Assembly: GCA_946412355.1 (NCBI GenBank)
Contig: CAMKGX010000001.1
Location: forward strand, 109,424-173,423
Reading direction: 5' to 3'
Origin: an uncultured Clostridia bacterium
GTDB taxonomy: Bacteria > Bacillota > Clostridia > Oscillospirales > Oscillospiraceae
DNA length: 64,000 nucleotides
Shown: piece by piece, positions 1 to 64,000 of the stretch
How the letters are laid out: each line of letters begins with the position of its first letter
Position numbering within the stretch: the first letter of the stretch is position 1
Made by a program: the position numbers and the translations under genes
Notes under the pieces: model-generated
Databases searched by the model: none
Seen by the model: only the letters and a program-made list of their open reading frames with translations
Told to the model about the DNA's origin: nothing

Positions 1-716
1 CCCCCAAGTTCCGCATTGTGGGACAGGAAAACCTGCCGGAGGGGGCCTGCGTCATCGTGGGCAACCACTGCCACGCCTACGGTCCCATCGCCGCGGAGAT
101 CTACACCCCCGGCCTCCATTACACCTGGTGCACCGGCGAGATGATGGAGCGCGGCGAGGTGGCGGACTACGCGTTCCGGGATTTCTGGTCTATGAAGCCC
201 AAATGGACGCTGTGGTTTTTCCGCCTGCTGAGCCACGCCATTGTGCCGTTGTCGCTGCTGGTGTTCCGCAACGCCTATACCATCCCCGTCTACCACGACA
301 GCCGCATTCTCACCACCTTCCGCCAGACGGGGCAGCACCTTGCCGAGGGCGCACGCATTACCATCTTTCCGGAGACGTACACACCCCACAATAACATTGT
401 GTATCAATTTCAGGATCGGTTTATCGATCTGGCTAAAATGTATCGGAAAAAGGCGGGTCGGGACCTGCCCTTCGTGCCCATGTACCTGGCGCCCAAGCTG
501 AAAACGGTGTATTACGGCAAGCCCATCTATTTCGACCCCGACGCGCCCCTGGATGAGGAGCGGCAGCGGGTGTGCCGCGCGCTGATGGACGCGGTGACGG
601 ACATGGCCCTGGCGCTGCCCAAGCACAAGGTGGTGCCCTATCCCAACGTGTCCGCCCGTCACTATCGCTTTAATACTCCCCTTGAGGTATATGACCATGA
701 CCAAAACGCTGTATGA
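1..716 (+). CDS. PlsC-like lysophospholipid/1-acylglycerol-3-phosphate acyltransferase family protein, 5' end cut by window edge
   Basis: The frame is open upstream of the listed GTG (…PKFRIVGQENLPEGACVIVGNHCHAYGP…). GNHxH-like motif and IFPETYTP fit the acyltransferase family. Confidence 0.6.
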   Translation, partial: PKFRIVGQENLPEGACVIVGNHCHAYGPIAAEIYTPGLHYTWCTGEMMERGEVADYAFRDFWSMKPKWTLWFFRLLSHAIVPLSLLVFRNAYTIPVYHDSRILTTFRQTGQHLAEGARITIFPETYTPHNNIVYQFQDRFIDLAKMYRKKAGRDLPFVPMYLAPKLKTVYYGKPIYFDPDAPLDEERQRVCRALMDAVTDMALALPKHKVVPYPNVSARHYRFNTPLEVYDHDQNAV

Positions 717-1380
717 TTACCGTGGCTTTTCGCTGAAAAAGCTGAACGAGCCCCGGTTTGCCCATGCCAAGCTGCTGCTGGGCTGGGTGGTGTATTTCTG
801 CCTGTATTTCATCACCGAGAATCTGATTCCCGCTTCGCGGTGCCACGTGGTTCACTCCGCGCTGGACGATATGATCCCCTTCAACGAGTGGTTTGCCATT
901 TTCTATGTGGGCTGGTTCTTCTTCGTGTTCGGCGCCTTGGCCTTTACGTTTTTCTACGACGTGCCCCGGTTTCGGAAGATTCAGCTCTTCATCATGGGCA
1001 CCCAGGCCATCGCCATGGTGTGCTATATCGTCTATCCCACGGTGCAGGACCTGCGGCCCGAGACCTTCCCCCGGGAAAACCTGCTGACCTGGGTCATGGG
1101 CCTCATCTACGCCTTCGACACCCCCACCGGCGTGTGCCCCTCCCTCCATGTGGGCTACTCCATCGGCATTTTATCCACCGTACTGAAGGACAGGGAGCTG
1201 TCCCCCTGGCTGCGGTGCGCCGCCACGGTGTTCGTGGTGATGGTGTGCCTGGCGGTGTGCTTCGTGAAGCAGCATTCCGCCATCGACGTGCTGGCGGCGC
1301 TGCCCATGTGCCTCGTGGTGGAAGCGGCGGTGTACGGCAAGGACTACTGGCTGCCCAGATTCCGCCGCCAAAAAGCGTAA
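697..1380 (+). CDS. PAP2-like phosphatase family membrane protein
   Basis: CPSLHVGYS…KQHSAIDVLAALP resembles PAP2 motifs (SLHxG, SxHxxxDV); several TM segments; overlaps the upstream acyltransferase gene. Start between 682 and 697. Confidence 0.65.
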   Translation: MTKTLYDYRGFSLKKLNEPRFAHAKLLLGWVVYFCLYFITENLIPASRCHVVHSALDDMIPFNEWFAIFYVGWFFFVFGALAFTFFYDVPRFRKIQLFIMGTQAIAMVCYIVYPTVQDLRPETFPRENLLTWVMGLIYAFDTPTGVCPSLHVGYSIGILSTVLKDRELSPWLRCAATVFVVMVCLAVCFVKQHSAIDVLAALPMCLVVEAAVYGKDYWLPRFRRQKA

Positions 1381-1382
1381 AG

Positions 1383-1415
1383 AAAAAGCGTTTCCCGTCT
1401 CGGGAAACGCTTTTT
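1383..1415. terminator. Bidirectional intrinsic terminator
   Basis: Perfect 15-bp stem AAAAAGCGTTTCCCG-TCT-CGGGAAACGCTTTTT between convergent genes. Confidence 0.85.
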
Positions 1416-1419
1416 GACG

Positions 1420-1863
1420 TTATAAGATACCTTTTTCCACCAAATCGGGCACCTGGCTTTCGCCGTATACGGTGACGCCGTTTTTCCGCAGCAGCTCCGC
1501 CGTCACGCCCCAGCCGTCGGTCAGCGTATGGGTAAAGGTGCCGTCATAGATCTGACCGCTGCCGCAGGCAGGGCTCCGCTCCTTTAATATGGCGATTTTT
1601 GCACGGTAGAGGTGGGCAAGCCGCGCCACCTCCGCGGCGCCCCGGCGGTATGCCGCCGTCACGTCCTGCCCGGCGGCGTTGATGACGGCCTCGCCCCGGC
1701 GCTCCGAGGGGATGCGGGGCGTGGGCAGGCCGCCCATTACCTCGCCACAGACGGGGATCAGCGTGTGGCGCTCCAGCAGCGCCAGTACGGCGTCATTGGG
1801 CTTGCTCTCGCCGTCGTAGCGGCACCCCGCCCCCAGGAGACAGGCGCTTACCAGAATGATCAC
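1420..1863 (-). CDS. DUF523 domain-containing protein
   Basis: MIILVSACLLGAGCRYDGESKPN…CGEVMGGLPTPRIPSE…ILKERSPACGSGQIYDGTF is typical of DUF523. Confidence 0.85.
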   Translation of the reverse strand: MIILVSACLLGAGCRYDGESKPNDAVLALLERHTLIPVCGEVMGGLPTPRIPSERRGEAVINAAGQDVTAAYRRGAAEVARLAHLYRAKIAILKERSPACGSGQIYDGTFTHTLTDGWGVTAELLRKNGVTVYGESQVPDLVEKGIL

Positions 1864-2333
1864 AGCGGCAGCTCCTTTCCGTTCAGCGCGGCGTAAGTCA
1901 GCGTGTCGCCGGCATACTGCAGCTTCAGCGAGAAGAAGGGGGAGGGGTCGTGAATGAGCCGGAGGAAGATTTTATCCCCCTCCCACTGGGGCAGAGCCGC
2001 CAGGGCGTCCTTGTGGAGCCATTCCAACACGCCCTCGTCGCACTCCCGCACCGTGCCGGTGAAGCCGGTGGCGGTAAAGAGGTGCATGTATTCCCCCTCC
2101 CAGATGTCGCTGACAAAGGTGACGATGCCCCGATATTGGTAGTTCGTCAGCGTCAGGCCCGTTTCCTCCTGCACCTCCCGCAGCAGGCACTCCTCCGGGC
2201 TTTCCCCCTCCTCGCACTTGCCGCCCACGCCGATCCACTTGTCGTGGTTCAGGTCGTTTTCCTTTTTCACCCGGTGCAGCATCAGGTATTCGCCCCGGTG
2301 GTTTTCGATATAGCAAAGGGTCGTGTTCTTCAT
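1860..2333 (-). CDS. NUDIX hydrolase (8-oxo-dGTP diphosphatase-like)
   Basis: Nudix box GGKCEEGESPEECLLREVQEETGL; overlaps the DUF523 start by 4 nt. Confidence 0.9.
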   Translation of the reverse strand: MKNTTLCYIENHRGEYLMLHRVKKENDLNHDKWIGVGGKCEEGESPEECLLREVQEETGLTLTNYQYRGIVTFVSDIWEGEYMHLFTATGFTGTVRECDEGVLEWLHKDALAALPQWEGDKIFLRLIHDPSPFFSLKLQYAGDTLTYAALNGKELPL

Positions 2334-2427
2334 GGCCCGTCCTCCCGGAAAATTTTTTTGCTATTATACCATAGGTTTTGCCTTTTGCCCAGCCCTGTGG
2401 TAAAATAGGGAAAAAGGAGGGGATGGC

Positions 2428-2643
2428 ATGGAGGAAATCAGACCCGGGCGCTATCGCCATTTCAAGGGGAACGAATACCGTGTGCTGGGCATGGCCCGCC
2501 ACTCGGAGACCATGGAGCCCATGGTGGTGTACCAGGCGCTGTACGGCGAGGGCGGTCTTTGGGTGCGCCCGGCGGCCATGTGGAACGAGCGGGTGGTCCG
2601 GGACGGCTACGACGGCCCCCGGTTTACGTTCATCGCACCATGA
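2428..2643 (+). CDS. DUF1653 domain-containing protein
   Basis: RPGRYRHFKGNEYRVLGMARHSETMEPMVVYQALYGEGGLWVRPAAMW is typical of DUF1653. Confidence 0.85.
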   Translation: MEEIRPGRYRHFKGNEYRVLGMARHSETMEPMVVYQALYGEGGLWVRPAAMWNERVVRDGYDGPRFTFIAP

Positions 2644-3152
2644 CATACCGACTCGTCCGTTCCCGCCGCCGCACGGTGGCCCTGGAGATCACCCGGGAGG
2701 GGGAAGTGGTGGTGCGTGCGCCGCTGCGGATGCCCCAACGGGATATCGACGCCTTTGTATCGTCCAAGCAGCGGTGGCTGGCGGAGCATTTGGCCCGGCA
2801 GCAGACGTACCGGGAGGCCCACCCGCCCTTGACCGAGGAGGAAAAGGAGACGTTGCGCCGCAGGGCCAAGGCGTATCTGCCACAGCGGGTGGACTACTAC
2901 GCCGCCCTTATGGGCGTGACCCCCACGGCGGTGCATATCACCTCCGCCCGCACCCGGTTCGGCAGCTGCTCGGGGAAGAACAGTATCAGCTTTTCCCTGT
3001 ACCTCATGCAGTATCCCGCCGAGGCTGTCGACTACGTGGTGGTACACGAGCTGGCCCACATCCGCCACCATGACCACAGCCCTGCATTCTACGCCGAGGT
3101 GGCAAAGGTGATGCCCGACTACCGGCAGCGGCAGGCCCTGCTGCGGCCGTAA
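2640..3152 (+). CDS. YgjP/SprT-like M48-type metal-dependent hydrolase
   Basis: ATGA overlap with upstream gene; VVHELAHIRHHDHSPAFYAEV zinc-protease HExxH motif; starts MTYRLVRSRRRTVAL. Confidence 0.85.
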   Translation: MTYRLVRSRRRTVALEITREGEVVVRAPLRMPQRDIDAFVSSKQRWLAEHLARQQTYREAHPPLTEEEKETLRRRAKAYLPQRVDYYAALMGVTPTAVHITSARTRFGSCSGKNSISFSLYLMQYPAEAVDYVVVHELAHIRHHDHSPAFYAEVAKVMPDYRQRQALLRP

Positions 3153-3210
3153 ATCATGAAATACCGGGCCAATACCCGGGAATGAATACACAAGGAGAAC
3201 AACGGAAACG

Positions 3211-4239
3211 ATGAAAAGGATTTTTGCTTTACTGTTGGCTTTAACACTGGTATTTTTGATGACTGCCTGCGGCGGAAACGCCCCTGCCACCGCCCCGGAG
3301 ACCGAGCCGGAAACGGCGAGCGAACCCCAGGGCACAGACGTGAACATCTACGTGCTGTCCGGCCCCACCGGTATCGGCGCCATGAATCTCTGGGCCCGTT
3401 CTGACGCGGGGGAGACCGCCAACACCTATCATTTTACCATGCCCGGCGCCAACGACGAGGTGGTGGCGGCGGTATCCGGCGGCCAGGCGGACATCGCCTG
3501 CGTGGCCACCAACCTGGCGGCAACGCTGTACAACAAGACCCAGGGCGGCGTGTCCGTGCTGGCGGTGAACACCCTGGGCGTGCTGTCCATCCTGGCTCCC
3601 GTCGAGGCCCCTGCCGCCATCAGCGATTTGAAGGGTCGTACCATTTATTCCCCCGGCCAGGGCGCCAACCCCGAGTATATTCTCCGCTACGTCCTCGCCG
3701 GCAACGGCCTTGACCCCGACAGCGACGTGGACATTCGCTTCGTGGGCGAGGGCAGCGAGCTGATGACCGTCTGGCAATCCGACCCCGAGGCCCTCATCAT
3801 GGCCCCCCAGCCGGTGGCTACCAGCCTGCTGATGCAGACGTTGGACAGTGTGCTGCCCGCTGTAAAGGCTTTTGACATGACAGAGGAGTGGGATAAAATC
3901 GCAGGCGGCACCAGCACGTTGATGATGGGCTGCGTCATCGTCAATAACCAGTTCCTGGCGGATCATCCCGACGCGGTGGCCCTTTTCTTGACCGAGTACG
4001 CCGCCTCTATCGAGACCGCCCAGACCGACGTGGAGGGCACGGCAGCCCTGTGCGAGCAGTACGGCCTCATTCCCAAAGCGGCGCTGGCGGCCAAGGCCAT
4101 CCCCCAGTGCGGCCTGACGTTCCTCACCGGTGAGGAGATGAAGGCGGGTCTTGCCGGCTATTTGCAGGTGATGTTCGACGCCAACCCCAAGAGCGTAGGC
4201 GGCGCCATGCCGGCGGACGACTTCTACTATGGGGCGTAA
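3211..4239 (+). CDS. ABC transporter substrate-binding lipoprotein (NitT/TauT-like)
   Basis: Lipobox LTACGG; periplasmic-binding-protein-like sequence; followed by permease and ATPase. Confidence 0.8.
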   Translation: MKRIFALLLALTLVFLMTACGGNAPATAPETEPETASEPQGTDVNIYVLSGPTGIGAMNLWARSDAGETANTYHFTMPGANDEVVAAVSGGQADIACVATNLAATLYNKTQGGVSVLAVNTLGVLSILAPVEAPAAISDLKGRTIYSPGQGANPEYILRYVLAGNGLDPDSDVDIRFVGEGSELMTVWQSDPEALIMAPQPVATSLLMQTLDSVLPAVKAFDMTEEWDKIAGGTSTLMMGCVIVNNQFLADHPDAVALFLTEYAASIETAQTDVEGTAALCEQYGLIPKAALAAKAIPQCGLTFLTGEEMKAGLAGYLQVMFDANPKSVGGAMPADDFYYGA

Positions 4240-4972
4240 CGGCGGGAAATACGCTGCGGCAGCGGTGTTCTGGCTGGCGGTGTGGCAGCTTGTCGCCGCT
4301 GCGGCCAACCGAACACTGCTGATTCCCATTCCCACGCCGCTGGACACGGCGGCGGCCCTGTGGCGCTTTGCCGGGCAGGGCAGCTTCTATCTGACGGTGG
4401 GGGCCTCGCTGCTGCGGATTCTGGCGGGCTTCCTCTCGGCGCTTATCGTGGGCACGGTGTGCGCCGTGCTGTCCGCCAAGTGGGAGTGGTTTCACATTCT
4501 GACAGCCCCGCTGTTGCACTTGATTCGGGCTATTCCGGTGGCCAGCTTTACCATTCTGGTGTTTTTGTGGGTCAGCCGGGGCCGCATTCCCAGCGCCATC
4601 AGCTTTTTCACTGTGCTGCCCATTGTGTGGGCCGACGTGGAGAGCGGCATCCGCACGGCGGACAGGCAGCTTTCCGAGATGGCCCGGGTGTTCGGCATGG
4701 GCCGCTGGCAGATTCTGCGGCGCATCACGCTGCCGGAGGCGGTACCTTTCTTCCGCACCGCTGTGGCCGGGGGTCTGGGCTTTGCCTGGAAATCCGGCGT
4801 GGCGGCGGAGGTGATCTGCCGCAGTCAACAGTCCCTGGGCAATCTGCTGTGGGCGGGCAAAACCTCCGTCAGCTATGATGAGGTGTTTGCCGTCACGCTG
4901 GTGATCGTGCTGCTCAGCGCCGTCCTCCAATGGGTGGCCCGGCGGATACTGAAAGGGGGCGTTGAGGCGTGA
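4229..4972 (+). CDS. ABC transporter permease (NitT/TauT/sulfonate type)
   Basis: Multi-TM; EMARVFGMGRWQILRRITLPEA EAA-loop motif. Confidence 0.88.
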   Translation: MGRNGGKYAAAAVFWLAVWQLVAAAANRTLLIPIPTPLDTAAALWRFAGQGSFYLTVGASLLRILAGFLSALIVGTVCAVLSAKWEWFHILTAPLLHLIRAIPVASFTILVFLWVSRGRIPSAISFFTVLPIVWADVESGIRTADRQLSEMARVFGMGRWQILRRITLPEAVPFFRTAVAGGLGFAWKSGVAAEVICRSQQSLGNLLWAGKTSVSYDEVFAVTLVIVLLSAVLQWVARRILKGGVEA

Positions 4973-5529
4973 TTACCCTGGAAAACGTGACCTTCGGCTA
5001 CACGCCCCGGCGGATGCTCATCGAAAACCTGTCCCTGACGGCAGCGCCCGGGCAGCCTGTCTGCCTGTGGGGCCCCTCGGGCTGCGGCAAGACCACGGTG
5101 CTGCGGCTGGTGATGGGGCTGGAAAAGCCCCGCTCAGGTAAAATCATCCGCCCGGAGGGACTGCGGATTTCCGCGGTATTCCAGGAGGACAGGCTGATTC
5201 GCACCAAAACAGCCCTGGAAAACGTGGCGCTCTTTTGCCCGGAAGAGGAGGCGGAGGAGATGCTGCGCCGCCTGGGGTTGGGCGATGGGCGCAACCAGCG
5301 TCCCGCAGCCCTGTCCGGCGGCATGCGGCGGCGGGTGGCCCTGGCCCGGGCCCTGGCCCATCCCTTCGAGGCGTTGGTGCTGGACGAGGCCCTCACCGGC
5401 CTGGACGACGATACCAAGGCCATCTGCCTTGACGCCATCCGTGAGGCGGCGGCAGGGAAATATCTGCTGCTGGCCACCCACGACAGGGCCGAGGCGGAAG
5501 CCCTGGGCGCCACAATCGTCACATTATAA
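4969..5529 (+). CDS. ABC transporter ATP-binding protein
   Basis: Walker A GPSGCGKTT; LSGGMRRRVALARAL; VLDEALTGLD. Confidence 0.92.
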   Translation: MITLENVTFGYTPRRMLIENLSLTAAPGQPVCLWGPSGCGKTTVLRLVMGLEKPRSGKIIRPEGLRISAVFQEDRLIRTKTALENVALFCPEEEAEEMLRRLGLGDGRNQRPAALSGGMRRRVALARALAHPFEALVLDEALTGLDDDTKAICLDAIREAAAGKYLLLATHDRAEAEALGATIVTL

Positions 5530-5548
5530 AAAACGGGTTATAAAGAAT

Positions 5549-5579
5549 AAAAGAGAGGCGCAAAAGCGTCTCTCTTTTA
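5549..5579 (+). terminator. Intrinsic terminator after the ABC operon
   Basis: AAAAGAGAGGCGC-aaa-GCGTCTCTCTTTT hairpin with T-run (one wobble). Confidence 0.75.
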
Positions 5580-5615
5580 CTTCGTCAGAACATTTTTGAG
5601 GAGGTCGACTGTCAA

Positions 5616-5643
5616 CAACTGCGCGGAGTGACCCGCGCAGTTG
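5616..5643. other. Perfect 11-bp inverted repeat (hairpin) without T-run
   Basis: CAACTGCGCGG-AGTGAC-CCGCGCAGTTG. Confidence 0.7.
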
Positions 5644-5911
5644 CGGCAGCCTTTGAGGATAGAAAGGAAAAGCAATTCAGTAATGAATTACAATGCGTAC
5701 ATTACACCATAAGGAAAAAATTGTAAAGCGACAAAATATCAATTTAGCATGATAAAATGTAATATATGCCGAACGCACAGGGGCAGGGTCGCAGTATTGC
5801 TCGCAATTTGTCAATTATATAGAATAAACGAGGAAATCGGAAGGATAGCTTGCTTTTATCGGCTCATTACTGTATACTTAAAGATGAAATATTGTCATGT
5901 GGAGGTGCGCC

Positions 5912-6784
5912 GTGGACAGCAAGAAACTGGAAGCGCTGGTGACGGCGGTGGAGCTGGGCAGCTTCACCCAGGCGGCGGCCCAGCTTGGCTACACCCAGTC
6001 CGGCATGACCCACATGATGAACAGCCTGGAAAAGGAGCTGGGCTTTGCGGTGCTGGTGCGCTCCCGCAGCGGTGTGCATCTCACGGCGGCAGGGGAGCGG
6101 GTATTTCCTCTCGTAAAGGACTGCCTGCGGTCCCATCGGATGTTGGAGCGGGAGATACGCATGGTCAACAGCCGCAAGGAGGACGCCATCCGCGTGGCGT
6201 CCTACGGCAGCATTGCCACCCACTGGCTGCCGGCGGTAATACGGCAGTTTCGCGCCGAGCACAGAGAAATCAGCGTGGATTTGCGTGTTGGCTCCGTAGA
6301 GGAGGTGTTCCGGGCCGTCCGGGAGGGCAGGGTAGACGTGGCCTTTACCAGCCGCCGCGACAGCAGCGACCTGGGCTGGCTCCCGCTGAAAGACGACCCG
6401 CTGCTGGCGGTGCTGCCCCTGGACTATGACGTGCAGGGGGCGGACAGCTTTCCCATGGAGGCCTTCTCCGGCAAGGATTTTTTCATGCCTGCCATGGGTT
6501 TTGAGGTGGACATTTTGCCGCCTTTGAGCCGCCGGGGCGTCACCCCCAACATCCAGAATACCCAGGTCAGCGACAGCGCTGTCATCTCTCTGGTGGAGCA
6601 GGGCCTGGGGCTCAGCATCCTGTCGGAGCTGGTGCTGACGGGCCGCCGCGACGCCGTCCAGGCGCTGCCCCTGATGCCGCCTGCGGTCCGGGAGCTGGGC
6701 ATCGCCTACCGCAGCAACGAGCCCCTTGCTCCCCTGACCCGCCAATTCATGCGCACGGCTCAGGAGACCATACAAAATCTTTAA
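5912..6784 (+). CDS. LysR family transcriptional regulator
   Basis: N-terminal HTH (KLEALVTAVELGSFTQAAAQLGYTQSGMTHMMNSLEKELGFAVLVRS). GTG start at 5912 preceded by GGAGGTGC. Confidence 0.92.
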   Translation: MDSKKLEALVTAVELGSFTQAAAQLGYTQSGMTHMMNSLEKELGFAVLVRSRSGVHLTAAGERVFPLVKDCLRSHRMLEREIRMVNSRKEDAIRVASYGSIATHWLPAVIRQFRAEHREISVDLRVGSVEEVFRAVREGRVDVAFTSRRDSSDLGWLPLKDDPLLAVLPLDYDVQGADSFPMEAFSGKDFFMPAMGFEVDILPPLSRRGVTPNIQNTQVSDSAVISLVEQGLGLSILSELVLTGRRDAVQALPLMPPAVRELGIAYRSNEPLAPLTRQFMRTAQETIQNL

Positions 6785-6799
6785 GCGACGAGGAATGAT

Positions 6800-8197
6800 A
6801 TGTTACAGTTTCATCCGCTGGAGCAGCGGGATATCCCCTATTTGAGAGCGTATTACGCCCGGTGCGGCTACCGCCTGTGTGAGTATGCCGTGGGCACCAA
6901 GTATATGTGGCGCAGCTATCTCCACCCGGCCTGGGCGGAGGAGGCGGGCTGCCTCATCATCCGCAACACCATCGAGGGCAAGGTGCAGTTCGACTACCCC
7001 ATTCCCGGCGAGCACGGCGACGAGGACGCCGCCCTCACAGCCATAGAGCGCTATTGCACCGAAAAGGGCATCCAGCCGGTGCTGTCGGTGGTGCCGGAGG
7101 CGAAAGCGCCCCTCTTGACCGCCCGCTACCCCCGGGTGGAGGTGCTGAATCTCCGGGTGTGGAAGGATTACATTTACCGCGCCCAGGACTTGACTGCCTT
7201 TGCCGGACGCCATTACAGCGGCCAGCGCAACCATATCCACCGCTTCCGCCGGGAACATCCCGACGCCTTTTTCCGTCCTATTATAGAAGAGGACGGCGCG
7301 CTGCTGGCCCGGTTCTGGGAGGATTACGGCGCCGAGTTCAGCAAGGAGGACAAGCTGGCCCAGTGGGAGCTGGAGGAGGCCCGGGAGATGTTTAACCAGC
7401 TGGGCACCGGGGCCTTTATCGCCGGCGGCATGATGGACGGCGACAGGCTCATCGCCGTGTGCCTGGCGGAGAAGTGCGGCGACACGCTGGTGGACCACAT
7501 TGAAAAGGCGCTGTATTCCTACGACGGCGTGTACCCCACCATGGTGCAGGAGTTCGCCGCCCGCTACGCCGCCGACTGCCAGTGGATCAACCGGGAGGAC
7601 GACGCCCGGGACAAGGGGCTGCGCACCTCCAAGCTGCAATATCTCCCGGCGGAGCTGGGCAGCAAATACCACTTTGCCGTGGGCAACGAGCTGGAGCTGC
7701 TGGAGGCCATTCCCACCCTCCACACCGACCGCCTGACCCTGGATGCCCTGACAGAGAGGGATAAAGCCGCCTACAACGCCCTGTGCCTGGACGATGACCG
7801 TAACCGCTGGTGGGGCTACGACTACCGCACCGACCTCCAAGGCCCATTGACAGAGGACTATTTTCTGGACGTGGCCCGGGAGGACTTCTCCCGCCGCCAG
7901 GCCGTGAATTTCGCCCTGCGGCTGGAGGGACAGTGCATCGGCGAGGCGGTGCTGTACAACTGCGACTGGCGGGGCGGCATGGAGTTGGGCTGCCGCGTGG
8001 CCCCGGCCTACGCCGGCCACGGCTACGGCACCGAGGCCTTTGCCGCCGTGGCGGAATGGGCACTGTACCGCCTGGGACTTGCCAAAGTGGTGGCAAAGTG
8101 CTATCGCGAGAACGAGCCCTCCTTCCGCATGCTGTCCTCCTGTATGCGCAAGGTGGGGGAGGACGAAACCTTCTTCTATTTTGAGAAAACAGTATAA
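6800..8197 (+). CDS. DUF2156 (phosphatidylglycerol lysyltransferase-like) domain fused to C-terminal GNAT N-acetyltransferase
   Basis: N-terminal MLQFHPLEQRDIPYLRAYY…GQRNHIHRFRREHP fits DUF2156; C-terminal LHTDRLTLDALTERD…RVAPAYAGHGYGTEAFAAVAEWAL fits RimJ-type GNAT. Confidence 0.8.
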   Translation: MLQFHPLEQRDIPYLRAYYARCGYRLCEYAVGTKYMWRSYLHPAWAEEAGCLIIRNTIEGKVQFDYPIPGEHGDEDAALTAIERYCTEKGIQPVLSVVPEAKAPLLTARYPRVEVLNLRVWKDYIYRAQDLTAFAGRHYSGQRNHIHRFRREHPDAFFRPIIEEDGALLARFWEDYGAEFSKEDKLAQWELEEAREMFNQLGTGAFIAGGMMDGDRLIAVCLAEKCGDTLVDHIEKALYSYDGVYPTMVQEFAARYAADCQWINREDDARDKGLRTSKLQYLPAELGSKYHFAVGNELELLEAIPTLHTDRLTLDALTERDKAAYNALCLDDDRNRWWGYDYRTDLQGPLTEDYFLDVAREDFSRRQAVNFALRLEGQCIGEAVLYNCDWRGGMELGCRVAPAYAGHGYGTEAFAAVAEWALYRLGLAKVVAKCYRENEPSFRMLSSCMRKVGEDETFFYFEKTV

Positions 8198-8230
8198 ATC
8201 CCCAATTCACAGAGAAAGGGGGGGTGGCCT

Positions 8231-9169
8231 ATGGCTGCCGGAAGAAAAAGAAAACGCTACCGCGGCAGACGGCTGCGGCCCCAGTTCATATTGTTCTGCG
8301 CCGTGATGGTGGCGCTGGTGTGCGGCGGGGCGCTGCTGCTGCGCCGGGCCCCGGTATTCCGCCATAACGCCACCCCCGTCCAAAGCGGCGACCCGGCGAC
8401 GGGCGACCTATCCGCCATCCCGGCGGGCTACGTTACCGCGGAGGGTGACATCCACAGCGGCTCTCTGATTCTGGTGAGCAACGACCACCCCTACACCTTC
8501 CCGGCGGACGTGGAGCTGGTGACCACCTTGGAGCAGAATATCAGCGGCTACATGGCCCGGGACTACACGGTGAAGCAGGAAAAGACCGCCTTTGCCGCCT
8601 TTGACAGCCTGTTCCGCGCCTTTGCCAACGCCACCGGCAGGGAGGACGTGAACATCTCCTCCGCCTACCGCAGCTACGACGAGCAGCAGGCGGTGTACGC
8701 CGCCTCTGTGGCGGAAGACGGACAGGACCACGCCGACAGCTACGTGACCCAGCCGGGCTGCAGCGAGCACCACACCGGCCTGGCGGTGGACCTGACCCGC
8801 TACGATGTGCGGACGGGCCATTCCTACGATTTCACCGGTGAGGGGGAGTATGGCTGGATTCACACCCATGGCCCGGAATACGGCGTCGTCATGCGCTACG
8901 CCGCCGATAAGGAAGCCATCACCGGCATCGCCGAGGAGAGCTGGCACCTGCGGTACGTGGGCGTGCCCCACGCCGCCTACATGGCCGAGCACAACCTGTG
9001 CCTGGAGGAATATTTGGATCTGCTGCGGGACTATCCGGTGTCCAGTCCGCTGCGGTATAAGGGTTGCCGCATTTACTTCTGCCCCGAGGGGCAGCTCTAC
9101 GTGCCGGAGAGCGAAGCGTACATCCTGTCCGGCAATAACGTGGATGGTTTTATCGTGACAGTTTCGTAA
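8231..9169 (+). CDS. M15 family metallopeptidase, D-Ala-D-Ala carboxypeptidase (VanY-like)
   Basis: N-terminal TM; SAYRSYDEQQ, QPGCSEHHTGLAVDL and ESWHLRYVG motifs. Confidence 0.9.
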   Translation: MAAGRKRKRYRGRRLRPQFILFCAVMVALVCGGALLLRRAPVFRHNATPVQSGDPATGDLSAIPAGYVTAEGDIHSGSLILVSNDHPYTFPADVELVTTLEQNISGYMARDYTVKQEKTAFAAFDSLFRAFANATGREDVNISSAYRSYDEQQAVYAASVAEDGQDHADSYVTQPGCSEHHTGLAVDLTRYDVRTGHSYDFTGEGEYGWIHTHGPEYGVVMRYAADKEAITGIAEESWHLRYVGVPHAAYMAEHNLCLEEYLDLLRDYPVSSPLRYKGCRIYFCPEGQLYVPESEAYILSGNNVDGFIVTVS

Positions 9170-9172
9170 AGA

Positions 9173-9202
9173 AAACACCGAAGGACGGCTCCTTCGGTGT
9201 TT
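9173..9202. terminator. Bidirectional intrinsic terminator
   Basis: Perfect 13-bp stem AAACACCGAAGGA-CGGC-TCCTTCGGTGTTT between convergent genes. Confidence 0.85.
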
Positions 9203-9206
9203 CCTG

Positions 9207-9641
9207 TTACATAAACTGGCGCATCTCCATGCCCAGCTGCTCCTCCACCGCCACCAGCGTGCGGCACAGCGCCCGGGCGGGCACCTCCGCCCCTTTGTAC
9301 TGATCCAGATAGCCCCGCAGCGACTTGGCGCCCATGTGGCAGCCGTCGGAAATCAGAGACGCCACCGACTTGTCGCTGTGGTTTACGGTGAGATGGGCGG
9401 CGGTTTTCATCTCCGCCATCTTCCGGGCCACGGGATGGGGCTCCTTCTCGTTGCCGCCGCACTTTTCCAGCATGGTCTGTACCTCCCGGCCGATCCATTC
9501 GTGCTGCTGGCGGCTGGTGTTCAGCAGCGCTTTCAGGGCAGGGGCCTGGGCGTGCTCTCGTACGCCGTCCAGGGAGTCGGTGGCCATCTTCACCCCGGCG
9601 TCGCACTCCTTCAGCAGATGCAGTGTATCGTTGTTGGTCAT
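9207..9641 (-). CDS. Conserved hypothetical protein, helical, possibly ferritin-like/DUF2383-like
   Basis: Uninterrupted helical ORF with RBS-like GGAGGA upstream; family assignment tentative. Confidence 0.5.
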   Translation of the reverse strand: MTNNDTLHLLKECDAGVKMATDSLDGVREHAQAPALKALLNTSRQQHEWIGREVQTMLEKCGGNEKEPHPVARKMAEMKTAAHLTVNHSDKSVASLISDGCHMGAKSLRGYLDQYKGAEVPARALCRTLVAVEEQLGMEMRQFM

Positions 9642-9653
9642 AACGCGTCCTCC

Positions 9654-9833
9654 TTAAAATGCCTGGGGGCGGTCCTCAAAGGAGAGGTTTTCCGCCTCCC
9701 GCTGCAAATCGTCCATGGTGCGGATGCCCAGCCCCCACAGCTTTTCCTGGGCCTGGGGCGACAGGGCGTAAAAGTACTCGTAGGCGACGGCGTCGCCGTT
9801 CAAAAGATCGTTCAAATCCGTATTCTGCCACAT
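9654..9833 (-). CDS. Small (about 60 aa) hypothetical protein
   Basis: GGAGGTG ahead of ATG at 9833; MWQNTDLNDLLNGDAVAYEYFYALSPQAQEKLWGLGIRTMDDLQREAENLSFEDRPQAF. Confidence 0.55.
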   Translation of the reverse strand: MWQNTDLNDLLNGDAVAYEYFYALSPQAQEKLWGLGIRTMDDLQREAENLSFEDRPQAF

Positions 9834-9885
9834 AAAAAACACCTCCGCGCCTATTTTGCGCGAAGGTGCTTCTTTTATACAATGT

Positions 9886-11166
9886 TTACCGCTGATATTC
9901 AAACTCCAGGTCGTACATGGACACGATATCGCCGTCCTGGATGCCCATGGCCTCCAGCTGGTCGAACAGGCCGGACTGGCGCAGCATCTTGTCGAAATAT
10001 AGGCGGCTCTCGTAGTCGGAGAAATTGATGTTGCCCATAAGCCGCTGCAGCCAGGGGCCCTCCACCAGCCAGGTGTTGTCCTCCCGCTCGATGTGGAGCG
10101 GCTCGCTGGTGTCCACCTGGGGCGGACGGGGCACGTACTCCGGCTCGTACACCGTGACAGGGGGCAACTCCTGGAGCCGCTGGCCGATGAGCTGCACCAG
10201 CTCCCGGGTGCCCTGGTGGGTGGCGGCGGACATGGCCAGCACCGGATAGCCCAGGGCGGCCACGTGGGCGCGGAAGTCCTCCAAAAGCTGGGGGTCAGAG
10301 AGCAAATCCGTCTTGTTGGCCACCACGATCTGGGGCCGGGTAGCCAGGTCGGGGGAGTACTGCTTCAATTCCTCGTTGATGGCGTCGAAGTCGGCGATGG
10401 GGTCCCGGCCCTCACTGCCGCTGACGTCCACCAGATGCACCAGCAGTCGGCAGCGGTCAATGTGCCGCAGGAAGTCGTGGCCCAGGCCGGCGCCCTCGCT
10501 GGCGCCCTCAATGATGCCGGGGATGTCCGCCATCACGAAGCTGACGCCGTCGTCCACGTACACCACACCCAGGTTGGGGTAGAGGGTGGTGAAGTGGTAG
10601 TTGGCGATCTTGGGATGGGCCTTGCTGACCACGGACAGGAGGGTGGATTTGCCCACGTTGGGGAAGCCCACCAGACCCACGTCTGCCAGCAGCTTCAGCT
10701 CCAGCACCACGTCGTGGGCCTCGCCGGGCAGGCCCGCCTTGGCAAACCGGGGCACCTGCCGGGTGGGGGTGGCGAAGTGCTGGTTGCCCCAGCCGCCCCG
10801 GCCGCCCTTGCACAGCACGAAGGGCTCGTCGGTGGACATGTCCTTGATGATCTCGTTTGTCTCCGCGTCGCGGACAAGGGTGCCCCGGGGCACCCGGATG
10901 GTGAGGTTCTCGCCGTCCCGGCCGCTTTTGCGTCCGCCGGCGCCGTCCACACCATTTGACGCCACATATTTGCGCTTGTAGCGGAAGTCCATCAGCGTGG
11001 ACATGTGGTCGTCCACCACCAGGATGATGGAGCCGCCGTCGCCGCCGTCACCGCCGTCGGGGCCGCCGGCGGCCACGTACTTCTCCCGGTGGAAGGCCAC
11101 CGCGCCGTTGCCGCCGTTGCCGGCCCGGCAGGTGATGCGGGCCTTATCAATAAAACCAGTTGCCAT
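9886..11166 (-). CDS. obg: GTPase Obg/CgtA
   Basis: Glycine-rich Obg fold (FIDKARITCRAGNGGNGAVAFHREKYVAAGGPDGGDGGDGGS); G1 GFPNVGKSTLL; C-terminal OCT domain. Confidence 0.97.
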   Translation of the reverse strand: MATGFIDKARITCRAGNGGNGAVAFHREKYVAAGGPDGGDGGDGGSIILVVDDHMSTLMDFRYKRKYVASNGVDGAGGRKSGRDGENLTIRVPRGTLVRDAETNEIIKDMSTDEPFVLCKGGRGGWGNQHFATPTRQVPRFAKAGLPGEAHDVVLELKLLADVGLVGFPNVGKSTLLSVVSKAHPKIANYHFTTLYPNLGVVYVDDGVSFVMADIPGIIEGASEGAGLGHDFLRHIDRCRLLVHLVDVSGSEGRDPIADFDAINEELKQYSPDLATRPQIVVANKTDLLSDPQLLEDFRAHVAALGYPVLAMSAATHQGTRELVQLIGQRLQELPPVTVYEPEYVPRPPQVDTSEPLHIEREDNTWLVEGPWLQRLMGNINFSDYESRLYFDKMLRQSGLFDQLEAMGIQDGDIVSMYDLEFEYQR

Positions 11167-11270
11167 AGTGAAAATACCTCAAATCCAGTGTACCATTTTC
11201 CGACCCATTTTATCCGAAAACCCGCCGTCCGTCAAGAGGCGGGGCGGCAGACCGTTTTTTCAGAAGAAAA

Positions 11271-11300
11271 AAAGTTCCCAGCCGGATGGCTGGGAACTTT
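11271..11300 (-). terminator. Intrinsic terminator of rplU-prp-rpmA
   Basis: AAAGTTCCCAGCC-GGAT-GGCTGGGAACTTT with A-run on the + strand (T-run on -). Confidence 0.85.
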
Positions 11301-11309
11301 TCACATCAA

Positions 11310-11594
11310 TTACTCGGCGGGGTAAACAGAGACCTTCTTACGATCCTTGCCCAGACGCTCGAAACGGACTACGCCGTCAGCGGTGGCAAACAGAGTGTCG
11401 TCGGTACCGATGCCCACGTTGGTGCCGGGATGAATGTGGGTGCCGCGCTGGCGCACCAGAATGTTGCCAGCCAGAACGAACTGACCGTCAGCCCGCTTGG
11501 GCCCAAGACGCTTGGACTCAGAGTCACGGCCGTTCTTGGTGGAGCCCATACCTTTTTTATGGGCGAAGAACTGCAGACCAATGTTCAACATCAT
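11310..11594 (-). CDS. rpmA: 50S ribosomal protein L27 with N-terminal prosequence
   Basis: [51 protein letters not shown]. Confidence 0.97.
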
Positions 11595-11635
11595 TCAGTA
11601 CATCCTTTCTATAAGATGATCGGGGAGAAGGGGGC

Positions 11636-11965
11636 TTACGCCTCCATCACTTCGATATGTTCCGGATACTCGTCGTGAAGCTCCGTCAGGTAGACCATGA
11701 GGCCCGCCAGCAGATTCTGACAGGTGGACTCAGCCGTCTGACCCAGGCCTCCGGGAAGCCGGAGGGCGATGGTGGCGGTGTCTTCATTGACTTTCACCGA
11801 GGCGCACAGCCCCATCACGTCGTTGATGGTGGCGTTCACCAGGCGCACGGCGCTGGTGATGGCGGCGCAGACGATATCCTCGCCCGCATCGCCGTAGCCG
11901 CTGTGGCCCACTGCATCAAATCCGATGATGCGGCGTTCCTCCGTGAGGAATGTTACGGTCGTCAT
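11636..11965 (-). CDS. prp: Ribosomal-processing cysteine protease Prp
   Basis: Located between rplU and rpmA; GHSGYGDAGEDIVCAAITSA contains the catalytic His/Cys. Confidence 0.95.
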   Translation of the reverse strand: MTTVTFLTEERRIIGFDAVGHSGYGDAGEDIVCAAITSAVRLVNATINDVMGLCASVKVNEDTATIALRLPGGLGQTAESTCQNLLAGLMVYLTELHDEYPEHIEVMEA

Positions 11966-11968
11966 GCC

Positions 11969-12280
11969 TTAGAAAGAAATCTTGCCGATTTCCACCTTGG
12001 TGTAAGGCTGACGATGACCCTGGCGTTTACGATAGCCCTTCTTGGGGGTGTACTTGAAGATACGAATCTTCTTGCCCTTGCCGTTCTTCACGACCTTGGC
12101 GTCCACCTTCGCGCCCTCCACCACGGGAGTGCCGAACTTGGTGTTCTCACCATCCACGATGGCCAGAACCTGATCGAAAACCACGCTGTCACCAGCCTCA
12201 ACGGGCAGCTTCTCGATGAACAGAGTGTCACCCTCGCTGACGTTGTACTGCTTACCACCGGTTACGATAATAGCCTGCAT
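11969..12280 (-). CDS. rplU: 50S ribosomal protein L21
   Basis: [25 protein letters not shown]…[23 protein letters not shown]. Confidence 0.97.
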
Positions 12281-12372
12281 TTGTGTGTTGCACCTACCTT
12301 TCCTTTATGACGGACTCGCTGTCGGGGGCGTCCGGAGCCATGTCCGGCTCTTATGACCCATTCAAAGCGGCT
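12281..12372 (-). promoter_or_regulatory. Structured 5' leader of rplU operon (possible ribosomal-protein leader)
   Basis: About 90 nt between the promoter and rplU start; contains GAGCC-ggacat-GGCTC and GGAC…GTCC pairings. Confidence 0.35.
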
Positions 12373-12377
12373 TTCCT

Positions 12378-12406
12378 ATTATAGCGATGTAATTGCCTTT
12401 TGTCAA
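12378..12406 (-). promoter_or_regulatory. SigA-type promoter of rplU-prp-rpmA
   Basis: Minus strand TTGACA-N17-TATAAT, both consensus hexamers. Confidence 0.85.
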
Positions 12407-12445
12407 CAAATTTCCGGGATATTTTTTATCTATTTCGCTGAAATG

Positions 12446-12913
12446 TTACGCCTCGGGGTAGGCGAGCTGCTCCTCCGTCCAACGGGCGATGACGCCGGCG
12501 TACCAGCGGCAGCATTCCCGGCCCAGGGCCACGTCCAGATTCACGTAGTTGCCGCACTCCCGGGGGCTTTTGCCGGGCATGGGGCCGCTGTATTCCGCCG
12601 CCTGGGCGAACACACGCTGCACCAGGGCGATGGCCTGGCCGTCGGTGAGGCGGGCACTGTCAAAGAGAAAGTAGAAGCCCGTCTGGCAGCCCATGGGGCC
12701 GAAGTAGATGACGGCGTCCTTCTCCGGGCTGTTGCGCAAAAAGGTGGCGATGAGATGCTCCACCGAGTGCATCTGGGCGTTGGTCAGTAAATCGCCGGTA
12801 TTGGGCTTCTTAAACCGCAGGTCAAAGGTGGTGACGCTGCCGTCCCGGCGGCTGAGGTACAGCCCCGGCACCAGCACGTCGTGATTGACGGTAAAGCTGG
12901 CAATGCGCTCCAT
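12446..12913 (-). CDS. luxS: S-ribosylhomocysteine lyase LuxS
   Basis: SVTTFDLRFKKPN…MHSVEHLIATFLRN…GPMGCQTGFY. Confidence 0.96.
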   Translation of the reverse strand: MERIASFTVNHDVLVPGLYLSRRDGSVTTFDLRFKKPNTGDLLTNAQMHSVEHLIATFLRNSPEKDAVIYFGPMGCQTGFYFLFDSARLTDGQAIALVQRVFAQAAEYSGPMPGKSPRECGNYVNLDVALGRECCRWYAGVIARWTEEQLAYPEA

Positions 12914-12915
12914 GA

Positions 12916-13587
12916 TTACACCTCCAGATGATCCAGGAAGGCCATGACGGCCTCATTGAGCTGTGCCATGGCGGTGGGGAAATTGAAGAAATAATCCTGC
13001 TTCACCACCAGACAGTCGGACACCGACTTGATGGCCATACACTTCACGCCGTTGCGGTAGCACACCTGGGCCACGGCGCAGCCCTCCATTTCGCACAGCA
13101 GGGGGTGGAAGTTGTCCCGGATAAAGTCCACCCGCTGCCCCGGCACGGCAAACCAGTCGCCGGTGGCTACAAGGCCGGTGCGGTACGGAAGGCCTGCGGC
13201 CTCCATGGCGGCCCGGGCCTTCTCCTGGTAGGCGGTGGGCAGCACCTTGCGGTTCACGGTGGCAATCAGGCCCAGAGCGTCGGGGCCGTCCACGGCGCTG
13301 GTGTCGAAGTCGTGCTGCATGAAGCCCTCCGCCAGCACCAGCGTGCCGATGGGCACCTCCTCAAAGCAGCCTGCCACTCCGACGTTGAGAATCAGGTCGG
13401 GGTGGAAGCGGTCGATGCAGAGCTGGGCGGCCATGGCGGCGTTTACCTTGCCCACGCCGCCGCAGCAGGCGATGAGGTCATGGCGGATATGGTAGAATTT
13501 CACCCCCGCCACCTCGTCCATAGGGGCGGCATCCCCCACCAGACTGGCGATTTCCGAGGGCATGGCGTAAAAGAGCGCAATTTTCAC
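12916..13587 (-). CDS. mtnN: 5'-methylthioadenosine/S-adenosylhomocysteine nucleosidase
   Basis: KIALFYAMPSEIASL…ILNVGVAGCF…CEMEGCAVAQVCYRNGVKCMAIKSVSD. GTG start at 13587 with upstream GGGAGGA. Confidence 0.9.
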   Translation of the reverse strand: MKIALFYAMPSEIASLVGDAAPMDEVAGVKFYHIRHDLIACCGGVGKVNAAMAAQLCIDRFHPDLILNVGVAGCFEEVPIGTLVLAEGFMQHDFDTSAVDGPDALGLIATVNRKVLPTAYQEKARAAMEAAGLPYRTGLVATGDWFAVPGQRVDFIRDNFHPLLCEMEGCAVAQVCYRNGVKCMAIKSVSDCLVVKQDYFFNFPTAMAQLNEAVMAFLDHLEV

Positions 13588-13706
13588 TGGATGATCCTCC
13601 CGCATTTATATCAGCCACTATATTAAAATGCCACCCTGCCAATGTCAAGTTGCAAAACGGGTGTTTATCCGTTAAAATAGGAGAAAAGAGAGGGGAGGCG
13701 AGGGAC

Positions 13707-14882
13707 GTGTCCGTATGGGGCGTGATATGTGAGTTAAATCCGTTTCACAATGGGCATGCAGCGCTGCTGTCGGCGCTTCGCAGCCGGGGCGCGGAAACCA
13801 TTGTTTGCGCCATGTCCGGCAACTTCGTCCAGCGGGGCGAGCCGGCCATTGTGTCCAAGCTGGCCCGGGCGGAAATGGCCGTCCGGGGCGGGGCGGATTT
13901 GGTGCTGGAGCTGCCTACCCCCTGGGCCACCGACACGGCGGAGCGCTTTGCCCGGGGCGGCGTAGCGGTGCTGGCCATGGCGGGCTGCGACACCATCGCC
14001 TTCGGCAGCGAGAGCGGCGACACGGCGGCGCTGCATAAGGCGGCGGAAATCACCGCTGCCCGGGACTTCCCCCGGCTGGTAACGGAGCGCATGACGGACG
14101 GCACGCCCTACGCCGCGGCTCGCCAGCAGGCGGCGGAGGCCCTGGGGGTGACACCGGGCCTTTTGCGCTGTCCCAACGACATTTTAGCGGTGGAATATTT
14201 GAAGGCAGCGGCAGCCATTGGAGTCGACATAACACCAATCGCCGTACCCCGCATGGGGGCGGCCCATGACGGTGGGGCGGTGGAGAACATTGCGTCGGCA
14301 TCCTTTATCCGCCAACTGCTTTATGGAATGGATGACAAGGCATTCTCCTTTATACCGCCATACGGGGCGGAGATACTGCGCCGGGAGAGGGAAAAGGGTA
14401 CATTTCCGGTTGACATAACCAATGCGGAGCGGGCCGTGCTGGATCGCCTGCGGCGGATGACGGAGGCGGATTTCGCCGCCTTTGACAGCGGGGGAGAGGG
14501 GCTGTACCGGAGGCTGCATCACGCCGCAGGGGAGGCGGCCTCCCTGAATGAGCTGCTGGAATCGGTTAAGACCCGGCGCTATCCCACCGCCCGGCTGCGG
14601 CGGATGATACTGCGCTGCTGGCTGGGGGTGGAGAACACCCCGGAGCGGGTGCCCTATCTCCGGGTACTGGCGGCCAACGAGGCCGGGCGGCGCCACCTGC
14701 GGACGCTGCGCCATGCCGACGCCCCGGTGCTGACCAAGGCGGCGGACGTGGCGGCCCTTGGTCCCGAGGCGGAGGCGCTGCTGCGGCAGGAGGCGCTGTG
14801 TACCGACCTGTACGCCCTGTGCTGCCCGGCGGTACAGCGGCCCGGCGGCGAGTGGCGCATCACCCCCTATATGACCCCGTGA
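13707..14882 (+). CDS. tmcAL: tRNA(Met) cytidine acetate ligase TmcAL (YlbM family)
   Basis: VWGVICELNPFHNGHAALL…AMSGNFVQRGEPAIVSKLARAEMAV…GADLVLELP. Likely GTG start at 13707. Confidence 0.9.
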   Translation: MSVWGVICELNPFHNGHAALLSALRSRGAETIVCAMSGNFVQRGEPAIVSKLARAEMAVRGGADLVLELPTPWATDTAERFARGGVAVLAMAGCDTIAFGSESGDTAALHKAAEITAARDFPRLVTERMTDGTPYAAARQQAAEALGVTPGLLRCPNDILAVEYLKAAAAIGVDITPIAVPRMGAAHDGGAVENIASASFIRQLLYGMDDKAFSFIPPYGAEILRREREKGTFPVDITNAERAVLDRLRRMTEADFAAFDSGGEGLYRRLHHAAGEAASLNELLESVKTRRYPTARLRRMILRCWLGVENTPERVPYLRVLAANEAGRRHLRTLRHADAPVLTKAADVAALGPEAEALLRQEALCTDLYALCCPAVQRPGGEWRITPYMTP

Positions 14883-14926
14883 CAACCGCAAGTTGACAAA
14901 AAAGGCGGGAGGGCAACGCCAGGTTG
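14883..14926. promoter_or_regulatory. Tandem operator-like dyads CAAC-N5-GTTG (14883-14895 and 14914-14926)
   Basis: CAACCGCAAGTTG and CAACGCCAGGTTG, start-to-start 31 bp; same architecture at 21015-21058. Confidence 0.7.
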
Positions 14927-14927
14927 C

Positions 14928-14956
14928 TTTACAATCCCTTCCATTTGTGCTACCAT
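14928..14956 (+). promoter_or_regulatory. Predicted SigA promoter of ABC exporter operon 1
   Basis: TTTACA-N17-TACCAT, starting 1 bp after the proximal dyad. Confidence 0.6.
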
Positions 14957-14983
14957 ACCACCGCATGAAAGGAGAGACATACC

Positions 14984-15715
14984 ATGTTAAATGTATCTCA
15001 CGTTACCAAGAATTACGGCAAGGTGCTGGCCTGTAACGACGTCAGCTTTACCCTGGACGACGGCAGCGTCACTGTGCTGCTGGGGCCCAACGGCGCCGGC
15101 AAGAGCACCATTATGAAGGCTATCATCGGCTTTTTGCGCTATAAGGGCGAGATTACCGTTGACGATATTCCCAACAAATCCGTCCGCGCCCGACGGATCC
15201 TGGGCTACATCCCGGAGCTGCCCTCCCTGTACCCCAACCTGACGGTGGCGGAGCACATGGAATTCCTGGCCCGGGCCTACCGCCTGGAGAATTACAAGGG
15301 CCGCATTGACGAACTGCTGGAGCGTTTTGAGCTGGCGGACAAGCGGAAAAAGTTCGGCGATGAGCTGAGCAAGGGCATGCAGCAGAAGCTGAATCTCTGC
15401 CTGGGCCTGCTGCCCCAGCCCCAGGTGCTGCTGCTGGATGAGCCCATGATCGGTCTCGACCCCCACGCCATCAAGGAGCTGAAGTCCGCCATTGAGGAGA
15501 TGCGGCAGGAGGGGAAAACGCTGCTGGTCAGCACCCACATCATCGACAGCGTGGATATGCTGTGGGACCGCACCCTCATTATGCAGGGCGGCACCATCCG
15601 CGCCAATATGCAGCGCCATGAGCTGGAGCAGGACGGCCGCACGCTGGAGCAGCTCTTCTTCGACGTCACCGAGGGCGTGGAGCGCAGCCACATGACCGGG
15701 GAGGCTGCGGAATGA
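14984..15715 (+). CDS. ABC transporter ATP-binding protein (exporter type)
   Basis: Walker A GPNGAGKST; LSKGMQQKLNLCLGLL; LLLDEPMIGLDP. Confidence 0.93.
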   Translation: MLNVSHVTKNYGKVLACNDVSFTLDDGSVTVLLGPNGAGKSTIMKAIIGFLRYKGEITVDDIPNKSVRARRILGYIPELPSLYPNLTVAEHMEFLARAYRLENYKGRIDELLERFELADKRKKFGDELSKGMQQKLNLCLGLLPQPQVLLLDEPMIGLDPHAIKELKSAIEEMRQEGKTLLVSTHIIDSVDMLWDRTLIMQGGTIRANMQRHELEQDGRTLEQLFFDVTEGVERSHMTGEAAE

Positions 15716-17394
15716 AGCTGTTTTTCTACTATGCGTTCCACTCTTTCGTCAACCAGATCCGCAAGGTGCTGAAAACATGGGTGGCGGTGTTCTTACTGGT
15801 GTGCATCGTCATCGGCGCCGCCATCGGCTTTGGCGCCGCGAAAATCAGCGACTTGAAGGATGCCCAGGACGCCATCGACGCCCAGACGGAGATGGTGGAT
15901 GATGTGGAGCTGCCGCCGGAGCTGGAGGAATATACCGACGGCGCCACCATGGAGGAAACCCTGGGCATTGACCGCCATCAGCTGGTGGAGCTGATTGCCG
16001 GGGCGGTAATTCTGGCGGTATTCGTGATCGAGATTGCCGGGGCCGACAAGAACGGCAGCAAAATCTTCCTCCCCGCCGATGTGACGCTGCTGTTCGCCTC
16101 TCCCATGCGGCCCCAGTCGGTGCTGCTGTTTCGACTGATGACCCAGCTGGGCATGGCGCTGCTGGGCAGCGTGTATCTGCTGTTCCAGCTGCCCAACCTG
16201 ACGCTGAATCTGGGCCTTTCCACAGCGGCGGCATTGAGCATCATCCTCACCTGGTTCGCCACGATCTTCACCGCCAAGCTGACCCAGGTGCTGCTGTATC
16301 TGCTGTGCTCGTCCCATGAAAGGCTGAAGGCCAATCTGCGCCGCATCCTCATCGCCGTGCTGGCGGTGGTGCTGGCGGGTTATCTGGCCTTCTGGCAGTC
16401 CTCCGGCCTTGCCCCGGCGGCAGCGGCAGCCAAGCTGTTCTGCGCCCCCTGGACCCGGTTTGTCCCCCTGTGGGGCTGGCTGAAGGGCGTGGCCATCTTT
16501 GCCGCCGAAGGACCCCTGTGGGCGGCGGTTGTGTGCCTCGCCGCCACGGCTCTGGGCTGCGTGGGACTGATGGCGATTTCGCTGCATCTGAACGTGGACT
16601 TCTACGAGGACGCCATGGCCCAGTCGGAGCAGACGGCGGAGCGCATGGCCCGCATCCAGGCCGAGCAGCCCTCCCGGGTGCTGCTGCGGCGGAAAAAGGA
16701 CCGTAGCGACCGGCTGCGTCGGGATGGCCTCAATCACGGCCGGGGTGCCAGCGTGTTCTTTTTCAAGACCATGTATAACCGTTTCCGCTTCGCCCACCTG
16801 GGTTTTCTGACCAAGACCACCGAGACATATCTGGCGGCGGCCATCGCCGTGGCGGTATTCTGCCGCATGGCACTGGATGTGTACAGCATCCTGCCGGTGG
16901 CGCTGGTGCTGTCGGCTTGCGCTTTCTTCCGGGCCCTGGGCGACCCGCTGCCCGAGGACGTGGAAAACGACTACTTCCGCCTGGTGCCGGAGCAGACGGG
17001 CACCAAGCTGTGGTACTCGCTGCTGGGCGGCGCCGCCTGCTGCGCCCTGGACGTGCTGCCGGCCATGGTGGTGGGCGGCATCGTGATGAAAGCCATGCCC
17101 TGGCAGATGCTGGCCTGGACGGCCTTTGCCGTGTCGGTGGACTTCTTCTCCTCCACGGTGGGCACCTTCATCAGCGTGTCCCTGCCCTCGTCCATGGATA
17201 AGACGATGCGGCAGGTGATGCAGATTATGTTTATCTACTTTGGCCTGGTGCCCAACGCGGGTATCATGGTGCTGGGGATTGTGCTGCACCACGTCACGGC
17301 CGCCGCCATCATCGCCGCCGGTGTCAACGTGGGCCTGGGCCTTATCTTCTTCGCCCTGTCGCCCCTGTTCCTGCCGCCACAAGGTGGTAAATAA
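15712..17394 (+). CDS. ABC exporter permease, large membrane protein
   Basis: ATGA overlap with the ATPase gene; many TM segments over 560 aa. Confidence 0.82.
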   Translation: MKLFFYYAFHSFVNQIRKVLKTWVAVFLLVCIVIGAAIGFGAAKISDLKDAQDAIDAQTEMVDDVELPPELEEYTDGATMEETLGIDRHQLVELIAGAVILAVFVIEIAGADKNGSKIFLPADVTLLFASPMRPQSVLLFRLMTQLGMALLGSVYLLFQLPNLTLNLGLSTAAALSIILTWFATIFTAKLTQVLLYLLCSSHERLKANLRRILIAVLAVVLAGYLAFWQSSGLAPAAAAAKLFCAPWTRFVPLWGWLKGVAIFAAEGPLWAAVVCLAATALGCVGLMAISLHLNVDFYEDAMAQSEQTAERMARIQAEQPSRVLLRRKKDRSDRLRRDGLNHGRGASVFFFKTMYNRFRFAHLGFLTKTTETYLAAAIAVAVFCRMALDVYSILPVALVLSACAFFRALGDPLPEDVENDYFRLVPEQTGTKLWYSLLGGAACCALDVLPAMVVGGIVMKAMPWQMLAWTAFAVSVDFFSSTVGTFISVSLPSSMDKTMRQVMQIMFIYFGLVPNAGIMVLGIVLHHVTAAAIIAAGVNVGLGLIFFALSPLFLPPQGGK

Positions 17395-17403
17395 AACGAA
17401 TAG

Positions 17404-17435
17404 AGGGACTGTTTCCGCAGAAACAGTCCCTTTTC
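17404..17435 (+). terminator. Intrinsic terminator
   Basis: AGGGACTGTTTC-CGCA-GAAACAGTCCCT followed by TTT. Confidence 0.85.
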
Positions 17436-17451
17436 CTTTGCAAAGAATTGT

Positions 17452-17658
17452 TTACCGCCGCAGCAGCTCCAACCGCTCCAACGCCTCGTCGTACAGGTCC
17501 TCCAGCTCCTCGTGGCGCTCTGCCCAGTCGGCAAAGGCATCGCTGTTCTCGTCGGCGGGCTCATTCTCGTCCAGCTCAGATCGACGCTCTTCCAGAAAAG
17601 CCAGATAATCCACCAGCTCCTCCGCGGTCATCTCGTCAATATCGGCGTCCAAAAACAC
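17452..17658 (-). CDS. Small acidic hypothetical protein (68 aa)
   Basis: MFLDADIDEMTAEELVDYLAFLEERRSELDENEPADENSDAFADWAERHEELEDLYDEALERLELLRR; plausible codon use; upstream AAAGGGG. Confidence 0.5.
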   Translation of the reverse strand: MFLDADIDEMTAEELVDYLAFLEERRSELDENEPADENSDAFADWAERHEELEDLYDEALERLELLRR

Positions 17659-17770
17659 GGTAATCTACCCCTTTTTCCTTAAAATTTCCCACAGTATATC
17701 CCATTGTGTTCCCTATTGCAAGGCAATTCCGTTATAAAAAATGAAATAGCAATAATATGCGCTGCGGCAG

Positions 17771-17799
17771 TTGCTTTTTCTGTGGAAAGAGTGTAGAAT
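17771..17799 (+). promoter_or_regulatory. Predicted SigA promoter for the HD-GYP sensor gene
   Basis: TTGCTT-N17-TAGAAT upstream of the ATG at 17873. Confidence 0.55.
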
Positions 17800-17872
17800 A
17801 AAGCGCTTATTGATGATAGGTGGCCTATGCCATTTTTCCGCCCCATCGGGCGGACAGAGAGGAACCTCGCCC

Positions 17873-20800
17873 ATGAGACATTTGTTTGCTCCGAACAGGA
17901 TAATGCGCCTTTGCTGCGCTATGCTGTGCGCGCTTGTGCTGGCCTCCCTTTGGCCCCGCAGCGCGGCAGCGGCCGACGACCTGGCCCTGCACCGCATCGC
18001 CGCGCTGACCGAGGATCTGCTGATGAAGAGCGACGGCTACGATGCCGTGCTGTACGACAACACCAGTGGTCTGCCCACCTCCGAGGCCAACGACATCGTG
18101 GAGACGGCGGAGGGCTTTATCTGGATTGGCAGCTACAGCGGCCTCATTCGCTACGACGGCCTGAACTTCGAGCGGGTGGACTCCACCGCCGGCATCGCCA
18201 GCGTGGTGAGCCTTTTCATGGACAGCCGTGAGCGGCTGTGGATCGGCACCAACGACAGCGGCGTGGCGGTGATGGACAAGGGCGAGATCCGCGCCTATAC
18301 CCGCGCCGACGGCCTGCTGTCCAACTCCGTGCGCTCCATCGTGGAGGACTCCACCGGCACCGTGTACATCGCTACCACCGAGGGCGTGGCCATGGTGGGG
18401 GAGGACATGGTGCTGCGGCAGATTGAGGACCCGCTGATTCGGGAGGAATACCTGCGTGAGGTGGCCCTCAGCCGCAACGACGTGATTTACGGCGTAGGCC
18501 TGAGCAACACCGTCTACACCATCAAGGGCGGCAAGGTGCTGGGCACCTTCCAGGGCCGTGACGAGGCCATCATGTCCCTGCTGCCCGACCCGGACCACCA
18601 GGGCTACGTCTACCTGGGCACCGACCAGTCCGTGATATATTACGGCGACATCAAGGCCGGCTTCCACGGCGAGCGCCGCATCGACGTGTCCCCGCTGGAG
18701 CACGTCAACGATATGCGCCTCGTCAACGGCATGCTGTGGGTCTGCGCCGACAACGGCATCGGCGTGGTGACGGAGGACGGCTTTCGCCTGCTGGAAAACC
18801 TGCCCATGGACAACTCCATCGACCACATGATGGTGGACTATGAAGGCAACCTTTGGTTTACCTCCTCCCGCCAGGGCGTGATGAAGATTGTGCCCAACCA
18901 GTTTATGGATCTGTTCGCCCGGTTTGACCTGCCGGCTGCGGTGGTGAACTCCACCTGCCGCTACGGTGATTTGCTCTTTATCGGCACCGACACCGGTCCC
19001 CTGGCCCTCACGGCAAGCGGCGAGACGAGCACCGTGCCCATTGACGGTGCCCGCACCGCCTCCGGCGAGGATTTGGAAGAGACGGATTTGCTGGCGCTGC
19101 TCTCCCAGTGCCGCATCCGCTCTGTGATTTCCGACAGCCGGGGCAATGTGTGGTTTTCCACCTACAGCAAGCGGGGCCTGGTGCGCTACGACGGCCATGA
19201 GGCTGTCTGCTTTACCAGCGCCGACGGCCTGCCCTCCGACCGCATCCGCGCCGTGTATGAGCGGCAAAATGGCACCATCATGGCGGCCTGCCGCGGCGGC
19301 GTGGCCATCATCGAGGGCGATGCGGTGACGGCGGTGTACGGCGAGGAGAGCGGCATTATCAACACGGAGATCCTCACCGTGGCGGAGACGGCGGCGGGGG
19401 AGATGCTGCTGGGCTCCGACGGCGATGGCATCTATGTTCTCTCTGACGGTGGAAAGGCCCGCCATATCGGCACGGATGACGGCCTGGCCTCCGACATCGT
19501 TATGCGTATCAAGCCCGACCGCACCCGGGATGTGTGCTGGATTGTCACCAGTAATTCCCTGGCCTACATGACCGGCGACGGCGCCGTCACCACGGTGCAG
19601 CGCTTCCCCTATTCCAATAACTTCGACCTCTATGAAAACAGCCGCGGCCAGATATGGGTGCTGAGCAGTAACGGCATTTACGTGGTGGACGCCGCCGAGC
19701 TGCTGGCAAACGGCGACATTCACCCCACCTATTACGGCCGCAACAACGGCTGCTCCGTCATCACCACCGCCAACTCTTACAGCGACCTGACGGCGGAGGG
19801 CGAGCTGTATATCGCCGGCACCACCGGCGTGGCCCGGGTGAATATCGAGACGCCCTTTGACGTGGACGCCCATACCAAGATGGCGGTGCCCTATGTCAGC
19901 GTGGGCGGGCAGTACATCTATGCCGATGAAAACGGCGTCATCAACGTGCCCGCCGGCGACGATAAGCTGACGGTGTATGGCTACGTGTATACCTATTCTC
20001 TGCTGGATCCCCAGATTATCTATTGCCTGGAGGGGCTGGACAGCCAGTATACCACCGTCAACCGCAGCGCCATGACGCCCATTGACTACACCAACCTCCC
20101 CGGCGGCACCTACCGCTTCGTCATGCGTCTCCAGGACCAGAACGGCCTGGCGGACAGCGAGGCATCGGTGACCATCGTCAAGCAGATGGAGCTGCGGGAG
20201 CACCTGTGGTATCGCATCGGCCGCACGCTGCTGGGCATGGCGGCCATCGCTGCGGTGGTGCTGATTTACACCCGCCGCAAGACCCGCCTTTTGGAGCAGA
20301 AGCAAAAGGAAAACCGGGCCTTCATCCAGGAGATGACCGAGGCATTCGCCAAGACCATCGATATGAAGGACAAGTATACCAACGGCCACTCCATCCGTGT
20401 GGCCCACTATACCGCCATGCTCACCCGGGAGCTGGGCTACGATGAGGAGACGGTGGAGAAGTATTACAACATCGCCCTGCTCCACGACATCGGTAAAATC
20501 GGCATCCCCGAGGAGGTGCTGAATAAGCCCGGCAAGCTGACGGACGAGGAGTATCACATCATCCAGTCCCACGCCCAACTGGGCTACAACGTGCTCAAGG
20601 ACATCAGCATCATGCCGGAGCTGGCCATCGGCGCCGGTGCCCACCATGAGCGGCCCGACGGCAAGGGCTATCCCCGGGGCCTCAAGCAGGATGAAATTCC
20701 CCGGGTGGCCCAGATCATCGCCGTGGCCGACACCTTCGACGCCATGTATTCCAACCGCCCTTACCGCCCCCGCATGAATTTCGACAAGGTTGTGGAGATT

Positions 20801-20974
20801 ATCCGGGGCGCCTCCGGCACCCAGCTCACCCCCGACGTGGTGGACGCCTTCCTGCGCTTGGCCGAGCAAGGCAAGCTGCGGGCTAAAAACGACACCGATG
20901 GCGGCGGCAGCTTCGAGGAGATCGACAATCTGAACCGTGGCAGCCAGAGCGAAAAGCAAGACAAAACCGAATAA
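17873..20974 (+). CDS. Beta-propeller (reg_prop/Y_Y_Y-like) sensor with TM helix and C-terminal HD-GYP domain
   Basis: Signal peptide MRHLFAPNRIMRLCCAMLCALVLASLWPRSAAA; repeats of LPTSEANDIVET…GFIWIGSYSGLIRYDG type; TM then HD-GYP (LLHDIGKIGIPEEVLNKPGKL…HHERPDGKGYPRGL). Confidence 0.9.
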   Translation: MRHLFAPNRIMRLCCAMLCALVLASLWPRSAAAADDLALHRIAALTEDLLMKSDGYDAVLYDNTSGLPTSEANDIVETAEGFIWIGSYSGLIRYDGLNFERVDSTAGIASVVSLFMDSRERLWIGTNDSGVAVMDKGEIRAYTRADGLLSNSVRSIVEDSTGTVYIATTEGVAMVGEDMVLRQIEDPLIREEYLREVALSRNDVIYGVGLSNTVYTIKGGKVLGTFQGRDEAIMSLLPDPDHQGYVYLGTDQSVIYYGDIKAGFHGERRIDVSPLEHVNDMRLVNGMLWVCADNGIGVVTEDGFRLLENLPMDNSIDHMMVDYEGNLWFTSSRQGVMKIVPNQFMDLFARFDLPAAVVNSTCRYGDLLFIGTDTGPLALTASGETSTVPIDGARTASGEDLEETDLLALLSQCRIRSVISDSRGNVWFSTYSKRGLVRYDGHEAVCFTSADGLPSDRIRAVYERQNGTIMAACRGGVAIIEGDAVTAVYGEESGIINTEILTVAETAAGEMLLGSDGDGIYVLSDGGKARHIGTDDGLASDIVMRIKPDRTRDVCWIVTSNSLAYMTGDGAVTTVQRFPYSNNFDLYENSRGQIWVLSSNGIYVVDAAELLANGDIHPTYYGRNNGCSVITTANSYSDLTAEGELYIAGTTGVARVNIETPFDVDAHTKMAVPYVSVGGQYIYADENGVINVPAGDDKLTVYGYVYTYSLLDPQIIYCLEGLDSQYTTVNRSAMTPIDYTNLPGGTYRFVMRLQDQNGLADSEASVTIVKQMELREHLWYRIGRTLLGMAAIAAVVLIYTRRKTRLLEQKQKENRAFIQEMTEAFAKTIDMKDKYTNGHSIRVAHYTAMLTRELGYDEETVEKYYNIALLHDIGKIGIPEEVLNKPGKLTDEEYHIIQSHAQLGYNVLKDISIMPELAIGAGAHHERPDGKGYPRGLKQDEIPRVAQIIAVADTFDAMYSNRPYRPRMNFDKVVEIIRGASGTQLTPDVVDAFLRLAEQGKLRAKNDTDGGGSFEEIDNLNRGSQSEKQDKTE

Positions 20975-20977
20975 GCC

Positions 20978-21007
20978 AAAAGCCCCGCCGGACCGGCGGG
21001 GCTTTTG
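20978..21007 (+). terminator. Intrinsic terminator
   Basis: AAAAGCCCCGCCGG-AC-CCGGCGGGGCTTTT. Confidence 0.85.
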
Positions 21008-21014
21008 CCTGTGT

Positions 21015-21058
21015 CAACACGCGGTTGCGCAAAAACTCGGCATGGCAACTATAAGTTG
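21015..21058. promoter_or_regulatory. Tandem operator-like dyads CAAC-N5-GTTG (21015-21027 and 21046-21058)
   Basis: CAACACGCGGTTG and CAACTATAAGTTG, start-to-start 31 bp. Confidence 0.7.
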
Positions 21059-21059
21059 C

Positions 21060-21088
21060 TGGACAATGGAATCATTCGGGAGTATACT
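21060..21088 (+). promoter_or_regulatory. Predicted SigA promoter of ABC exporter operon 2
   Basis: TGGACA-N17-TATACT, 1 bp after the proximal dyad. Confidence 0.6.
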
Positions 21089-21138
21089 CGCGGTAACAAC
21101 GGCGCCACAGCGGTGCCTTTTGAGAGGAGAGACAGGAT

Positions 21139-21870
21139 ATGCAAGACAAACCCATGCTGGAGATCCGCCATTTTTCCAAGTCCTACGGCGGGGGCAAGAA
21201 GGCTGTGGACGACCTTTCCCTCCAGGTGATGCCCGGCGATATCTACGGCTTCATCGGCCACAACGGCGCCGGTAAATCCACCACCATTCGCGCGGTGGTG
21301 GGTGTGCTGGATTTCAAGGAGGGGGAGATTTTCATCGGCGGCCACTCCGCCAAAACGGAGCCCCTTGCCTGCAAGCAAATCACCGCCTATATCCCCGATA
21401 ACCCTGACCTGTATGAAAATCTTACCGGCATCCAATACCTCAATTTCATCGCGGACGTGTTCGCCATCGGCCAGCGGGAGCGGGAGGAGCGCATCCGCCG
21501 CTACGCCGACGCCTTCGAGATAACCGCCGACCTGGGCAATCTCATCAGCGCCTATTCCCACGGTATGAAGCAGAAGCTGGCTATCATCTCCGCGCTGATT
21601 CATGAGCCCCGCCTGCTGGTGCTGGATGAGCCCTTTGTGGGCCTGGACCCCAAGGCGACCTTTACCTTGAAGGAAATCATGCGCCAAATGTGCGACCGGG
21701 GCACCGCCATTTTCTTCTCCACCCATGTGCTGGACGTGGCGGAAAAGCTGTGCAACAAGGTTGCCATCATCAAGCACGGCCGTCTCATTGCCGCCGGCCC
21801 CATGGCCGAGCTGACCGAGGGCCACTCCCTGGAGGAGGCCTTCCTGGAGGTGGACGGCGATGAAAGGTAG
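21139..21870 (+). CDS. ABC transporter ATP-binding protein (exporter type)
   Basis: Walker A GHNGAGKST; YSHGMKQKLAIISALI; LVLDEPFVGLDP. Confidence 0.93.
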   Translation: MQDKPMLEIRHFSKSYGGGKKAVDDLSLQVMPGDIYGFIGHNGAGKSTTIRAVVGVLDFKEGEIFIGGHSAKTEPLACKQITAYIPDNPDLYENLTGIQYLNFIADVFAIGQREREERIRRYADAFEITADLGNLISAYSHGMKQKLAIISALIHEPRLLVLDEPFVGLDPKATFTLKEIMRQMCDRGTAIFFSTHVLDVAEKLCNKVAIIKHGRLIAAGPMAELTEGHSLEEAFLEVDGDER

Positions 21871-23458
21871 CCTTCTGCTGCTGCGCACCATGCTCCGGGC
21901 CACCGGCCGGGGGAACGTGTACCGCCACACCACCGACGGCAAGCTGCGGCGGAAAATCGTGATGGGCTGGGTGGGCCTGGCGGTGCTGTACGCCATGCTG
22001 GTGTTTTACAGCGGCGCCATGGCCTTAGGCTACGGCAGCATCGGCTTCCAGGACGTGGTGCCGGGGGTGTGCGCGCTGACGGTCAGCGCCCTGGCGTTTA
22101 TTATGACGCTTTTCCGCACCAACGGCTATCTCTTCCGTTTCCGGGAGTACGACCTGGTGATGTCCCTGCCCTTTAGCGCCCGGACGGTGGCCCTCAGCAA
22201 ATTTCTACTGATGTATGTGCGTCTGCTGCCCTGGTATCTCAGCCTGTCGCTGCCCATGCTGGTGGGCTACGGACTCTATGCCCGGGCGGGGGTGTGGGTC
22301 TATCCGGTGTGGGTGGTGCTGACGCTGGCGCTGCCCATCATCCCCATGGTGGCGGCGTCCTTTGTGGGCTTTCTCATTGCCCGTATCAGCGCCGGTTTCC
22401 GCAAGACCAACATCGTCCAAACGGTGCTTACCTTTGCCTTTGTGCTGTTTTGCTTCTCGCTGCGGTTTATCATCGAGGACGTTATCCGGGATGACGCCGT
22501 GGACGCGGTGCTGACCCAGATGGCGGAGGCCCTGGGCGGCGCCATGGCCACCTATCCGCCGGCGGCCTGGTTTACCGGCGCCGTGACGGGGGAGAACTGG
22601 CTGGGCGGGCCGCTGCTGCTCCTTGCCAGCGCCGCGCTGCTGGCCCTGGTGTTCTGGATCGTGGGCGGCGCCTACCGCAACATCAACTCCGCCCTCCAAT
22701 CCCACGCCGCCGGTAAGCGTTTTTCCATGAAGGCACAGCATCAGCGCAGCGCCGAAGCGGCCATCGCCCACAAGGAGCTTCGCCGCCTGCTGGGCTCCAC
22801 CAACTACATGGTCAACGGCGCCATGGGCGAAGTGCTGGCGGCGCTGCTGGGCGTGGCCACGCTGGTCGTTGGCTTCGACAAAATCGTGGCCATGGTCACC
22901 CACAACGCCCCCTTCGACCCGGCCATTTTGCATCCCGCCATTCCCTTTATCGTCTATTTCCTCATCGGCATGATGGCCACCACTGCCTGCTCGCCGTCGC
23001 TGGAGGGGAAAAACTTCTGGATTTTGCAGAGTCTGCCTCTGTCCATGCAGACGGTGTACCGGGGTAAAATGCTGTTCAACATGATGCTGACGGTGCCCTT
23101 CATGGCCTTTGCCACCCTTTGTCTGTGCCTGTCGGCCCGCGTCAGCGCGGTGCATACGGCGCTGTATCTGCTGTTGGGGTTGGCGCTGTGCGCTTTCTCC
23201 ACTGCCTGGGGCTGCGTGTGCGGGGTCCGGTTCCGCAAGCTGGACTGGGTCAACGAGATGGAGGTCATCAAACAGGGAACGGCGGTGGCGCTGTATCTGC
23301 TGCCCAATATGTTCGTGGTCATGGGGCTTACAGTGCTGGTGGTGGTGCTGGGCCGCAGGATGGACCACGCCGTGCTGGCCCTGCTCTTTACGGCCATCGC
23401 CGGGTTGCTGGCGCTGCTGAGCTACCTGCGGGTGATGAAGCTGGCGGAGAAAGAATAA
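21860..23458 (+). CDS. ABC exporter permease, large membrane protein
   Basis: Overlaps the ATPase gene; many TM segments over 532 aa. Confidence 0.82.
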   Translation: MKGSLLLLRTMLRATGRGNVYRHTTDGKLRRKIVMGWVGLAVLYAMLVFYSGAMALGYGSIGFQDVVPGVCALTVSALAFIMTLFRTNGYLFRFREYDLVMSLPFSARTVALSKFLLMYVRLLPWYLSLSLPMLVGYGLYARAGVWVYPVWVVLTLALPIIPMVAASFVGFLIARISAGFRKTNIVQTVLTFAFVLFCFSLRFIIEDVIRDDAVDAVLTQMAEALGGAMATYPPAAWFTGAVTGENWLGGPLLLLASAALLALVFWIVGGAYRNINSALQSHAAGKRFSMKAQHQRSAEAAIAHKELRRLLGSTNYMVNGAMGEVLAALLGVATLVVGFDKIVAMVTHNAPFDPAILHPAIPFIVYFLIGMMATTACSPSLEGKNFWILQSLPLSMQTVYRGKMLFNMMLTVPFMAFATLCLCLSARVSAVHTALYLLLGLALCAFSTAWGCVCGVRFRKLDWVNEMEVIKQGTAVALYLLPNMFVVMGLTVLVVVLGRRMDHAVLALLFTAIAGLLALLSYLRVMKLAEKE

Positions 23459-23473
23459 CGTTTCTGCATAAAA

Positions 23474-23510
23474 AGTGCCGGTAGGTACGGTTTTCGTACC
23501 CACCGGCACT
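23474..23510. terminator. Bidirectional intrinsic terminator
   Basis: AGTGCCGGTAGGTACG-gtttt-CGTACCCACCGGCACT between convergent genes. Confidence 0.8.
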
Positions 23511-23527
23511 ATTATACTGCAAATATA

Positions 23528-24538
23528 TTACAGCAGCATGACGCCCGCCTTTTCGCAGGTATCCACGGTGTCCTGGTCCCACAGGCTCACCTGCACTTCG
23601 CCGATGTGGCAGGTGCCGATCATCAGCATGCACAGGCGGCTCTGGCCGATGCCGCCGCCGATGGTGAGGGGCAGCTCTCCGGAGAGCAGCATCTTGTGGA
23701 AGGGCAGGGCGCGGCGGTCGTCACAGCCCCGGATGCGGAGCTGGCTGTCCATGGAGGCCTCGTCCACCCGGATACCCATGGAGGAGATTTCAAAGCTGCG
23801 CTCCAATACCGGGTTCCAGAACAGGATGTCGCCGTTTAGCGACCAGTCGTCGTAGTCGGGGGCCCGGCCGTCGTGGGGCTGGCCGGACCGCTTCAGCGCG
23901 CCGCCGATCTGCATGAGGAACACGGTGTGGTGCTCCCGGCAGATGGCGTCCTCCCGCTGCTTGGGGGTCAGGTCGGTCCAGCGGTCCTCCAGCTCCTGGG
24001 TGGACACAAAGTACACTTCCCGGTCCAATTTGGTGTGCAGGGAAGGGAAGGCGATCTGCAGGGCGTCGTTGGTCTCGCAGATGGCGGCCACGATGGCGCG
24101 CACCGTTTGGCGCAGATAATACTCCGTCCGATCCTCCCGGCTGATGACCTTCTCCCAGTCCCACTGGTCCACGTAGATGGAGTGGGTGTTGTCCACCTCC
24201 TCGTCCCGCCGGATGGCGTCCATGTCGGTGAACAGGCCCTTGCCCACGTTGAAGCCATACCGCTTCAGGGCCAGGCGCTTCCACTTGGCCAGAGAGTGCA
24301 CCACCTGGCCGTTGACGCCCACGTCGGGGATATCGAAGGAGACAGGGCGCTCCACGCCGTTCAGATTATCGTTCAAGCCGGAATTCTCATCCACAAAGAG
24401 GGGGGCGGATACCCGGCGCAGATTCAGCGCCTGGCCCAGGTTGACCTGGAAATTGCTCTTGATGAACTCGATGGCACGCTGCATCTCGTAGGTGTTCAGC
24501 GGCGTCTTGTACCCTGCGGGAACGTAAACCTTGCTCAT
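23528..24538 (-). CDS. asnA: Aspartate--ammonia ligase
   Basis: AIEFIKSNFQVNLGQALNLRRVSAPLFVDENSGLNDNLNGVERPVSFD… and GGGIGQSRLCMLM. Confidence 0.96.
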   Translation of the reverse strand: MSKVYVPAGYKTPLNTYEMQRAIEFIKSNFQVNLGQALNLRRVSAPLFVDENSGLNDNLNGVERPVSFDIPDVGVNGQVVHSLAKWKRLALKRYGFNVGKGLFTDMDAIRRDEEVDNTHSIYVDQWDWEKVISREDRTEYYLRQTVRAIVAAICETNDALQIAFPSLHTKLDREVYFVSTQELEDRWTDLTPKQREDAICREHHTVFLMQIGGALKRSGQPHDGRAPDYDDWSLNGDILFWNPVLERSFEISSMGIRVDEASMDSQLRIRGCDDRRALPFHKMLLSGELPLTIGGGIGQSRLCMLMIGTCHIGEVQVSLWDQDTVDTCEKAGVMLL

Positions 24539-24681
24539 GCGTCAGCACCTCTTTTTCATAAAATATGGAAATCATTATAGCCTTCAGCGCCGGGGCTTGC
24601 AAGTGTAAAAATATCTAAATCAAATGGATTTTTATGGCCTGTTTTTGGGGTAAATCCGCCGAAGGGAGTATAATTATCGAA

Positions 24682-25596
24682 TCAGAAGATGTTCATACGG
24701 CGGCTCAGCACGCTGCCCAGGGCAATGGAGGCGTGTTTGGCAAAGGCGTTGTCAGACCGGGACACCAGAATGATGGGCACCTTTGCGCCCAGGATGATGC
24801 CGGCGTTGCGGGCGCCACCGAACAGCGTGGCGGACTTGCCGATACCGTTGCCCACCTGGTAGTCGGGCACGAAGAGGATGTCGGCCCGTCCGCCGCCGGG
24901 GGCGGTGTAGTGCTTGTGGCGGCAGGCGTCCTCGCTGACGGCCAGATCCAGCGCGGCGGGGCCGAACACGGTCATGTTGTAGGGCTCCCATTTGTCAGTC
25001 ATTTTGGACAGGAGGTCGGCCTCCACGGTGTCCCGCACCTTGGGGTTGATCTGCTCGGCGCCGCAGATGCAGGCGGCGATGATGGAGGGATAGCCCAGGG
25101 CCTGGAGGCACATGGCGGCGTTTTCCAGGATATGGACCTTGGTGTCCAGGTCGGGGAAGGTGTTCACCGCGCCGTCGGTCATCACCAGCATCCGGTCCAC
25201 GGCGGGCATCTCGTAGAACATACAGTGGCTGATGCGGCGGTCGGTGCGGAGGTTGGCCTCCCGTTTCAGCACGGCACGCAGCAGGTCGGCGGTGTTGACG
25301 ATGCCCTTCATCAGCATATCGGCGCGCCCCTGGGAGCAGACCTCCACCGCCTTGGCGGCGCAGTCCTTCTCGTCCCCAGCGGGGATGATTTCATAGTCGT
25401 CGGAGTCCTCACCCATATCCTCCAGCAGGTTGCGAATGCCGTCCTTGTGGCCCACCAGAATAGGGGTGACGATGTCCTCACGCTTGGCCTTGACCACGGC
25501 CTCAATGACGGCCACGTCGTGGGCGGCGGCCACGGACACCACGCTGTTGGGCTCGTGCTTGGCGGCTTCGATCATGCCGTCGATGGTATTAATCAT
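24682..25596 (-). CDS. ptb: Phosphate acetyl/butyryltransferase family, probably phosphate butyryltransferase
   Basis: VVSVAAAHDVAVIEAVVKAKREDIVTPILVG…ADMLMKGIVNTADLLRAVL…FVPDYQVGNGIGKSATLFG. Confidence 0.82.
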   Translation of the reverse strand: MINTIDGMIEAAKHEPNSVVSVAAAHDVAVIEAVVKAKREDIVTPILVGHKDGIRNLLEDMGEDSDDYEIIPAGDEKDCAAKAVEVCSQGRADMLMKGIVNTADLLRAVLKREANLRTDRRISHCMFYEMPAVDRMLVMTDGAVNTFPDLDTKVHILENAAMCLQALGYPSIIAACICGAEQINPKVRDTVEADLLSKMTDKWEPYNMTVFGPAALDLAVSEDACRHKHYTAPGGGRADILFVPDYQVGNGIGKSATLFGGARNAGIILGAKVPIILVSRSDNAFAKHASIALGSVLSRRMNIF

Positions 25597-25757
25597 GGTG
25601 CATCCCTCCGTAATCGGTTGCTATTTCGTACACTAACCTATTTATTATATCCCATGGGCGACGCCGCGTCAATGCGAGATTGCGCCCCGAAGGGTACAGA
25701 CCTTGACGGCGGCGGCAAAATCCCCTACAATAAGACGGAAAAGCGAGGTGTATCCGC

Positions 25758-26825
25758 ATGAAAGAGATGGGGCCTGTTCGTCTGGCCTTTACCTATATCG
25801 GCTGCTTCCTGGGGGCGGGCTTTGTGTCCGGCCAGGAGCTGTGGCAGTTTTTCGGCGCCTTCGGCGTGTGGGGCTACGTGGGCTTTGCGCTGGCGGCGGG
25901 GCTGTTCGTGGCGTTTGGCATCATTCTCATGCGCTTGAACCGGATGACCGGCATCCGGGAGCTGGACAGGCTGATGGTGCCCTGGGAGAGCTGGGCCTGG
26001 CTGCGGCGCCTCTCCGGGGCGGTGACGGCGCTGTTCCTCTTCGGCGTGGTGGTGGTCATGTCCGCCGGCGTGGGCGCCCTGGGGCAGCAGCTCTTCGGCA
26101 TCCCGGCCTGGCTGGGCAGCGCCGTGTTCACACTGGTGGTGTGCGTGATGGCCCTCTTCGGCGTCACCGGCATGGTCAACGCCTTCACGGCCTTGATCCC
26201 TGTGCTGGTGGTGGCCACATTGCTGTTTGCCGTTGCCGCCTGGGGTCGGTTTGACACCGGCAACATCCTCCGCATCGTGAAAACCAGCGACAACGCCCTG
26301 ATGCCCACCTGGTGGGTGGCGTCGCTGACCTTCGTAGCCTATAATCTGCTGGGCGGCATCGGCATCATGCTGCCGGTGGGGCCCATGATCCGCAAAAACA
26401 GCACCATCTGGCTGGGCATGGCCCTGTCCGGCCTGGGCCTGACCATCGTGGCGGGGGCCATCCTGACCTCCGTAGCGTCCTATCTTCCCGCCGCCGGGAC
26501 GCAGCTTCCCATGGTGGCGGTGGCCAGCGCGTTGAGCCCGGTGCTGGGCGGCGTGTACGGCGTGCTGCTGTTCCTGGGTATGTTTTGCAACTCCCTGGCC
26601 TCCCTGGTGGCCCTGGTGACCCATCTGAACCAGCGCATTCCGGTGGTGGCCCGGCATAACCGCCTTTTCCTGGCGGCGATGGCTCTGGTGGTGTGGGGCG
26701 GCAGCCTGTTTGGCTTTGCGGACATCATCGGCGTAGTGTTCCCCATCTTCGGCTATTTGAGCATCGTGTTCATGGTCACCATGGCGGTACATTTCATTCA
26801 GTGTAAGCGAAAAACAGTTGAATAA
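25758..26825 (+). CDS. YkvI-type membrane protein (putative transporter)
   Basis: FTYIGCFLGAGFVSGQELWQFFGAFG N-terminus; about 10 TM segments. Confidence 0.75.
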   Translation: MKEMGPVRLAFTYIGCFLGAGFVSGQELWQFFGAFGVWGYVGFALAAGLFVAFGIILMRLNRMTGIRELDRLMVPWESWAWLRRLSGAVTALFLFGVVVVMSAGVGALGQQLFGIPAWLGSAVFTLVVCVMALFGVTGMVNAFTALIPVLVVATLLFAVAAWGRFDTGNILRIVKTSDNALMPTWWVASLTFVAYNLLGGIGIMLPVGPMIRKNSTIWLGMALSGLGLTIVAGAILTSVASYLPAAGTQLPMVAVASALSPVLGGVYGVLLFLGMFCNSLASLVALVTHLNQRIPVVARHNRLFLAAMALVVWGGSLFGFADIIGVVFPIFGYLSIVFMVTMAVHFIQCKRKTVE

Positions 26826-26830
26826 AAGCA

Positions 26831-26859
26831 AAACGCACCGCTTCCGCGGTGCGTTTCAA
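26831..26859. terminator. Bidirectional intrinsic terminator
   Basis: AAACGCACCGC-TTCC-GCGGTGCGTTT between convergent genes. Confidence 0.8.
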
Positions 26860-26871
26860 TTTGTCCGGGCA

Positions 26872-28974
<2,103 letters not shown>

Positions 28975-29017
28975 TGCGCATACCTCCTTTTCCGAAATTT
29001 CGGCGCAAATCGCCGTT

Positions 29018-29635
29018 TTAGCCCATAAAATGGGCGAGAATCAGGGGTGTTACGTTGGCCTCGATCACCGCCGCGATGGCCGTCAGCGGCAGCACGTTCA
29101 GCACCAGCACCCGGGCGATGTTCAGCACGGCGGCCTTCACGGTGCCCTTGCGGTTGAAGCGGACGTAGTCGGTGATGACGCGGCAGAGATACAGGCCGCA
29201 GCTCATGGCCAGCACCAGCGCCGGCAGCTCAAAGACGCCGTGGGGCAGAATGCCCGCGAGATACACCAGCAGGGACTGGCCGTTATTCACGTAAAACGCG
29301 GCGAAAAGACCCAGGATGGCGCCGTTGAGGGCCAGGCTCAGGGCCGGCAAAAACAAAAAGGGGAGAAAGCCGTAGCAGGCCGTCACCACAAAGGCCCGGA
29401 TGTTGTTGCCGAAGATGCCCAGGGCGCTGAACGCGCCATTGTCATCCACCAGCCCGGCGTCCTTGATCATGTTGGCAAAATACTGTATGGCGCCGGACGC
29501 GATGGAGGGCCGCACCATGCCCAGGATAAAGGACAGCACAATCATGACGCAAAAGGCCACCGTGGCGATGAACAGATGATAGCTCAGCTCGCCCCGGTAA
29601 AACTGCCTCAGCTTGGTAAATTGCTCTTTCATCAC
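29018..29635 (-). CDS. spoIIM: Stage II sporulation protein M family
   Basis: FGNNIRAFVVTACYGFLPFLFLPALSLALNGAILG…LPHGVFELPALVLA. Confidence 0.85.
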   Translation of the reverse strand: MMKEQFTKLRQFYRGELSYHLFIATVAFCVMIVLSFILGMVRPSIASGAIQYFANMIKDAGLVDDNGAFSALGIFGNNIRAFVVTACYGFLPFLFLPALSLALNGAILGLFAAFYVNNGQSLLVYLAGILPHGVFELPALVLAMSCGLYLCRVITDYVRFNRKGTVKAAVLNIARVLVLNVLPLTAIAAVIEANVTPLILAHFMG

Positions 29636-31119
29636 GCCTCCAGCTTGGAAAGCCCCAGCCGCAGACGGCGCAGCGTCTCATCCTTGCCCAGAATCTGGCA
29701 GATTTCCACGGCGCCGCCGGGGGTCACCAGCTTGCCGGCGGCGGCGATGCGCACGGGCCACATCAGCGTGGCGTTCTTCACGCCCAGGGACTCCGCCAGG
29801 CCCACCAGCGCGTCGTGAATGGCCTCCTGGCTCCAGGGCGTCAGGGCCTCCAGGGCGGGGATGGCGGCTTTCAGCATGGCGGTGCACACGGCGCTGTCGG
29901 TCTTGGACTTCTTGTTGGTGAAGAATGCCACGTCATACTCCGGCAGGGCGTCGAAGAAGTCCACCTTTTCAGGGATGTCGGTGAGCTTTTCGCATCGGGC
30001 CTGGAGCAGCCCGGCAATGGCGGCCATGTCAAAGTCGCCCTTGACGCTCTGGCGGATGTAGGGCTCGGCCACCTTGGCGAAGGCCTCGGGGGTCATGGAG
30101 CGGAGATAGACGGCGTTGAAGTGGTCCAGCTTGGCGATGTCGAAGATGGCGGGGGACTTGGAGATGCCCGTCATGTCAAAAATCTCCGCCAGCTTTTCCA
30201 GGGAGAAGATCTCCTCCTCGGCGTACTCACCCCGGGGGCTCCAGCCCAGCAGGGCCACGTAGTTCAAGATAGCCTCGGTGAGATAACCCCGCTCCTTCAA
30301 ATCCTCGTAGCTGGGGTCGCCGTGGCGCTTGCTCATCTTGTTTTGGGCGTCCCGCATCACAGGGGAGCAGTGGACGTAGGTGGGAATCTCCCAGCCGAAG
30401 GACTCATAGAGCAGGTTGTACTTGGGGGCGGAGGACAGATATTCGCTGCCCCGCACCACGTGGGTAATGCCCATCAGGTGGTCGTCGATCACGTTGGCGA
30501 AGTTGTAGGTGGGCAGGCCGTCCCGCTTCAGCAGCACCTGGTCGTCCAGGGTCTTATTCTCCACGGTAATGTCGCCGAAAATGGCGTCGTGGAAGGTGGT
30601 GGTACCCTCGTGGGGGATGCGCTGGCGGATGACGTAGGGCTCGCCGGCATCCACCCGGCGCTGGGCCTCCTCGGGAGACAGGCTGCGGCAGGGGTCGTCG
30701 GCCCGGTCAAACTCGCCGCTGTCCTCCTCCGACTCGGCCTTCTCGCAGAAGCAGTAGTAGGCAGCGCCCTTTTCCACCAGCAGCCGGGCGTACTTGCCGT
30801 AGGTGTCCCGGCGCTGGGACTGGATGTAGGGGGCCACGGGGCCGCCCACGTCGGGGCCCTCGTCGTGGTTCAGGCCGCACTCGGCCATAGTGCGGTAAAT
30901 CACGTCCGTGGCGCCCTCCACCAGGCGGCCCTGGTCGGTGTCCTCAATGCGGAGGATGAAGGTGCCCTGGTTGGCCCGGGCGATGAGCCAGGTGTACAGC
31001 GCCGTGCGCAGGTTGCCCACGTGCATATAGCCGGTGGGGGAGGGGGCAAAGCGGGTGCGCACCTTGCCGTGGGGGATCTTGGCCTCCATCTCGTTGAAAT
31101 ACGTCATATCCATAGCCAT
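29632..31119 (-). CDS. gltX: Glutamate--tRNA ligase
   Basis: RTRFAPSPTGYMHVGNLRTALYTWLIAR; KMSKRHGD. Start at 31119 with AGGAGGA. Confidence 0.96.
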   Translation of the reverse strand: MAMDMTYFNEMEAKIPHGKVRTRFAPSPTGYMHVGNLRTALYTWLIARANQGTFILRIEDTDQGRLVEGATDVIYRTMAECGLNHDEGPDVGGPVAPYIQSQRRDTYGKYARLLVEKGAAYYCFCEKAESEEDSGEFDRADDPCRSLSPEEAQRRVDAGEPYVIRQRIPHEGTTTFHDAIFGDITVENKTLDDQVLLKRDGLPTYNFANVIDDHLMGITHVVRGSEYLSSAPKYNLLYESFGWEIPTYVHCSPVMRDAQNKMSKRHGDPSYEDLKERGYLTEAILNYVALLGWSPRGEYAEEEIFSLEKLAEIFDMTGISKSPAIFDIAKLDHFNAVYLRSMTPEAFAKVAEPYIRQSVKGDFDMAAIAGLLQARCEKLTDIPEKVDFFDALPEYDVAFFTNKKSKTDSAVCTAMLKAAIPALEALTPWSQEAIHDALVGLAESLGVKNATLMWPVRIAAAGKLVTPGGAVEICQILGKDETLRRLRLGLSKLEA

Positions 31120-31289
31120 GGTAGTTCCTCCTGTATTGCTGAGAAAATGCAATAAAATAACAGTATAATTATAGTGATGTGGGGCGAAAAGTCAATGATT
31201 ATCCTTGTCATCGGGCGTAAAACATGGTAGAATAGCCAAAATGCCGTTTTGGGCGGTTTCGCCCGGCGGGAGAAAGTGAGGCCTTCACT

Positions 31290-32285
31290 ATGGATGAGAG
31301 AAAAAAGAGAATATTCAGCGGCATTCAGCCCTCCGGCGAGCTGACGCTGGGTTCCTATATGGGCGCCATCAAGAATTGGGTGGCCCTGCAGGAGGAGTAC
31401 GACTGCCTGTACTGCATCGTGGATATGCACGCCATCACCGTGCGCCAGGACCCGGCCCTGCTGCGCCGCCGCAGCGTCAACCAGCTGGCCCAGTATATCG
31501 CCTGCGGCCTGGACCCGGAGAAGAACATCATGTTCATCCAGTCCCATGTGCCCCAGCACGCGGAGCTGGCGTGGGTGCTGGGCTGCTACACCCAGTTCGG
31601 CGAGCTGAGCCGCATGACCCAGTTTAAGATGAAGTCCCAGCAGCACGCCGACAACATCACCGCCGGCCTGTTCACCTACCCGGTGCTGATGGCCGCTGAC
31701 ATCCTGCTTTACCAGGCCGACCTGGTGCCGGTGGGGGAGGACCAGCGCCAGCACGTGGAGCTGACCCGGGACATCGCCCAGCGGTTCAACGGCGTGTACA
31801 GTGACACTTTTACCCTGCCCGAGGCATTCATCCCCAAGATGGGCGCCCGGGTCATGAGCCTGGACGACCCCTCCACCAAGATGAGCAAATCCCTGCCCGA
31901 CGGCTGCGTCAATCTGATGGACGCCCCGGAGGTCATCATGAAGAAGTTCAAGCGCGCCGTCACCGACTGTGACACGGCGGTGAAGTTCGACAAGGAGAAC
32001 AAGCCCGGCATCTCCAATCTGTTGACCATCTACTGCGCCGCCACCGGCAAGACCATGGACCAGGCGGAGCAGGATTTCGCCGGTCAGGGCTATGGCGTGT
32101 TCAAGCCCGCCGTGGGCGAGGCGGTGGTGGAGCTGCTGCGCCCCATCCGGGAGGAGTCGGAGCGCATCATGGCCGACAAGGCGTACCTGGAGAGCGTGTA
32201 CCGCACCGGCGCGGAGCGGGCCTCGTACCTTGCCAACAAGACCCTGTCCAAGGTCTACCGCAAGGTGGGCTTTGTGGGCCGGTAA
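31290..32285 (+). CDS. trpS: Tryptophan--tRNA ligase
   Basis: IFSGIQPSGELTLGSYMGAIKNWVALQ; STKMSKS. Confidence 0.97.
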   Translation: MDERKKRIFSGIQPSGELTLGSYMGAIKNWVALQEEYDCLYCIVDMHAITVRQDPALLRRRSVNQLAQYIACGLDPEKNIMFIQSHVPQHAELAWVLGCYTQFGELSRMTQFKMKSQQHADNITAGLFTYPVLMAADILLYQADLVPVGEDQRQHVELTRDIAQRFNGVYSDTFTLPEAFIPKMGARVMSLDDPSTKMSKSLPDGCVNLMDAPEVIMKKFKRAVTDCDTAVKFDKENKPGISNLLTIYCAATGKTMDQAEQDFAGQGYGVFKPAVGEAVVELLRPIREESERIMADKAYLESVYRTGAERASYLANKTLSKVYRKVGFVGR

Positions 32286-32303
32286 TTACCTTATTGCAAA
32301 ATG

Positions 32304-32332
32304 AAAGCAGCGGGCGAAAGCCCGCTGCTTTT
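32304..32332. terminator. Bidirectional intrinsic terminator
   Basis: AAAGCAGCGGGC-GAAA-GCCCGCTGCTTT. Confidence 0.85.
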
Positions 32333-32349
32333 GCGTTTATAAAATGGGG

Positions 32350-33603
32350 TTATGCCGCAGTCTTGTCGGCGGCCAGCTTCTTTTGCAGCCAGTCCTTGCC
32401 GTCCACGAACCGGGACACGATGTAGCTCACCACGTAGTCGCCGGAGGCGTTGATCATGGTAGCGGGAGGATCCACCAGGTTGCCGATCATCACCAGGATG
32501 GGGAAGGCCAGTTCCATCTGGTTGGGGAAGAAGATGGAGCAGATGATATACTCGCCGATGTAGCCGCCGCCGGGCACGCCGGACATGCCCACGCTGGACA
32601 GCACCGCCACCAGGATAATGGGAATCAGCTTATCCCAGGTCAGCGTCTGGCCGAACACGCCCCACACGAAGGCGATTTTCAGCACGCAGGAGAAGCAGGA
32701 GCCGTCCATGTGCATGGTGGCGCCCAGGGGGATCACCATGTCGGCCACGTCCTTGCTGACGCCGGTGGCCTCCGCCTCCTCCAGGTTGGTGGGGATGGTG
32801 GCCACAGACGAGCAGGTGCCCAGGGACACCACGGCGGGCTTCACGATATGGCGGAACATGGTCTTCACTGCGCCCTTGCCGCCGCCGAAACGGGCGAACA
32901 GGGGGAAGGCGGTGAACACGTACAGCAGGCACAGGGGATAGTACACCAGCATGGCCCGGCCGTAGGCAGCGGTGATCTGGGAGCCGTAGGAGGCCACCAG
33001 GTCAGCGAAGATGGCGAAGAAGGCCACGGGGGCGTAGTAGGTGATGATCTTCACGAACTTCAGCATCACGTTGGTCAAGTCGGTGAGCCATTTGGCGACG
33101 AGGGTCTCCGCGCCGCCGTTGAGATTCACGGCGAAGCCGAACAGCAGGGAGAACACGATGAGGGGCAGCATGGCCCGGCGGCTCAAAAGGCCGGTGAAGT
33201 CGCTGACAGTGAAGAAGTTGACGATCATGTCGGGGATGGAGGCGTAGTCACCCATCTCCTCGCTGGGCACCGTCTCCCACGCGGTCAGCACCGGGGGAAA
33301 TACCTTCATCAGCACGAACATGATGAGGGCGGCAATGGCGCCGGTGACCACGAAGGTAGCCACGGTGGTGCCTAAGATTTTACCGGCCCGCTTGCGGGAG
33401 CCCATGTTGGCCACGGACCCGGCGATGGAGGCAAACACCAGCGGCACCACCACGCAGAACATCATGTTGATAAAGATCTTGCCCAGGAATGCGATGCTGC
33501 CGGCAAACGCCGGGGCCACAAAGCCCACCACGCAGCCCAGGATCATGGCCAGCAGCATAATGGCCAGGAAGCGGTAATTCTTTACCACGTCTTGCTTGTT
33601 CAT
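32350..33603 (-). CDS. Dicarboxylate/amino acid:cation symporter (DAACS family)
   Basis: IFINMMFCVVVPLVFASIAGSVA…SLGTCSSVATIPTNLEEAE…TMHMDGSCF. Start at 33603 with GGAGGAAG. Confidence 0.92.
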   Translation of the reverse strand: MNKQDVVKNYRFLAIMLLAMILGCVVGFVAPAFAGSIAFLGKIFINMMFCVVVPLVFASIAGSVANMGSRKRAGKILGTTVATFVVTGAIAALIMFVLMKVFPPVLTAWETVPSEEMGDYASIPDMIVNFFTVSDFTGLLSRRAMLPLIVFSLLFGFAVNLNGGAETLVAKWLTDLTNVMLKFVKIITYYAPVAFFAIFADLVASYGSQITAAYGRAMLVYYPLCLLYVFTAFPLFARFGGGKGAVKTMFRHIVKPAVVSLGTCSSVATIPTNLEEAEATGVSKDVADMVIPLGATMHMDGSCFSCVLKIAFVWGVFGQTLTWDKLIPIILVAVLSSVGMSGVPGGGYIGEYIICSIFFPNQMELAFPILVMIGNLVDPPATMINASGDYVVSYIVSRFVDGKDWLQKKLAADKTAA

Positions 33604-33769
33604 ATCTCTTCCTCCTACAAAATGGAATACAACATCTATGGTATGAGCCGTCTCCGGCCCACATGCCCCAGTATATCCGGGAATGATTTGCAAATCAATC
33701 GCAGGAAATGCCATTCTATTTGCAAATCGTGCTATCCGGGGCGGGAATGGGCGGAAGAAAAATCCCGCG

Positions 33770-33798
33770 TTGACAAGGAACGCCTTTTTATTTATAAT
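33770..33798 (+). promoter_or_regulatory. SigA consensus promoter of rnpB
   Basis: TTGACA-N17-TATAAT, about 8 bp before the predicted RNA start. Confidence 0.85.
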
Positions 33799-33805
33799 GT
33801 GTGGC

Positions 33806-34152
33806 GCGAGTTGGTCGGACAGCCGCGGGGGTCAAGCGAAAGCTGGCCCATGAGGAAAGTCCGGGCTCCACAGGGCAAGGATAACGGGTAACGCCCGCCG
33901 AAGGCGACTTCAGGAAAAGTGCAACAGAGAGATACCGCCCTGCCGCAAGGCGGGGTAAGGGTGGAAAGGCGAGGTAAGAGCTCACCCGTCGGCTGGAGAC
34001 AGTCCGATGCTGTAAACTCTATCCGGAGCAACACCGCTATGGGGACAGGAGGCTGGCCCGGCCGTCCCCGAGGTGGCTGGAGCGCACCGGCAACGATGCG
34101 CCTAGATAGATGGCTGTCAAGACAGAACCCGGCTTATAGACCATCTCGCACA
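33806..34152 (+). ncRNA. rnpB: RNase P RNA (bacterial, A-type-like)
   Basis: GAGGAAAGTCCGGGCTCCACAGGGC and ACAGAACCCGGCTTATAG; terminal GCGAG/CTCGC pairing. Confidence 0.95.
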
Positions 34153-34158
34153 AGATAC

Positions 34159-34193
34159 GGCAGCGCCTGCGTAAACCGCCGGCGCTGCCTTTT
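34159..34193 (+). terminator. Intrinsic terminator of rnpB
   Basis: GGCAGCGCC-N13-GGCGCTGCC-TTTT. Confidence 0.75.
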
Positions 34194-34244
34194 CCTCTTG
34201 CCGTCGGGATTGCGCCGCCGCGTTTTCGCCGTAAATCTGCCGGT

Positions 34245-34265
34245 CCTAATTACCTTTTGTGTTGT
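34245..34265. repeat. Left 21-nt inverted repeat flanking the CAT-like gene
   Basis: CCTAATTACCTTTTGTGTTGT; its reverse complement matches 35131-35151 at 19/21. Confidence 0.65.
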
Positions 34266-34351
34266 AGAGATGTACATGCGTCTCTTTCAACAAGTATTGC
34301 AAATGCTCAGACATATGGTATATTTTTGAGGCACAGGATAAATCGGAATTT

Positions 34352-35017
34352 GTGAGGATGACGTATATGAACTATAAAGTAATTGACAGCGAGACCTACT
34401 ATCGGAAAGGCGTATTTCGTCACTTTACAGAAGACTGCAAGTGCTCGACCTCGATAACGTCGAGAATAGACGTAACAGAGCTCGTCACACACTCCAAGAA
34501 CACAGGGACGAAGTTTTACATCAATTTCCTGTATATCCTTTCAAAGGTCATGAATTCACGCGAAGACTACAGAATGGGGTACCTTCGGCAGACAGATGAG
34601 TTGATCTGCTACGACGTGATCAATCCTACACAGTATGTTTTTCATGAAGATACGGAAACCTGTACTCCTGTATATACGGAATACGATGAAGACTATGAAA
34701 AGTTCTACGATGCTGCATTGCGGGATGTCGAAGATGCAAAGAAGACAAGAGAATACGGTCTGGACATGGTGAACCATCCCAACTGGTTTGATGCGTCTTA
34801 TATTTCTTGGCTTTCCTATGATTCACTGCATCTTGAGCTGCCCGATGGGAACCTGTATTTTGCGCCAATCATCAACTGGGGAAAATACAGAGAAGAAAAC
34901 GGCAGGCTTGTCATGCCTGTGACCGTTCGTCTGAATCATGCGATTGCTGATGGATTTCTGGTCGCAAACGTGTTCCGCCTGCTGGAGAAGGAAATCAAAT
35001 CTTTTGTCGGGATATAA
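34352..35017 (+). CDS. Chloramphenicol O-acetyltransferase (CatA)-like acetyltransferase
   Basis: YYRKGVFRHF…LRLNHAIADGFLVANVFRLL with HxxxDG active-site motif; about 220 aa. Start could be 34352, 34358 or 34367. Confidence 0.85.
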   Translation: MRMTYMNYKVIDSETYYRKGVFRHFTEDCKCSTSITSRIDVTELVTHSKNTGTKFYINFLYILSKVMNSREDYRMGYLRQTDELICYDVINPTQYVFHEDTETCTPVYTEYDEDYEKFYDAALRDVEDAKKTREYGLDMVNHPNWFDASYISWLSYDSLHLELPDGNLYFAPIINWGKYREENGRLVMPVTVRLNHAIADGFLVANVFRLLEKEIKSFVGI

Positions 35018-35130
35018 TCGGCAAATTTCGATTTATCCAGCAGGTTCATAATTGGACCCGCTCTTTCTTCTTGCCCGTGGTTTGAAAGCATTTGTGCACA
35101 TTCACCAATGGGTCGGGTGGAGGCCTATTA

Positions 35131-35151
35131 ACAACACAAAGAGTAATTAGG
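35131..35151. repeat. Right 21-nt inverted repeat flanking the CAT-like gene
   Basis: ACAACACAAAGAGTAATTAGG. Confidence 0.65.
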
Positions 35152-35279
35152 AGATCTGCCGCCCCGCTTTCCAAGGGAGCTGTGCCACCACTTTTATTGC
35201 CATAGGCCCGTCGCTCCCTTTTGTCTATCTTCCACAATTTCACGCCCTATATTTTGCCTTGAATCATCATATTCACATC

Positions 35280-35322
35280 TTTACATTAGCGTGATAAAGT
35301 GTTAAAGTAATAGCGTAATAAA
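35280..35322 (+). promoter_or_regulatory. Putative promoter region with direct repeat TAGCGTRATAAA
   Basis: TTTACA-N17-TAAAGT; TAGCGTGATAAA (35287-35298) and TAGCGTAATAAA (35311-35322). Confidence 0.4.
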
Positions 35323-35365
35323 TCGAAGCGCACCATCCAATGAAATAACATGGAGGATTACAATA

Positions 35366-36172
35366 ATGAAAAGAGTATTCGCCTTTGTGCTGGCCCTGGC
35401 CATGGTATGCTGCCTGGCGGCTTGCGGCAGCACCAATAATGCCGCCTCTGCGGATCGTGACAAGGTGACCTTCACCATGGGCGTTGACCCGGAGTATCCC
35501 CCCTTCAGCTACCTGGGGGACAACGGGCAGTACACCGGCTTTGACGTAGAGGTCTGCGCCGCCGCCTGTGAATTGCTGGGCTGGGACTTCCAGGTGTTTG
35601 CCGTCAACTGGGACGAGAAGCTGATTCAGCTGGACGCCGGTGAGTGCGACTGCGTGTGGTCCGGCATGACCATTCTGGACAGCATGAAGGAAGCGGGCTA
35701 CGTCATCTCCCAGCCCTACTACGATAACACCCAGGTGCTGCTGGTGAAGGAGGGCAGCGACATCACCTCCTCCGCCGACCTGGCGGGCAAGCGGGTGGCC
35801 GTCATGCTGGGTACCTCCGGCGAGGCCATGCTGGCCGATGACCTGGCGGATCTGGCCGCCTCCTTTGACGATTTGATGATCTGCAACAGCTTTTTAAGCT
35901 GCTTCACCGAGCTGGGCGGCGGCAGCGTGGACGCCGTGTTTGTAGACCTGCCTGTGGCGGCCGCCTATGCCGCGGAGAATCCCGGCTTCACCGTCATCAA
36001 CGAGGCCCTGGGCGCCGAGCAGTACGGCATCGCCTTCCGCAGCGGCGACCAGGCCCTGTGCGACGCCATCGAGGGCGCCGTGGCGGAGCTGGTGAGCAAC
36101 GGCACCTACGCCGAAATCGCCGCCAAATATCCCGACATCAGCCCCGACAACCTGGTGTTCCTCAACAAGTAA
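35366..36172 (+). CDS. Amino acid ABC transporter substrate-binding lipoprotein
   Basis: Lipobox LAACGS; MGVDPEYPPFSYLGDNGQYTGFDVEVCAAACELLGWDFQV (SBP family 3). Confidence 0.93.
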   Translation: MKRVFAFVLALAMVCCLAACGSTNNAASADRDKVTFTMGVDPEYPPFSYLGDNGQYTGFDVEVCAAACELLGWDFQVFAVNWDEKLIQLDAGECDCVWSGMTILDSMKEAGYVISQPYYDNTQVLLVKEGSDITSSADLAGKRVAVMLGTSGEAMLADDLADLAASFDDLMICNSFLSCFTELGGGSVDAVFVDLPVAAAYAAENPGFTVINEALGAEQYGIAFRSGDQALCDAIEGAVAELVSNGTYAEIAAKYPDISPDNLVFLNK

Positions 36173-36201
36173 GGGAACGCCCCATCTGAATACCGACAAC
36201 A

Positions 36202-36235
36202 CCTTCCGGGTGACGCCACGGCGCTGCCCGGAAGG
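36202..36235 (+). other. Intercistronic stem-loop between SBP and permease genes
   Basis: CCTTCCGGG-N16-CCCGGAAGG, perfect 9-bp stem, no T-run. Confidence 0.65.
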
Positions 36236-36262
36236 CGCTGTCCTGCTTTGTGAGGAACGTAC

Positions 36263-36910
36263 ATGACACTGCTGACCATGACTGTGAAGCTGGCCGAGGG
36301 CCTGGGCAAGACCTGCGCCATCTTCTTTCTGACGCTGCTGTTCTCCCTGCCCCTGGGCATGGTGGTGGCGCTGCTGCGCATGAGCAAAAACCGCCTCATC
36401 TCCGGTGTGACCCGGTTTGTGATTTCCATTCTCCGGGGTACGCCCCTGATGCTGCAATTGCTGGCCGTCACCTACGGCCCCTATTATCTCTTCGGCGCAG
36501 GGGTGGCCCGGAATAAGCTGATTCCCGTGGTGGTGGCCTTTGCCATCAACTACGCCGCCTACTTCGCCGAGATCTACCGGGGCGGCATCGAGTCCATCCC
36601 CGTGGGCCAGTACGAGGCGGCGGAGGTGCTGGGCTACACCAAGCTCCAGACCTTTGTCCGCATCATCCTGCCCCAGGTCGTCAAGCGCATCCTGCCCAGC
36701 ATCACCAACGAGGTGGTGACCCTGGTGAAGGACACCTCCATGGCCTTCACTGTGTCTTACCAGGAGATGTTCACCATCGGCAAGCAGATCGCCAACTCCC
36801 AGACCAGCTTCACCCCCTTCCTGGTGGCGGGCGTGTTCTACTACGTGTTCAACGGCGTGGTGGACTTCGCCATGGGCAGGATCGAGAAACGGCTGAACTA
36901 CTATCAATAA
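36263..36910 (+). CDS. Amino acid ABC transporter permease
   Basis: ISILRGTPLMLQLL…EIYRGGIESIPVGQYEAAEVLGYTKLQTFVRIILPQ. Confidence 0.94.
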   Translation: MTLLTMTVKLAEGLGKTCAIFFLTLLFSLPLGMVVALLRMSKNRLISGVTRFVISILRGTPLMLQLLAVTYGPYYLFGAGVARNKLIPVVVAFAINYAAYFAEIYRGGIESIPVGQYEAAEVLGYTKLQTFVRIILPQVVKRILPSITNEVVTLVKDTSMAFTVSYQEMFTIGKQIANSQTSFTPFLVAGVFYYVFNGVVDFAMGRIEKRLNYYQ

Positions 36911-36922
36911 GGAGGCGCCGGC

Positions 36923-37690
36923 ATGAAAATCATGGAACTGACCCACGTGAAAAAGAGCTTTGCCGATGCCACGCTACACGTGCTGAAGGACATCAGTCTC
37001 AGCGTGGAAAAGGGGGAGGTGGTGGCCATCATCGGCCCCTCCGGCTCCGGGAAATCCACTCTCCTGCGCTGCGCCACTTTATTGACCGACATGGACGCCG
37101 GAGAGCTGTGCTACGACGGTATCTACGCGGCCAGGAATGACGACAGCGGCCGCGCCGTCTATGCCGACAAGGCCACCTTGAAGCAGGTCCGGGGCAAATT
37201 CGGCCTGGTTTTCCAGAATTTTAACCTGTTTCCCCACTATTCGGTGCTGAAAAATCTCACCGATGCCCAGATCCACGTGCTGGGCCGCAGTAGGGAGGAG
37301 GCGGAGCGCCGGGCCCAGGCGCTGCTGGACAAAATGGGCCTGGGCGACCGGGGCAGCGCCTATCCCTGCGAGCTGTCCGGCGGCCAGCAGCAGCGGGTGG
37401 CCATCGCCCGCGCCCTGGCTATGGACCCGGAGATTCTCTTCTTCGACGAGCCCACCTCCGCCCTGGACCCGGAGCTGACCGGCGAGATTTTGAAGGTCAT
37501 CCGCGCCCTGGCCGACGAGCACATGACCATGGTCATCGTCACCCATGAGATGGCCTTCGCCCGGGAGGTGGCGGACCGGGTCATCTTCATGAGCGGCGGC
37601 GTCATCGTGGAGGAGGGCCCCGCCCGTCAGGTGATGGACGACCCCAAGGAGGAGCGCACCCGCCAGTTTTTGAGGAATTACCAGCGATGA
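36923..37690 (+). CDS. Amino acid ABC transporter ATP-binding protein
   Basis: [49 protein letters not shown]. Confidence 0.95.
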
Positions 37691-38472
37691 AAACGGTTCA
37701 AGTGGTCCGGGCCGACCCGGCGGGCAATATCACCGCCCTGGTGCTGTCCGACGTGCCGAAGGAAGCGCGCCCCGCCCTGGCGGCAAAACTGATGGCCTTG
37801 CCGGACTGGGGCGTGGAGCAGGTGGGCTTTGTCCACCGCGGCCCACCGGGAATCCATGGCGTATTGGAGATGATGGGCGGCGAGTTCTGCGGCAACGCCA
37901 CCCGTGCCTACGGCATGCTGCTGGCCCGGCAGAGCCTGCTGATAGGGCGGCAGGAGCTGCTGCTCCGGGTCAGCGGCTGTCGCAGCCTGGTGCAGGTGGT
38001 GGCGGACACCTACGTGGGCACCGCCAGCGCCGCCATGCCCCTGCCCCGGAAGATCAAAGATGTGACGGTGGGGGACATTCCCGCCACGCTGGTGGACTTG
38101 GAGGGCATCGCCCATCTGGTGGTGCAGGACGTGGCGCCCAGCCGGGCATTTTTCGCCGCCGCCGAGCCGATTTTCCAATCCTACCGTGCGCTGGATGCCT
38201 ATGGCGTCTGCTTTGTAAAGGAAGATACCTTAACACCGCTCGTGAAGGTGGTGGACACCGATACCCTGGTCTTTGAGGGCAGCTGCGGCAGCGGCGCCAT
38301 GGCGGCAGCCTTCGCCGCCTCCCGCGGGGAGGGGGACGGCAAGTTCACTTATCGCCTCCGCCAGCCCAAGGGCACCGTGGAGGCCACGGTGGTCCGGGAC
38401 GGCGGCATGTGGATCGACGCCTCCATCGGCGGCCCCGTCACCGTGGGCGACGTCACGGAAATCACATTGTAA
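37687..38472 (+). CDS. DapF-fold amino acid epimerase/racemase
   Basis: Two candidate catalytic cysteines in GGEFCGNATRAYG and EGSCGSGAMAAAFA; ATGA overlap with the upstream ATPase gene. Confidence 0.78.
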   Translation: MKTVQVVRADPAGNITALVLSDVPKEARPALAAKLMALPDWGVEQVGFVHRGPPGIHGVLEMMGGEFCGNATRAYGMLLARQSLLIGRQELLLRVSGCRSLVQVVADTYVGTASAAMPLPRKIKDVTVGDIPATLVDLEGIAHLVVQDVAPSRAFFAAAEPIFQSYRALDAYGVCFVKEDTLTPLVKVVDTDTLVFEGSCGSGAMAAAFAASRGEGDGKFTYRLRQPKGTVEATVVRDGGMWIDASIGGPVTVGDVTEITL

Positions 38473-38477
38473 CACCT

Positions 38478-38510
38478 AAGCCCTGCACCCAACCGGTGCA
38501 GGGCTTTTCC
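38478..38510 (+). terminator. Intrinsic terminator
   Basis: AAGCCCTGCACC-N5-GGTGCAGGGCTTTT. Confidence 0.85.
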
Positions 38511-38590
38511 CACCCCACCTCACCGTTGCATATTTTCCGCCGATGGGATATAATACTTGGTTAGAGTATGGAGAATAAGGAGCGTCTTTT

Positions 38591-39976
38591 ATGACCTTAC
38601 ATGAATACGTGGCATCTTTACAGGGCCGCACCGTGGCGGTGGTGGGCATCGGCGTCAGCAATACGCCGCTGCTGCACCTGCTGCTGGACAATGGCATTTC
38701 CGTTACCGCCTGCGACAAGCGCAGCCGGGAGCAGCTGGGCGACCTGACGGAGGAATTAGCGCGCAAGGGCTGCCGCCTGCGGCTTGGAGAGGATTATTTG
38801 GAGGGCATCCACGAGGACGTCATCTTCCGCACGCCGGGTCTGCGGCCCGATGTGGCGCCCATCCGCAAGGCGGTGGCGCAGGGCAGCGAGCTGACCTCGG
38901 AGATGGAGGTTTTCTTTAAGGTCTGCCCCTGTCCCATCATCGCCGTCACCGGCTCTGACGGCAAGACCACTACCACCACCATCATCGCCGAGCTTTTGAA
39001 GGCGGCGGGCTATCGCGTCCACGTGGGCGGCAACATCGGCCACCCGCTGCTGTGCGAGGCGGACGCCATGCTGCCCACGGACTACGCCGTGCTGGAGCTC
39101 AGCAGCTTCCAGCTCATGACCATGACCCAAAGCCCCCACATCGCCGTGGTCACCAACCTGGCCCCCAACCACCTGGATATGCACCACGGTATGGAAGAGT
39201 ACGTCTCCGCCAAGGAGAACATCTTCCGCCACCAGAGCAAGGGCGACGTGGCCATTTTCAACCTGGATAACGACATTACCCGGGAGCAGGCCACCCGCGC
39301 CGTGGGCCGGGCCCGGTATTTCAGCCGCCAGTCCCAGGTGGAGGACGGCGTGTTCCTCCGGGGCGATGACATTATGGTGCGCCGCAGCGGCACCGAGCAC
39401 CGCATTATGGCCGCCTCTGACATTAAGATTCCCGGCGTCCACAACGTGGAGAACTACATGGCGGCCATCGCCGCCGTGGACGGCCTGGTGGACGATGAGA
39501 TCATCGCCCGTTTCGCCCGTACCTTCGGCGGTGTGGAGCACCGCATCGAGCTGGTGCGCACCTGGCATGGCGTTCGCTTTTATAACGACTCCATCGCCTC
39601 CAGCCCCAGCCGGTGCATCGCCGGTCTCCGCTCGTTCAAGGAAAAGGTCATTCTCATTGCCGGCGGTTACGATAAGCACATTCCCTTCGACGTTCTCGGC
39701 CCGGAAATCGTAGAACACGTAAAGACGCTGGTGCTGTGCGGCGCCACGGCGGACAAGATTCGCGCCGCGGTGGAAAACGCCCCCGGCTACGCTCCCGGTC
39801 ACCCCGCCATTGTGGAGACATCCCCCTTCCAAAAGGCGGTGGAGACTGCCCGCGACGCCGCCGAGCGTGGCGACGTGGTGACCCTTTCCCCCGCCTGCGC
39901 CGCCTTCGACCAGTTCCCCAACTTCATGGTGCGGGGCAGGACGTATAAGGAAATCGTCAACAGCTGGGCGGAATAG
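38591..39976 (+). CDS. murD: UDP-N-acetylmuramoyl-L-alanine--D-glutamate ligase
   Basis: AVTGSDGKTTTTTIIAELL; ELSSFQL; NLAPNHLDMHHGMEEY; FYNDSIASSPSR. Confidence 0.95.
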   Translation: MTLHEYVASLQGRTVAVVGIGVSNTPLLHLLLDNGISVTACDKRSREQLGDLTEELARKGCRLRLGEDYLEGIHEDVIFRTPGLRPDVAPIRKAVAQGSELTSEMEVFFKVCPCPIIAVTGSDGKTTTTTIIAELLKAAGYRVHVGGNIGHPLLCEADAMLPTDYAVLELSSFQLMTMTQSPHIAVVTNLAPNHLDMHHGMEEYVSAKENIFRHQSKGDVAIFNLDNDITREQATRAVGRARYFSRQSQVEDGVFLRGDDIMVRRSGTEHRIMAASDIKIPGVHNVENYMAAIAAVDGLVDDEIIARFARTFGGVEHRIELVRTWHGVRFYNDSIASSPSRCIAGLRSFKEKVILIAGGYDKHIPFDVLGPEIVEHVKTLVLCGATADKIRAAVENAPGYAPGHPAIVETSPFQKAVETARDAAERGDVVTLSPACAAFDQFPNFMVRGRTYKEIVNSWAE

Positions 39977-39996
39977 GGATAAGCCGTGGCCGCATA

Positions 39997-40013
39997 CCCT
40001 CCCGTAAGGGGGG
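39997..40013 (+). other. Hairpin over the presumed Shine-Dalgarno of yunB
   Basis: CCCTCC-CGTAA-GGGGGG (one wobble) 6 nt before the ATG at 40020. Confidence 0.5.
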
Positions 40014-40019
40014 ATGGGC

Positions 40020-40715
40020 ATGGGCTATTTCCGCACGGTGGGCGTCAGCCCCCGGCAGCGCCGGATTTTCTGGCTGGCGGCTTCGCTGCTTGCGTTGACG
40101 GTATTGACCGCTGTGGCCCTGGTGCAAATGAAGCCTATTCTCACCCGTCTGGCCACGGCCCGGGTGTCCAATACGGTGAATCGCATCGTGGTGGCGGCGG
40201 TGAACGAGGCCATCGCCACCGGGGACATCGATTATGATCATCTGGTGTCCTTTGAAAAGGACTTCGACGGCCGCATCACCGCCCTGCGCAGCAATATGGC
40301 GGAGGTCAACCGCCTGCAAAATAAGATTGCCGACGACGTTCTGGTGCGCCTGTCCGAGGTGTCCACCAGCGAGCTCTCCATTCCTCTGGGCACCCTCACC
40401 GGCTCTGCGCTGCTGGCGGGCCGGGGGCCGTCGCTGAAAGTGAGGATGCAGACCGTGGGCACCACCACCGCCGCCTTCCGCGACGCCTTTACCGCCGCCG
40501 GCATCAACCAGACCCGCCACCGCATCGTGTTGCAGGTGGACGCCTATATGAGCATCCTCCTGCCGGGCTTCAGTACCTATACCAAGGTCAGCAACGAGAT
40601 CACCGTGGCGGAAACGGTGATTGTGGGCGGCGTGCCGGAGAGCTATACCTACTTCCAGGGCCAGCGGGAGACCACCGACGAGTACGCCGAAGAATATATT
40701 ATGAACATCGGATAA
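40020..40715 (+). CDS. yunB: Sporulation protein YunB
   Basis: N-terminal TM; VSNTVNRIVVAAVNEAI…LSIPLGTLTGSALLAGRGPSLKVRM. Confidence 0.88.
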   Translation: MGYFRTVGVSPRQRRIFWLAASLLALTVLTAVALVQMKPILTRLATARVSNTVNRIVVAAVNEAIATGDIDYDHLVSFEKDFDGRITALRSNMAEVNRLQNKIADDVLVRLSEVSTSELSIPLGTLTGSALLAGRGPSLKVRMQTVGTTTAAFRDAFTAAGINQTRHRIVLQVDAYMSILLPGFSTYTKVSNEITVAETVIVGGVPESYTYFQGQRETTDEYAEEYIMNIG

Positions 40716-40726
40716 GAGGTAGCATT

Positions 40727-42703
40727 ATGGACGAGATTATGGAGATTCAGCAGCTTCGGCAGCAGCTCAACGAGGCCGCCCGACTGTACTACACCCTGGA
40801 CGCGCCCACCATGCCGGACTATGAATATGACCGCCTGTACCGCCGTTTACAGGACTTGGAGGCGGCCCATCCCGAGGCCGTCACCCCCGATTCCCCTACC
40901 CAGCGGGTGGGTGACAGGCTGCTGAACGACTTTGCCGAGGTGGCCCATCCCGTGCCCCTGGAGAGCCTGGAGGACGTGTTCAACGAGGGTGAAGTGCGGG
41001 ACTTTTTGGACCGTGTGGCCGGGGAGCTGCCCGGCGCCCGCTACAGCGTGGAACCCAAGGTGGACGGTCTCAGCGTGGCGGTGGAGTACCGCGACGGCGT
41101 CTTCTACCGCGGCGCCACCCGAGGCGACGGCCGGGTGGGGGAGGACGTGACGGAGAATATCCGCACCATCGCCGCCCTGCCCAAGACGCTGCCGGACAAG
41201 CTGCCCCGCCTCATCGTCCGGGGCGAGGTCTACATGGCCCGCACGGTGTTCGAGGAGATCAACGCCGCCCTGGAGATCGAGGGCAAGCCCTTAATGGCCA
41301 ACCCCCGCAACGCCGCCGCCGGCTCCCTGCGGCAAAAAGATTCCCGCATTGCCGCCAAGCGGCGGCTGGACATCGCCGTATTTAATTTGCAGCTGGCGGA
41401 GGGAAAGACCTTTACCACCCACGGCGAGACCATTGACTACCTGGCCTCCCAGGGCTTCCCCGTCATCCCTCATGCCGTTTTGGACGATGATGCCGCCATC
41501 CTGGCGGAGATTGCCCGGCTGGGGGAGGAGCGGATGGCGTTCCCCTTCGACATCGACGGCGCCGTGGTAAAGCTCAACGACCTGGCTGACCGTACCATCC
41601 TGGGCAGCACCGCCAAATGTCCCCGCTGGGCGGTGGCCTATAAATACCCTCCCGAGAAAAAGGAAACTCTTTTGAAGGATATTGTGGTGCAGGTGGGCCG
41701 CACCGGCGTGCTGACGCCCAAGGCGGTGCTGGCCCCCGTGCGCCTGGCGGGCACCACCGTCACCTACGCCACCCTCCACAACCAGGACTTCATCACCCAA
41801 AAGGATATCCGCATTGGTGATACGGTGGTGGTGCAGAAGGCGGGAGAGATCATCCCGGAAGTGCTGGGTGTTGTAAAGGAAAAACGCCTTACAGATTTGG
41901 AGCCCTACTTCCTGCCAGACACCTGCCCGGTGTGCGGCGCGCCGGTGAGCCGTGATGAGGACGGCGCCGCCATCCGCTGCACCGGGGCGGAGTGCCCCGC
42001 CCAGCTGCTGCGGAATCTCACCCATTTTGCCAGCCGCAACGCCATGGACATAGACGGTCTGGGCCCGGCGGTCATGCAGCTTTTAGTGGACAACCACCTG
42101 GTGAAAACAGCGGCGGATCTGTACGATCTGACGGTGGACGACCTGAAGGATTTAGACAGAATGGGGCAAAAATCGGCGGAAAACGCCGTGAATGCCATTG
42201 CCAAGTCCCGGGATAACGACCTGTGGCGGCTTATCAACGCCCTGGGCATCCGCCAGGTGGGGGACAAGGCCGCCAAGGTGCTGGCCTCCCATTTCGGCAC
42301 CTTCGACGCCTTTGCCGCCGCCTCGGAGGAGGACTTGACCGCCATCGACGACATCGGTGGCATCACGGCCCGGTATATCCGCCAGTGGCTCCAAAGCCCC
42401 CAGTCCCAGGATTTGGTGGCCCGTCTGCGGCGGGCCGGGGTGAATATGACCTGTAAAGAGGAAAAGCTTGACAGCCGTTTCGCCGGCATGACCTTTGTCA
42501 TGACCGGGGCGCTGACCCGCTTTACCCGGGACCAGGCCCAGGACATGGTGACCAAGCGGGGCGGCAAGGCCAGCGGCTCCGTGTCCAAAAAGACCACCTA
42601 CGTGGTGGCAGGGGAGGCCGCCGGCAGCAAGCTGCAAAAGGCCCGTGAACTGGGCATCCCCGTGCTGACGGAGGACGAATTCCTGGCCCTGTGCGAGGAT
42701 TGA
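40727..42703 (+). CDS. ligA: NAD-dependent DNA ligase
   Basis: EPKVDGLSVAVEYRDGVFYRGATRGDGRVGEDVT; zinc finger CPVCGAPV; C-terminal BRCT domain. Confidence 0.97.
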   Translation: MDEIMEIQQLRQQLNEAARLYYTLDAPTMPDYEYDRLYRRLQDLEAAHPEAVTPDSPTQRVGDRLLNDFAEVAHPVPLESLEDVFNEGEVRDFLDRVAGELPGARYSVEPKVDGLSVAVEYRDGVFYRGATRGDGRVGEDVTENIRTIAALPKTLPDKLPRLIVRGEVYMARTVFEEINAALEIEGKPLMANPRNAAAGSLRQKDSRIAAKRRLDIAVFNLQLAEGKTFTTHGETIDYLASQGFPVIPHAVLDDDAAILAEIARLGEERMAFPFDIDGAVVKLNDLADRTILGSTAKCPRWAVAYKYPPEKKETLLKDIVVQVGRTGVLTPKAVLAPVRLAGTTVTYATLHNQDFITQKDIRIGDTVVVQKAGEIIPEVLGVVKEKRLTDLEPYFLPDTCPVCGAPVSRDEDGAAIRCTGAECPAQLLRNLTHFASRNAMDIDGLGPAVMQLLVDNHLVKTAADLYDLTVDDLKDLDRMGQKSAENAVNAIAKSRDNDLWRLINALGIRQVGDKAAKVLASHFGTFDAFAAASEEDLTAIDDIGGITARYIRQWLQSPQSQDLVARLRRAGVNMTCKEEKLDSRFAGMTFVMTGALTRFTRDQAQDMVTKRGGKASGSVSKKTTYVVAGEAAGSKLQKARELGIPVLTEDEFLALCED

Positions 42704-42713
42704 TTCTTATAAA

Positions 42714-42744
42714 AAAGCGGGCTTCATTTCGGCCCGCTTTCTTT
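42714..42744 (+). terminator. Intrinsic terminator of ligA
   Basis: AAAGCGGGC-N9-GCCCGCTTTCTTT. Confidence 0.8.
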
Positions 42745-42774
42745 ATTGCCTGCGGCGGCAATTTGTGGTAAAAT
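42745..42774 (+). promoter_or_regulatory. Putative promoter/operator of the barnase-barstar operon
   Basis: TTGCCT-N17-TAAAAT; palindrome ATTGCC-N6-GGCAAT overlaps the -35. Confidence 0.45.
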
Positions 42775-42792
42775 GTCTCTTTGAAATGAGGG

Positions 42793-43320
42793 ATGCTTAT
42801 GCGTAAATTCCTTGCCCTGCTGCTGTCGGCGCTGTTGCTGCTGTCCCTGGCGGCCTGCGGCACCACACCTGCCCCGGTGGCGGAGGATACTCCCATCGCC
42901 GATCTGCCCCTGGTGGACACGGCGGAGGACACGGCGACGGAAGCGCCAATCGAGGATACGCCCCAGCTGGACGAAAACGGCGTCTACGACAGCCGGGACG
43001 ACGTGGCGCTGTATCTCCATCTCTACGGCGCCCTGCCCCATAACTACATTACCAAGCGCCAGGCCCGGGACCTGGGCTGGAGCGGCGGCTCCGTGGAGGT
43101 CTACGCCCCCGGCTGCTGCATCGGCGGCGACCGTTTTGGCAACTATGAAGGGCTTTTGCCGGAGGCGGCGGGCCGCACCTATTACGAGTGCGACATCGAC
43201 ACGTTGGGCGCCGCCTCCCGTGGCGCCAAGCGCATCATTTATTCCAGCGACGGTCTGATTTACTACACTGAGGACCACTACGCCAGCTTTACGCTGCTGT
43301 ACGGGGAGGTATCGCCATGA
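42793..43320 (+). CDS. Barnase-family guanyl-specific ribonuclease, predicted lipoprotein
   Basis: Lipobox LSLAAC; YLHLYGALPHNYITKRQARDLGWSGG…APGCCIGGDRFGNYEGLLPEAAGRTYYECDI…KRIIYSSDGLIYYTEDHYASF matches remembered barnase sequence, with equivalents of E73, R83, R87 and H102. Confidence 0.92.
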   Translation: MLMRKFLALLLSALLLLSLAACGTTPAPVAEDTPIADLPLVDTAEDTATEAPIEDTPQLDENGVYDSRDDVALYLHLYGALPHNYITKRQARDLGWSGGSVEVYAPGCCIGGDRFGNYEGLLPEAAGRTYYECDIDTLGAASRGAKRIIYSSDGLIYYTEDHYASFTLLYGEVSP

Positions 43321-43646
43321 CGCTGACACTGCGGGGCGACCAATTCGGCAACGCCAGTCAACTCCACAATTATCTCTGCAACCAGCTCCGTTTCCCCGCC
43401 TGGTACGGGCGGAATCTGGATGCCCTCTACGACTGCCTCACCTCCCGGGGCGAGGATGTGACCCTCTGCCTTGAAAACTGGCCGGAGAGCGGCTTCGCCG
43501 CAGGCTTTTGGCGTGTGTTTCAGGACGCGGCAGCGGAGAACCCCCACATCCAGGTGGTTAGCCTTCCCCTTGGGGGGAAGGTGTCGGCGCAGCCGACGGA
43601 TGAGGGGGCGTTAGACAACAGCATTCAGGATACTTATTCAGAATAG
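43317..43646 (+). CDS. Barstar-family ribonuclease inhibitor with C-terminal extension
   Basis: LHNYLCNQLRFPAWYGRNLDALYDCLTSRGEDVTLCLENW; ATGA overlap with the barnase gene. Confidence 0.9.
   Translation: MTLTLRGDQFGNASQLHNYLCNQLRFPAWYGRNLDALYDCLTSRGEDVTLCLENWPESGFAAGFWRVFQDAAAENPHIQVVSLPLGGKVSAQPTDEGALDNSIQDTYSE
43562..43606. repeat. REP-like double-hairpin element inside the barstar 3' end
   Basis: CCTTCCCC-TTGG-GGGGAAGG then GTCGGC-GCA-GCCGAC then GGATGAGGG; resembles a dispersed element I recall from gut Clostridia genomes. Confidence 0.6.
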
Positions 43647-43656
43647 GTAACGCACC

Positions 43657-44778
43657 ATGGAAAAAGAAGAGAAAAAAGTAGAGTATTTAGAGCTGATATA
43701 TGACCTGATTTTCGTCTATATCATCGGCCGCAACAACTCCCTGCTCCACCATGTGGAGGGGGGCTTTGTCAGCACCACCACCTTTTTGGCCTACATCCTG
43801 TGCAGTCTGGCCATCATCCAGATTTGGAATTTCTCCACGTTTTACATCAATATGCACGGCCGCAACGGCCTTCGGGACCATATCGCCCTGGTGCTGAATA
43901 TGTACCTCCTGTACTATATCGGCGAGGGCACCCGGCTCCACTGGGAGACCTTCCACACCCAGTACCACGTGGCGTGGGCGCTGATTCTGGTGAATATCGG
44001 CGCGCAGTATGCCATTGAGCTGCGGCATCACCGAGGGCTGGCCCACGAGGTTCGCTCCATCCGCAATATGATGATCGTCCTCTTCGGCGAGGCGCTGCTG
44101 GTACTGCTGGTGATCCCGGTGTATCACCGCACCGGCCTGGCCCTGTCCGCCGTGCCTATCGTGTTCGGCATGGTGCTGACCCGCCTCCTGGCGGACGAGA
44201 GCCGGGCGGAGCTCATCGACTTCGCCCATCTCTCCGAGCGGGCCATGCTGTACGTGGTGTTCACTTTCGGCGAGATGATTATCGCCATCGCCTCCTATTT
44301 CGAGGGGGATTTCACCTGGCGCAGTGTCTACTTCTCCGGCATGAGCTTTCTCATCGTGGTGGGCCTGTTCTGCTGCTACGAGCTGCTCTATGACAAAATC
44401 ATCGACCGGGAGCGGCGCACCACCGGTATTAACTATATGTTAATCCATATTTTCCTGATTTTCGGCCTGAATCTGATGACCACTGCCCTGGAATTCATGC
44501 GGGATGAGGCGGTGGCGCTGCTGCCCAAAACCCTGTTTCTGCTGGCGGCGTTCCTGCTGTATTTCCTGTGCCTCTTCGCCCTCCAGACCTTCGCCAAGCC
44601 CCACCTGGAGATAACCGCCCGCTTCCTGGCGCCCATCCTCGCCATGACGGCGGTGTTCGTGGCGCTGATGGTGGTGCTGCGTGGGCTGATGGTGCCCAAT
44701 ATTCTGCTGTCCGTGGTGTACGTGTTCGCCGTGTTTTTCATGCTGTGGCGCTTCAGCCGCCAGGAGGAACAAAAATGA
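43657..44778 (+). CDS. Low temperature requirement protein A (LtrA)-like membrane protein
   Basis: KKVEYLELIYDLIFVYIIGR start; about 11 TM; FTFGEMIIAI motif. Confidence 0.78.
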   Translation: MEKEEKKVEYLELIYDLIFVYIIGRNNSLLHHVEGGFVSTTTFLAYILCSLAIIQIWNFSTFYINMHGRNGLRDHIALVLNMYLLYYIGEGTRLHWETFHTQYHVAWALILVNIGAQYAIELRHHRGLAHEVRSIRNMMIVLFGEALLVLLVIPVYHRTGLALSAVPIVFGMVLTRLLADESRAELIDFAHLSERAMLYVVFTFGEMIIAIASYFEGDFTWRSVYFSGMSFLIVVGLFCCYELLYDKIIDRERRTTGINYMLIHIFLIFGLNLMTTALEFMRDEAVALLPKTLFLLAAFLLYFLCLFALQTFAKPHLEITARFLAPILAMTAVFVALMVVLRGLMVPNILLSVVYVFAVFFMLWRFSRQEEQK

Positions 44779-45104
44779 TTGTCATTCACCTTTTTTATAC
44801 CGGTGACGGTGACAATGCCCGCCGCTTCGCGGAGGAAATGGAGTCCTCCAGCCTGGCAAACGCCATCCGCAGCCGGGAGGGCAATCTGGGCTATGACTAC
44901 TACTATCCCGCCGCCCGGCCCGACACGGTGCTGCTCATCGACCGCTGGCGGGACCAGGCGGCTCTGGACGCCCACCACGCCTCACCCATCATGGGGCAAA
45001 TCGCCGCTCTGCGGGAGAAATACGACCTCCACATGCAGGTGGAGCGGTTCATTTCCCGGGAAACGGACGGTGACGACCCGGACCAACGGTTTATCCGCCA
45101 ATAA
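44775..45104 (+). CDS. Antibiotic biosynthesis monooxygenase-domain protein (ABM/quinol monooxygenase-like)
   Basis: MIVIHLFYTGDGDNARRFAEEM…NLGYDYYYPAARPDTVLLIDRWRDQAALDAHHAS; ATGA overlap with upstream gene. Confidence 0.82.
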   Translation: MIVIHLFYTGDGDNARRFAEEMESSSLANAIRSREGNLGYDYYYPAARPDTVLLIDRWRDQAALDAHHASPIMGQIAALREKYDLHMQVERFISRETDGDDPDQRFIRQ

Positions 45105-45109
45105 TAACA

Positions 45110-45135
45110 CACCCGGCAGCCAACGCTGCCGGGTG
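45110..45135. terminator. Intrinsic terminator-like hairpin between convergent genes
   Basis: CACCCGGCAGC-CAAC-GCTGCCGGGTG; weak T-run. Confidence 0.6.
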
Positions 45136-45143
45136 CTGCTGTT

Positions 45144-45782
45144 CTATTTCCTCTTCAAAGCCGCCAAAATGTCTTCAAACAGGCCCCACGGCGCGCCCTG
45201 GGGCAGGGCGGATACCGCCATCCGCTCCCCGCTTTGCGGGTGGGTGAAGGCCATGCGGCGGCACCACAGGGCGATGGAGCCGTCGTCCCTTGCCGCACCG
45301 TATTTTCCGTCGCCCCACACCGGCCAGCCCCGGGAGGCGAACTGCACGCGAATCTGATGGGTGCGCCCGGTTTCCAACCGGATGCTGACAAGGGAAAACC
45401 CATTACACCGCCCTAAAACTCTGTACGCCAGCGCCGCCTCCCGCACATCCTTGCCGGGGGTGGGGGAGACGTAGGTGACGCGCCGCACGCTGTCCCGGCC
45501 CAGCAGGTCGGTGAGCCGTCCCTCGGCGGGGGGCTCGCCCTCCACTACGGCCAGGTATTCCTTTTCCACGGCCCTGTTTTGTATCTGCTCTCCCAGCAGC
45601 GAGGCGGCCTTTGCGCTGCGCCCCAGTACCATCACGCCGCCCACCTGGCCGTCCAGCCGGTGCACGGTGCGAAAGCAGTCCGTGCCCATCTGCTGCCGCA
45701 GCAGCGCCGGCACCTGGTCGGACAGCACGCCCACCGGCTTCACCACGGCAATCACCCGGCTGTCGGCATATAAAACCTCCAT
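45144..45782 (-). CDS. RluA-family pseudouridine synthase
   Basis: MEVLYADSRVIAVVKPVGVLSD…TVHRLDGQVGGVMV…ETGRTHQIRVQFASRGWPVWGDGKYG. Start trimmed to 45782. Confidence 0.93.
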   Translation of the reverse strand: MEVLYADSRVIAVVKPVGVLSDQVPALLRQQMGTDCFRTVHRLDGQVGGVMVLGRSAKAASLLGEQIQNRAVEKEYLAVVEGEPPAEGRLTDLLGRDSVRRVTYVSPTPGKDVREAALAYRVLGRCNGFSLVSIRLETGRTHQIRVQFASRGWPVWGDGKYGAARDDGSIALWCRRMAFTHPQSGERMAVSALPQGAPWGLFEDILAALKRK

Positions 45783-45924
45783 CCGCGCCGCCTCCTTTCT
45801 CACCGGCAGTATACCACAGATGGTGTCCCACGGCAAAATAAATTCTGGGATTTTGTGATTTTGGGCTATACAAAGGGGGAGAATTATTGTAGAATAGGGT
45901 AGACAACAAGGGGGTAATTTTGCC

Positions 45925-46644
45925 ATGGACAAACCGAAATACAAGCGTGTACTTTTGAAGATCAGCGGCGAGGCGCTGGCCGGTGACAAGCACTTTGGCC
46001 TGGATTTCCAGGTGATGGGCCGTGTGGCCGACGTCATTAAAGAATGTGTCAACATGGGCGTGCAGGTGGGCATCGTCATCGGCGGCGGCAACTTCTGGCG
46101 CGGCGTCAAGAACGGCGAGGGCTACATGGAGCGCACCCGTGCCGACCATATGGGCATGCTGGCCACCGCCATGAACTGCATGGCCATGGCCGACGTGCTG
46201 GAACAGAAGGGCGTGGACGTCCGGGTTCAGACCGCTCTGGAGATCCGCGCCGTGGCGGAGCCCTACGTCCGGGCCCGCGCCATTCGCCATCTGGAAAAGG
46301 GCCGCGTGGTCATCTTTGGCTGCGGCATCGGCAGCCCCTTCTTCTCCACAGATACGGCGGCTGTCCTCCGTGCGGCGGAGATCGGCGCCGACGTGATTCT
46401 GCTGGCCAAGAATATCGACGGCGTTTACGACAGCGACCCCGCCAAGAACGCCGCCGCCGTCAAGTTTGACAGCATCACCTATGAGGACGTACTGGCCCGT
46501 CACCTCCAGGTGATGGACACCACCGCCACCAGCCTTTCCATGGACAATCATATTCCCGTTCTGGTCTTTGCGCTGAAGGACCCGGAGAATATCCTCCGGG
46601 CGCTGCAGGGCGAGAAGATCGGCACCATCGTAGGCGAACATTGA
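45925..46644 (+). CDS. pyrH: UMP kinase
   Basis: [15 protein letters not shown]…[11 protein letters not shown]…[15 protein letters not shown]. Confidence 0.97.
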
Positions 46645-46680
46645 GAGAAACACACCACCGAATAAAAGGAGATGTCAGTT

Positions 46681-47238
46681 ATGTTGAAGGACGAGTACAA
46701 AGTATTTGAAGAGAAGATGAAGAAGAGCATCGAGTCCGTAGCCAGCGACTTCGCTGCCGTGCGCGCCGGCCGGGCCAACGCCTCCGTGCTCAACCGCATC
46801 AGCGTGGACTACTACGGCACCCCCACCCCCATCAACCAGTTGGCCTCCATCGCCTCCCCCGACCCCCGCACCCTGGTGATTACCCCCTGGGACGGCGGCG
46901 CCCTCAAGGGCATTGAGAAGGCCATCCAGGAGTCCGATCTGGGCATTAACCCCCAGAATGACGGCAAGAGCATCCGCCTGGGCTTCCCCCAGCTGACGGA
47001 GGAGCGCCGCAAGGAGCTGGTCAAGCAGATTCACAAGTATGCCGAAAACGGCAAGGTGGCCGTGCGCAACATCCGCCGCGACGCCATCGACACCTTCAAG
47101 AAGCAGCAGAAGAACTCCGAGATCACCGAGGACGAGATGAAGATGGTGGAAAAGGACATGCAGAAGCTGACCGACGACAGCTGCAAGGAGCTGGATAAGC
47201 TGCTGGAGAACAAGGAAAAGGAGCTGCTGAGCGTCTGA
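46681..47238 (+). CDS. frr: Ribosome recycling factor
   Basis: VRAGRANASVLNRISVDYYGTPTPINQLASI…VRNIRRDAID. Start at 46681 with AAGGAG. Confidence 0.97.
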   Translation: MLKDEYKVFEEKMKKSIESVASDFAAVRAGRANASVLNRISVDYYGTPTPINQLASIASPDPRTLVITPWDGGALKGIEKAIQESDLGINPQNDGKSIRLGFPQLTEERRKELVKQIHKYAENGKVAVRNIRRDAIDTFKKQQKNSEITEDEMKMVEKDMQKLTDDSCKELDKLLENKEKELLSV

Positions 47239-47969
47239 TGGCGCAGCGCGAGCAACTGTATCAAACGGCGGGGCAGGTGGACATGAGCCGCCTTCCCCGC
47301 CATATCGCTATCATTATGGACGGCAACGGTCGTTGGGCGAAGAAGCGCGGCCTTCCTCGCACTGCCGGCCATAAGGTAGGCGCGGAGACCTTCCGCAAGG
47401 TGGCCAAATACTGCAAGCGCCTGGGCGTGCCGTATCTGACGGTCTATGCCTTCTCCACGGAGAACTGGCGCCGCCCCAAGGAGGAAGTGGACACCATCAT
47501 GGGCCTTCTGGAGCGCTATCTCCACGAGGCCATCGACTCCATGGCCCGGGAGAATATCAAGCTGTGCTTCCTGGGTGACCTCTCCGCCATCCCTGCCCCG
47601 CTGCGGGCGCTGATTGACAAGGCGGAGGCCATCTCCCGGGAGCTGGACAGCCCCTACCAGGCCAATATCTGCCTCAATTACGGCGGACGGGATGAGATTC
47701 TCCACGCCGCCCGGGCCATTGCCGAGGCGGGGGAGAGCTTTACCGAGGAGAATTTGCAGCGCCACCTGTACAGCGCCGCCATCCCCGATCCGGATTTGCT
47801 GATCCGGCCCGGCGGCGAGCAGCGCATCAGCAACTTCCTGCTGTGGCAGGCGGCGTACAGCGAGTTCTACTTCTGCGACACGCTGTGGCCCGACTTCGAC
47901 GAGGCCGCATTGGATAAGGCCATCATCGCCTATCAATCCCGCGACCGCCGGTTCGGCGGCGTGAAGTAA
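47238..47969 (+). CDS. uppS: Isoprenyl transferase (undecaprenyl diphosphate synthase)
   Basis: PRHIAIIMDGNGRWAKKRGLPRTAGHKVG…DLLIRPGGEQRISNFLLWQ. Confidence 0.97.
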   Translation: MAQREQLYQTAGQVDMSRLPRHIAIIMDGNGRWAKKRGLPRTAGHKVGAETFRKVAKYCKRLGVPYLTVYAFSTENWRRPKEEVDTIMGLLERYLHEAIDSMARENIKLCFLGDLSAIPAPLRALIDKAEAISRELDSPYQANICLNYGGRDEILHAARAIAEAGESFTEENLQRHLYSAAIPDPDLLIRPGGEQRISNFLLWQAAYSEFYFCDTLWPDFDEAALDKAIIAYQSRDRRFGGVK

Positions 47970-47982
47970 GGGGAGAGTAACG

Positions 47983-48816
47983 ATGTTACAGAGAATACTT
48001 GTGGCCGTGGTGGGCATCCCCGCCCTGCTGTTCATTCTGTGCTGGCTGCCCCACTGGGCCACCGCCGCGCTGCTGGCGGCACTGTGTGTGGTGGCGGCCC
48101 ATGAGCTGCTGTCCGCCGCCTGCGCCAAGCCCATCGCCTCCCGCTGGTTCGGCATCGCCGCCATTTTGGGCGTGCTGGTCACCTTTTCGCCCTATTGGGC
48201 CACCCATAGCGACACCGCCATGGTGCTGATGCCCTGGCTGTTCGCCGCCTTTTTGGTGCTCCTGTTTGTGGCGCTGGTGGTGGAGCACGGCAAGAAGGAC
48301 GCCCTGCGGTTTTTTGACGTGTGCGTCATTTTGGTGGCCGGCGTGGCGATTCCCCTGGCTCTGGGCTGTCTGCTGCGACTGCGGCTGCTGGACTACGGCG
48401 CCGGCATGGTGCTGATCCCCCTGGTGGCCGCCTTTTCCTCCGACACCATGGCCCTCTTCACCGGCATGGCCCTGGGCAAGCACAAGCTGGCCCCCCACGT
48501 CAGCCCCAACAAGACCCGGGAGGGCGCTCTCGGCGGCATCGCCGGCGGCATGGTGGGCATGGTGCTGTTCCGTATCATCTTCTTCCTGGTGACGGAGGTG
48601 CAGCTCCATATTCTGTGGTGCATCCTGCTGGGCCTGGTGGGCGCTGTTATGGGCCAGCTGGGCGACCTGGTGTTCTCCTGCATCAAGCGGGAGTATGGCA
48701 TCAAGGACTACGGCCGCCTGCTGCCGGGCCACGGCGGCGTGCTGGACCGGTTTGACAGCGTGATTTTCGCCGCGCCCGCCATCTGGATGTTGCTGCGGTA
48801 TATCCCTCTCTATTAA
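47983..48816 (+). CDS. cdsA: Phosphatidate cytidylyltransferase
   Basis: SPNKTREGALGGIAGG…KDYGRLLPGHGGVLDRFDS signature. Confidence 0.95.
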   Translation: MLQRILVAVVGIPALLFILCWLPHWATAALLAALCVVAAHELLSAACAKPIASRWFGIAAILGVLVTFSPYWATHSDTAMVLMPWLFAAFLVLLFVALVVEHGKKDALRFFDVCVILVAGVAIPLALGCLLRLRLLDYGAGMVLIPLVAAFSSDTMALFTGMALGKHKLAPHVSPNKTREGALGGIAGGMVGMVLFRIIFFLVTEVQLHILWCILLGLVGAVMGQLGDLVFSCIKREYGIKDYGRLLPGHGGVLDRFDSVIFAAPAIWMLLRYIPLY

Positions 48817-48826
48817 GGAGCAAATC

Positions 48827-49969
48827 ATGACGAAAACCATCTCCCTGCTGGGCTCCACCGGCTCCATCGGCCGGCAGACGCTGCAGGTGGTGCAGGAATT
48901 GGGCCTGCAGGTGGCCGCGCTGACGGCCAATGAAAACGTGGATTTGATGGAGCAGCAGGTGCGGCAGTTTCAGCCGCGCCTTGCTGTGCTTTATCGGCAG
49001 GACGCCGCCGATGTGCTGCGCCGGCGCCTGTCCGACGTAGACGTGGAGATTGCCTGGGGTATGGAGGGCCTGGTGAAGGCCGCCTCCCTGGACGAGGCCG
49101 ACACGGTGGTGACGGCGGTGGTGGGCAGCGTGGGCTTGCAGCCCACCCTGGCGGCCATCGCCAAGGGCAAGCGCATCGCCCTGGCCAACAAGGAGACGTT
49201 GGTATGCGCCGGCGAGCTGGTGATGGACGAGGCGGACCGCTGCGGCGCGGAGATTATCCCCGTGGACAGCGAGCATTCCGCCATCTTCCAGAGCCTCCGG
49301 GGCTGCCGGAGCAAAAAGGAGATCCGCCGTCTGATCCTCACCTGCAGCGGCGGCCCCTTCTTCGGCAAAACCTATGAGGAGCTGGAATCCATGGGCCCCG
49401 GGGACGCTCTAAAGCACCCCAACTGGTCCATGGGCGCCAAAATCACCATCGACAGCGCCACACTGATGAATAAAGGCCTGGAGATTATCGAGGCCATGCG
49501 GCTCTACCGCCTGCCCCTTTCCCAGGTGGACGCAGTGATTCACCGCCAGAGCATCGTCCACTCCCTGGTGGAATACGTGGACGGGGCCATGATTGCCCAG
49601 CTGGGCACGCCGGACATGAAACTGCCCATCCGCTACGCCTTCACCTATCCCCACCGCGCCCCCACGCCGGAGCCTCCGCTGGATTTGCTGCAATGCGGCA
49701 GCCTGACCTTCCACAAGCCGGACGAGGACGCCTTCCGCTGCCTGAAAATCGCCCGGCAGTGCGCCGCCCAGGGCGGCACCGCCACCACAATTATGAACAG
49801 CGCCAACGAGGAGGCGGTGATGCAGTTCCTTCGGGGTGAGATCGGCTTCAACGACATCCACCGCCGGGTGGAAGCTGCCCTTGATGCCGTGGCGGTGAAA
49901 TATCAGCCAAGCCTGGCGGATATACTGGAAGCAGACCGTCTTGCCCGGCAAGCGGTACTCCATTCTTAA
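48827..49969 (+). CDS. dxr: 1-deoxy-D-xylulose-5-phosphate reductoisomerase
   Basis: ISLLGSTGSIGRQTLQVV…LANKETLVCAGELV…PVDSEHSAIFQSL…HPNWSMGAKITIDSATLMNKGLE. Confidence 0.97.
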   Translation: MTKTISLLGSTGSIGRQTLQVVQELGLQVAALTANENVDLMEQQVRQFQPRLAVLYRQDAADVLRRRLSDVDVEIAWGMEGLVKAASLDEADTVVTAVVGSVGLQPTLAAIAKGKRIALANKETLVCAGELVMDEADRCGAEIIPVDSEHSAIFQSLRGCRSKKEIRRLILTCSGGPFFGKTYEELESMGPGDALKHPNWSMGAKITIDSATLMNKGLEIIEAMRLYRLPLSQVDAVIHRQSIVHSLVEYVDGAMIAQLGTPDMKLPIRYAFTYPHRAPTPEPPLDLLQCGSLTFHKPDEDAFRCLKIARQCAAQGGTATTIMNSANEEAVMQFLRGEIGFNDIHRRVEAALDAVAVKYQPSLADILEADRLARQAVLHS

Positions 49970-49984
49970 ATAAGGACGGAAACT

Positions 49985-51055
49985 ATGACGATTGTATATA
50001 TTCTGGCCGCCATTTTGATTTTCGGCTTTCTGGTGGCCATCCATGAGTTGGGCCACTTTACGGCGGCCAAGGCCTGCGGTGTGCGGGTCAATGAGTATTC
50101 CATCGGCATGGGGCCCGCCATCTGGCAGAAGCAAAAAGGGGAGACGCTGTACTCCCTGCGGCTCATCCCCGCCGGCGGCTACTGCGCCATGGAGGGGGAG
50201 GAGGAGAGCTCTGACGATCCCCGGGCGTTGAACCATAAGGGCTTCTGGGCCAAGCTGCTGGTGTTCGTGGCGGGCTCCGCCACCAACTTCATTGCCGGAT
50301 TTTTGATGATCCTGCTGCTCTACGCCGGGGCCCAGGGGTTCTATACCTCCCGCATCGTGGCGTTTGCCCCCGGCTGCCCCCTTGAGCAGGCGGGGGGCCT
50401 CCAGGTGGGCGATCGCATTCTGGCCATCGACGGCGAGCGGGTCTACGTGTACAGCGACGTCAGCCTGCTGCTGGGTATGAACACCGACGGCACCTTCGAC
50501 CTTGTGCTGGACCGTGACGGCCAGCGCGTCACCCTCCGGGACTACCCCATGGAGCGCCGGGAGTATCTGGATCAGAACGGCAACCCCTATACCGGCTTCG
50601 GCCTCCATTTCGGCGCCGAGCCCGCCAATTTCGGCGCCCGGGTGGCCTATAGCTGGTATAACGCCATCGACTTTGCCCGCATGGTGCGCCTGTCGCTGAA
50701 AATGATGGTCACCGGCCAGGCCAGCGTCCGGGATATGAGCGGCCCCGTGGGCATCGTCAACACCATGACCGAGGTGGGCAAGCAGTCCGCCTCCACCGCC
50801 GAGGCCATTGAAAACATCGTCTATATCGGCGCGCTGCTGGCAGTCAACCTGGCGGTGATGAACATGCTGCCCATCCCCGGGCTGGACGGCGGCAAGGTGC
50901 TGTTTTTGGTGATAAATGCCGTTTCCATGGCCCTTTTCCGCCGCCAGGTGCCGGAAAAGTTCGAGAATTATATCCACCTGGGCGGCCTGGCGCTGATGCT
51001 CTTGCTGATGGCGCTGGTGACGTTCAGCGACGTGTGGAAGCTGTTTCAGAGGTAA
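49985..51055 (+). CDS. rseP: RIP metalloprotease RseP
   Basis: AIHELGHFTAAK HExxH; PDZ domain; NMLPIPGLDGG. Confidence 0.95.
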   Translation: MTIVYILAAILIFGFLVAIHELGHFTAAKACGVRVNEYSIGMGPAIWQKQKGETLYSLRLIPAGGYCAMEGEEESSDDPRALNHKGFWAKLLVFVAGSATNFIAGFLMILLLYAGAQGFYTSRIVAFAPGCPLEQAGGLQVGDRILAIDGERVYVYSDVSLLLGMNTDGTFDLVLDRDGQRVTLRDYPMERREYLDQNGNPYTGFGLHFGAEPANFGARVAYSWYNAIDFARMVRLSLKMMVTGQASVRDMSGPVGIVNTMTEVGKQSASTAEAIENIVYIGALLAVNLAVMNMLPIPGLDGGKVLFLVINAVSMALFRRQVPEKFENYIHLGGLALMLLLMALVTFSDVWKLFQR

Positions 51056-51061
51056 AATGAT

Positions 51062-52099
51062 ATGAGCAAGCAAATTATGGTGGGCGGTGTGCCCGTGGGC
51101 GGCGGCGCCCCGGTGGCCATCCAGTCCATGTGCAATACAAAGACGGAGGACGTGGCCGCCACTGTGGCCCAGATCCACGCCCTGGAGGACGCGGGCTGCG
51201 AGATCATCCGTGTGGCGGTGCCCACCATGGAGGCCGCCCGGTCCATCGGCGCCATCCGCCGGGAGATTCATATTCCCCTGGTGGCCGACATCCATTTCGA
51301 CTATCGCCTGGCCCTGGAATGTGCCCGGCAGGGGGTGGATAAGATCCGCATCAATCCCGGCAATATCGGCGGGCAGGACCGTGTGCGGGCCGTGGCGGAC
51401 GAGTGCCGCAGCCGCCACATCCCCATTCGCATCGGCGTCAACGGCGGCTCTTTGGAAAAGGAGCTGCTGCACAAGTACGGCGGCGTCACCGCCCAGGCGC
51501 TGGTGGACAGCGCCCTGCACCATGTACAGCTATTGAACGATGCCGACTTTGACGATATCTGCATCTCCGTCAAGTGCAGTAATGTGGCGGTGAACATGGA
51601 GGCCTATACCATGCTTGCCGCCCAGACGGACTATCCCCTCCACCTGGGCGTCACTGAGGCCGGCACCCCCACCATGGGCATCATCAAGTCCGCCATCGGC
51701 ATCGGCGGCCTGCTGTGCCGCGGCATTGGCGATACCATCCGCGTCAGCCTCACCGCCGACCCGGTGGAGGAGGTCTATGCCGCCAAGCGCATCCTGTCTG
51801 CCGCCGGGGTGCGCCAGATGGGGCCCAACCTTATCGCCTGCCCCACCTGCGGCCGCACCAAGTATGACATGATTCCCATCGCCAACGAGGTAGAGCGGCG
51901 GCTGCAAAACTGCCGCAAGAATATCACCGTAGCTGTTATGGGCTGCGTGGTCAACGGCCCCGGCGAGGCCCGGGGCGCCGATGTGGGTATCGCCGGCGGC
52001 GACGGCGAGGGCCTGGTATTCCGTAAAGGCGAAATCCTTTACAAAGTACCCCAGGAAAAGCTGGTAGACGCCCTCATGGAGGAGATTGACAAGCTGTAA
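51062..52099 (+). CDS. ispG: (E)-4-hydroxy-3-methylbut-2-enyl-diphosphate synthase
   Basis: VAIQSMCNTKTEDV…INPGNIG…CPTCGRTKYD…VMGCVVNGPGEARGADVGIAGG. Confidence 0.97.
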   Translation: MSKQIMVGGVPVGGGAPVAIQSMCNTKTEDVAATVAQIHALEDAGCEIIRVAVPTMEAARSIGAIRREIHIPLVADIHFDYRLALECARQGVDKIRINPGNIGGQDRVRAVADECRSRHIPIRIGVNGGSLEKELLHKYGGVTAQALVDSALHHVQLLNDADFDDICISVKCSNVAVNMEAYTMLAAQTDYPLHLGVTEAGTPTMGIIKSAIGIGGLLCRGIGDTIRVSLTADPVEEVYAAKRILSAAGVRQMGPNLIACPTCGRTKYDMIPIANEVERRLQNCRKNITVAVMGCVVNGPGEARGADVGIAGGDGEGLVFRKGEILYKVPQEKLVDALMEEIDKL

Positions 52100-52122
52100 A
52101 CCGCAGAAAGACGGAAAGAGAT

Positions 52123-55100
52123 ATGTGCGATAGTAAACCGTTTTTTACATTCTTTGAGAGCTTTGTGCCGCCCCGTGAGGTGCGGTTGCTGCTCCACGAC
52201 GCCCGGGTGATGGGCGGCGTCATAGACGCCGAGAGCCGCACCATGGAGCTGGAGATTGCCGCCGGGGAGGAAATCCCCGAGGCCGCCCAGTCCACCATCC
52301 GCCACCTGTTGATGGACCACTACCAGATTAAGCAGCTTCGCCTGACCTTCCGCACCGCCGCCCAGGAAAAGGCCGCCAAGGGCGGCGACATCATCATGGG
52401 CAAGGAGATCAAGGGCAAGGCGGTGCCCATGGAGGGCGACAATCTGAAGGTGGGCGGCATCGTGGTGGAGGGCAAGGTCTTCGCCGTGGAGAGCTACGAG
52501 ACCCGCCGCCCCGGGCTGTGGTGCCTCACCTTCGACATGACCGACTACCACGGCTCCGTCTCCGCCCGGCTCTATACCCAGGAGAAGGAGGCCCAGGCCC
52601 TGGGCAGCGCCCTTTCCGTGGGTATGTGGATACGGGTCCAGGGCTACCTGGAGTTGAGCCGTGACGGCAAGGACGTGCAGCTACGTCCCCAGAATATCAT
52701 GAAAATCACCCACGAGGCCCGGATGGACGACTATCCGGAGAAGCGGGTGGAGCTGCACCTTCATACCCAGATGAGCAATATGGACGCCCTCACCAACACC
52801 GCCAGCGTCATCAAGCAGGCCATTTCCTGGGGCCATCCCGCCATCGCCATCACCGACCACGGCGTGTGCCAATCCTTCCCGGATGCCTGGCATACCGCCA
52901 AGGGTAAAATAAAAATACTTTACGGCATCGAGGGCTATTTCGTCAACAATCTGGACGACAGGATCGTGGTCCACGGCACCCAGGACCAGCCCTTTGAGGA
53001 CGAGATTGTCTGCTTTGACATTGAGTCCACCGGCCTGGACGTCACCACCGAGGCCATCACCGAGATCGGCGCCGTGGTGCTGAAAAACGGGGATATTACC
53101 GACCGCTTCCAGACCTTTGTCAACCCCGGCCGCCGCCTGACGCCGGAGATCATCGGCCTTACTGGCATCACCGACGCCATGCTCGCCGACGCCCCCCAGC
53201 CCGCCGAGGCTCTCCGCAGCTTCCTGGACTTCGTGGCCGGCCGTCCCCTGGCGGCCCACAACGCAGAGTTCGACATCGGCTTCATCCGTGCCGGCTGCCG
53301 CGAGGCGGGCCTTGAGTTCCACCCCACCTATGTGGACTCCCTCATTCTGGCCCAGAACCTGCTGCCGGAGCTGAGCAAATACAAGCTGGACATCGTGGCG
53401 GAGCACCTGGACCTGCCTGCCTTCAACCACCACCGGGCCAGCGACGACGCCGGCATGGTGGGCTATATGCTCATCCCGTTCTTCCAACGCATGCGGGACG
53501 AGCTGGGCATCGACCATCTACAGCAGATCAACGAAAAGATGCTGGCCCTGCGTCCCCAGGGCAGCAAGACCCACCGCTTCCCCAAGCACATCATCATTCT
53601 GGCCAAGAACAAGCTGGGCCTCAAGCACCTCTATCAGCTTGTCACCGCCTCCAATTTGAAGTACTTCCGCCGGGTGCCCATCATCCCCAAGACGGAGCTG
53701 ATTGCCCACCGGGAGGGCCTGATTATCGGCTCTGCCTGTGAAGCGGGAGAGCTTTACAGAGCTATTGCCGACCATAAGGACTGGGATGAGCTCAAGCGCA
53801 TCGCCTCCTTCTACGACTATCTGGAAATCCAGCCGGTGTGCAACAATATGTTCATGGTGCGCCACGGCGACGTGCCCGATGTGGAGGCCCTGCGGGAGAA
53901 TAACCGCCTCATCGTCCGCCTGGGCGAGGAGCTGGGCAAGCCCGTCTGCGCCACCGGCGACGTCCATTTCCAGGAGCCGGAGGACGAGATTTACCGCCAC
54001 ATTCTGCTGGCCAGCAAAAAGTTCGACGACGCCGACGAGAGCCTGCCCATCTACTTCAAGACCACCGCCGAGATGATGGAGGAGTTTGCCTACCTGGGCG
54101 AGGAAAAAGCCCATGAAGTGGTCATTGATAATCCCCGGAACATCGCCGACCAGATTGAGGAGATCGAGCTGCTGCCCGCCGGCACCCTGTTCCCGCCCCG
54201 GCTGGAGAACTCCGAGCAGGAGCTGAACCAGCGCGTGTGGGACAAGTGCCACGAGCTGTACGGCGAAAACCCGCCCCAGCTTATCATCGACCGGCTTAAC
54301 GTGGAGCTGAAAAGCATCCTGGGCAAGTACGACGTGGTGTACATGTCGGCCCAGAAGCTGGTGCAGCGCAGCCTGGAAAACGGCTATCTGGTAGGCTCCC
54401 GAGGCAGCGTAGGCTCGTCGCTGGTGGCCTATATGTCGGGCATCACGGAGGTCAACTCCCTGCCGCCCCACTACCGTTGCCCCCAGTGCCGCTACGTGGA
54501 GTTCAACCAGGACCCCCAGTACGGCTGCGGCGCCGATATGCCGGACAAGAACTGTCCCCACTGCGGCACCAAGCTGGTGAAGGACGGCTTCGACATCCCC
54601 TTTGAGACCTTCCTGGGTTACGGCGGCGGCAAGGTGCCGGATATCGACCTGAATTTCTCCGGCGAATACCAGTCCCGGGCCCATCGCCACGCCATCGAAA
54701 TGTTCGGCGAGACCCAGGTGTTCCGCGCCGGCACCATCGGCACCCTGGCGGATAAAACCGCCATCGGTTACGTGCTGAAATACAAGGAGGAGCGGGGTCT
54801 GGAATTCGGCAACGCGGAGTTGAAGCGGCTGGCCACCGGCTGCGTAGGCGTCCGCCGCACCACCGGCCAGCACCCCGGCGGCCTGGTGGTAGTGCCCGAC
54901 GATATGGACGTGGAGGACTTCACCGCCGTGCAGCACCCCGCCGACGACCCCAAGTCCGACCAGTGCACCACCCATTTTGAATACCACTGCATGGAGGACA
55001 ACCTCCTAAAGCTGGACATGCTGGGCCACGATGACCCCACCATGATCAAGTACCTGGAGGAATACACCGGCGTCAACGCCCGCACCATCCCTCTGGACGA

Positions 55101-56070
55101 TGCGGACACCATGAGCATCTTCACCTCCTCCAAGGTCCTGGGCTATGAGCATGACGAGATTTTGGGGGAAACCGGCGCCGTGGCCATCCCGGAGTTCAAC
55201 ACCCGCTTCACCCGCGGCATGCTGATGGACACCAAGCCCACCAATTTCAATACCCTTGTTCGCCTGTCCGGCTTCAGCCACGGCACCGACGTGTGGATGG
55301 GCAACGCCCGGGAACTGATCGTCAGCGGCACCGCCTCCGTTTTGGAGACGGTGGGCTGCCGTGACGACATCATGCTCTACCTCATCTCCATGGGCCTTGA
55401 CCCCAAGATGTCCTTCAAAATCATGGAGGCCGTCCGTAAAGGCAAGGTGAAAAAGGGCGGCTTCCAGGACGGCTGGGAGGAGGCCATGCGGGAGCACAAC
55501 GTGCCCGACTGGTACATCGGCTCCCTGGCCAAGATTGGCTACCTGTTCCCCAAGGCCCACGCCGTGGCCTATGTGATGATGGCCTTCCGCATTGCCTGGT
55601 TCAAGGTGCACCGCCCCCTGGCGTTCTACGCCGTGTTCTTCTCCATCCGCGCCAAGGCCTTCGACGCCGAGTATTGCTGCGCAGGTCTCGACGCGGTGAA
55701 GCGGAAAATCAAGGAGATCGAGAACAACAAGGACGCCACCGACGTGGAGCAGAACCTGATGGTGACGCTGGAGGTGTGCTACGAGTTCTATCTCCGCGGC
55801 TTCCACTTTGACACCATCGACATCATGCACTCCGACGCCACCATGTTCAAAATCACGGAAAACGGCCTTCTGCCGCCCTTCGTCACCGTCCACGGTCTGG
55901 GCGAGGCGGCGGCGCTGGACACGGTGGCCAAGCGGGAAGGGAAGACCTTCATCTCCATCGAGGAGTTCTCCACCTGCTGCAACAAGTTGTCCAAAACCCA
56001 CATCGAGCAGCTCAAAGCCCTGGGCGCCTTCGCCGGTATGGCGGACACCTCCCAGGTCAGCCTGTTCTGA
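52123..56070 (+). CDS. polC: DNA polymerase III, PolC-type alpha subunit
   Basis: 1315 aa; OB fold, PHP (VELHLHTQMSNMDA), exonuclease (CFDIESTGLD), GGGKVPDIDLNFSGEYQ. Confidence 0.97.
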   Translation: MCDSKPFFTFFESFVPPREVRLLLHDARVMGGVIDAESRTMELEIAAGEEIPEAAQSTIRHLLMDHYQIKQLRLTFRTAAQEKAAKGGDIIMGKEIKGKAVPMEGDNLKVGGIVVEGKVFAVESYETRRPGLWCLTFDMTDYHGSVSARLYTQEKEAQALGSALSVGMWIRVQGYLELSRDGKDVQLRPQNIMKITHEARMDDYPEKRVELHLHTQMSNMDALTNTASVIKQAISWGHPAIAITDHGVCQSFPDAWHTAKGKIKILYGIEGYFVNNLDDRIVVHGTQDQPFEDEIVCFDIESTGLDVTTEAITEIGAVVLKNGDITDRFQTFVNPGRRLTPEIIGLTGITDAMLADAPQPAEALRSFLDFVAGRPLAAHNAEFDIGFIRAGCREAGLEFHPTYVDSLILAQNLLPELSKYKLDIVAEHLDLPAFNHHRASDDAGMVGYMLIPFFQRMRDELGIDHLQQINEKMLALRPQGSKTHRFPKHIIILAKNKLGLKHLYQLVTASNLKYFRRVPIIPKTELIAHREGLIIGSACEAGELYRAIADHKDWDELKRIASFYDYLEIQPVCNNMFMVRHGDVPDVEALRENNRLIVRLGEELGKPVCATGDVHFQEPEDEIYRHILLASKKFDDADESLPIYFKTTAEMMEEFAYLGEEKAHEVVIDNPRNIADQIEEIELLPAGTLFPPRLENSEQELNQRVWDKCHELYGENPPQLIIDRLNVELKSILGKYDVVYMSAQKLVQRSLENGYLVGSRGSVGSSLVAYMSGITEVNSLPPHYRCPQCRYVEFNQDPQYGCGADMPDKNCPHCGTKLVKDGFDIPFETFLGYGGGKVPDIDLNFSGEYQSRAHRHAIEMFGETQVFRAGTIGTLADKTAIGYVLKYKEERGLEFGNAELKRLATGCVGVRRTTGQHPGGLVVVPDDMDVEDFTAVQHPADDPKSDQCTTHFEYHCMEDNLLKLDMLGHDDPTMIKYLEEYTGVNARTIPLDDADTMSIFTSSKVLGYEHDEILGETGAVAIPEFNTRFTRGMLMDTKPTNFNTLVRLSGFSHGTDVWMGNARELIVSGTASVLETVGCRDDIMLYLISMGLDPKMSFKIMEAVRKGKVKKGGFQDGWEEAMREHNVPDWYIGSLAKIGYLFPKAHAVAYVMMAFRIAWFKVHRPLAFYAVFFSIRAKAFDAEYCCAGLDAVKRKIKEIENNKDATDVEQNLMVTLEVCYEFYLRGFHFDTIDIMHSDATMFKITENGLLPPFVTVHGLGEAAALDTVAKREGKTFISIEEFSTCCNKLSKTHIEQLKALGAFAGMADTSQVSLF

Positions 56071-56084
56071 CACAATACATAAAG

Positions 56085-56116
56085 AAAGCGCCCCGGCTGT
56101 ACCGGGGCGCTTTTCC
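56085..56116. terminator. Bidirectional intrinsic terminator
   Basis: AAAGCGCCCCGG-CTGTA-CCGGGGCGCTTTT. Confidence 0.85.
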
Positions 56117-56126
56117 TATGCAATAA

Positions 56127-57053
56127 TTACACTTTTTCCGCGTCTTTCTTCTTGATCGGGAACTCCAACTGGGCCAGTATCACCGCGATGAACATGATGA
56201 CGCAGCCCGCGTACTCCCGGGGCGTCATCTTCTGATGGAGAATCAGCGCCCCGGCGATCACGGCGAATACGCTCTCCAGGCTTAGCAGAATGGTGACCAC
56301 CGTGGGGTTGGAGTCCTTTTGGGCCAGGATCTGCAGCGTGTAGGCCACGCCGCTGGAGAACACGCCCACGAACAAAATGGGCACCGCACATTCCCACACC
56401 GCGTTCCAATCGGGATGGCTGAACAGCACCATGCCGATGGCGGACACCACGCCGCACACAAAGAACTGGGCGCAGGACAGCTTGATGCCGTCCACCGTGG
56501 CGGTAAAGTGGTCAATGATGAGAATGTGAGCGGCAAACACCACCGCGCAGCAGAGAATCAGTAAATCGCCGGGTGCCAGGGAGAAGTCCCCCTTGATGCA
56601 CAGCAAGTACAGCGCCACCACCGAAAGACCCACCGCGATCCACACCGGCAGACTGGCCTTCCGCTTGAAAAACAGGCCGAAGACCGGCACCAGCACCACG
56701 TACAGCGCCGTGATGAACCCGGCCTTGCCCGCGTCCGTGCCGGCGCCGATGCCCGCCTGCTGGAAGTTGGAGGCCACGCCCAGGGCCAGGCCGCACCATA
56801 GGCCGCCCCACATAAGCTGCTTGCGGTCCTGCTTTTTCTCCGCCTCGGTGGGCCGGGGCGTATCCTTGTTGAAGCGGTCAAAAATCCGTATGATGATCAG
56901 CAGCACCACCACCGCCACCGCGCTGCGCAGGGCGTTGAAGGTAAAGGCATCGATCTTGTCGGACACCACGTCCTGGGCCACGAAGGCCGTGCCCCAGATG
57001 AGGGCGGCCAGGATGGGGAACACCACCTGCCGCACCTGGTTCGTCTTTTTCAT
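56127..57053 (-). CDS. DMT family transporter (EamA domains)
   Basis: ILAALIWGTAFVAQDVVSDKIDAFTFNALR; 10 TM; LESVFAVIAGALILHQKMTPREYAGCVIMFIAVILAQ. Confidence 0.92.
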   Translation of the reverse strand: MKKTNQVRQVVFPILAALIWGTAFVAQDVVSDKIDAFTFNALRSAVAVVVLLIIIRIFDRFNKDTPRPTEAEKKQDRKQLMWGGLWCGLALGVASNFQQAGIGAGTDAGKAGFITALYVVLVPVFGLFFKRKASLPVWIAVGLSVVALYLLCIKGDFSLAPGDLLILCCAVVFAAHILIIDHFTATVDGIKLSCAQFFVCGVVSAIGMVLFSHPDWNAVWECAVPILFVGVFSSGVAYTLQILAQKDSNPTVVTILLSLESVFAVIAGALILHQKMTPREYAGCVIMFIAVILAQLEFPIKKKDAEKV

Positions 57054-57056
57054 GGG

Positions 57057-57713
57057 TTATGCCTCGTCTTTCTTGTCGTCGGGGGTGACGGGATTCACGT
57101 GCCACTTGAACTTGTTCTCCGTGCCGTGGAGCAGCCGCACGATGTTCTCCCGGTGGCAGTATACCACCAGCGCCGCCATAAACAGCGCCAGACCCGTATA
57201 CACCCAGTTGTGCCCCAGGAAAAAGTACACCGTAATGGGCAGGCTCACCGCCGCCGCCAGAGAGCCCAGGGACACGTACCGCGTCAGCGCCCACAGCAGC
57301 ATGAACACGCCCCAGGCCACCAGGGCCACCTTCCAGCCCAGCAGGATGGCCAGCATGCTGCCGGAGAGAATGCCCTTGCCGCCTTTGAAGCCGAAAAACA
57401 CCGGGAACACATGGCCCAGCTCGCAGCCCAGGCCGCCCAGCAGCACACCCAGCGTCCAGTCGCCGAAGAGGTGGGAGAACATGAAGCCGCCGATGAGGCA
57501 GGCCACCACCGTCTTGCCCATGTCCAGGCCGATGACCATCAGCGCGTATTTGGCGCCGTAGGTGCGGTAGAAATTGGTAAGGCCGGCGTTGCCGCTGCCG
57601 TGCTTGCGCACGTCATCCTTGATGATAAAGTGAGAGGTCATCACAGAGCCATTGATGCAGCCCAGCAGATAGGACACCAGCACGATCACACAGGTGACGA
57701 ATACCCGAAACAT
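57057..57713 (-). CDS. plsY: Glycerol-3-phosphate acyltransferase PlsY
   Basis: YLLGCINGSV…RKHGSGNAGLTNFYRTYG…GHVFPVFFGFKGGKGI. Confidence 0.95.
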   Translation of the reverse strand: MFRVFVTCVIVLVSYLLGCINGSVMTSHFIIKDDVRKHGSGNAGLTNFYRTYGAKYALMVIGLDMGKTVVACLIGGFMFSHLFGDWTLGVLLGGLGCELGHVFPVFFGFKGGKGILSGSMLAILLGWKVALVAWGVFMLLWALTRYVSLGSLAAAVSLPITVYFFLGHNWVYTGLALFMAALVVYCHRENIVRLLHGTENKFKWHVNPVTPDDKKDEA

Positions 57714-57716
57714 GGT

Positions 57717-59054
57717 TTATTCCTCCTCGCCCTTTTGACGGATGCTCATGATGATGGGCGTACCCTCCAGGCCGAATACGCCGCGGATCTGGTTCTCCAA
57801 ATAGCGCTTGTAGGAGAAGTGGAACAGCTGCTTGTCGTTGCAGAACACCACAAAGTGGGGCGGCTTCACGCCCACCTGGGTCATGTAGTAGATTTTCAGC
57901 CGCCGTCCCTTGTCGGTGGGGGGCTGCACACGGGTCTGGGCTTCCGCCAGCACGGAGTTGAGCATGCCGGTGGTGATGCGGGTGGCGGACTGGTCGTTGA
58001 CGTAGTTGATCAGCTCAAACAGGCGATTCACCCGCTGGCCCGTGGCGGCGGAGATGAACAGAATGGGGGCGTAGGTCATAAAGCTCAAATCCCGGCGGAT
58101 GTCTTCCCGCATGTGGTCCATGGTCTTGTCATCCTTCTCCACCAGGTCCCATTTGTTCACCACGATAATGCAGGCCTTGCCCGCCTCGTGAGCCAGGCCC
58201 GCCACCTTGGTGTCCTGCTCCGTCACGCCCTCCTGGGCGTCGATAAGGATGAGGCACACGTCGCTGCGCTCAATGGCCATGGTGGCCCGCAGCACGGAGT
58301 ATTTCTCGATGTTGTCCTCCACACGGGACTTTTTTCGCATACCGGCGGTGTCGATGAAATTGTATTTGCCGAAGCTGTTTTCAAAATAACTGTCGATGGC
58401 GTCCCGGGTGGTGCCCGCCACGTTGCTGACAATCACCCGCTCCTGCCCCAGAATCCGGTTGGTCAGGCTGGATTTGCCCACGTTGGGCTTGCCGATGATG
58501 GCCACCTGTATCACGTCGGACTCGTCCTCTCCCTCGTCCTCGGGCGGGAAGTATTGCAAACAGGCGTCCAGCAGATCGCCGGTGCCGTGGCCGTGAACGG
58601 CAGACACGGCGATGGGGTCGCCCAGGCCCAGGTTGTAGAACTCGTAGATCTCCGGGTCCACGGTGCCGGTGCCGTCCACCTTGTTCACCGCCAGTACGAT
58701 GGGCTTGCCGGAGCGCTGCAGCATGTTGGCCACCTCCTGGTCAGAGGCGGTCATGCCGGTTTTGATGTCGGTGACGAAAACAATCACCGTGGCGTTGTCG
58801 ATGGCGATTTGTGCCTGCTCCCGCATAAAGGCCAGAATCTGGTTGTCGGTGTTGGGCTCAATGCCGCCGGTGTCCACCAGCGTGAACTTCCGACCGCACC
58901 ACTCGCTCTCGCCGTAGATACGGTCCCGGGTCACGCCGGGGGTGTCCTCCACGATGCTGAGCCGCTGGCCGATCAGCTTGTTAAACAGCATGGACTTGCC
59001 CACGTTGGGCCGGCCCACAATGGCAATCATAGGTTTTGACATGGTATCACTCAC
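57717..59054 (-). CDS. der: Ribosome biogenesis GTPase Der (EngA)
   Basis: Two G domains: GRPNVGKSMLFN and GKPNVGKSSLTN; KH-like C-terminus. Confidence 0.97.
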   Translation of the reverse strand: MSDTMSKPMIAIVGRPNVGKSMLFNKLIGQRLSIVEDTPGVTRDRIYGESEWCGRKFTLVDTGGIEPNTDNQILAFMREQAQIAIDNATVIVFVTDIKTGMTASDQEVANMLQRSGKPIVLAVNKVDGTGTVDPEIYEFYNLGLGDPIAVSAVHGHGTGDLLDACLQYFPPEDEGEDESDVIQVAIIGKPNVGKSSLTNRILGQERVIVSNVAGTTRDAIDSYFENSFGKYNFIDTAGMRKKSRVEDNIEKYSVLRATMAIERSDVCLILIDAQEGVTEQDTKVAGLAHEAGKACIIVVNKWDLVEKDDKTMDHMREDIRRDLSFMTYAPILFISAATGQRVNRLFELINYVNDQSATRITTGMLNSVLAEAQTRVQPPTDKGRRLKIYYMTQVGVKPPHFVVFCNDKQLFHFSYKRYLENQIRGVFGLEGTPIIMSIRQKGEEE

Positions 59055-60345
59055 TTTCTGTCATGGCGTCCAGCAGATCTCCGCCGTCCAGCCCCACCAC
59101 CTGCACCGTGGCGTCCAGTTCCCGCCCCAGGCGCTCGGTGGTGTAATCATCCAAAAATACGGTCTCGCCGTGGCGCAGCATGTGCAGCGGAATCAGCAGC
59201 CGCCGCCCCAGCATGTTGCCCTTGAGCTGCGCGGCGATGTCCTGTCCCGTCAGCAGCCCCGCCACGTCGATGGTGTGGCCGAAGAAATCATTTTCCACCG
59301 CCACCACCTTGCCCTGTATAGCGGGGAATCGGGCCTGGGCCCGCTGCAGCAGCTCCGTCAAAAACGGCGCCGCCGACACGCCGGTGGCAATGGTAAACGG
59401 GGCAGGGGAGGCCGGCGCGTCGGCAAACCGCAGCGCCGCCATAAACTCCTGCTCCAACGACCGCAGCAGCCCCACGCCGTTTTCCAGCTGCCGGTACTCC
59501 TCGTAGTAGTCGTCCTCCGGCAGGGGCAGCTCCCCTTTGAGATACAGCTCGTCGGCGCAGAAGAACATACGCGTGCCCTTTTCCTGCAGACACTTTGCGC
59601 CAAACTCGTCGGCGATGGCGATGATTTCCCGGGCGGTGTCCCGGGTCACAGGGGACAGCTTGGCAAGTCCATGGCGATGCTTCGTGATGCCCACCGGCAC
59701 CACCGAGCAGCTGTAAAAGCCAATTTCCATCAGGTCGGCCATGGTGCGCCGCAGCTCGTCGCCGTCGTTCCACCCCGGACAGACCACGATCTGGCCGTTC
59801 ATCTGTATGCCCGCCGCGCCGAACCGCCGCATGTAATCCAACGACACGTCGGCCTGCTTGTTGCCCAGCATGGTGCAGCGCAGCCGTGGGTTGGTGGTGT
59901 GTACCGACACATTGATGGGGGAGATGTGCAGGTCGATGATCCGCTGGGCCTCCCGCTCACTTAAATTGGTCAGCGTGGTGTAGTTCCCCAGCAGGAAGGA
60001 CAGGCGCTCGTCGTCGTCCTTCACGTACAGGCTCTCCCGCATTCCCGGGGGCATCTGGTCCACGAAGCAGAACACGCAGTGGTTGGCGCACCGGTGCATG
60101 GTGTCCATCAGGTACGTCTCGAAGTTCAGCCCCAGGTCGCGCCCCTCTGCCTTGCGAATATGTACTTGTCGTGTCTGGCCCTTCTCCTCCAAAACCACGT
60201 CGCATTCCGCGTCGTAGCCGTAGAATCGGTAATCCAGCACGTCTACCACCGGATGACCGTTGATAGCCTTGAGCCGTTCGCCGACCCGGACCCCGGCGCG
60301 CTCCGCCGGGGAGTGGGGGTCGATGGCAGTAATGATGGTGGACAA
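59047..60345 (-). CDS. DUF512 domain protein (PDZ + radical-SAM-like)
   Basis: N-terminal PDZ-like; CANHCVFCFVDQMPPGMRESLYVKDDDERLSFLLGNYTTLTNL; overlaps der. Confidence 0.88.
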   Translation of the reverse strand: MSTIITAIDPHSPAERAGVRVGERLKAINGHPVVDVLDYRFYGYDAECDVVLEEKGQTRQVHIRKAEGRDLGLNFETYLMDTMHRCANHCVFCFVDQMPPGMRESLYVKDDDERLSFLLGNYTTLTNLSEREAQRIIDLHISPINVSVHTTNPRLRCTMLGNKQADVSLDYMRRFGAAGIQMNGQIVVCPGWNDGDELRRTMADLMEIGFYSCSVVPVGITKHRHGLAKLSPVTRDTAREIIAIADEFGAKCLQEKGTRMFFCADELYLKGELPLPEDDYYEEYRQLENGVGLLRSLEQEFMAALRFADAPASPAPFTIATGVSAAPFLTELLQRAQARFPAIQGKVVAVENDFFGHTIDVAGLLTGQDIAAQLKGNMLGRRLLIPLHMLRHGETVFLDDYTTERLGRELDATVQVVGLDGGDLLDAMTESE

Positions 60346-60459
60346 AGCGGTTTTCCTCCGTCTGCGCCGTAGCGCGCATATAAAATCAATTTAGTATATC
60401 GGAATTTGCACCAAAATGCAAGGCGTTTTCGTCATTCCCCAAAGGAATCCCCAAAGAAA

Positions 60460-60486
60460 AACGGCGCAGCCGTCGCCGCGCCGTTG
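60460..60486 (-). terminator. Intrinsic terminator of the GH13 gene
   Basis: ACGGCGC…GCGCCGT with A-run on + strand (T-run on -). Confidence 0.6.
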
Positions 60487-60490
60487 TATC

Positions 60491-61792
60491 TTATGCCTTT
60501 TCCAGAATCATGGGCTCGCCCCGGCAGGACACGTACCCCAGCACCACGTCCGCCGTCTCGCCGGAGAGCAGCTCCCGGTAGCAGCCGTCGGCCACGCCCA
60601 GGCTGCCCACCTCCACGGCGCCGCACGCGCCCCGCAGGCTGAATACGCCGGTCATCTCCGGCGCCGTGCCACCTGTCGGGGTGTAGGTACACACCATGAA
60701 ATCCCGGGGCCGGGCTGCCACGCGGTATCGCCCCGTGGCGAAGATGCCCCGCTGCTTCAGGTTGTAAAGCTGCCGCATCAGCGGCGCAAGGTCACAGTCT
60801 CCCTGCCACGCCACGGTGTCCCTGTCGAACAGGGAGGGGAGATGGCGGCAGCCCGCCTCCTGCCCGGCGTACACCAGGGACGCCCCTTTCTGAAAGTATT
60901 GCAGCGCCGTCCAGTTCCGCAGCAGCCGCTCCTCCGGCAGCAAAAAGGCGGCCCGTGGCTTGTCGTGGTTTTCCAGGAACCGGGCCTTTACGTAGTTGGT
61001 GGGGTACATGGCCTCCTGGCGGTTGACGGCATCGGCGTAGCGCTCCACCGTCCCCGCCCCGGTGACGCAGTCCCGGTACACCGGGTAGACGTCGTAGTCG
61101 TAGCACAGGTCAAAGGCGGTGTACAGCGCCGTATCGTCGGCAAATTCCACCCCCACGCTGCGGCAGTACCGCTCAAATTCCGGGTCGCCGGACTCCGCCA
61201 GCCATAGGCACCCGGGCCGCACCTGGGCCACCTCCGCCCTGGCCCGCTGCCAGAAGGCGATGGGCAGCAGCGGCGCCACGTCACAGCGAAAGCCATCCAC
61301 GTACTGGGCCCAGTACCGCAGCGTCTCGATCTGGTAGTCCCACAGCGCCGACCGGCGGTAATCCAGGTCGATCACGTCCCACCAGTCACCGATGCGGTTG
61401 CCGAAGCTGCCGTCCGGACGGTGGAAAAACCACTCCGGGTGGGTCTCACGCAGCACCGAGTCGTGGGCGGTGTGGTTGTACACCACGTCGATGATGCACT
61501 GCATGCCCCGTTGGTGAATGGCGTCCACCAGGGCGATAAAGTCCTCCATGGTGCCGTACTCCGGGTTTACGGCCCGGTAGTCGGCAATGGCGTAGGGGGA
61601 CCCCAAGCTGCCCTTGCGATGCACCTTGCCGATGGGGTGAATGGGCATCAGCCACACGATGTCCACCCCCAGGTCCCGAATGCGGTCCAAATCCCGCCGC
61701 ACCCCGTCAAAGGTGCCGCTTTCGCTGTAATTCCGCACAAATACGGAATAAATCACCTTATTTCGCAGCGTAACAGGCGTATCCAGTGCCAT
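60491..61792 (-). CDS. GH13 alpha-amylase family glycosyl hydrolase
   Basis: IYSVFVRNYSESGTFDGVRRDLDRIRDLGVDIVWLMPIHPIG…DVVYNHTAHDS…GFRCDVAPLLP…LENHD. Confidence 0.93.
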   Translation of the reverse strand: MALDTPVTLRNKVIYSVFVRNYSESGTFDGVRRDLDRIRDLGVDIVWLMPIHPIGKVHRKGSLGSPYAIADYRAVNPEYGTMEDFIALVDAIHQRGMQCIIDVVYNHTAHDSVLRETHPEWFFHRPDGSFGNRIGDWWDVIDLDYRRSALWDYQIETLRYWAQYVDGFRCDVAPLLPIAFWQRARAEVAQVRPGCLWLAESGDPEFERYCRSVGVEFADDTALYTAFDLCYDYDVYPVYRDCVTGAGTVERYADAVNRQEAMYPTNYVKARFLENHDKPRAAFLLPEERLLRNWTALQYFQKGASLVYAGQEAGCRHLPSLFDRDTVAWQGDCDLAPLMRQLYNLKQRGIFATGRYRVAARPRDFMVCTYTPTGGTAPEMTGVFSLRGACGAVEVGSLGVADGCYRELLSGETADVVLGYVSCRGEPMILEKA

Positions 61793-61827
61793 GCCCATGC
61801 CTCCTAAGATTAAAATAGCAGTGCCGC

Positions 61828-62346
61828 TTACAGCGCCACCACGCCCCGCCAGCCCCGGACGCCGTAATAGGAATCGGCACCGTTGTGGAACGTAAACACG
61901 GCGTCATACCGCCGCTCGCAGAACAGCGCCCCGCCCAGACGGCGGATCGCCTCCGGCGTGGCGATCCAGCTGGAGGTTTTCAGGTCGTAGGCGTCCCTTT
62001 CCTGCATGGCGCGGTATTGCGTCTCGGTAAGCAGGGCGATGCCGTGGGCGCTGGCCTGCTCCAGTGCGCTGCTGTCCGGGGCGTTCTTCTTCCGCCCCAG
62101 CCGCGCCGCCTCGTCGTAGCACAGACTCCGCCGCCTGGCAGGGGACTCCGCCGCGCAGTCGGCAAAGAGAATCCGCCCGTCCTCCACGCCGATGACGTCC
62201 GGCTCGCCGCCGGTCTCTTCCATCCATTGCAGGGCCGCCACCGCTTCGGGAGATGTGGCCAGCCGCGCCGCCACGTCCTCCCACCGGACGCCCTCATGCC
62301 GCCAGGGGTGCGTTTCAAACCGCTGATGCAAAATGTCCACCATCAT
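61828..62346 (-). CDS. DUF4256 domain-containing protein
   Basis: MEETGGEPDVIGV…RRSLCYDEAARLGRKKNAP…TSSWIATPEAIRRLGGALFCERRYD. Confidence 0.85.
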   Translation of the reverse strand: MMVDILHQRFETHPWRHEGVRWEDVAARLATSPEAVAALQWMEETGGEPDVIGVEDGRILFADCAAESPARRRSLCYDEAARLGRKKNAPDSSALEQASAHGIALLTETQYRAMQERDAYDLKTSSWIATPEAIRRLGGALFCERRYDAVFTFHNGADSYYGVRGWRGVVAL

Positions 62347-62533
62347 ATCAAATCCTCCACCGCTTCAACAGATCTTTCGCCTTCTATCTCTTACAGCCTG
62401 AATATAACATATTTACCCACCGTAAACAACCGCTTTATTGGCATTCATGCACCCTCGATGCCCACACAAAAGCACCTTGCCCCCATGCAAAACGACGCAG
62501 GAAAAAAGGAGCAAAATGGAAAGCATTATAGAA

Positions 62534-62561
62534 AAAGAGGCAGCCATATGACTGCCTCTTT
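62534..62561 (-). terminator. Intrinsic terminator downstream of the Vat-like gene
   Basis: AAAGAGGCAG-N8-CTGCCTCTTT; T-run on the minus strand. Confidence 0.65.
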
Positions 62562-62681
62562 GTTCGTGGCATATCACGCTGATTATGATACCGCTGCACC
62601 CCACGTGTTACGCGGGGTGAATTTTTTCCGTTCCCGGGGTGCAACTTTGTAAAGTGGGGTGCATCTACAAACGGGAATTTA

Positions 62682-63323
62682 TCACCCAATCCGTTTCTTT
62701 ATTTCATCCTTGACTTTATCCAATTCGCTACAGGTCAGAACCGGGATCAATTCGTTTATCTCGCCTATGCTCTTGTCCCACCACTTGAAACGGAGCAAGA
62801 GTTCGATCAGCTCAGCATCAAAGCGTTTCCTTAAAGGTTTTGCCGGATTTCCAACAACGATTGTATAAGGATCAACATCACTGCCGACGATGCTGTTTGC
62901 GCCAATAATTGCGCCGTCACCGATGTGAACGCCCGGAAGGATTACTGCATTTTGCCCGATCCACACATCATTGCCGATTACGGTATCGCCCTTGAACGGC
63001 ATATCCGTTGCATCAGGCGCATCCATCTCCCAGCCCTCAAGTGTATAGAACGGGAAGGTAGATACGGCGTTCATCTGGTGATTGGCGTCGTTCATCACAA
63101 ATGCAACACCGCTTGCTATCTGACAGAATTTTCCGATGATCAGCTTGTCTCTGCTCCAGGGATAAAAGTGCGTGACATGACTCTCAAACTCTGAATCTGC
63201 GATATAGGTGAAATCTCCCACAATGATATTGGGATTCGTAACCGTCGGCTTAACATAGATTTCTTTCTCATATCCCGCAATCGGATGGATCACGTTCGGA
63301 TCTGGTTTTTTTCCGTTCTTCAT
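62682..63323 (-). CDS. Vat/CatB-family xenobiotic O-acetyltransferase (streptogramin A acetyltransferase-like)
   Basis: Hexapeptide repeats; KLIIGKFCQIASGVAFVMNDANHQMNAVSTFPF…KGDTVIGNDVWIGQNAVILPGVHIGDGAIIGANSIV…VVGNPAKPLRKRFD. Confidence 0.88.
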   Translation of the reverse strand: MKNGKKPDPNVIHPIAGYEKEIYVKPTVTNPNIIVGDFTYIADSEFESHVTHFYPWSRDKLIIGKFCQIASGVAFVMNDANHQMNAVSTFPFYTLEGWEMDAPDATDMPFKGDTVIGNDVWIGQNAVILPGVHIGDGAIIGANSIVGSDVDPYTIVVGNPAKPLRKRFDAELIELLLRFKWWDKSIGEINELIPVLTCSELDKVKDEIKKRIG

Positions 63324-63329
63324 CTATGA

Positions 63330-64000
63330 TCACCTCATCAATCCTGCAATTTCAGAAAGCGTTTTTTCCTTCACCGATTCCTCTACGGATACATTCACAT
63401 AGAACTCCATGTTGCAATACGAAGAATACTGCATGAAAAGGTCCTGTGAATATAGCGTTTCAAATCTGCGGATATCTTCATAGTTCCTGCAGAATATTCT
63501 GTCCTGATAGGTTTCATACAGGAAAGGCGCTGTCGTGAACAGCCGGAAGTCCACTCTGTCATCCAGGGCTTTCAGCATCATGGGAATCGTTCCCATATAA
63601 CCGGATTCAATCACAATGATCCTGTTCTGTTTAATCGAGCTCAGCAGGTCGAGAAGGATGGTTTTCAATTTTGGATGTTCATTCAGAACCGGAAGTATTC
63701 TCTCCTTGCAGTAAGCAGAATAATCATCAAACTGGATGTGACCGGATTCCAGGGCTTCGTATAAAGGAAGGCGTATATCGTCATCCACGTATTCAGTTTT
63801 TGTTATGACTTCCAGAAAGCGGCGGCTGATCAGCCACGGATGGATATTGTCTCTCCCTCTGCTGCGAAAGAATACATATGGCAATAATGCATCCCTCATC
63901 AGAAAGACATAGGCGGTATCTTTTTCATATCCGATCCATTCACAATACCTGTATATTTCTTCAAGAAAAGGATTTGCGGAAATACCGCTGTGACTCCCGG
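63330..64000 (-). CDS. Hypothetical protein of unrecognised family, 5' end cut by window edge
   Basis: Reading the minus strand upstream of the listed ATG, the frame stays open to the edge: …GSHSGISANPFLEEIYRYCEWIGYEKDTAYVFLMRDALLPYVFFRSRGRDNIHPWLISRRFLE…. Confidence 0.6.
   Translation of the reverse strand, partial: GSHSGISANPFLEEIYRYCEWIGYEKDTAYVFLMRDALLPYVFFRSRGRDNIHPWLISRRFLEVITKTEYVDDDIRLPLYEALESGHIQFDDYSAYCKERILPVLNEHPKLKTILLDLLSSIKQNRIIVIESGYMGTIPMMLKALDDRVDFRLFTTAPFLYETYQDRIFCRNYEDIRRFETLYSQDLFMQYSSYCNMEFYVNVSVEESVKEKTLSEIAGLMR

Follow-up and report, generated by a model that had tools for sequence, protein, structure and literature searches.

Lambda CI, the classic member of the XRE/HTH_3 group, activates PRM from a site near -42 by touching sigma. 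In Bacillus subtilis, the sigma-W regulon comprises yuaF-floT-yuaI, the ythP-ythQ ABC transporter and pspA-ydjGHI (PMC3498285, PMC2636767, PMC8581546). FloT recruits NfeD2 in this organism (PMC4928834), and the ydjG primer given in PMC8581546 reads MIISYKCPNC, indicating a possible zinc-ribbon membrane protein. An NfeD domain fused to another module is known from NfeD1b, where NfeD is joined to a ClpP-like protease and encoded in an operon with an SPFH gene (PMC2636767). HTH regulators near envelope-stress genes, NfeD as a gene-neighbourhood partner and a context of PspA, band-7 and NfeD proteins are described in passages of PMC9239133.

The locus analysed here lies in a window of 64,000 nucleotides (the whole stretch of DNA studied) and contains two ABC exporter operons preceded by paired dyads, whose likely regulator is an XRE-NfeD fusion protein encoded elsewhere in the same genome (contig C72). 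As in the sigma-W regulon, one control would cover NfeD with SPFH, an ABC transporter operon and a zinc-ribbon membrane protein (only a possible one in the case of ydjG); the likeness is one of gene kinds, and an equivalence of operon 2 with ythPQ or of the zinc-ribbon gene with ydjG is at most putative. Sigma-W belongs to the ECF sigma factors and uses a promoter type of its own; the system described here has -35 and -10 hexamers 17 bp apart, paired dyads and a likely XRE-NfeD regulator. The predicted binding of HTH_3-type dimers to tandem palindromes, with a site near -42 able to activate, resembles the textbook arrangement of lambda CI at OR2/PRM; the spacing of 31–33 or 41–43 bp differs from the approximately 24 bp of lambda, and the fusion protein (P0003) has transmembrane segments and an NfeD domain in place of the C-terminal domain of CI. 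With NfeD1b it shares an NfeD domain carrying another module fused at its N-terminus and a gene located beside an SPFH gene, but the fused module is an XRE HTH instead of a protease, and the review PMC2636767 names no HTH fusion. The HTH regulators of PspA neighbourhoods differ in being separate proteins of pspA operons, with no NfeD fusion or operator described in the passages of PMC9239133 that concern them. No description of an XRE-NfeD fusion or its regulon was found in the literature searched, which was limited in extent.

Paired dyads ahead of two ABC exporter operons

Each of the two operons is preceded by two dyads of the form CAAC-N5-GTTG (Table 1), spaced 31 bp start to start and with a single base between the proximal dyad and the -35 element. 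In both promoters 17 bp separate the -35 and -10 hexamers, and neither is of ECF type; that of operon 2 (TGGACA-N17-TATACT) is sigma-70-like, with 10 of 12 consensus matches. The sequence-only reading had placed two dyads and this promoter ahead of operon 2, which is exactly what the sequence contains, and had noted that the distance between proximal dyad and -10 element matches in the two operons (25 nt), which holds for both when counted from dyad end to -10 start.

Table 1. Positions in the window of the dyads, promoter elements and genes of the two exporter operons.
Feature	Position	Strand	Basis and remarks
Operon 1 distal dyad CAACCGCAAGTTG	14883..14895	+	Exact pattern; invariant half-sites; abuts stop codon of the gene upstream
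Operon 1 proximal dyad CAACGCCAGGTTG	14914..14926	+	Exact pattern; invariant half-sites; weight-matrix score
Operon 1 promoter TTTACA-N17-TACCAT	14928..14956	+	Sequence; -35 at 14928-14933, -10 at 14951-14956
Operon 1 ABC ATPase, 243 aa	14984..15715	+	ORF and domain match
Operon 1 ABC permease, 560 aa, PF16962 ABC_export	15712..17394	+	ORF and domain match
Operon 2 distal dyad CAACACGCGGTTG	21015..21027	+	Exact pattern; half-sites invariant in four species; centre at about -74 from inferred start site
Operon 2 proximal dyad CAACTATAAGTTG	21046..21058	+	Exact pattern; half-sites invariant in four species; weight-matrix score; centre at about -43
Operon 2 -35 element TGGACA	21060..21065	+	Sequence
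Operon 2 -10 element TATACT, 17-bp spacer	21083..21088	+	Sequence; -35/-10 pair present in congeners too
Operon 2 ABC ATPase, 243 aa, PF00005	21139..21870	+	ORF and domain match
Operon 2 ABC permease, 532 aa, PF16949 ABC_tran_2	21860..23458	+	ORF and domain match

Exact dyads were found five times in the window against 0.93 expected, a number reached in one of 100 shuffles. Across the whole genome (2,062,587 bp), single dyads numbered 28 compared with 12 for the reversed pattern and lay mostly within genes. An exact dyad pair with a gap of 14–22 bp occurred only at operons 1 and 2, and the reversed-pattern control for such a pair gave no match in the same 2,062,587 bp.

Both promoters are present in four close species of the genus, namely that of the window and G036, G188 and G214, and were aligned across them, a comparison that the sequence-only reading had called for. 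None of 32 half-site positions varied, compared with 27 of 56 other positions (Fisher p=2.2e-7). Within the genome of the window, the promoters of operons 1 and 2 are identical at all 16 half-site positions and at only 12 of the 28 others; because of this pattern a recent duplication is unlikely, as had been claimed earlier. Judged by this conservation, the paired repeats ahead of both exporter operons are genuine control sites that evolution has preserved.

Several further matches were examined and rejected as operators. Exact 31-bp pairs in other genera (G030, G062) look incidental, the second dyad in G062 being the stem of a terminator-like hairpin, and a one-mismatch match in G228 is inside coding sequence. 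A cluster of matches with two or three mismatches in the genome turned out to be a dispersed repeat with the core CCCTACGG-(A/G)CGGTTGTCGA...CCATTCAACCGGGC, found at seven or more sites in the genome (L019, L020, L022, L023, L025, L026 and L027 near position 1500) and in G214.

The leader of operon 2 contains, at 21100-21119, the sequence GGCGCC-ACAGC-GGTGCC followed by TTTT, and a similar hairpin with altered loop occurs in G036, G188 and G214; it is possibly an attenuator or an mRNA-stabilising stem. Between the two exporter operons (17771-20974) lies a gene whose product (1067 aa) carries a two-component-regulator propeller and, at its C-terminus, an HD-GYP domain, without a kinase match. 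The exact-pattern scan of the window found no dyad upstream of this gene, and no kinase/regulator pair of BceRS or LiaRS type was found among it and the genes of operons 1 and 2. Elsewhere in the window, 33807-34152 encodes an ordinary bacterial class A RNase P RNA.

The XRE-NfeD fusion and its promoters

The product of the C72 gene, P0003 (280 residues), begins with an XRE HTH, continues through a proline-rich linker and a transmembrane segment, and ends in an NfeD part that has transmembrane segments and a C-terminal domain of its own. Matches to HTH_3 (PF01381; 50.4 bits, curated cut-off 23) and NfeD (PF01957; 59.8 bits, cut-off 29.1) exceeded their cut-offs, hydropathy peaks were located at 111-129, 140-158, 158-176 and 180-198, and the nearest solved structures were those of ComR and ICEBs1 Xre-family HTHs. 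The gene that follows encodes an SPFH/band-7 protein (Band_7, 113 bits), and an SPFH motif was found downstream in 33 of 34 orthologous XRE-NfeD loci. Among the orthologues the recognition helix (VSRQ[AS]VSKWESG) hardly varies. Full-length matches were obtained in 29 of 32 genomes of the window's genus, in all eight sampled from g80 and in one each of g59 and g6; among the matches listed, full-length proteins were found only in genera g1, g80, g59 and g6, and for most of the remaining sampled genera the best match spanned the NfeD half only.

In the window's own genome a dyad lies upstream of the C72 gene, and no paired site was found upstream of its other XRE genes. Were the XRE-NfeD protein to read the dyads, promoters of its orthologues would be expected to have them too, also outside the genus of the window. 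Tandem dyads with the consensus GCAACTTCAAGTTGC were present at the same place in all 39 XRE-NfeD promoters examined (genera g1, g80, g59 and g6), two or three of them weak (G238, G155, G202). The left half of the distal dyad is often AAAC, and that of the proximal dyad often CAAA or CAAT. Spacing start to start was 31–33 or 41–43 bp, once 53 bp and never 34–40 bp. As the species are related, these counts are interdependent, and they leave some latitude in the exact period; G201 and G223 were assigned 32 bp, their deviating automatic readings being register errors. By these distances the spacing classes correspond to three, four or five helical turns, and with one or two extra turns both sites would stay on the same helix face, as two interacting dimers need.

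Distribution of the sites among predicted target genes

A relaxed pattern was defined as the second half of the distal dyad, 17–21 bp, the full proximal dyad and part of the -35 element. It matched the genome of the window in exactly four places: at the two exporter operons, at the XRE-NfeD gene on C72 and at a gene that lies beside rplQ/lexA and encodes a zinc-ribbon membrane protein. The genomes of the three close species each gave these same four. The reversed control gave two matches over 32 genomes. Allowing one mismatch revealed similar pairs ahead of XRE-type HTH genes in two other congeners. With a stricter pattern, 10 of 401 genomes of the family matched, all of them in g1, g80 and g59, genera with the fusion, and the reversed control gave none.

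A weight matrix was derived solely from the XRE-NfeD promoters of genomes other than those of the four close species. The promoters of operon 1, operon 2 and the zinc-ribbon gene each scored above all 300 shuffles (0/300 as good), with the sites of operon 1 lowest (14–16 bits, compared with 40–51 bits for the best). Over all loci collected, paired matches at threshold comprised more than 100 distinct sequences versus two on reversed sequence, a ratio that serves as a guide only, as loci were preselected and palindromes counted on both strands.

The dyads precede operon 2 in 8 of the 18 congeners having its permease, that is the four close species and G218, G220, G221 and G228, whose ATPase orthologues have 62–66% identity; the operon 2 promoters of the ten other congeners examined were without sites. 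Orthologues of operon 1 outside the four close species (approximately 50% identity) had no dyads, and operon 1 was dropped as a route to the regulator for this reason. Because sites beyond the close species were found for operon 2 and not for operon 1, operon 2 is by these comparisons the recurrent target and operon 1 the narrower one, restricted to the subclade of the window. The zinc-ribbon genes have a site in at least nine species. The shared architecture that the sequence-only reading saw in the two exporter operons has gained comparative support and a wider regulon, but the operons are not equivalent and the spacing is not fixed.

Similar sites also occur ahead of different XRE genes in G206, G211 and G224, suggesting a possible second XRE user of such sites. 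The tandem-dyad promoter in G206 (L070) precedes a small membrane protein gene, then a 66-aa XRE gene and an ABC ATPase gene; that in G211 (L147) likewise precedes a small membrane protein gene, with an ABC ATPase gene downstream. A DUF2812-like gene stands behind dyads in G218 (L151), and the palindrome CTTTCCAACCGTCGGTTGGAAAG lies upstream of a different XRE gene of the window's own genome in L114 (contig C85, around position 1243).

Predicted regulator and mode of action

The dyads are probably operators of an autoregulated, membrane-tethered XRE-NfeD regulator controlling the exporter operons, the zinc-ribbon gene and its own operon, and the protein binding them is likely to be XRE-NfeD itself. 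Two dimers would occupy the two dyads of each promoter, with the XRE domain reading [C/A]AAC-N5-GTTG palindromes on one helix face, three or four turns apart and once five, and the proximal operator would sit directly against a -35 element departing from the consensus. From its gene ahead of the SPFH/band-7 gene on C72, the regulator would control its own operon, and the same protein both exporter operons of the window and the zinc-ribbon membrane protein. As NfeD sits with its SPFH partner in the membrane, a DNA-binding domain fused to NfeD could report the state of this assembly; whether it responds to disturbance of the membrane or envelope, sensed together with the NfeD/SPFH partner, is an even call.

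Activation, comparable to that by lambda CI from its site near -42, is somewhat favoured on two grounds: counted from the -10 element, the proximal dyad has its centre near -43, and TGGACA or TTTACA stands in place of TTGACA as the -35 element. The same XRE-NfeD protein might instead be a repressor, its two dimers beside the -35 element hindering RNA polymerase until a membrane signal frees them. Many XRE proteins are autorepressors and the proximal dyad is 1 bp from the -35 element, but the dyads are upstream of it and cover neither hexamer, their centres near -43 and -74 suit class II activation, and in the promoters seen the -35 hexamers differ from TTGACA; repression is the less probable of the two modes.

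It is unlikely that the dyads are read by a different regulator encoded elsewhere, for example a response regulator or a protein of TetR/MarR type, with the XRE-NfeD operon as one more target. Such a factor would yield the same pattern, similar dyads are also found ahead of other genes, three unrelated XRE genes of congeners among them, and G220 has a site before operon 2 although its assembly, 96% complete, yielded no full-length XRE-NfeD. Against this, of the targets found only the XRE-NfeD promoter recurs in all four fusion-bearing genera, and autoregulation is suggested because this universally present target is itself an HTH protein, the usual sign of it; a palindrome of 13–15 bp is moreover the usual size for an XRE dimer site. 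An origin of the dyads by chance, or by copying with one operon in a recent duplication, is extremely improbable: single dyads are common in the genome, but the pairs occur only twice with an empty reversed control, their half-sites are invariant in four species while the operons differ at 16 of 28 other positions, the same sites recur in other genera, and none of the shuffles equalled the weight-matrix scores.

SPFH/NfeD scaffolds are widespread, and the route from the state of the scaffold to gene expression is not settled. Tentatively, the XRE-NfeD protein may form a one-component envelope-stress system, a transcription factor built into the SPFH scaffold, in which the state of the membrane microdomain would set DNA binding and, through two dimers bound on one helix face, control exporters, a zinc-ribbon protein and the scaffold itself; it would be a functional counterpart to the sigma-W regulon that needs no ECF sigma factor. 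An HTH-NfeD fusion with a predicted operator, a spacing rule and a short list of targets makes the question of how scaffold state reaches gene expression directly testable, and it provides a likely regulator for ABC exporters that lack an adjacent regulator gene in uncultured Oscillospiraceae of the rumen and gut.
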